DNA of 25,240 bases from a virus. Made by a program: the position numbers and the translations under genes. Positions 1-25,240 of this stretch are shown one piece after another. The stretch covers positions 1 to 25,240 of IMG/VR virus record IMGVR_UViG_3300025449_000050. One strand, given 5' to 3'. The stretch's first letter is position 1; the number at the start of each line of letters is the position of its first letter. The notes under the pieces are model-generated. The model worked only from the letters and a program-made list of their open reading frames with translations. It did no database searches and was not told the DNA's origin.

Positions 1-762
1 CCAGTAAGTTGTACCTGTACTAATACCAGTAGGGGGTGTACCAGTAAACTGTACCAAAGTGCCACTAGGAGGAGCATAGCCAACAGTTAAAACTCCTGGC
101 GTTGCAATTGTCCAGCCAGTAACAGCTTGTGTGTTGTAATTGGTTGTATTGCCATAGTAACCATATGCCAATGTACCAACATCCACGTCAACTGAACCAG
201 TGAACCCGGTGTCAACAACATAGGCTTCATCACTAATACGGCAAGGCAAACCCATAGTAGTAGTTGTGTCAACTGATACAGCAACTGCTGTAGCTGCTGA
301 GAATGCAACTGAGTACACTTGGAAGAAAGCTTTGCGGCCTTTAGTGGTTGTGGACTGAACAGTGCCTGTCTGAATAATTTCAGTCATTGACTGTCCATAG
401 TAATCATAACCAGTGATTGTCACTTGAGAATTGGTTGGTGAACCAGATCCGGTAGTCACTGACAAAGCACGAGGATAGTCCAACTGAGTAACTGTCAAAC
501 CATTGTTCAACAATACTTGAGTTGTACCACCTGTACCATAGGCAAGTGCTGTACCGCTATAGGTAGTTGCTTGTGTAGGCGTTTTGGCAGCCAACACAGC
601 AGCAGTTGTAGCAGCAGCAGGTGTTGTGTCATAAAGGTAAACACGACCCATTGGGCCGAAACCTAATGACATAGGAGAAGGATTTCCTAATGCACTGTTG
701 GAATTTGTACCAACATATGATTGTGCGGACCCTAGGAAGAGGTCATCTGAAAATTGTGGCAT
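1..762 (-). CDS. Thr/Gly-rich virion structural protein, partial (3' end off the window)
   Basis: An open minus-strand frame of 254 codons runs from an ATG at 762 to the left edge without a stop. It starts MPQFSDDLFLGSAQ, with a GGAG ribosome site about 8 bases upstream. The protein is rich in Thr, Gly, Ser, Ala and Val and looks all-beta. The last visible residues (about 232-254) have the pattern P-x-G-T-x-V-x-F-T-G-T-x-P-T-G-x-S-x-G-T-T-Y, which resembles beta-sandwich repeats common in phage surface and tail-associated proteins. It follows the major capsid gene but is separated from it by a terminator, so it may have its own expression level. I do not recognise a named family. A capsid fibre, decoration protein or tail-module component are all possible. 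That it is virion-associated is inferred from composition and position. Confidence 0.8.
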   Translation of the reverse strand, partial: MPQFSDDLFLGSAQSYVGTNSNSALGNPSPMSLGFGPMGRVYLYDTTPAAATTAAVLAAKTPTQATTYSGTALAYGTGGTTQVLLNNGLTVTQLDYPRALSVTTGSGSPTNSQVTITGYDYYGQSMTEIIQTGTVQSTTTKGRKAFFQVYSVAFSAATAVAVSVDTTTTMGLPCRISDEAYVVDTGFTGSVDVDVGTLAYGYYGNTTNYNTQAVTGWTIATPGVLTVGYAPPSGTLVQFTGTPPTGISTGTTYW

Positions 763-795
763 TTTGTCTGCTCCATGAAAAGTATGACAAGTTTT

Positions 796-823
796 AAAAA
801 AGGGGAAGGTTTTACCCTTCCCC
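796..823 (-). terminator. Rho-independent terminator after the major capsid gene
   Basis: On the minus strand a perfect 8-bp stem GGGGAAGG/CCTTCCCC (802-809 with 816-823) encloses a 6-base loop and is followed by six T (complement of 796-801). It lies 8 bases past the capsid stop codon and before the next minus-strand gene. It would therefore end or attenuate the head-gene transcript directly after the gene needed in the greatest amount. Confidence 0.9.
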
Positions 824-830
824 GCTTGGC

Positions 831-1745
831 TTAAGCGCCGGGTGTACCATACATGGCACGTGGATCAGTCCAGTTAGGGATGTAACGCTCAGTGGCTTTA
901 TAGCGCATTGAGTCAGTTTCAAAATCACCTTCCATGGTCTTCTCCAAGGCACGACGCATCATGAGTTTCATACCCTCAGGAGCATCGGTCTGTACCCACC
1001 AGTTAGTGGACGAAGTCAAACGGCTGATCACGGTAGCGCCTTCAGGCAACAAACCAATTGATTTAATTGGGTTGATGTCGTTATTGGCTGTACCGGTACG
1101 CAACACTGACTTTAACAACACTTCAGCTTGGAACACGTTACCAGGGGCAACCACAAGCTTCAAAGGTTGGAGACGGATTTTCTTACCGTTGTTGTCAACG
1201 GCTTGACGAATCTGAATCAACATTTGCTCAAGTGACGTCTGGCTAAGAGCAGCAGCTGTTGCCAACTGATTGCTGAATGAACCAACTGCAATGGGGTGTG
1301 CTGTGTTAATCAAAGATACGCCGTCACCACCTGTGTAAGAGCTATTGAAAGCTCTGTTCAAGATGTTAGCACACAACAACTCTTTGGTTTCCACCAAGGA
1401 TTGTGCCAAGTGCTTAGCATAAATTTGACCAATACGAACGTGGTCGCCATCTTCAACCAATACTTTGGTCAATGCAAAAGCAAGACCGAAGACTTGGTAG
1501 ACATAGCGTTGTAAGAACAACACGCCGCCTTGTTGATAAGTAACGGGGCTGCCATCAGGGAGCTGAGGAGCTGCACCGAAACCGTATAGAACGGGTTCTT
1601 CGTGGTAGTTACGAGGAATACCGGCTTGTTCACGGAAAACTGTTGACCACTCGTCTGCACGTTGATCATACACACCGTCAAAGGACTCATTAAGGATCGG
1701 TTCAACAATCGATCTAAAGTCCGTACTTCGCATTGGGGCTGCCAT
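831..1745 (-). CDS. Major capsid protein (Mu gpT-like, HK97 fold)
   Basis: A 304-residue protein, predicted to form the capsid shell. The central part (about 145-215) has the pattern LINTAHP followed by a serine/asparagine-rich turn, a helix starting LSQTSLEQML, then PLKLVVAPGNVFQAEVLLKS. This arrangement is typical of the Mu gpT-like major head subunit family and its relatives in environmental phages. A strong AAGGAG ribosome site sits 9 bases before the ATG, and a strong terminator follows the gene, both consistent with high expression. The upstream neighbours are a putative decoration protein, a scaffold candidate and a GroES-like protein. No N-terminal propeptide is obvious, in keeping with a separate scaffold gene. 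The fold assignment is from recognised sequence pattern, not from a search. Confidence 0.85.
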   Translation of the reverse strand: MAAPMRSTDFRSIVEPILNESFDGVYDQRADEWSTVFREQAGIPRNYHEEPVLYGFGAAPQLPDGSPVTYQQGGVLFLQRYVYQVFGLAFALTKVLVEDGDHVRIGQIYAKHLAQSLVETKELLCANILNRAFNSSYTGGDGVSLINTAHPIAVGSFSNQLATAAALSQTSLEQMLIQIRQAVDNNGKKIRLQPLKLVVAPGNVFQAEVLLKSVLRTGTANNDINPIKSIGLLPEGATVISRLTSSTNWWVQTDAPEGMKLMMRRALEKTMEGDFETDSMRYKATERYIPNWTDPRAMYGTPGA

Positions 1746-1757
1746 AGCTTATTCTCC

Positions 1758-2339
1758 TTAAATAGCGTTAACAGAAGAAACAAACTGAGGATTGCTGATC
1801 TGTACACGAACTACAGTGTAAGCATCGCCCCAAGCATTGTCTGGATAAGGTGCTATATCAACAATACGGAATTGTCCGTTTGAGCCTGAACCAACCAAAG
1901 TTGATGACAGAGTCATTTGTGACAAACCTGTGGTTGTTGAACCAGCGGTGAAGTTTGAGAGATTGGCTTCATTGCCAATTGCAGTTTGCGCAATTGAGCC
2001 ATCACTTTGGATCTCATACACGATCTGTTGATCATTGTAGAAATACGCAATGATGTTGGTGCCAGTTGTGCTAGCAGGCCAATAGTTAGAAACTCTACGA
2101 CGTCCGGTAGTGTCTGTAAACTCAACTCCTTGGAATGAGCCAGATACTTTACCTGAGTTAGTAGATGTGTCAACAACAGGAAGAATTGTTCCGTTGTTAG
2201 GATTGTATTGCACAGCTTGTCCTTTAAGGATGTTGCTGGAATACCCGGATGGGATTCCGTTCGTTAGCGCCTGAGCACGTTCCAACCCTGTAGGAAAATA
2301 TGCGGGGCGCAAACCAAACGGAGCTGATACTGATGACAT
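1758..2339 (-). CDS. Putative capsid decoration/stabilisation protein
   Basis: A 193-residue protein beginning MSSVSAPFGLRPAYFPTG. The APFGLRP start is a recurrent feature of proteins encoded directly before the capsid gene in many environmental phages. The rest is rich in Ser, Thr, Gly, Asn and Val with alternating hydrophobic residues, suggesting beta structure, and it has no enzymatic motif. It lies 12 bases upstream of the capsid gene in the same direction, with its own AAGGAG ribosome site. The position matches that of lambda gpD-type cementing proteins, which sit next to the capsid gene. The decoration role is inferred from position and composition; a minor head protein is the main alternative. 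Confidence 0.6.
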   Translation of the reverse strand: MSSVSAPFGLRPAYFPTGLERAQALTNGIPSGYSSNILKGQAVQYNPNNGTILPVVDTSTNSGKVSGSFQGVEFTDTTGRRRVSNYWPASTTGTNIIAYFYNDQQIVYEIQSDGSIAQTAIGNEANLSNFTAGSTTTGLSQMTLSSTLVGSGSNGQFRIVDIAPYPDNAWGDAYTVVRVQISNPQFVSSVNAI

Positions 2340-2353
2340 AGTGTGCTCCTTGC

Positions 2354-2893
2354 CTAGTTAAAAACAGGCGTTTTAATGGTTTGGTCAAAATTCATGCCAT
2401 TACCTTCAATGGTAACCAGTGGACGACCTTTCGCATCGCGAGCTTGCTCTTGTAACATTTCTTGTTGGACACGAATCTTTTCTTGCTCGTCTTGAGGAGC
2501 GTAGTGATGCATTTCCAACATCATTTCTTGATAAACATCTTCTGGAAGCTTATACAAGACCATTTCATTACAAGCCACAAAGCCTTCTAGTTCCCCGGAC
2601 TTAACTCTGTATGCATCAAAGCCTTCTATTTCAGAAGCTTTTACAGGCGTATATCCAAGTCTCATGCGCTTATGGATAGGGTCATATTGGTTAGTTGTAG
2701 ATAACCAGCATAAGTGAAAACCCGGTATTTCGGGTGGGTTCGGAAGTGCCTCTGGTTGCCATTCCGAGCGGAACGTTCTACGACGCTCCTGAGATGAAAC
2801 TAAACTATCTTCTGCAGGTTGACGCATTTTGTCTTCCGTGGCTCTATCTTCACGACCTGCTCTAACATTTTTCTTTAATCTGTCATCCATCAT
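2354..2893 (-). CDS. Conserved phage head-module protein, function unknown
   Basis: A 179-residue hydrophilic protein. The N-terminal ~40 residues are charged (Arg, Glu, Asp, Gln). The middle contains PEIPGFHLCWLSTTN (about 54-68) and RMRLGYTPV, a pattern I recall from uncharacterised proteins between scaffold and capsid genes in podovirus-like environmental phages. The C-terminal third is helical and Glu/Gln-rich. The start (ATGATG at 2893) overlaps the stop of the preceding gene by 4 bases, giving translational coupling, with an AAAGGAG site 5 bases upstream. No catalytic motif is visible. A role in head assembly is inferred from position only. Confidence 0.75.
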   Translation of the reverse strand: MMDDRLKKNVRAGREDRATEDKMRQPAEDSLVSSQERRRTFRSEWQPEALPNPPEIPGFHLCWLSTTNQYDPIHKRMRLGYTPVKASEIEGFDAYRVKSGELEGFVACNEMVLYKLPEDVYQEMMLEMHHYAPQDEQEKIRVQQEMLQEQARDAKGRPLVTIEGNGMNFDQTIKTPVFN

Positions 2894-3876
2894 TGGCTCC
2901 TTTGTTTATTTTCACGATCCCATTTGGCATAATTCGCAATTGCTTTTTGACGAGCAGATGGGTTATCCCATAAACCTGCTTCTTTCATGGCAGCAACACG
3001 CTGTGGACTAAGTCTAAATTCATTAGATTTAGTACTAGCGATTGAATCTCTACCAGAACTTGTCACCATGGATCGAGGCCTCTGACTTTTGACGTTTGGC
3101 GGATTATAACCACGATCAGCGCGATGTGGTAAATATTTTGCAACTCTATCGTCCAACTCTTCCCAATAATCCTCAGACCGTGGATCAAACCCTTCCTCAG
3201 TAAGGCGTTTGTCAATCTTTTGGGCAATTTCGGAGTCCAGATCCTTACCCTCTGGGTCATACCATGGGTTTCTTTCTACCCAGTCAGAGGCCATCCGTTT
3301 AACATCAGGGTCTGATTGAATATTAGGAGTCTGTCCTGTCGTTTGACGAGCAGAAGTTTCACGCATGTTCTTTAATGACTCAAGCTTTCGCTGTGCGTCA
3401 TACCAGTCTTGCTGAGCTTTTGTAAGAGCTTCTCCGTTAGAATGAGTAACCGCTTCTTTCATTTGAAGTTTGGCATACTCAACCTGGACGGCAGCATCCT
3501 CAATTGCTTTGTCAACTCTTGCAAGCTCAGCACCAGAAGTCTTTTTCTCCATAATTGCAACACGCTCAGCAAGTTGTTGGTTTTGCTTTTTAAGCGCCGC
3601 AATTAAATGGTTTGATTCTTTTGCTTTTTCGCGATGAAGTTGTTTCTTAAGTTGACGCTCTTCACGTCTAGCTTGTCTAATGGCTTCCCTATCAGGATCG
3701 CCACCACTATCATTTTGACCGTCATTGTCATCACTATTAGAAGCGGCTTCTTCTATAATGTTAATGAGGTCATCATTTTTTGTTTGCAGTGATTCATCTG
3801 CAGTGGTTACTTGAACTGATGCACTACCATCTTGGTTCTCTTCCACTTGAAGTTCTAACTTTTCAGTGCTATTCAT
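2890..3876 (-). CDS. Putative capsid scaffolding protein
   Basis: A 328-residue protein from the ATG at 3876, chosen because AAAGGAAA lies 6 bases upstream; a TTG at 3891 would add five residues but is less likely. The N-terminal ~60 residues are acidic and low-complexity (Asp, Asn, Glu, Ser). They are followed by a long heptad-like helical stretch (about 63-170) rich in Lys, Glu, Gln, Arg and Leu. The C-terminal part is basic and ends in a helix (AAMKEAGLWDN region). An acidic, coiled-coil, cysteine-free protein between portal and capsid genes is the usual profile of a tailed-phage scaffold. No protease motif is visible. The assignment rests on composition and gene order. Confidence 0.65.
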   Translation of the reverse strand: MNSTEKLELQVEENQDGSASVQVTTADESLQTKNDDLINIIEEAASNSDDNDGQNDSGGDPDREAIRQARREERQLKKQLHREKAKESNHLIAALKKQNQQLAERVAIMEKKTSGAELARVDKAIEDAAVQVEYAKLQMKEAVTHSNGEALTKAQQDWYDAQRKLESLKNMRETSARQTTGQTPNIQSDPDVKRMASDWVERNPWYDPEGKDLDSEIAQKIDKRLTEEGFDPRSEDYWEELDDRVAKYLPHRADRGYNPPNVKSQRPRSMVTSSGRDSIASTKSNEFRLSPQRVAAMKEAGLWDNPSARQKAIANYAKWDRENKQRSQ

Positions 3877-3894
3877 AAAGTTTCCTTTCAAAAC

Positions 3895-4317
3895 TTAGAT
3901 AAATGCTTTAATGTCACGAGGGTCACCAGTGACTTTACCAATGAGTTCATGATCATTAAAGAAAGTAAACAGACATTTGCCATTTAGTCCATTCGCATCT
4001 GTAAAATCAATTTCCCATCTATCACCACCCCACTTAGGCACACGAACATATTCACCCACTTGTGCCCATGAGCCCTCAGGCCATGACTCCATGGTGTCAC
4101 GTTTCTTAAATGCCAAAGGACCAAGAGCAATTACTTTTCCGACTTGTGTATTCCACTTTTCGGTTTCTTTGGTCTCTTCAGGCAATACAATCCCAGAAGC
4201 AGTCACTTTGTCTTTCACAGCTCTAAGCTGTACAAGTACTCTGCCACCATAGGGTGCCATTAATGGATCTATACTTGGAAACGCTTCTTCAAGCGTCTGT
4301 TCGATATCATTCGACAT
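3895..4317 (-). CDS. GroES-like co-chaperonin (Cpn10 family)
   Basis: A 140-residue protein, predicted to cap the host GroEL ring during folding of phage proteins. After a ~20-residue N-terminal extension it follows the GroES plan: strand GGRVLVQLRAV, mobile loop KVTASGIVLPEE with the GroEL-contacting I43-V44-L45, the strand QVGKVIALG, then a G-x-Y-V-R-V-P segment in the barrel. It is longer than GroES (97 residues), with an insertion around residues 66-85. It sits two genes from the portal and just before the scaffold candidate, like phage co-chaperonins that help fold the capsid protein (T4 gp31 is the precedent). No GroEL gene is in this window, so it would work with the host chaperonin. 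The start overlaps the preceding gene by 11 bases. Confidence 0.85.
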   Translation of the reverse strand: MSNDIEQTLEEAFPSIDPLMAPYGGRVLVQLRAVKDKVTASGIVLPEETKETEKWNTQVGKVIALGPLAFKKRDTMESWPEGSWAQVGEYVRVPKWGGDRWEIDFTDANGLNGKCLFTFFNDHELIGKVTGDPRDIKAFI

Positions 4318-4492
4318 CTTGATTTTCCTCTTCTATGAGTTGGTTGATTAAATTCAAGGCTTCATCCAAGCCTTGGTGTTGACCGACTAGGCGCTGGTAA
4401 GTCTCAAAATTGATGGCATACCCTTGTACAAGGGAGTCAGCAATCTCGACTTGCTTTTGCTTTATCCGTCCGATGAGATCAGAAATCCGCAT
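4307..4492 (-). CDS. Small helical phage protein, function unknown
   Basis: A 61-residue protein with heptad-like Leu/Ile spacing (ISDLIGRIKQKQVEIADSL) and an acidic C-terminus, probably two helices. It contains the pattern Y-x-x-L-V-G-Q-x-x-G-L-D-E-A-L seen in small proteins of phage head operons. Its ATG shares one base with the stop of the preceding KGG-repeat gene (TAATG), and its end overlaps the GroES-like gene by 11 bases, so it is translationally coupled on both sides. No named family is recognised. Confidence 0.7.
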   Translation of the reverse strand: MRISDLIGRIKQKQVEIADSLVQGYAINFETYQRLVGQHQGLDEALNLINQLIEEENQDVE

Positions 4493-4782
4493 TAGCGGCC
4501 CCGACCAGATGACTTCTTCATAGGCGCAATAATGACTGCCATACCGCCTTTGGCATGACCACCTTTTTTCATTGTAGCAATTTTACCTGTGGGCTTGCCA
4601 ATGATTGGTGTTTTTGCCACTGCTGGCAGATTAGCCACTTTAGACTCAGGGATTGCACCCTTGTTTGCTATACCACCTTTGGCATAATGATGCTTTTTGG
4701 CAACACCGCCTTTTTTCAAATGGTTGGCTTCACCCTCGCCATGCATAGCGATACGTTTGTGCATGTTAATTGCTTCAGACAT
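4492..4782 (-). CDS. Basic KGG-repeat protein, function unknown
   Basis: A 96-residue, strongly basic, low-complexity protein. It carries four spaced copies of a K/A-K-G-G-x-A motif (KKGGVA, AKGGIA, KKGGHA, AKGGMA) in two pairs, plus a basic tail ending SSGRGR. It has no cysteines, membrane segment or recognisable enzyme domain. Similar Lys-Gly-Gly-rich proteins occur next to portal genes in environmental phages. It overlaps the end of the portal gene by 8 bases and is coupled to the 61-residue gene behind it. The composition suggests nucleic-acid or polyanion binding inside the head, or a disordered assembly peptide; both are inference. Confidence 0.7.
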   Translation of the reverse strand: MSEAINMHKRIAMHGEGEANHLKKGGVAKKHHYAKGGIANKGAIPESKVANLPAVAKTPIIGKPTGKIATMKKGGHAKGGMAVIIAPMKKSSGRGR

Positions 4783-7303
4783 TTGGATTTCCCCCTAAGT
4801 TTGTTTGGAGTTGGTTTTGAGCATCGAGGACAGTTTGCAGTTGCTCATGTTGCAATTGTGCCGCATCTCTAGTTAGCTCTGCGGACTTAATTCTCTCGGC
4901 AGTTAGATTATTCTCTGTATTCATCACTACATCGGACTGTAATCTAGATTGCTTCTCTTGTGCAATGGTTTGCATGTCCTGAGCCTTCAACTGAATCTCA
5001 GCTTTATCACGAGCCGCTTTCCGTTGTGTTTCAGCCATAGAAGTTTGGACCAGAGCTTGTACAGATGGGTCAGTTGGTTGCTGTGATTGCTGCAATTGTT
5101 GCATCATCTTCACGAGTTGTGCAATCTGAGGCTGCAGTTGAGCAAATTGCTCTTCTGTGTCCTTATTAACATGCTGCGCACTTACAGCCAACAACTGCTG
5201 AGCTTCTTTCATCATCGGTTGGACTTTTAATGCGTTAAAAGGTTCATGAAGGGCCACAGATGCATACGTGTCAATCTGATTTAAGTACCATAAGGTAATA
5301 TGTTGTTTTATGTGCTCTAATGCTGCAGGGATGAATTTCGGGGCAATAATTGGGTTAGATCCAAGTACTGGGTTCATCGCATAGGCCAAATGTGTTTGCA
5401 AATGTGCCATATGGTCCTGATGTGGGTATGCGCCGGCTGGTTTTCCTAGTGTCATGGACACATTTTCCAATGCAGGGTTCATATCTTTCACTTCTTCAGG
5501 GTCAGGAAGCACTGCATTGACATCTGGGAGCTTAATTTGCTTCAGAATCCGCTTCTCTACTTCAAGTCGGTTGTAGAGATCGGGGTTTGCTTGTGCTCTT
5601 GCCGCAAGTGTTTGAATCTGTGCATACCTCTGACTCTCTGCGAAGATATGAGGGTCAGAAACCGGAACAATGTCCGTATTGGACTCAAAATCATCAACCG
5701 AAATGTCGAGATCTCTAACAATTTCACCTTTTCTTTGCTCATCGAGGTACCACCTGTTCAATCTAGCTAAGATCTTTAAGACTCTCTTTTGACTGTCATG
5801 CAATCTGGCATGAATTGAGCTAAAAACTGCTGCACCTTGCTCAATCAATGCTTGAGCAGTGCCGACTGGCATGTTATTGCTAGCATCGGCAATCTTTTCT
5901 TCACTTGTAGTTACTACGCCCTTGGCTGCATCAGTTAGCCAGCCTAGAAGTTGGAACAGAACAGGTGAAGGTTGTGGGAAAGGTACTTGCATGGCAATCT
6001 TACGAATGTCATCTACTCCTGGAGCCCCCTCAATCTCGGCAACTTGTGTAGGTTCGATAACTGTAGTTTGCCCAGAGATCTTTCCGCCTTTAAGCTTTAA
6101 CATTGTAGGAGCAGTTACAATGTGTGCTGAGTCTAGTAGCGCACGTAATGCTCCGGTAAGGGCTGCGGACAATCCGCCAATGAGATGAGGGAGACCAATC
6201 GCATATGCTCCCCTCCAAGGTATAAACTTGAACTCAACCAGCCAATCCAAGTTAGACATTGTTTCATCGCCGTCCTCCCAGTTACGATACAAACCAACAA
6301 CCGCACGCTCATTTTCATCGATCATTAGTATGTAAGGAGCTCTTTCACTCTTTGAGTAAGTATCATCCTCTAACTCTAACCAAGTACGAATGTGAAATAC
6401 ACGTCTAACACCATCAATGTTAATGCTTTGTGGCGTCTTACCTTCAATCTTATTAGTGGCTTTTTGTGCTTTAGTTTCATCAGGCTCTTGTGGCAATCTA
6501 TAGATGTCTAAATCACGATATAAGCCTGTATTGACACGAATCTCATACATCTCTTGAGTAATGTCTTGGACTTCAGTGACTCGTGATGCTGTATAGAAAT
6601 TACCTGCAGCAAATGGCAAATAAATGTTATCAATAGGTACAAACTCGGCACATGGGCGTTTCTTTTGTTCGTCCCACCATAGCTTGATGTATTGACTACC
6701 ACCAAGAGGCAACTGTGTAAGCATTTGTTCTTGCTCATCACGATACTCTTCAATCTGCTCAGTCAACTGCCAGTTCATATAGTCACGTTTGCGCTCAGCC
6801 TTAGCTGTCTTGGCATCATCAACTTCACCGATAATCTTAGTTTTAACAGGACCATCTGGCGGAAAGAGTTCTTTAATTGCTCTTGCCGCAAAGTCCACAC
6901 AAGCCTCAGCCATAACAGGGTGCACAACTTTAGATGCACCCATGAACTGTGCACCACCTGGGGCATCATGCCCTAGTCCAGTACGGCGAATACCATCTTC
7001 ATATTGCTTATCACGATCTTCACGAGCTTCTTTATCTTTCTCAATTAGATCTAAGTACTTTAGAGCAATAGAATTAAGCTCTGAAATATCAAGCGATTCG
7101 GCAAGATTTTCGTAAAAGTCAGGCGACTCTTCAGGGCCTTTAAGGTCATCCATTCGCACAATGGCAGATCCGTCAGGCAATTCCTCAACATCAGGAATCT
7201 CCTCAATGATCTCCATAATGGATTCATCTTCATTAATCGAAGGCTCTTGCTCAGGCCCGATAAATCGATTGAAGTCTTGAGGGATAGGCATTTCTGTAGC
7301 CAT
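4775..7303 (-). CDS. Portal protein (head-to-tail connector)
   Basis: An 842-residue protein, predicted to form the dodecameric portal ring through which DNA is packaged and ejected. The N-terminal ~70 residues are very acidic. The conserved portal core begins near residue 75 and includes APGGAQFMGASKVVHPVMAE (about 114-133), followed by a helix ending in a F-P-P-D-G-P turn. This is typical of large P22/N4-type portals. A W-R-G-A-Y-A-I-G-L-P segment and a G-A-L-R-A-L-L-D helix lie near residues 360-390. The last ~120 residues are Gln-rich coiled coil, consistent with a C-terminal barrel or crown. Its size is at the upper end for portals (P22 gp1 is 725). An AAAGGT site precedes the ATG. It sits after the giant protein gene and before the capsid genes. 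Confidence 0.9.
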   Translation of the reverse strand: MATEMPIPQDFNRFIGPEQEPSINEDESIMEIIEEIPDVEELPDGSAIVRMDDLKGPEESPDFYENLAESLDISELNSIALKYLDLIEKDKEAREDRDKQYEDGIRRTGLGHDAPGGAQFMGASKVVHPVMAEACVDFAARAIKELFPPDGPVKTKIIGEVDDAKTAKAERKRDYMNWQLTEQIEEYRDEQEQMLTQLPLGGSQYIKLWWDEQKKRPCAEFVPIDNIYLPFAAGNFYTASRVTEVQDITQEMYEIRVNTGLYRDLDIYRLPQEPDETKAQKATNKIEGKTPQSINIDGVRRVFHIRTWLELEDDTYSKSERAPYILMIDENERAVVGLYRNWEDGDETMSNLDWLVEFKFIPWRGAYAIGLPHLIGGLSAALTGALRALLDSAHIVTAPTMLKLKGGKISGQTTVIEPTQVAEIEGAPGVDDIRKIAMQVPFPQPSPVLFQLLGWLTDAAKGVVTTSEEKIADASNNMPVGTAQALIEQGAAVFSSIHARLHDSQKRVLKILARLNRWYLDEQRKGEIVRDLDISVDDFESNTDIVPVSDPHIFAESQRYAQIQTLAARAQANPDLYNRLEVEKRILKQIKLPDVNAVLPDPEEVKDMNPALENVSMTLGKPAGAYPHQDHMAHLQTHLAYAMNPVLGSNPIIAPKFIPAALEHIKQHITLWYLNQIDTYASVALHEPFNALKVQPMMKEAQQLLAVSAQHVNKDTEEQFAQLQPQIAQLVKMMQQLQQSQQPTDPSVQALVQTSMAETQRKAARDKAEIQLKAQDMQTIAQEKQSRLQSDVVMNTENNLTAERIKSAELTRDAAQLQHEQLQTVLDAQNQLQTNLGGNPNV

Positions 7304-7321
7304 GTTTTACCTTTGTGTTTG

Positions 7322-10300
7322 TTAATCAGGTTCATTATATGGATCATACCCATGATCACGAATATAATTTGCTAAGCGTCGTCTTTCATCATTAGTAAGA
7401 CGGTTTAACCTTCTACTTATTGTGTTGCGCTCGACCATATCTGCAAGTTCTTCATCAGTGTACTCATTAGGGTCAAACTCATCATTCTCCATTGCATGAC
7501 CAATTGCATCGTTTAACATATGATGAAGATCTTGCAATGATCTACCTTGTTCTGGTTGTGGTATAGCACCTATGACTTCACCTAAGTCATCTATTGCTCG
7601 ACGTAATAGTTGTAAGTAGTCATCATAAGCACTTCGACTAACCCTTAATGCTCCAGGCGTTGTCGCTGCAACTTCATTTCTTCTAGTGTTGAGTTGATCT
7701 AGTGCAGACTGAGCTATTTCATCTACACTATAACCACCTCCAAACATGTTGTTTACCATGTCAGTAACTTGATCAATAGTTGACTGCATTAGTCTATGGC
7801 CATCAGGTGTAGAGGCAAGTTGCAAAGGCTCTGTATACGCATTTACGACATCTCGATTTTGCTGATTTTGCCCAAACGCTGCAGGTGTTGGAGTTCCGCT
7901 TATTCTATTCAAATGACTATGTAAGTCTTCTAAATCTGAAATAGCTCTTTCTTGTTCTTCTAGGTCAAATCCCATATCCCCAGGAATTACTTGAATATCA
8001 GTGATTAGTCCTGCAATATGGTCTTGCAATGATTCAATTATTTCTGGAATAGGGGTTCCTGCCGTAATGCCATCATCTAACATCTGATTGTACATTTGTG
8101 ACATATCATCCCAACGCTCAAGTGTGTCATTGATCACTTGACGGATTTCTCGATGTTCTTGTGTAGCTTGTGGCAATTGCTGATTAGCGCCATGCATGTT
8201 ATCAGGCTCAAAGTTAAATTCATCTTCAGGCACAGGAAGTCTGTGTTGTAATTCACGAGCTAGCAACTCCCGTTGACGCATCGAAAAATCTTGATAAAGC
8301 TCATTACCAGGCACTTCATCCCCATTACGAAGTGAATGTATGATGTCAGCAACTTCATTATGGTCAAAGCGACCAAAAATATTATTAGCTGTCTGATCAA
8401 CTTCATCAGCCTGTCTATGACCCATTGCATCGCGTAAATGTGGAGTAGTTTGGACTTGCAATCTTTGCATGGTCTGTTGTAGTGCTGTAGGCTCACGATA
8501 AGGCTCTACAGCTTGATCCTCATTGCCTGTATGCAAGAACATAATGTTGTTTGCAAGATCATATAGAGCTGCTCTTACAGTCTGAGATTCTTGAATTGAA
8601 GCTGCATCTCTAACCAGCGTGGCAGTTCGAACAGGGTTTGCAAACGTATCATGCTGTGTTGCCGCTTGCATAAGCACATTTCTAATAATATCAGCGCCTA
8701 AATTGCCTTCGGGTGTGCCAAGATTTTCAAGCCTCGAAATACTACTATTAACACGATCGCCAAGTTGACGATAGAAAGCTTCACGCGGTGTTTCATTAGC
8801 TGGTTCATTTCCAGCTTCAGGCGCATGCTCTTCATTCATATGAGTTGCTGTATTAACAGCATCTAAATGCGCTTCAAGCATTTCACGCAATTGTGTTAAA
8901 CGTTCAGGGTGTTGTGCTGCTCGTAACTCCCATCTAATGTTTTGACCTGCATCTGGGTCATCTAGCATACGTAACATAACACCAAGATGCTCAGCCATGT
9001 TAGGAAGATCTTCATTCGCCATTTCTTGAATAGTGTCTTGATAAGCGCTTCGTACACGAGCAGAATCAGCCATTGCTCTAATAGCAGGAATAGGCTGCAT
9101 TGCTCTTTCGAGAACTAGGTTGTTTGATAATTCAACAAACCGACGATGTACTTGCTCTTCAGCTTGTTCACGAAGCCCAGGAGGCAATTGACGAAATGTG
9201 GGGTGATCATATTGCCCATTAGCCAACAGAAACCTAGTTGTTTGCAATCCTTGAATATTATGGTCTTGATCTGTACGCTCAACGTTAATTAGCTCACGAG
9301 CTAATTGATCAACTTGCTCAGGCGTAAATGAAGGCGGTTGAGCTGGTGGTGCATTAAGATGATGAATATGTTCGCTAAAAGCATCGCCATGTCGACCAAG
9401 CATATCAGCAACTTCACTAAGCTCATCATTTGTTCGAACGCCCATTTCTTGAGGATCCATATATTCAGGATTCATATGACTACTTGCGCCTAGCAAATTA
9501 GTCTCAAGATCTTCGCTGTCAAGACCCTCTTGGCTTAAGTCTTGTAAAAAAGTTATATATGCTTGTCTGACTCGATTATTAGATGCACTTGCCAAAATAT
9601 CTGGAATAGGCTCAGTTGGACCGTTAAGACGAATAGCTTGAGCATTAGGGCTTAAGCCTGTTAAGTCTTGCGCCGCTGCCGTATCAATCATACGATTGAT
9701 TCTTAAGTCTATATCATGTAGTTGATGATATAAATCAGCATGATGTGTGGCATAATCAGGATCATCTCTATCAAGCTCGACTATTTGCTGACTTAAGCTT
9801 TGCTGTTGTGCTCGTAAGTAGTTAATAGAATCTGCTTGTCTTGCATTTGTAGGTGCAGGTATTTCTTTATTCTTTAGCGCAATTAAGTCTGAATCTAGCA
9901 CAAAGCGTGGAAGTGGGTGAGCTGCAACTGCTCTTTGGAAGTCTTCCGTCTTCATACCGGCTCTAATTGCTAATGATCTTACTGGCGTTCTTGCTGTGTC
10001 ATAAACACCAGACTTACTATCATCGCCTAAAGACCGAATCTCATTTGAGTGCGCATTTAAAACATCTCTAAAAGCGGCTCTATACTTTGGATCGATTTGC
10101 GCATTTCGATATTGTGTAGCAAAACCAACAATATATGTAGGACCACCTGGTGAGTCTGATTTATTTTTAAGCTCAATGTTTCCAACAGGCCAACCAGTCT
10201 CGGCATCCCTCATTATCAATTGCTTAGAATGCCCATCAATCACATCCCGAATATAAGATGTCATAGGTGCATTTTGTGTTGTTGGAAACCGCTTACCTGT

Positions 10301-12394
10301 GGCTACATCAAGAATCGGTGTGTAACGTCGTGTATCGCCTGTCCACAAATGCTTATAGTTGCAGCTATCAAGCCCTTTAGCCGCACAAAAATCATTGATC
10401 TCAGTTTCCATTGACAAATGATGAAGCACATCGTCAGGGTTTGTGCTTTGATCAAGAGTAAGAAGCTTGACATTGCCAAACCGCTGAGAATCAGGGATTG
10501 CATTTAAGTCTTTCTTAAGACGATCTTCGACGGCTATCTTACGCCCTATTGATGCTTTCTTTTCAGCCAGTTCTTGAGCAATTCGATCTTTTGTTTGATC
10601 AACCACAAACTTATCAATTGGGGTTCTTGCAAGCTCATTTGCACTCATCTTACCCGTTAAGATGTTATCAAACAAGCCTTTACCAACTGCTGACAACCCA
10701 AGTGAATATAAGCTAGTCGGATTTATGTCATAAACAGGTGCATTCGGTGTATTGTCAACTATATTCTTAAGCTGTGGATAAAACTGCTTTTCATAAACAG
10801 GAATTTCATCCCACATCTTTTGTGCTGTTTTCATTGTCAAACTAGAATCAGCAATGTTCTCATAATCATGAGCAAGCTTTAAGTTGTCAATGTCGCCATG
10901 TTTTGATTGTATTTGTGACTCAAGCTTTTTGATTTGCTTAAGTAAATCTTTTTTCCCAGGAAGCGAAATAGCAGTAACGCCTTGCTCTTGTGCTTGACGA
11001 TCCAATGCCGTACTTTGAGTTTGTAGATCATCTAGCTGTTTATGCAAATCTCTAAGTTCAGTTTGTTTAGCATCTAGCTTAGGCTGAACTGTGCCGAACG
11101 GCATATCAGGATTAAATGCTCGTCTGCTTTTTTCTATACTACCATTTGGAACAGTAGAGTTGACAATATTATCACGAGTCAGCATTGTAATGCCTTTGCC
11201 TGCTTGAGTAAGCAAAGGATCTTTTTCAGTTCCTACATACTTCATGATGTAGTTCTTAAATGGGCCTTGCAATGCTTTTACAGCAGTATCGTAATTGTCT
11301 TTAAACTGATCAAGTGTTGGCAAACCATTCTTAGTGGCATATTCATTTAAATGCTCAGCTCGTTTTTGCTCACTCTCGTCATGCGGATACTTTAAGTCAA
11401 ATGCATGACGAGCATCGAATTGGCTTAAACCAGGAAACTCTTGCTGTATTTTTTGATTTCTAAAATCGATAAATTGACTATCATGCGGAGTATCTTCAAG
11501 TATCTTACTTTGATACAAATCATTAAGCTCATAAGTTGTAGGTGTTGAGCTATAAGGCATGATATCGCGAATAACGCTATCAATACCGCCTTTCCCTAAC
11601 GGAACTTTATTTGTAGTTGCCGAAACGACGGGTGATCCCTCAGGTCTTACAGCATACAAACTTGTCGTAGGTTGCAAAGCACCAGGAACACCTGGAACAG
11701 GCGGTAAGCCTTGCATCTTGCGCTTAGTCATAATATCGCCAATTGTGTCCGCAGTCTTTTGTGCCTTAACACCTAATGTATCTTCGCCAAGTATGTTTTG
11801 TCTTTTAACGCCTGATTGTGCATTCCTAAAGTCTTGTGGTAAGTCTTTAAGCTCTTGACCGACAATTTGCGCTTTACCGATTGTGGCTCTTACGTCACTT
11901 GGCGATACAAGTGGTCTACGTTCTTCAAGCCCAGTTATATTGCCAATTACGCCGCCTCTTGGGCTCATAGGCATCATAGGAACGTCTTCCAGCATTGTGC
12001 CAAGATTACTTTCAAACTGTTGGCCAAGTGGGGTTTGTGGCGGCTTAGCATGCATTTTGCTAAAATCCGTCGCCAATTGAGTTGCTGTATCGAGTCCTGT
12101 TGTGCTTACTTTGCCTGTGTTAACATAGTTGCCAATGTCACTAGCAATCTCAGGAGCTGATCTAACAAGCCCTTGAGCAGCGCCTAATGCGCCAATTGCC
12201 GGATTTACAACAGTCGTTCTTGCTAAGTCTTGCATGGACTTAACAAGCATTAGTGGATTGTAGTTTGCGGCTACATTTTTAATTGTGCTTATAGCTGAAT
12301 CTAATGGTGAAGCCGCTGGTTGTGGAGTCGATAATCCGCCAGCCAAAGGTGGCACTGATTGAGTACTATTGTCATCCCATTCATTAAGCGGCAT
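7322..12394 (-). CDS. Giant multidomain phage protein (1690 aa), PcfJ-like segment and helical repeats
   Basis: The longest gene here. Its ATG overlaps the TerL stop by 11 bases and has AAGGGTG upstream; the portal gene starts 18 bases after its stop. Visible regions: residues 1-130 Ala/Gly-rich; about 437-505 a coiled coil; about 655-780 a segment containing RDVIDGHSKQLIMRDAETG, then VGNIELKN and later DPKYRAAFRDVL. This last part resembles the C-terminal part of PcfJ-like domains found in phage and plasmid polyvalent proteins, but without their usual cysteine. From about 900 to 1690 there are degenerate helical repeats; the clearest pair is PIPDILASASNNRVRQAY (about 928) and PIPAIRAMADSARVRSAY (about 1101). 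No protease, lysozyme or polymerase motif was found. Ejected internal virion protein is the leading inference; an injected effector-type polyvalent protein is the alternative. Confidence 0.8.
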   Translation of the reverse strand: MPLNEWDDNSTQSVPPLAGGLSTPQPAASPLDSAISTIKNVAANYNPLMLVKSMQDLARTTVVNPAIGALGAAQGLVRSAPEIASDIGNYVNTGKVSTTGLDTATQLATDFSKMHAKPPQTPLGQQFESNLGTMLEDVPMMPMSPRGGVIGNITGLEERRPLVSPSDVRATIGKAQIVGQELKDLPQDFRNAQSGVKRQNILGEDTLGVKAQKTADTIGDIMTKRKMQGLPPVPGVPGALQPTTSLYAVRPEGSPVVSATTNKVPLGKGGIDSVIRDIMPYSSTPTTYELNDLYQSKILEDTPHDSQFIDFRNQKIQQEFPGLSQFDARHAFDLKYPHDESEQKRAEHLNEYATKNGLPTLDQFKDNYDTAVKALQGPFKNYIMKYVGTEKDPLLTQAGKGITMLTRDNIVNSTVPNGSIEKSRRAFNPDMPFGTVQPKLDAKQTELRDLHKQLDDLQTQSTALDRQAQEQGVTAISLPGKKDLLKQIKKLESQIQSKHGDIDNLKLAHDYENIADSSLTMKTAQKMWDEIPVYEKQFYPQLKNIVDNTPNAPVYDINPTSLYSLGLSAVGKGLFDNILTGKMSANELARTPIDKFVVDQTKDRIAQELAEKKASIGRKIAVEDRLKKDLNAIPDSQRFGNVKLLTLDQSTNPDDVLHHLSMETEINDFCAAKGLDSCNYKHLWTGDTRRYTPILDVATGKRFPTTQNAPMTSYIRDVIDGHSKQLIMRDAETGWPVGNIELKNKSDSPGGPTYIVGFATQYRNAQIDPKYRAAFRDVLNAHSNEIRSLGDDSKSGVYDTARTPVRSLAIRAGMKTEDFQRAVAAHPLPRFVLDSDLIALKNKEIPAPTNARQADSINYLRAQQQSLSQQIVELDRDDPDYATHHADLYHQLHDIDLRINRMIDTAAAQDLTGLSPNAQAIRLNGPTEPIPDILASASNNRVRQAYITFLQDLSQEGLDSEDLETNLLGASSHMNPEYMDPQEMGVRTNDELSEVADMLGRHGDAFSEHIHHLNAPPAQPPSFTPEQVDQLARELINVERTDQDHNIQGLQTTRFLLANGQYDHPTFRQLPPGLREQAEEQVHRRFVELSNNLVLERAMQPIPAIRAMADSARVRSAYQDTIQEMANEDLPNMAEHLGVMLRMLDDPDAGQNIRWELRAAQHPERLTQLREMLEAHLDAVNTATHMNEEHAPEAGNEPANETPREAFYRQLGDRVNSSISRLENLGTPEGNLGADIIRNVLMQAATQHDTFANPVRTATLVRDAASIQESQTVRAALYDLANNIMFLHTGNEDQAVEPYREPTALQQTMQRLQVQTTPHLRDAMGHRQADEVDQTANNIFGRFDHNEVADIIHSLRNGDEVPGNELYQDFSMRQRELLARELQHRLPVPEDEFNFEPDNMHGANQQLPQATQEHREIRQVINDTLERWDDMSQMYNQMLDDGITAGTPIPEIIESLQDHIAGLITDIQVIPGDMGFDLEEQERAISDLEDLHSHLNRISGTPTPAAFGQNQQNRDVVNAYTEPLQLASTPDGHRLMQSTIDQVTDMVNNMFGGGYSVDEIAQSALDQLNTRRNEVAATTPGALRVSRSAYDDYLQLLRRAIDDLGEVIGAIPQPEQGRSLQDLHHMLNDAIGHAMENDEFDPNEYTDEELADMVERNTISRRLNRLTNDERRRLANYIRDHGYDPYNEPD

Positions 12395-13817
12395 ATGGGT
12401 TCACCCTTCTAGGCTTGGTATCATCCACATAAAGATCTGGGTCATTATACAAATAATCCAAGACAAGGAAACCACTGTCTCGCAAATATCGTAAAGCTTG
12501 GCTGGTTGAGTCTACAAGGTCGTCATGTCGGACTTCAGGGAAAGCACAAAGCTGATTGATCAACGGTTCGGCCCAGTCACGAGCCATGCCTTCACGCGAC
12601 ATAGACTCAGGAATATACACCAAGCCTTTTTGAATCAGAGGCGCCACGATATTCAGTCGCTGTGTTTTGTCTGCATTCCCTGGGTTATAAGCACGGACTG
12701 GCAATCCGGCTCTTTGTAGGTCTTGAATCAGTGAAATACCTGCTGACTTGTCCTCAATCAGAACTAAGTCAACCTTCTTGCCTTGTCCGAATTCGTCATT
12801 GTCACCGTAAATCGTACCGAACTCTTCAAGCACACGAGGCCGAAGGTCTGGGTATTTCATGTGCTCGTCCCATGCATCGATTAGCATAACAGACATCGGC
12901 TTGTCGGTTGGTTTAAAGATCCCCCAAACTGTGCAAGCAGTCGGGTCATTGGCTGTCTTATCAGATGTAGCACAGTCGTAGCTTTGTATGACGTACTGAA
13001 ACTGAGGCAACGGCTTTTCGGCCGGCCAAAGTCTTAGCCATTGACGTTTAACGATGCCTGATTCTTCTGGGTCGATAATCTCAGCATGAATCTCTTGTCG
13101 GCCAAGCGTTGTGCCTTCATACTGTAAGATCTGCTGTTGGAACGATGGAGCTAAGTTCTTTAAGTTGTCATACGTTGATGCTGTTGTGTAGCATACGTCT
13201 TCACCGTCACGATTTGCTAAGTCAACAATCAAAGGCTTTGGCTTTGGTGTTGTTGTACAGATGAGACGAGGCTGCTTACCGAGACGCATGCCGAATTGCA
13301 GCATGTTCCATGATTCGTCAAGGTAATGCCAAGCTGCAAGCTCATCAAGCCACCCGCCATGAAACTGCGGACCGCGAAAGCGCTCAGGCTCTGATGCAGG
13401 AATGCCTTTGATGATTGAGCCGTTCTTTAAGTTAATCTCATGCAGAGATTTATAGTAAAAGTCGATAAGCTCAGTCGGCATAACGTTTAGCAGCCCTGAA
13501 TCGCCCTCAAAGCACACATCACGAACGTCACCGCTCGTTGGAGCCGAAACTAGCCATCTTGTCTTTGGTTGTGTCCAAGCTGCCCACCAAGTCCACTCAG
13601 CCGCGCACCGAGTTTTGCCAGCACCACGACCTGCTAAAAGTAACCAGATACTCCACCAATCGCCCTTAGGCGGTATTTGATGATCACTAGCTATAGCAAG
13701 CCATTTGTTTCGTGCTTTCAGCGCTGCTTTCCATTCCGGGGACGCTGTACTTAGATTAGGTCCGGTTTTTAGACGTTGATCAACGTGCTTAGCTATTTTC
13801 TCGATTGTCGTTGTCAT
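12384..13817 (-). CDS. terL: Terminase large subunit (DNA-packaging ATPase and nuclease)
   Basis: A 477-residue motor protein that docks on the portal, pumps DNA into the head and cuts the concatemer. Walker A is LLAGRGAGKT (about 58-68) and Walker B is GGWLDELAAW (about 154-163, catalytic Glu present). The RNase H-like nuclease domain follows, with acidic residues in QSYDCATSDK (about 277), LVLIEDKSAG (about 350) and HDDLVDSTSQAL (about 429-440), so all three metal-binding positions appear to be present. The length matches compact Terminase_6-type large subunits. The start at 13817 overlaps TerS by 29 bases and has only a weak ribosome site, suggesting coupling. Both catalytic domains look intact. 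Confidence 0.95.
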   Translation of the reverse strand: MTTTIEKIAKHVDQRLKTGPNLSTASPEWKAALKARNKWLAIASDHQIPPKGDWWSIWLLLAGRGAGKTRCAAEWTWWAAWTQPKTRWLVSAPTSGDVRDVCFEGDSGLLNVMPTELIDFYYKSLHEINLKNGSIIKGIPASEPERFRGPQFHGGWLDELAAWHYLDESWNMLQFGMRLGKQPRLICTTTPKPKPLIVDLANRDGEDVCYTTASTYDNLKNLAPSFQQQILQYEGTTLGRQEIHAEIIDPEESGIVKRQWLRLWPAEKPLPQFQYVIQSYDCATSDKTANDPTACTVWGIFKPTDKPMSVMLIDAWDEHMKYPDLRPRVLEEFGTIYGDNDEFGQGKKVDLVLIEDKSAGISLIQDLQRAGLPVRAYNPGNADKTQRLNIVAPLIQKGLVYIPESMSREGMARDWAEPLINQLCAFPEVRHDDLVDSTSQALRYLRDSGFLVLDYLYNDPDLYVDDTKPRRVNPYAA

Positions 13818-14253
13818 CTTGTCTTATGCTAAGAATTTCGTTCATTAATTCCTCAGCAAAATCATGTACAACATCGACCTGAATAGCCCCGTTGTTTTTG
13901 CCTGTAACTTCAAGCTTATTGTTTTCGCGATATTTATGTGGAAAACGAGCTGCCATCGACCGCGACCACAGCGCTGTGTTGATTCTGTTCCCGCCCGGTC
14001 TCTCGATCATATGATCTAAAGCAAGTTTTTCAAAGAAAAGCATCTCTTCTTTTTTAGCTTCTTCTAAGGCCGTGAAAAAATCTGGATTCGCTTCAGCCCA
14101 ATTGCCTAAAGTTTGCCATGTAATGCCAAGCTCAGATGAAATAGCTTCTCGGCTATAACCTTTTTTGCCTAAGTCAATAGCAATTTGGCAAAACGACGGA
14201 TCATACTTAGATGGCCGTCCAACTGGTTTTTTGGGTATAGGTTGTGTGCTCAT
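13789..14253 (-). CDS. terS: Terminase small subunit
   Basis: A 154-residue protein predicted to recognise phage DNA and recruit TerL. The N-terminus reads VGRPSKYDP, followed by a helix-turn-helix (about residues 34-52, YSREAISSELGITWQTLGNW). A helical oligomerisation region follows and then a short acidic tail. This is the usual design of helix-turn-helix terminase small subunits. It is the first gene of the packaging module and lies directly after the repeat node at 14254-14528. No Shine-Dalgarno sequence precedes the ATG. The nearest upstream signal is TACAAT, 7 bases before the start, which could serve a leaderless transcript. Confidence 0.88.
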   Translation of the reverse strand: MSTQPIPKKPVGRPSKYDPSFCQIAIDLGKKGYSREAISSELGITWQTLGNWAEANPDFFTALEEAKKEEMLFFEKLALDHMIERPGGNRINTALWSRSMAARFPHKYRENNKLEVTGKNNGAIQVDVVHDFAEELMNEILSIRQDDNDNRENS

Positions 14254-14324
14254 GTGTAAGATTGTACATCAAACTTGAGAAAAGTGTGGAAAAACGGCAA
14301 TAGTTGTAAGAGAGAAACTTTAGT

Positions 14325-14353
14325 ATTATACGGTAAACTAAAGTAATAATAGT
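14325..14353 (-). promoter_or_regulatory. Candidate promoter for the packaging/head operon
   Basis: A perfect TATAAT lies on the minus strand at 14330-14325, pointing toward TerS, with a poor -35 match around 14348-14353 at 17 bases. The expected transcript has a leader of about 64 bases. The repeat elements at 14351-14372 lie directly on or upstream of the -35 position. A protein binding them could therefore activate or repress this promoter. The weak -35 suggests activator dependence, which is inference. Confidence 0.5.
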
Positions 14354-14383
14354 TACATCTAAAGTTACATCTAACCAGAAAAC

Positions 14384-14403
14384 TATATACGACGACGTAT
14401 ATA
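14384..14403. other. Perfect 8-bp hairpin in the AT-rich core
   Basis: TATATACG (14384-14391) and CGTATATA (14396-14403) form a perfect 8-bp stem with an ACGA loop, inside the core of the repeat node. There is no T-tract, so it is not a terminator. It could be a single-strand initiation or nicking site, or a protein site. Confidence 0.6.
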
Positions 14404-14528
14404 TCTATATATAAATAATATTTAAATATATATGTAATTATTGTAACTATGTATTTATCGTTTAAAATCAACAACTTGGCTAGCATTTTGATGTAACTTT
14501 GATGTAACTTTAGATGTAACTTTTAATA

Positions 14529-16628
14529 CTATAGTTCTATTTCTCTCTTGATCGCAGCATCTGTATTTTCTGACAATTTTGACAGATCTCCGTGTTTTTG
14601 AAAGTTACATAATTTAGCCTTTGAAGATGTAACTTTGAAAATGGTAAATCTATGTGATTTTCCATTTAATCTTATGACTTTATTGGCTTCGACTTCACCA
14701 TGGCTTAACAAAGCTTTACGAATATATTGAGCTTTTGCTCTAACTTCATGGCCCCAACGTTCGCATAGTACCTCCAAATGCGATGGTGTAAATGCTGCTA
14801 TTCCATCAAGATTCTCAACTACCCAGTCGGCAAGTTCACTTGCAAAGGCTTCGATCGGACTCTTACTGGCTTGTATAGCAACTTGTTTGTACTTAGTTTC
14901 TGGTGCTGGTTTGGCAGGATCAAAGTTACTGATGTCTCGGTTGTAGTACCAATTTAGCACAATCCCAAAGCCATTTTGCTGTCTTGCCCATTGCATCAGC
15001 TTTACAACTTTAGGGTGTGTCTCGGCATTGGTTAAAGTTTCAGGCTTAAAGATGGCTTCACGTCTTGCATTGTCACCCATTCTTGTGATGTAAGGCTTAT
15101 TTGACGTAAAGATAAAGTTCATAAAATTCTCAATATTGTATTGAGCGCCATACTTGTTATTGATGGCAATTTCTTTGCCTGTGATCATGCTCTTTAACTG
15201 TGCTGAGTGATCCTCACGATCCGATGATGGCTCATTGATCACAATCAGAATCTTATTTTTAAAGATGCCATTGAAATTACCAAATAGCTCATCCGGTCCG
15301 ATAATGATGGCTGGACCGTTTTCACCGAGACCTAGCATTTCGGCTATAAATTCAGCAACGGCTGACTTACCAATACCCTCAACATTACTCACAAACTGTG
15401 GGGTTGTGTTATTTCTTTTGTGCGGAAACTGGACTATGTTAGCAACCCAGTCATGCCAATAATCAGCAAAAGACGGTTCATCTCTAAAAAAGTACTTACA
15501 AAATTCCAAATACTCAGTTGGATCGCCCTCAATCGGATCATGAAGCCAATTTCCTAAATAGTTATAACAGCCGTCTGGTGTGATCTTTAAACCTTGGTAT
15601 TGCGGAAAAACACCAACTTTCCTGATATCGCATCTTTTGCGCCACTTTTTATACTCTTCCATCAACACATATTCACGTGTCACTACTTTTGGCGGTTGAT
15701 TAGGTCTGGTCTGTACTTGTGTAGACTGCAAAAAGATATGCTGAGCACTATCTATCTTTGCCTTTTGGAAGCTCATGATATGGCCATCATCGATACGAAT
15801 CACATCGCCATTGTACAGCGCATACTTAGTGCTAAACTCATGAAGCCTAACATCCAAGCTGTCAACACCATTCATCACAACTGACGTACTGGCTACCACA
15901 TCGGACAAAGCCTTACCATCATTTAGATGATCATCAATTGCATACTTACTGCCTTTACCTGGGCCAAAGCGGCCGACGCGGCACAAATGCACTTCAGCAC
16001 CAAGTCCACGTAGCACAATGGCTAGCTTAGTCTCGGCCAAAGCTACCTGCTCATTTGGCTCACCATCATCCTTGGCACCATCATAGTCAAAAATGATATG
16101 CACTTTTCTATGTGTAACATTGAAATTAGTTTTCTTTTGCCATTGTATTTGCATCAAGTCTTTGTGCAATTGCAAGCCACGTTTATCGGTCCAACTAGTC
16201 ACTCCAGCCAAGCCAACACATGCATAGTTCGAGCCCTCGGCTTTAACAGCCTTTGTGATTGCCCAAGCTTTGAATTCACCCTCTGTGATGATGATTGGTA
16301 TATCAACATTTGAGATGACTTGCCGCCATTGTGTTGTTGGTGGAAAATAAATGTGACTGCCACTAGCCCTTGCTTGGCTGTATTTCATCTTAGTGCGTGG
16401 CACTAAAAGCCTGACACGTGTAAAACCGGTGTCATTGCCATCGATATCAAAGTACGGTATTTTGACCGCCCATTCATGAGTGTGCCCTAAAAGGGACTTG
16501 GTCTCATCCTTATCAAGAAAAGTTAAACCTAAAGTTTTAATGTCATTATCGTCGAATTTTCGTGCATTTAAGAAGTCATGATATAATTCTAATGGTTGTG
16601 TTGTATGAGACGAAAATCCCATTGACAT
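14529..16628 (-). CDS. Primase-helicase (Toprim-like DUF3854 plus SF3-type helicase, DUF5906-like)
   Basis: A 699-residue replication protein. The N-terminal half holds a Toprim-like domain with the acidic motif IIITEGEFKAWA (about 110-121) and the D-x-D motif HIIFDYDGAKDD (about 168-180). The C-terminal half is an AAA+/SF3-type helicase: Walker A VEGIGKSAVAEF (about 414-426), Walker B KILIVINEPSS (about 455-467) and sensor segment NFIFTSNKPYITRMGDNARR (about 504-523), including a candidate arginine finger. This two-part design is common in phages that lack a DnaB-type helicase. An AAAGGA site lies 7 bases before the ATG. Two further copies of the node repeat lie inside its 3' coding end. It is on the minus strand, opposite to the DNA polymerase. 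Confidence 0.88.
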   Translation of the reverse strand: MSMGFSSHTTQPLELYHDFLNARKFDDNDIKTLGLTFLDKDETKSLLGHTHEWAVKIPYFDIDGNDTGFTRVRLLVPRTKMKYSQARASGSHIYFPPTTQWRQVISNVDIPIIITEGEFKAWAITKAVKAEGSNYACVGLAGVTSWTDKRGLQLHKDLMQIQWQKKTNFNVTHRKVHIIFDYDGAKDDGEPNEQVALAETKLAIVLRGLGAEVHLCRVGRFGPGKGSKYAIDDHLNDGKALSDVVASTSVVMNGVDSLDVRLHEFSTKYALYNGDVIRIDDGHIMSFQKAKIDSAQHIFLQSTQVQTRPNQPPKVVTREYVLMEEYKKWRKRCDIRKVGVFPQYQGLKITPDGCYNYLGNWLHDPIEGDPTEYLEFCKYFFRDEPSFADYWHDWVANIVQFPHKRNNTTPQFVSNVEGIGKSAVAEFIAEMLGLGENGPAIIIGPDELFGNFNGIFKNKILIVINEPSSDREDHSAQLKSMITGKEIAINNKYGAQYNIENFMNFIFTSNKPYITRMGDNARREAIFKPETLTNAETHPKVVKLMQWARQQNGFGIVLNWYYNRDISNFDPAKPAPETKYKQVAIQASKSPIEAFASELADWVVENLDGIAAFTPSHLEVLCERWGHEVRAKAQYIRKALLSHGEVEANKVIRLNGKSHRFTIFKVTSSKAKLCNFQKHGDLSKLSENTDAAIKREIEL
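14601..14636. repeat. Two further iteron copies inside the primase-helicase 3' end
   Basis: AAAGTTACAT (14601-14610) and its inverted partner AGATGTAACTTT (14625-14636) lie 14 bases apart within coding sequence. They reproduce the repeat of the adjacent node, bringing the local total to seven copies. They encode part of the FKVTSSKAKLCNF stretch of the protein. Confidence 0.6.
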
Positions 16629-16653
16629 GATCGTTTCCTTTGCAGTTGTCTTT

Positions 16654-16686
16654 AAAGGCCCTAGTTGTGAGCTAGGGCCTTTTTTT
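16654..16686 (+). terminator. Strong hairpin with a U-tract on the plus strand, between two minus-strand genes
   Basis: AAAGGCCCTAG (16654-16664) pairs perfectly with CTAGGGCCTTT (16672-16682) around a 7-base loop. On the plus strand it runs into seven T (16680-16686), a textbook terminator. On the minus strand the stem is followed only by TTTAAAG. Both flanking genes are on the minus strand, so the stronger direction stops antisense transcripts, while minus-strand readthrough into the primase gene may be only attenuated. Confidence 0.75.
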
Positions 16687-16695
16687 CTATTATAT

Positions 16696-17676
16696 TTAGA
16701 CGGTGATCAAAGATTCAGCCAATGTGATGGCTTTTTCCTTAGTGCTAATTCCGTCCCCAAATAAAGCTCTGTCCATCCTAACATCGGCTGTACGGCCGCG
16801 GTGGTGGTCAATGTACTCGGTAACAGAGTTAATCAAGCCCCATACAGTATTCTTGGCAGATTTTAGCTCACTGCCTCGGCCTTGCCCACTATATAGTGCC
16901 ATTAACTTTTCGCTGATCTTTTTGCTAACTACTACATCACCATCTGTGGTTTCATAGGTTGACATAGTATCGCAAAACTGTTGTGCCTGTGCTTGTGTCA
17001 CATGCGTGTCGCTCCAATGGCTGACACGTGATAGGAATGATGACCATGAAGTGCCGGCCAAACCAAGTTGTGCCTTAACTTGCTCATCATCAAACACTGA
17101 TCTATGACTAACACGAACTACGTTCTTAGCTTTACCTGATTCAGCTTCATTCATTGCAAAACCAAGTGTGTTATTGCAAACTACGCGAACTGATGTGAAC
17201 ATAGCTGTTGTTGCCATTGAGCCATCACAAGCTGTACCTAGCAATAAATAGCCTTTGATTGTATCATCCATGATCTTAGCTTCTTTACCCATGCTAGCCA
17301 AAGCCCAGTATTTACGACCACCGCGTAAGACACCGGCTGTTTCTAGCTCAAAGCCTGCCTTGGCAGTTAAATCCCTATAAAACTCCAACACCTCTTTAGG
17401 TTGGACCACTTTATAACCATTGGACACAATTGCAAGTGAATCACCACTATCAGAGCGAACTAAAACTTTTTTGCCTGAAACACGGTAAATGTTTGAATCG
17501 GCTTTTGTACGATAAAGTGCAGGCACTTCATCAATTTGGAAATCCATGCCAGCGGCTGTTTGCCATTGCTCAATGGTCTGACCGGCCTGCATTTGCTGAC
17601 CTAGTTTGTGCCATGGTGTGTCGCCTTTATAGGCAATTGCTGAAAAACCCTTTGTGTTGTCGATTTCGTGAGCCAT
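16696..17676 (-). CDS. DUF932 phage/plasmid-like protein
   Basis: A 326-residue protein of the DUF932 family (phage/plasmid-like protein, TIGR03299 type). It starts MAHEIDNTKGFSAIAYKGDTP and contains TPWHKLGQQM, then a long mixed alpha/beta core with VRVVCNNTLGFAM (about 163-175), a Cys-Asn-Asn-Thr-Leu pattern characteristic of the family. The C-terminus ends in a helix. The biochemical role is unknown; family members are frequent in phages and plasmids, often beside replication genes. It is the first gene of the minus arm, transcribed from the divergent control region with a leader of about 57 bases and an AAAGGA ribosome site. The hairpin at 16654 separates it from the primase-helicase gene. 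Confidence 0.85.
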   Translation of the reverse strand: MAHEIDNTKGFSAIAYKGDTPWHKLGQQMQAGQTIEQWQTAAGMDFQIDEVPALYRTKADSNIYRVSGKKVLVRSDSGDSLAIVSNGYKVVQPKEVLEFYRDLTAKAGFELETAGVLRGGRKYWALASMGKEAKIMDDTIKGYLLLGTACDGSMATTAMFTSVRVVCNNTLGFAMNEAESGKAKNVVRVSHRSVFDDEQVKAQLGLAGTSWSSFLSRVSHWSDTHVTQAQAQQFCDTMSTYETTDGDVVVSKKISEKLMALYSGQGRGSELKSAKNTVWGLINSVTEYIDHHRGRTADVRMDRALFGDGISTKEKAITLAESLITV

Positions 17677-17739
17677 GATGTTAATCCTTTTATATTCAGA
17701 AAGTTAAGAAATTTAAGTTTGTGTGTTTCCACATGTCAC

Positions 17740-17786
17740 ATTATACTAGGATTTTTAAAAGTAAACATCTTTTTTAAAAATATTTT
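17740..17786 (-). promoter_or_regulatory. Minus-arm promoter, near-copy of the one at 19757
   Basis: On the minus strand an AAAATATTTT block and A-tract (17786-17768), a TGTTTACTTTT box (from 17767) and AGTATAAT (-10 TATAAT at 17745-17740) are arranged with 16 bases between TGTTTA and TATAAT. The A/T block fits an UP element. It drives the DUF932 gene, with a start point near 17733. Its identity in the three boxes to the plus-arm promoter at 19757-19804 supports a real, repeated control element. Confidence 0.75.
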
Positions 17787-17806
17787 CAAATTTATTTATA
17801 AAATTA

Positions 17807-17836
17807 TGTACTCAAATTAAAAATATAGTGTACAAT
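17807..17836 (+). promoter_or_regulatory. Candidate plus-arm promoter (weak)
   Basis: TACAAT (17831-17836) with TGTACT 18 bases upstream (17807-17812) could drive the first plus-strand operon. It is a poorer match than the other two promoters. The transcript would carry a leader of about 100 bases to the gene at 17945, or could be nearly leaderless for an in-frame ATG at 17843. Confidence 0.4.
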
Positions 17837-17944
17837 GCAATCATGCTAACAAAAGCATCCTTATTTTTAAATGGTTTGAAAATAAAGGTATTACATTTAA
17901 ACAATTGTGAAAACACAAGTAAACAAGCAAAGGAAAACATCAAG

Positions 17945-18313
17945 ATGTCATATCTTACACACAATGAAATAAGCGTAAATAGAAATGGTACTAGTCTAAA
18001 AGGCTATATTGAGTGTGACTACTATTTATTAGTGACCTTATTTGGTCAGCCTTTTAATGGTGACACCACTAAATCAGATGCTGAGTGGCTAGTTAAATTT
18101 GATGATGGTGTGGTAGCATCCATTTATAACTACAAAGACGGTTATAACTATTGCGGTCATGCCGGTACACCAACCGAAAAAATTAAAACTTGGCATGTAG
18201 GTGGCTTTAGTGATACTGCCGTCTATCATGTACAGCATGCAATTGATGAATACGTTCTGGATTGCTTAGAAAGCACATACAACAGCAATCATTCTATGTT
18301 TGAGGAGGCATAA
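17945..18313 (+). CDS. Conserved phage protein, function unknown
   Basis: A 122-residue protein from the ATG at 17945, chosen because AAAGGAAAA lies about 8 bases upstream and because related phage proteins begin near this point. Earlier in-frame starts (ATG 17843, GTG 17828) would add a basic, unconserved extension. The recognisable core is a K-S-D-A-E-W-L-V-K-F-D-D-G-x-V-A-S-I-Y-N-Y pattern (about 42-62), then W-H-V-G-G, a mixed beta/alpha fold common in small early phage proteins. It is the first gene of the plus arm. Its last bases (GAGGAGG) form the ribosome site of the next gene. No enzymatic motif is seen. Confidence 0.8.
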   Translation: MSYLTHNEISVNRNGTSLKGYIECDYYLLVTLFGQPFNGDTTKSDAEWLVKFDDGVVASIYNYKDGYNYCGHAGTPTEKIKTWHVGGFSDTAVYHVQHAIDEYVLDCLESTYNSNHSMFEEA

Positions 18314-18399
18314 TGAAACAAACAATCTTAGATCTGACTTTGGCCTTTGTCATCGGAGTCTCTTTGGCTCTATGTTTAGTAGCATGGTGGAGCGCATAA
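18313..18399 (+). CDS. 28-residue single-pass membrane micropeptide
   Basis: The ATG at 18313 overlaps the previous stop (TAATG) and has a near-perfect AGGAGG ribosome site 4 bases upstream. The product is 28 residues, MKQTILDLTLA at the N-terminus and a hydrophobic stretch through residue 26, enough for one membrane helix. Its stop overlaps the next ATG in the same TAATG arrangement. The ribosome site and coupling are the case for translation. The function is unknown; membrane anchoring or a small regulator are possible. Confidence 0.65.
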   Translation: MKQTILDLTLAFVIGVSLALCLVAWWSA

Positions 18400-18686
18400 T
18401 GACCCCTTTATATTGGCACAAAAAACGAACCGCTGTTGACATGCCGCCAACAGCCGAGCTTTTAATGAACATCATAGTTAAGTATGACACAACTGAATTT
18501 TCAGTAATGGAATTGCTAAGCTATGCCGAAAACTTGAAGGTTGCATCATCTGCCACACTTCATAGATCCTATGATTGGTTAATCAAAAATAAATTCATTA
18601 AAGCCTATCATCATGAAGGCAACCAACGAACTAAGTTTGTAATGCCATCAGAAAAAGCTAAAAGATATTTTGAGGTGACTAAATGA
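18399..18686 (+). CDS. Small winged-helix DNA-binding protein (MarR-like)
   Basis: A 95-residue protein from the ATG at 18399, preceded by GGTGGAG and coupled by TAATG to the micropeptide. After a short basic start it has helix TAELLMNIIVKYD, a helix-turn-helix with recognition helix around SSATLHRSYDWLIKN (about 52-66), and a wing around AYHHEGNQRTKFVMPSEKA (about 71-89). This matches the order of MarR/winged-helix transcription factors, trimmed of the dimerisation helices. It is an early gene and a candidate regulator of phage or host promoters. Its target is unknown; the control region just upstream would be an obvious one. Confidence 0.7.
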   Translation: MTPLYWHKKRTAVDMPPTAELLMNIIVKYDTTEFSVMELLSYAENLKVASSATLHRSYDWLIKNKFIKAYHHEGNQRTKFVMPSEKAKRYFEVTK

Positions 18687-18850
18687 AAACAATTCAAGAA
18701 ATTAAAGATGAGCTGAATGAGCTATATGGTGCAACCATGGCATTATCACATGCCTTATCAACTATTCATGATCAGCAAATGGAAAAAACAAAGCAAATGT
18801 TCGCATTAAACCAACTGTTAAGAGAAATGCAGGAGAAAAGAGATGATTAA
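18683..18850 (+). CDS. Small helical protein, function unknown
   Basis: A 55-residue, Gln/Lys/Glu-rich protein. Its ATG overlaps the previous stop (ATGA) and GAGGTG lies just upstream. Leu/Met spacing suggests a coiled coil (IQEIKDELNELYG and later MFALNQLLREMQEK). No family is recognised. Coupled start, ribosome site and coding bias in a gap-free position support it as a gene. Confidence 0.6.
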   Translation: MKTIQEIKDELNELYGATMALSHALSTIHDQQMEKTKQMFALNQLLREMQEKRDD

Positions 18851-19010
18851 TGGCTACTATTATGATGAGGAAGAGGCTTATCAATTGCGGATGCAAGAAC
18901 AAGCATATAAGCAATATCAAAGACTTTTATGGGCACATCCTGATTGTAGGGATCCCGATCATCCTGGGTGCGAAGACTGTGAAGAGGACTGGATTGAAAA
19001 TGACGAATAA
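18843..19010 (+). CDS. Small acidic Cys/His protein, possible zinc site
   Basis: A 55-residue protein starting MINGYYYDEEEAY, with AGGAG about 9 bases before the ATG. The C-terminal half carries the cluster H-P-D-C-R-D-P-D-H-P-G-C-E-D-C (residues 32-46), giving three cysteines and two histidines that could bind one zinc. Similar HPDCxDPDHPGC tails occur in small phage proteins of unknown role. It overlaps the previous gene by 8 bases and the next by 11. I prefer this frame over the alternative N-terminal extension of the next gene because it has the better ribosome site and a meaningful Cys/His pattern. Confidence 0.65.
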   Translation: MINGYYYDEEEAYQLRMQEQAYKQYQRLLWAHPDCRDPDHPGCEDCEEDWIENDE

Positions 19011-19236
19011 ACTTAAAACACCCCCACTTGATTTTGTCTGGACACCGGCAGGCACTGATATTACCGAGCGTTGGCGTACGCATCATGGTTGGATCCCGCC
19101 ATCCGAGCTGCCTGAGTATCAGCGTAAATGGACGATCTATCAAGAACTGCCACTTCGAAAACTAACCGACGAAGCCAAGAAAGAGATTGAGCAATTGCTA
19201 ACGGTCAACAAAGTAAAACGTTGGAAGGTTAAATGA
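19000..19236 (+). CDS. Conserved small phage protein, function unknown
   Basis: A 78-residue protein from the ATG at 19000. It contains PPLDFVWTPAGTDITERWR followed by HGWIPPSE and a basic C-terminus (VKRWKVK). This Trp/Pro-rich pattern recurs in small proteins of environmental phages near replication genes. An upstream in-frame start (18850) would cover the Cys/His gene in another frame and is unlikely. The stop overlaps the next ATG (ATGA). No catalytic or membrane feature is visible. Confidence 0.75.
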   Translation: MTNKLKTPPLDFVWTPAGTDITERWRTHHGWIPPSELPEYQRKWTIYQELPLRKLTDEAKKEIEQLLTVNKVKRWKVK

Positions 19237-19415
19237 AATGTCCAAAATGTGGTACATGGTCTATTGTGCTAAGTACAAGATCCACACAAAAGAACACATG
19301 TACACGAAGACGTGAATGTGCCAACATGCACCGATTTACAACAACTGAACTTCTTAAACTCGATTTGAAAGAAAACTATGTACCAAAAAGTCAAACAATT
19401 CCGCCAAAAGCTTAA
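19233..19415 (+). CDS. NrdR-like zinc-ribbon protein without ATP-cone
   Basis: A 60-residue protein that resembles only the N-terminal zinc ribbon of the ribonucleotide-reductase repressor NrdR: MKCPKCG, then a basic R-R-R-E-C segment and H-R-F-T-T-T-E-L. Cysteines are C3, C6, C23 and C29, with H33 where NrdR has its fourth cysteine. The ATP-cone that senses nucleotides in NrdR is absent. Phage Ogr/Delta-type zinc proteins are another possible relation. It is coupled to the previous gene and overlaps the MazG-like gene by 38 bases. It is a candidate small DNA-binding regulator of nucleotide or phage genes; this role is inference. Confidence 0.7.
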   Translation: MKCPKCGTWSIVLSTRSTQKNTCTRRRECANMHRFTTTELLKLDLKENYVPKSQTIPPKA

Positions 19416-19758
19416 CCTTCCTGTTTCAGATAGACCGCAATTGCTAAGATCGGCTGAAATCAGCTTTTATGCACGGTTCATCATGGAGGAACTAAGCGAA
19501 CTAATGCGAGCACATGAAAAGAACAACTTGGTGGATGCAGCTGATGCAATCACTGATCTAATCTATGTGGCCATGGGTTGTGCCCATCATATGGGTATGC
19601 CATTGGAAGACATCTTTGATATTGTACACAATGCCAATATGCAAAAGAAACCTGGGCAAACTAACCGAGGCGTGCAAACAGATGCACTAAAACCTGAAGG
19701 TTGGGTACCACCTGAAAGAGAAATTGAACAAGTACTTGATGCACTAAAAATAATTTAA
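19378..19758 (+). CDS. MazG-like all-alpha NTP pyrophosphatase
   Basis: A 126-residue protein of the all-alpha NTP-PPase superfamily, predicted to hydrolyse nucleoside triphosphates to monophosphates and pyrophosphate. The metal-binding motifs are present: EELSEL (E37, E38, E41) on one helix and DAADAITDLIYVAMG (D53, D56, D60) on the next. The length fits the single-domain phage versions. Phage MazG-like enzymes are thought to clean nucleotide pools or alter (p)ppGpp signalling; which applies here is not visible. It is the last gene before the second promoter and overlaps the zinc-ribbon gene. Confidence 0.85.
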   Translation: MYQKVKQFRQKLNLPVSDRPQLLRSAEISFYARFIMEELSELMRAHEKNNLVDAADAITDLIYVAMGCAHHMGMPLEDIFDIVHNANMQKKPGQTNRGVQTDALKPEGWVPPEREIEQVLDALKII

Positions 19759-19804
19759 AAATATTTTAAAAATAGTGTTTACTTTTCAAAAAGTACAGTA
19801 TAAT
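19757..19804 (+). promoter_or_regulatory. Plus-arm promoter, near-copy of the one at 17740
   Basis: An AAAATATTTT block with A-tracts, TGTTTACTTTT (from 19776) and AGTATAAT (-10 TATAAT at 19799-19804) are arranged with 17 bases between TGTTTA and TATAAT. The start point should be near 19811. It drives the replication genes from 19859 on. The -35 region is far from TTGACA, but the same box recurs in the minus-arm promoter. Confidence 0.78.
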
Positions 19805-19808
19805 CCAA

Positions 19809-19828
19809 TTGTTTACTTCGGTAAATAA
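19809..19828 (+). promoter_or_regulatory. 5' leader hairpin with a C(UUCG)G tetraloop
   Basis: Bases 19809-19816 pair with 19821-19828 (8 bp, one G-U) around a TTCG loop closed by C-G, the very stable UUCG tetraloop. It sits at the predicted transcript start, about 30 bases before the gene at 19859. It lacks a T-tract, so a 5' end stabiliser fits better than a terminator. Confidence 0.6.
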
Positions 19829-19858
19829 CTAAACTTCTTAACTTCTAAAAGGCTTAAT

Positions 19859-20359
19859 ATGAACATCTTTTTTCTACATCATGTACCACAAATTGCGGCT
19901 TTGTATCATTGTGACAAGCATGTGGTAAAAATGGCAGTTGAAACGGCACAACTGTTAGCAACAGCACATCATCACTATGGCAATGGCGATAATGTGACAT
20001 ACAAACCAACACACAAAAATCATCCATCAGCAATATGGGCACGTGAATCAAGATTGCACTATGATTATTTAGTGGATCTTGGTATTGCCTTATGCAAAGA
20101 ATATCGTCGTAGATATGACAACACTCATGCTTGCCACCAATTGTTTGTTGGTGAGTTAATGTATTGCCCTCCTGAAATGAACAAACTGCCTTTGCTATGG
20201 CAAGACCCACCACAATGCATGCCTGATGAGTGCAAACGTGATAGTTCACTTGAAGGTTATCGTGAGTATTACCGCCATAAGCATACTATCATGGACATGG
20301 TTTGGTATAAAAATGATGGCTCATATACACCACCTTTTATGGAGTTAGAACATGCTTAA
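19859..20359 (+). CDS. Conserved phage protein with CDKHVVKM motif, function unknown
   Basis: A 166-residue protein with AAAAGG 7 bases before the ATG. It has the conserved blocks CDKHVVKMAVETAQLLATAH (about 18-37), THKNHPSAIWARES (about 51-64) and, near the C-terminus, Q-C-M-P-D-E-C-K. It is unusually rich in His, Tyr and Cys. I know this pattern from many phage genomes, where it is usually left hypothetical, often beside deoxynucleotide genes. The invariant Cys-Asp-Lys-His, Lys and His-Pro residues suggest an enzyme, possibly acting on nucleotides or DNA. I cannot assign an activity. It is the first gene after the strong promoter and overlaps the dCMP deaminase start by 8 bases. Confidence 0.8.
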   Translation: MNIFFLHHVPQIAALYHCDKHVVKMAVETAQLLATAHHHYGNGDNVTYKPTHKNHPSAIWARESRLHYDYLVDLGIALCKEYRRRYDNTHACHQLFVGELMYCPPEMNKLPLLWQDPPQCMPDECKRDSSLEGYREYYRHKHTIMDMVWYKNDGSYTPPFMELEHA

Positions 20360-20807
20360 TCAACAAAAATGGGATTTAAGATACTTAACTCTTGCTAAAC
20401 TAGTTGCATCTTGGTCTAAAGACCCATCCACTAAGTGTGGTGCTGTTATTGTTAATCCTAATAATGAGATTGTTAGCATTGGCTTTAATGGCTTTCCAAA
20501 AAGTGTAATTGATTCAGAAGAACGGCTTAACAATAGGCAAACCAAACTACAAATGATGGTGCATGCCGAGAGAAATGCACTTATCTTTGCAAAACAAGAC
20601 TTGCACAAATGCACAATTTATACGTATCCTATGATGGCATGTAGTGAATGTGCAGCTATGATCATACAGGCAGGCATCAGCAGGCATGTGTCAATGATCA
20701 CAACAAATAAAAACTGGAAAGAAAGCTTTGTATTGGCTAGTCAAATGTTTGATGAAGCCGGTGTTAATGTTGACATGTACTTACAAAATGAATTGGAGAA
20801 TGTATGA
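20352..20807 (+). CDS. Deoxycytidylate (dCMP) deaminase
   Basis: A 151-residue zinc enzyme converting dCMP to dUMP, feeding dTMP synthesis. The zinc and proton-shuttle motif is VHAERNAL (H71, E73), and the second zinc motif is ACSECAAMI (C97, C100). The N-terminal W-S-K-D-P-S-T-K-C-G-A-V-I-V and I-G-F-N-G-F-P segments are standard for the family. The length matches single-domain phage and bacterial enzymes. It overlaps both neighbours by a few bases and sits among DNA-synthesis genes. No thymidylate synthase is in the window, so the host enzyme or a gene beyond the right edge would complete the pathway. Confidence 0.93.
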   Translation: MLNQQKWDLRYLTLAKLVASWSKDPSTKCGAVIVNPNNEIVSIGFNGFPKSVIDSEERLNNRQTKLQMMVHAERNALIFAKQDLHKCTIYTYPMMACSECAAMIIQAGISRHVSMITTNKNWKESFVLASQMFDEAGVNVDMYLQNELENV

Positions 20808-21178
20808 ATATCTCAGATCTAATCGACCAAATCGTAGATGTGAAAAGCCAACGCGAGGCTTTAACTAAAAAAGATAGTGAACTATCTAAATTACAATCAC
20901 AAATTGAAGCTGATCTTATGCATGCTATGACTGAGGCAGGTACTTTAAAAGCCGCCAATGAAGCTGGCCATAGTGTGACTATGAAAAAATCAGTACATCC
21001 AACCATTATTGATTGGGATCAGTTTTATGCTTATGTGACACAAACAAATAGTTTTGACCTGTTGCATAAGCGGTTAAGTTCTACAGCATTTAAAGATCGC
21101 TGGGAAGCAGGTGAAGAGATACCCGGCTCTTCATCAGCAGAAGTTTGGGGTATTTCATTAACTAAATCACGTAAATAA
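20804..21178 (+). CDS. Conserved phage protein with N-terminal coiled coil, function unknown
   Basis: A 124-residue protein. Residues 1-45 are a charged heptad-like helix (DLIDQIVDVKSQREALTKKD region). The C-terminal part contains a W-D-Q-F-Y-A-Y-V-x-x-T-N-S-F-D-L-L-x-x-R pattern and a Gly-Glu-Glu-Ile-Pro-Gly turn, followed by a final beta-like stretch. This layout recurs in phage genomes next to polymerase or recombination genes, usually unnamed. The start overlaps the deaminase stop (ATGA). A structural helper of replication is possible, but nothing here shows an activity. Confidence 0.78.
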   Translation: MNISDLIDQIVDVKSQREALTKKDSELSKLQSQIEADLMHAMTEAGTLKAANEAGHSVTMKKSVHPTIIDWDQFYAYVTQTNSFDLLHKRLSSTAFKDRWEAGEEIPGSSSAEVWGISLTKSRK

Positions 21179-21189
21179 GAGGTTACATC

Positions 21190-21927
21190 ATGTCTAAAAA
21201 TCAAATTGCTTTATTCGAATCCGAACTTGAAAAACTAGCTAGTGCTTCTTTGGAAGCCGAGCGTAGTGCAACTGGCATTACATTCCTTAGCACAAAAGGC
21301 GGTACTTTAACGTACAAAGATCAACCTATTTCAGGCAATGCTTTGAATGTTGTGATTCTTAGCTCACCTGTTGAGCGCTTGTATTACACAGCTAGATACG
21401 ATCCTACAGATCCAGCTGGTCCAGTTTGTTTTGCACTTGGTCAATCAACGACAGGACTTAAACCTAATGCATTGTCCGAGCAAAAGCAAAGTGAAGCATG
21501 TATGGGTTGCCCTAAAGACCAATGGCGCAGTGCTACGAATGGTGGTAAAGGTAAAGCTTGTGCCGAGAAACGTAGGCTATTGATTATGACAGCAGATTCT
21601 ATTGAATCAATTGACAGCATCAACATGGCTGAAGTTGCAGCATTAAGAACACCTGTTACATCGGTTAAGCCATTTGCTTTGTACTTGCAAAAGATTGCCA
21701 ATGCCGTAAAACGACCATTGTCAGCTGTTGTGACTAAAATTAGTTTAGTTCCAGACCCTAAAACACAGTTTAGATTGGAATTTGACTTTGTCAAAGCAAT
21801 CGATGATATTGAGGTTGTAAAGGCGTTAATTGCAAGAGGCGAAAAAGAGCTTGCTAATGCTATTGAGACTGCAGGCGTTGGTGAAGAAGCAGGTGAAGAA
21901 GCTGCACCACAATCATCAAAGTACTAA
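21190..21927 (+). CDS. Cys-motif phage replication-module protein with acidic tail; possible ssDNA-binding protein
   Basis: A 245-residue protein just before the DNA polymerase gene, with AGAGGTT about 7 bases before the ATG. A central block has four cysteines: one in VCFALG, then A-C-M-G-C-P-x-x-Q-W and G-K-A-C-A-E-K-R-R (about 78-128), a likely zinc site followed by basic residues. The remainder looks beta-rich. The C-terminus is acidic (GVGEEAGEEAAP) and ends in Tyr. Acidic tails with a terminal aromatic residue are typical of phage ssDNA-binding proteins such as T7 gp2.5, and the gene position suits that role. The block itself is familiar from uncharacterised phage proteins, so ssDNA binding remains inference. 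Confidence 0.75.
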   Translation: MSKNQIALFESELEKLASASLEAERSATGITFLSTKGGTLTYKDQPISGNALNVVILSSPVERLYYTARYDPTDPAGPVCFALGQSTTGLKPNALSEQKQSEACMGCPKDQWRSATNGGKGKACAEKRRLLIMTADSIESIDSINMAEVAALRTPVTSVKPFALYLQKIANAVKRPLSAVVTKISLVPDPKTQFRLEFDFVKAIDDIEVVKALIARGEKELANAIETAGVGEEAGEEAAPQSSKY

Positions 21928-21928
21928 T

Positions 21929-23749
21929 ATGACAGATCCAATCTTCTTAGACTTTGAGTCAGAAGCAATCGGCCCACGTCCTCACCAATATCCGCCTAAG
22001 CCAGCAGGTTTAGCTGTTTTGGATAGGACTGGGCAGTTTGAATCAGGCTATTTCTCATTTGCCCATGACTATAGCAATAACACTAGCTTTGAAGCTGTAA
22101 AACGACTGCTGATTCGCATTTGGGAAAGTGGTAGACATATTTGCTTTCATAATGCAATGTTCGATATGGCAATCATTATTGAGCATTTTCATTTACCTTT
22201 CCCACAGCCACCAAGAGTTCATGATACTTTAGTGCTTGCCTTTTTACATGACCCATATGCAAAGAGTTTGGCATTGAAAGAGCTATGTAAAGAATGGCTT
22301 GATGTACAACCGGAGGAGCGTGATGAACTATTTGATTGGCTTACATTGCACATACCTGAAGTTAAACGAAAGCCTAAGAGTGCAGGGGCTTATATTGCAC
22401 GCGGACCAGCAGATCTTGTGGGAAAGTACGCTAGTGCTGATGTTCGATTAACTGCTGGGTTGTTTGACTTTACAAAGCAAGTACGCGACTCTATGCCAGA
22501 AGCCTATCTTCGTGAAATAGCTTTAATGCCAATGCTACTTGAGAACAGTATGCTAGGGGTTAGAGTTGACCGTGAAGGCATGAAGGCTTGCTTGCATAAA
22601 GCAAATGCTGACATTGCCTTGTGTGAAAAGTGGCTGTATGAGTATTTTGGTGATGGCAACATCAACTTTAACTCTGGCGGTCAACTGGTTGCAGCAATTC
22701 AGCTCAATGGCTGTTATGACAAGACCAAAAAATGGCCTGAAAGTGACAAAGGTACACCATTATCCGACAAAGACACTTTAAAGGAAATGATAACCGATGA
22801 AACCTTATCATCAGTCCTACGGCATAGGGACGTGTTGGTTAAACTAACAGGAACCTATATTACCCCTTGGCTAGAACAATCTGAATCAACCGGAAGGATC
22901 TACACGGAATGGAACACGGTCAGAGGTGAAGCTGGCGGAACCAGAACTGGTCGGCTATCGGCAAAACCAACTTTACAGACCATGCCGACACGTGGGCCAA
23001 AGACCCCATTGCCTACAGAACTGCAAGGCTTGGTTATACCTAAAGTCAGAACTTTTATCTTACCTGATGAAGGTCATATGATGGCAGCTGCTGACTTTCA
23101 GGCACAAGAGTTAAGGTTGTTTGCACATTTTGAGGACGGTAAATTAGCTGAGCAATACAGACAAGACCCAATGGCTGACTTGCACACATTTGCATCCAAC
23201 TTAATGTCACAAAGAGCTGGTAGACCGATCATCAGAGATTATGCCAAGACATTGTCATTTGGGATTTTGTATGGTGCAGGACCTAGAAAGATCAGTGATA
23301 TGCTTGGCATACCTTATGTAGAGGCCAAAGAATTGATTGACATTTATAAATCAGAGGTAGCTCCTGGGTTAGACAAAATCAATAATGATTTGATGACTAG
23401 GTACAAAATGAGAGTACCATTTTCTACAATTGGTGGTAGACTTGTAAAAGGTGAACCTGCAAAGCTAATCAATGGTAAGTATATGGAATTCGGATTTAAG
23501 TCATTAAACACTTTAATTCAAGGTTCAGGCGCTGATATGGCAAAGCAGGCAATGATTGACTATTATGCTATTGCTGAAGATAGTCGATTGCTATTGTCAT
23601 TGCATGATGAGTTAATTATCTCAGCAAAAGCGGATGTTGTGCAACGTGAAGCTGATAAGCTTGAAAAGTGCATGATTAATTCATTTAAGTTAGATGTGCC
23701 ACTTATTGCAGAGTCTAAGATTGGCAATAATTTTGCAGAGGTTAAGTAA
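21929..23749 (+). CDS. Family A DNA polymerase with 3'-5' exonuclease
   Basis: A 606-residue replicative polymerase from the ATG at 21929, one base after the previous stop; no ribosome site, so coupling is likely. Exonuclease motifs: FLDFESEAIG (D8, E10), CFHNAMFDMAI (about 70-80) and KYASADVRLT (about 166-175). Polymerase motifs: TGRLSAKPTLQTMP (about 339-352), motif A AAADFQAQELR (about 386-396), motif B RDYAKTLSFGILYGAG (about 436-451) and motif C LSLHDELI (about 556-563). All catalytic acidic residues are present. The 5' nuclease domain of PolA is absent, and the protein is shorter than T7 gp5 (704), so processivity may need a partner. It pairs functionally with the primase-helicase on the other strand. 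Confidence 0.95.
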   Translation: MTDPIFLDFESEAIGPRPHQYPPKPAGLAVLDRTGQFESGYFSFAHDYSNNTSFEAVKRLLIRIWESGRHICFHNAMFDMAIIIEHFHLPFPQPPRVHDTLVLAFLHDPYAKSLALKELCKEWLDVQPEERDELFDWLTLHIPEVKRKPKSAGAYIARGPADLVGKYASADVRLTAGLFDFTKQVRDSMPEAYLREIALMPMLLENSMLGVRVDREGMKACLHKANADIALCEKWLYEYFGDGNINFNSGGQLVAAIQLNGCYDKTKKWPESDKGTPLSDKDTLKEMITDETLSSVLRHRDVLVKLTGTYITPWLEQSESTGRIYTEWNTVRGEAGGTRTGRLSAKPTLQTMPTRGPKTPLPTELQGLVIPKVRTFILPDEGHMMAAADFQAQELRLFAHFEDGKLAEQYRQDPMADLHTFASNLMSQRAGRPIIRDYAKTLSFGILYGAGPRKISDMLGIPYVEAKELIDIYKSEVAPGLDKINNDLMTRYKMRVPFSTIGGRLVKGEPAKLINGKYMEFGFKSLNTLIQGSGADMAKQAMIDYYAIAEDSRLLLSLHDELIISAKADVVQREADKLEKCMINSFKLDVPLIAESKIGNNFAEVK

Positions 23750-24393
23750 TGACATACCCTTATTCATACTCATCCATAAAAACTTACGAAGAATGTCCGG
23801 CTAAATACAAGTTTAGTCGTATTCTTAGATTACCACAGCCAAGCGGTCCAGCCGCTGAACGTGGCACGTTAATTCATGCCGAGATTGAAGAAGCTTTAAA
23901 TGGTGGACTAGTTTTACTATCAGCTGATGTTGAGCATTTAGCCAATAGTATAGAAGTTTGGCGAAAAAGTGGTGCACAATCAGAGCTTGAATTTGCATTT
24001 GACAAGCATTGGCATGAGGTTTCATACAAAAGCGATAGTGCAATCTTTCGTGGCATTATTGACCTGTATATGGAGCATGATGATCAAGCGGTTGTAATTG
24101 ACTTTAAGACCGGTAAAGAACGTGATTATCAAGATCAGGTGAAGGTGTATTCAGCTGCTATTTTAGCAACTAAGCCACACATTAACTCAGTCCGTAATAT
24201 CATTGAGTTTATCGACCAAAAGAAGACTAAAGAGTATGTGCCTGTAAGACGTGAAAACTTAAGTGAGCTTAAATCATTGTTAATTGGCAGACTAATGGCT
24301 GTTGAGTTGGATAAGATTTATGCACCAAACCCAAACCAGTTTTGTAGATGGTGTCATTATCGTAAAGACAATGGTGGCCCATGTAAATGGTAA
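23749..24393 (+). CDS. PD-(D/E)XK nuclease, Cas4/RecB-like with Fe-S cysteines
   Basis: A 214-residue predicted nuclease. It begins with a short helix and ECPAKYKF (C16), then RGTLIHAEIEEAL (H43). The catalytic core is RGIIDLYMEHDDQAVVIDFK (D105, D118, K120), followed by Q130/Y134. The C-terminus has C199-x2-C202-x9-C212, which with C16 gives the four-cysteine layout of Cas4/AddB-type iron-sulfur nucleases. Such phage enzymes usually act as 5'-3' single-strand exonucleases in recombination or DNA end processing. The start shares its first base with the polymerase stop (TAATG), so the two are coupled. There is no CRISPR array or Cas1, so a role in adaptation is unlikely. Confidence 0.88.
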   Translation: MTYPYSYSSIKTYEECPAKYKFSRILRLPQPSGPAAERGTLIHAEIEEALNGGLVLLSADVEHLANSIEVWRKSGAQSELEFAFDKHWHEVSYKSDSAIFRGIIDLYMEHDDQAVVIDFKTGKERDYQDQVKVYSAAILATKPHINSVRNIIEFIDQKKTKEYVPVRRENLSELKSLLIGRLMAVELDKIYAPNPNQFCRWCHYRKDNGGPCKW

Positions 24394-24403
24394 AGGATGA
24401 ACA

Positions 24404-24610
24404 ATGAACAAGACTGAAGTAGTACCACTTAAACGCGCCAAAGTTAAACGTATTACTGTGTATGTGCCTACAGAGATTGACCGTATTAGGGATAGACTGC
24501 AGGATGACACAGGTGTCAAAATGTCATATGTACAAGTGTTTAGATTTCTAATTCACTTTTACATGCAAAGAGCTAATGAACCAAAAACACGATGGGCAGC
24601 ACTAAAATGA
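24404..24610 (+). CDS. Ribbon-helix-helix-like small protein
   Basis: A 68-residue basic protein with AAGGA 6 bases before the ATG. It has a short strand KRITVYVPTEID (about 15-26) followed by two helices (DRIRDRLQDDTG and SYVQVFRFLIHFYMQR). This strand-helix-helix order and size fit Arc/MetJ-type DNA-binding dimers, and closely similar small proteins occur in many phages. It may regulate early genes or act as a DNA-binding helper; no target can be seen. Its stop overlaps the next ATG. Confidence 0.7.
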   Translation: MNKTEVVPLKRAKVKRITVYVPTEIDRIRDRLQDDTGVKMSYVQVFRFLIHFYMQRANEPKTRWAALK

Positions 24611-24759
24611 TTACACCAGACTTTAAGTTTGAACTATGGTTATCCGTTGAGAGTATTAGATTTATTTGTGCAACTATTTGCATTTCTTTTGTTGTTCTAT
24701 TTGCTATTATCGCAATGATATGCAAAGGAAATAAAAATGACGAAAAAGCAAAAGATTGA
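24607..24759 (+). CDS. 50-residue single-pass membrane protein
   Basis: The ATG overlaps the previous stop (ATGA). The 50-residue product has one hydrophobic segment at about residues 17-39 (rich in Ile, Cys, Val and Phe) followed by a charged tail, KGNKNDEKAKD. The positive-then-mixed tail suggests it is cytoplasmic. Its end overlaps the next gene by 23 bases. No family is recognised. It is a small early membrane protein, possibly acting on the host envelope; holin function is not indicated because no lysis genes are nearby. Confidence 0.6.
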   Translation: MITPDFKFELWLSVESIRFICATICISFVVLFAIIAMICKGNKNDEKAKD

Positions 24760-24898
24760 ACGTCTTAACTATTCATTAGGTCACTTGTATTTTTCATTGT
24801 GCTCTTTCTCAATGAATGAGCGCTGGGAAAAGTATATTTTGTGTGCCATGCTAATTCATGAATTTGAAGCGCTTATTAAAGAATTGGAATCATCATGA
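24737..24898 (+). CDS. Small protein, function unknown
   Basis: A 53-residue protein with AAAGGAA about 6 bases before the ATG. It has a basic start (MTKKQKIERL), a central Ser/Cys/Trp-containing stretch and an amphipathic C-terminal helix (HEFEALIKELESS). The stop overlaps the next ATG (ATGA). No family is recognised; the good ribosome site and tight coupling support it as a gene. Confidence 0.6.
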   Translation: MTKKQKIERLNYSLGHLYFSLCSFSMNERWEKYILCAMLIHEFEALIKELESS

Positions 24899-25077
24899 CT
24901 AAAGAAGAAATCATTAAGATGGTTAAACAAACTCAATTTTTTAAAATGATCACAATTCAAGCAAATGGAGAAGCTATATACACCTTTGACATAAATGCTC
25001 TTGAATCTTTTGCTAATTTGGTAGCTCAAAAAGAACGAAGAGAGATTATTGAGTGGCTTTGCTATTACAAGGATTAA
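24895..25077 (+). CDS. Conserved small phage protein, function unknown
   Basis: A 60-residue protein of a type frequent in phage early regions: M-T-K-E-E-I-I-K-M at the N-terminus, a short central beta stretch, then A-L-E-S-F-A-N-L-V-A and an E-R-R-E helix. No catalytic residues are apparent. It is coupled by ATGA to the gene before and ends 2 bases before the next start. No experimental role is known to me for this type. Confidence 0.7.
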   Translation: MTKEEIIKMVKQTQFFKMITIQANGEAIYTFDINALESFANLVAQKERREIIEWLCYYKD

Positions 25078-25079
25078 AC

Positions 25080-25240
25080 ATGACTAAAGAAATAGTTTTA
25101 ATGAATGGATTCGGATCAATAGCAAAAACTGCTTTTGTTGTTGTTAAAACCTCAGACGATCAAATTCAATTTTCAACTGAAACTGGGTTTGGATCATTGT
25201 TTACAGATAAAGTAAAAACAGGCAATGGTCAAACAGTTGG
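25080..25240 (+). CDS. Partial protein, function unknown (3' end off the window)
   Basis: The ATG at 25080 follows the previous stop by 2 bases and the frame stays open to the right edge (53 complete codons). It begins MTKEIVLMNGFGSIAK, with a beta-like pattern in the visible part. Too little is present for assignment. Confidence 0.55.
   Translation, partial: MTKEIVLMNGFGSIAKTAFVVVKTSDDQIQFSTETGFGSLFTDKVKTGNGQTV

Follow-up and report, generated by a model that had tools for sequence, protein, structure and literature searches.

The window, a virus record of 25,240 bases, has its late genes (portal, terminase) leftward, and its rightward genes past a primase-helicase gene and a DUF932 gene include those for a family A DNA polymerase and an exonuclease. 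The repeat array described here begins beyond the terminase small subunit gene (terS; 13789-14253, minus strand; phrog_309, E = 8.5e-22), a neighbour that we place outside the putative origin, and overlaps the 3′-terminal part of the primase-helicase gene (14529-16628, minus strand), whose 699-residue product is the proposed initiator. This protein matches DUF3854 at residues 101-233 and DUF5906 at residues 414-523, the latter with 66.5 bits at a cut-off of 27.6, and its EGIGKS, NEPSSD and TSN stretches, which we take to be Walker A, Walker B and sensor motifs, fall in conserved alignment columns. It is a predicted helicase of the SF3/D5 type (DUF5906), and its residues 390-604 match the C-terminal region of the NrS-1 primase (PDB 6k9e/6k9c; E = 2.1e-10), the only PDB family matched by sequence. 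An Rfam search of the window returned no RNA element, and a tRNA search found none in the window or in the records of G001 and G002.

Every repeat element named in an earlier note on this DNA was recovered, in a cluster well above chance. Two copies of AGTTACATCTAA on the plus strand (14351-14362 and 14363-14374) are accompanied by three TTTGATGTAACTTT-type copies in the other orientation (within 14486-14523), and arms of 39 nt at 14336-14374 and 14498-14536 are 90% complementary. With at most one mismatch allowed, AAGTTACATC occurs 8 times in the 25,240 bases against 2.4 expected, a count reached in 0 of 100 shuffles, and 7 of the 8 matches fall within 14350-14635. Half of the window's 16 GTTACA/TGTAAC words (8) lie in the 400 bp from 14352, the next densest place holding 1.

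Read in the direction of the primase gene, the array starts with two iterons inside the gene that had been overlooked, AAGTTACATC (14626-14635, minus strand) and, in the opposite orientation, AAGTTACATA (14602-14611, plus strand), both located by word search. Past the stop codon lies set A, again from the word search, with iterons at 14490-14499, 14501-14510 and 14513-14522 (14490-14522 as a whole, minus strand), followed by an IHF-like site, AATCAACAACTTG (14466-14478, plus strand), named for its fit to WATCAANNNNTTR, which we take to be the IHF consensus. Set B (14434-14447, minus strand) consists of a likewise overlooked, core-proximal GTTACA word at 14442-14447 and a degenerate ATTAC word at 14434-14438, and adjoins an AT-rich core (14400-14441; 2 G/C in 42 bases), the proposed unwinding element. 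Between the core and set C stands a CGTATATAGTTTTC box (14378-14391, minus strand), which is recurrent in relatives. The two iterons of set C (14350-14359 and 14362-14371; 14350-14371 as a whole, plus strand; word search) are reversed, facing sets A and B, and terS comes last.

Two elements of the earlier note are real in the window but did not hold up among relatives. The 8-bp hairpin (arms 14384-14391 and 14396-14403) has little counterpart elsewhere, as the longest perfect arm averaged 4.96 over 49 loci versus 4.10 in shuffles, and arms of at least 7 pairs were found in 6 of the 49; it looks incidental and is not supported as a functional part. The outer arms, AAGAGAGAAA and TTTCTCTCTT at 14308-14317 and 14540-14549, were compared by eye with the nearest differing relative only (L006/L039), which retains one TAGTATTA arm without its partner and without GAGAGAAA, and these matches also look incidental. 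Cumulative GC skew over the window and five records showed no turn at the array. Its minimum lay 2.4-3.4 kb away in the window and three records, near a change of gene direction, and 5 and 35 kb away in the other two.

Conservation and respelling of the array in related phages

Relatives (54-100% identity) were collected in two scans of viral contigs, the second of which contributed the best 80 of 207 relatives; in an earlier scan of genome contigs, 98 stretches matched and none was a relative. Contigs ending inside the gene were omitted, and loci sharing more than half of their 12-mers were treated as duplicates, which reduced 84 locus rows to 42 distinct loci. A later set of 29 previously unseen contigs gave 12 further loci once 16 duplicates and 1 contig without a stop codon had been removed; among the 12, L142 extends only 128 nt downstream and had its class assigned from 3 words.

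Loss of the repeats from relatives was one of the two conditions under which the earlier note would have dropped its reading, and relatives clearly keep them. All 42 distinct loci have an array directly 3′ of the primase-helicase gene, where the 300 nt that follow the stop codon contain a minimum of 4 words of the locus's own spelling class (see below). In six long records, the window among them, it is the densest word cluster, with 8-12 words per 400 bp compared to 1-5 at the next place. A loose pattern for the CGTATATAGTTTTC box was matched in 40 of 42 loci, one of the matches (L050) being misplaced, and the counts of orientation and sets that follow are for these 40, without the two unmatched loci (L051 and L088). 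Along the direction of the primase gene, 112 words before the core point forward versus 12 that do not, and 90 after the core point backward versus 1. Set B mostly comprises 2-3 forward words, typically spaced 8-10 bp apart; at least 2 set B words were present in 36/40 loci and at least 2 set C words in 37/40, so that two sets flank the AT-rich region. The IHF consensus was found at the same place in 14/40 loci, against 0.36 expected from shuffles. An insert of roughly 150-200 nt separates the primase stop codon from the array in 4 of 54 loci (L025, L027, L155 and L223).

Beyond this family, no such array was found with the distant primases of four named cultured phages (about 24-29% identity) and of 3 of 11 MAG contigs. 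On MAG contig L256, which has no AT core, one 8-mer is present four times (0/200 shuffles): one copy is in the primase end and the others, judged by eye, are in the following small reading frame.

The array is spelled in three ways, as GTTACA, ATTAC or GTAACA (the GTTAC, ATTAC and GTAAC types). Classes were set by simple word counts, which assigned 16, 16 and 10 of the 42 loci, respectively; a second count placed L053 with GTAACA, giving GTAACA 11 and GTTACA 15 or 16 depending on the row. For later tests the labels were fixed, with 19 GTTACA, 18 ATTAC and 16 GTAACA among 53 tree loci. The leading class of a genome accounts for 88% of the words in its array, and the other 12% belong to another class. 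A tree built on primase residues 20-560 shows 11 changes of class, 7 of them into or out of GTAACA. At the sequence level, then, the array copies within one genome switch word in concert.

Array words inside the primase gene

Words of the array continue into coding sequence. Of the 71 words in the final 165 nt of the primase gene, 66 belong to the class of their own genome, and 40/42 loci have at least one such word. Across 20,000 permutations of the class labels, which ignore kinship of the loci (the tree test of class switches described below takes relatedness into account), the maxima were 45 words and 27 loci. The density of own-class words per 165 nt is 1.57 at the gene end versus 0.15 in the rest of the gene.

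Synonymous codon shuffling, applied to 50 loci, gave 18.7 own-class words (sd 3.6, largest 29 in 300 shuffles) where 82 were observed, and 28.1 words of other classes where 12 were observed. Since synonymous shuffles yield far fewer own-class words, those in the gene cannot be put down to the protein sequence alone, and they are kept at the DNA level. They stand at differing codons between clades and are switched by silent changes, an example being a Val codon spelled GTA in L059 and GTT in L066. An own-class word, such as that at 14626-14635 in the window, was kept in 50 of 50 loci in which the array abuts the gene and in 0 of the 4 with an insert, where the words are found in the insert or next to it rather than at the gene end. 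The insert loci were recognised after L025 and L027 had been seen to lack in-gene words; L155 and L223 came later and showed the same pattern.

Candidate reader of the word

A predicted winged-helix domain, the proposed iteron reader, occupies residues 575-699 of the primase-helicase (14532-14906, minus strand; AlphaFold2 pLDDT 82.1, pTM 0.76). The model has the order helix-strand-helix-helix-strand-wing-strand, with residue 651 in the first wing strand. Its structural matches are weak: the best PDB hit had Z 5.5, many of the hits being winged helices, Foldseek against the PDB gave no match at E 0.001 or better, and the best viral structural match was a primase/polymerase (E = 5.3e-4). A sequence search of the PDB with this domain alone gave a best E of only 0.079.

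One pair of relatives, L059 and L066 (the latter equal to L067 over the compared stretch), captures a change of word. In 100-nt bins their DNA is 87-98% identical over most of the primase gene, 84 and 77% identical in its last 200 nt, 62% identical at the start of the array and again 96-98% identical past it. The array is of GTAACA-type spelling in L059 and of GTTACA-type spelling throughout in L066, apart from one stray GTAACA-type word in the latter, and the AT core is retained. TerS is identical in the two (156/156 residues), and the DNA upstream of terS is kept. The primases differ at 15 of 695 residues, and 10 of these differences fall within the 26 residues 645-670 of L059 (about 650-675 in window numbering), which corresponds to the predicted wing hairpin and the segment after it (residues 645-675; 14604-14696, minus strand).

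Among the 32 loci with the main C-terminal type, residue 651 (14676-14678, minus strand; Val in the window) was the sole column that fully separated the GTAAC type from the rest, being Leu in 11/11 GTAAC-type loci and in 0/21 others. It was picked out of 382 variable columns before being applied to 11 held-out loci, where Leu was present in 5/5 of the GTAAC type and 0/6 others, the latter having Val with GTTACA (4) or Pro with ATTAC (2). Residue 651 agrees with the word in all 42 full-length loci, and on the tree it changes with the word in 7 of 7 independent pairs (sign test, p = 0.016). These tests exclude loci with a second C-terminal type (10 of the first 42 and 1 of the 12 new loci), and the tree test also leaves out L029. 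When the divergence of protein segments was correlated with word class in 40 loci (without L029 and L052, whose proteins are partial, and with overall divergence removed), the last 2 of 45 windows, residues 646-690, ranked at the top (partial r of 0.26 and 0.30; next, 0.21). Because the in-gene words fall partly within this best co-varying stretch, some of its residue changes may be due to constraint on the DNA; the codon of residue 651 falls outside any word.

The predicted recognition helix (residues 612-645) was considered as the specificity element and set aside, as its divergence did not track the word (partial r 0.07, permutations reaching 0.20); the correlation is found in the wing and beyond it.

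Across related phages, a new word comes with changes in a small part of the primase, which marks out the primase as its likely reader, and we regard it as strongly suggested that the C-terminal domain of the primase-helicase sets iteron specificity. The earlier note had left the binding protein open, as some phage or host factor; co-variation with the word narrows the candidates to the C-terminal winged helix of the adjacent primase-helicase. Two small proteins encoded in the window are weaker candidates. Of the 5 long related records, all of which have the array, 3 carry the winged-helix ORF located at 18300 in the window and 1 carries the RHH-like ORF located at 24404 (tblastn, E 1e-4).

A putative replication origin and its rivals

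Taken together, these data make it very probable, at roughly 0.85 in our estimate, that the feature is the replication origin of the phage and is recognised by the C-terminal winged helix of its own primase-helicase. On the best reading the origin spans about 14350-14635 and so takes in the 3′-terminal stretch of the primase-helicase gene. The same identification in the earlier note is well supported, if not proven, by the place of the array, its orientation and its concerted change of word. The primase-helicase, with a TOPRIM-like primase and an SF3-type helicase, would bind the iterons through its C-terminal winged helix and assemble on the two sets, which face each other across the AT-rich core, an IHF-like bend being possible between sets A and B. 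The core would melt between the two facing assemblies, and the protein would then load itself as helicase and prime both forks for the family A DNA polymerase of the phage. We infer melting, loading and initiation from the domain make-up and from the analogous PICI/SaPI, Cch2 and P4 systems.

The neighbour on the other side offers a different account, in which TerS binds the repeats as an operator or as a packaging site (pac or cos). Pac sites are often near terS, and terS lies within 1500 nt downstream of the array in all 42 loci, which means that mere adjacency cannot decide between TerS and the primase. The repeats, however, do not follow TerS, which is the same in L059 and L066 while the array is respelled throughout. 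Own-class words occur in the first 165 nt of terS in 1/42 loci, versus the 40/42 for the last 165 nt of the primase gene, array and terS are 28 to 354 nt apart, depending on the locus, and no array precedes terS in three named phages that have a related terminase and portal but no such primase beside terS. A packaging site or operator bound by TerS is highly improbable on this evidence. Control of transcription, with the primase or another phage protein acting on the repeats to switch late (terS) or primase expression, we judge very unlikely. It would suit the position of the array, which fills the only gap between the primase and the late genes, as well as a -10-like hexamer conserved 5-7 nt before the terS ATG in 29/52 loci, and origins and operators may coincide. 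Yet the array reaches into the gene end and is symmetric about the AT core, and both this core and the DNA upstream of terS stay constant in L059 and L066 while the words change. Promoter-like sites within 14200-14720 numbered 4 compared with 3.0 in shuffles, and none overlapped the left repeats; no terminator-like site was found in the scan for promoters and terminators around the array. The late-gene switch proposed in the earlier note is thus disfavoured, and the left iterons, said there to abut the TerS promoter, stand about 85 bp from the likely terS -10 (TACAAT, 14261-14266).

A further rival is a partition or other maintenance site with centromere-like iterons, read by a host factor or by some small DNA-binding protein; plasmid iteron clusters also act as centromeres. 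No par genes came to notice in passing. The word has been rewritten 11 times within the family alongside the primase wing, which is unexpected for a host factor, and the small winged-helix and RHH ORFs are absent from 2 and 4, respectively, of the 5 array-bearing records; we find this explanation scarcely credible.

For the origin recognised by the primase-helicase, we advance a broader proposal tentatively, at somewhat less than even odds: that a large family of terminase-bearing uncultured phages uses a satellite-type origin with a self-loading primase-helicase, that its word has been rewritten about eleven times array-wide, initiator codons included, and that a switch at residue 651 (Leu vs Val/Met vs Pro/Ala/Ser) tracks the word. 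If so, the origins of these phages would form a natural, mutually orthogonal set, whose diversity might stem from rivalry among co-infecting phages or from satellites that steal origins. The family offers an exceptionally clear view of how an initiator and the sites it reads have changed in step, with a pair separated by 15 residue differences and a wholly respelled array, and a residue that predicted the word in 11/11 held-out loci. Because a natural switch pair and a predictive residue are both available, a one-step change in the specificity of an initiator and a dozen sites could be tested with natural alleles. Words common to a gap and to the end of the initiator gene, and spelled differently in each relative, offer a route to finding origins in uncultured phages.

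An initiator helicase with iterons 3′ of its own gene is known in kind. What appears new is the combination: terminase-bearing phages, origin words that double as initiator codons and are silently respelled in concert, and a wing residue that predicts the spelling. A literature search, with most subscription journals outside its scope, found no paper on this phage group or on such a code. In PICI/SaPI elements, a Rep-ori unit of gene and origin can drive a plasmid, two iteron sets flank an AT-rich region, and the PICI/P4 layout is described as private to satellites, according to PMC6092414. The layout here would be that arrangement carried into phages with their own structural genes. In SaPIbov1, SaPI1 and EcCICFT073, as proposed for the window, an initiator helicase, sometimes fused to a primase, has its origin directly 3′ of the gene, with two iteron sets about an AT-rich region, and there the C-terminal domain recognises the origin (PMC6092414 and PMC7581432). 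Those elements are satellites, whereas the records studied here have terminase, portal and polymerase genes of their own, the iterons extend into the coding sequence of the initiator, and their words are spelled differently. With such genes, the window lacks the hallmark of a satellite, induced and packaged by a helper, and its locus appears to work like a PICI without being one.

The D5-type helicase Cch2 of SCCmec is similar in that its C-terminal domain, taken on its own, binds iterons located immediately downstream of the gene encoding it, but there are three AAGTG iterons, the primase is a separate protein, and the passages on it describe no two-sided layout (PMC7581432). The NrS-1 polymerase is alike in the helicase part matched above, but the passages on it point to an 8-nt recognition sequence, present twice, as a candidate origin rather than to an iteron array (PMC7102993). 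In lambdoid phages, the initiator O binds iterons that, together with an AT-rich tract, overlap its own coding sequence (PMC7466680). O differs in being neither helicase nor primase, its origin is mid-gene, and other loaders bring the helicase.

A close layout is also that of P4, in which the alpha protein combines primase, helicase and a C-terminal winged-helix origin domain, and in which a separate ori exists. The P4 annotation places crr (4291-4590) directly 3′ of the alpha gene (4636-6969, minus strand), lists ten 8-nt type 1 repeats in both orientations and gives alpha as one protein, a DNA primase (NC_001609.1). It differs from the array here in that crr is annotated as two 120-bp direct repeats and no type 1 repeat is annotated inside alpha. 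Set against that annotation, the window shares the P4-type arrangement of a primase-helicase fusion with iterons directly 3′ of its gene.

A second type of primase-helicase C-terminal domain

In 10 of the 42 distinct first loci, the primase-helicase ends in a second type of C-terminal domain, which has a longer wing-like stretch (L065, L024, L079, L092, L095, L101, L027, L090, L085 and L099; L-numbers designate related phage loci from viral contig scans). Arrays beside these genes are made of GTTAC- and ATTAC-type words, with the same layout as the others. Judged from sequence, the second C-terminal type is a putative reader of these arrays.

The start of terS

A -10-like hexamer matching TA[ACT]AAT precedes the terminase small subunit gene, terS (13789-14253, minus strand), at window positions 14261-14266 on the same strand. 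The hexamer lies 5-7 nt ahead of the terS ATG in 29 of 52 loci, and within 24 nt upstream of it in 31. At a spacing of 5-7 nt, transcription would begin at or beside the start codon, and the terS late mRNA may thus be leaderless.

Variation around the array

Additional sequence features were observed near the array in individual loci. The insert that separates the primase stop codon from the array in L025 contains a long inverted repeat (AGCAAATTGATCAC... / ...GTGATCAATTTGC), which may be a terminator or else a mobile repeat of small size. In L043 (L011), array and terS are about 200 nt apart, and this gap carries a T-arm-like GGTTCGATTCC in GC-rich, fold-back-like sequence; ARAGORN found no tRNA in the record of this locus. 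Downstream of the array in L053, past set C (the oppositely facing words on the terS side of the AT-rich core), there are further GTAAC/GTTAC words and two copies of a ATATTGATTTTAAACA stretch, an arrangement suggestive of a partial duplication of the origin region.

Other open reading frames of the window

A 140-aa ORF (3895-4317, minus strand) encodes a putative GroES-type co-chaperonin, assigned by resemblance; in the related record MW202545.1, a "chaperonin 10 kd subunit" is annotated beyond the portal gene. Between the terminase large subunit and portal genes lies a 1690-aa ORF (7322-12394, minus strand), whose relatives in 4 of 5 long records align over only ~750-850 aa at 26-30% identity, in contrast to the conserved neighbouring genes.
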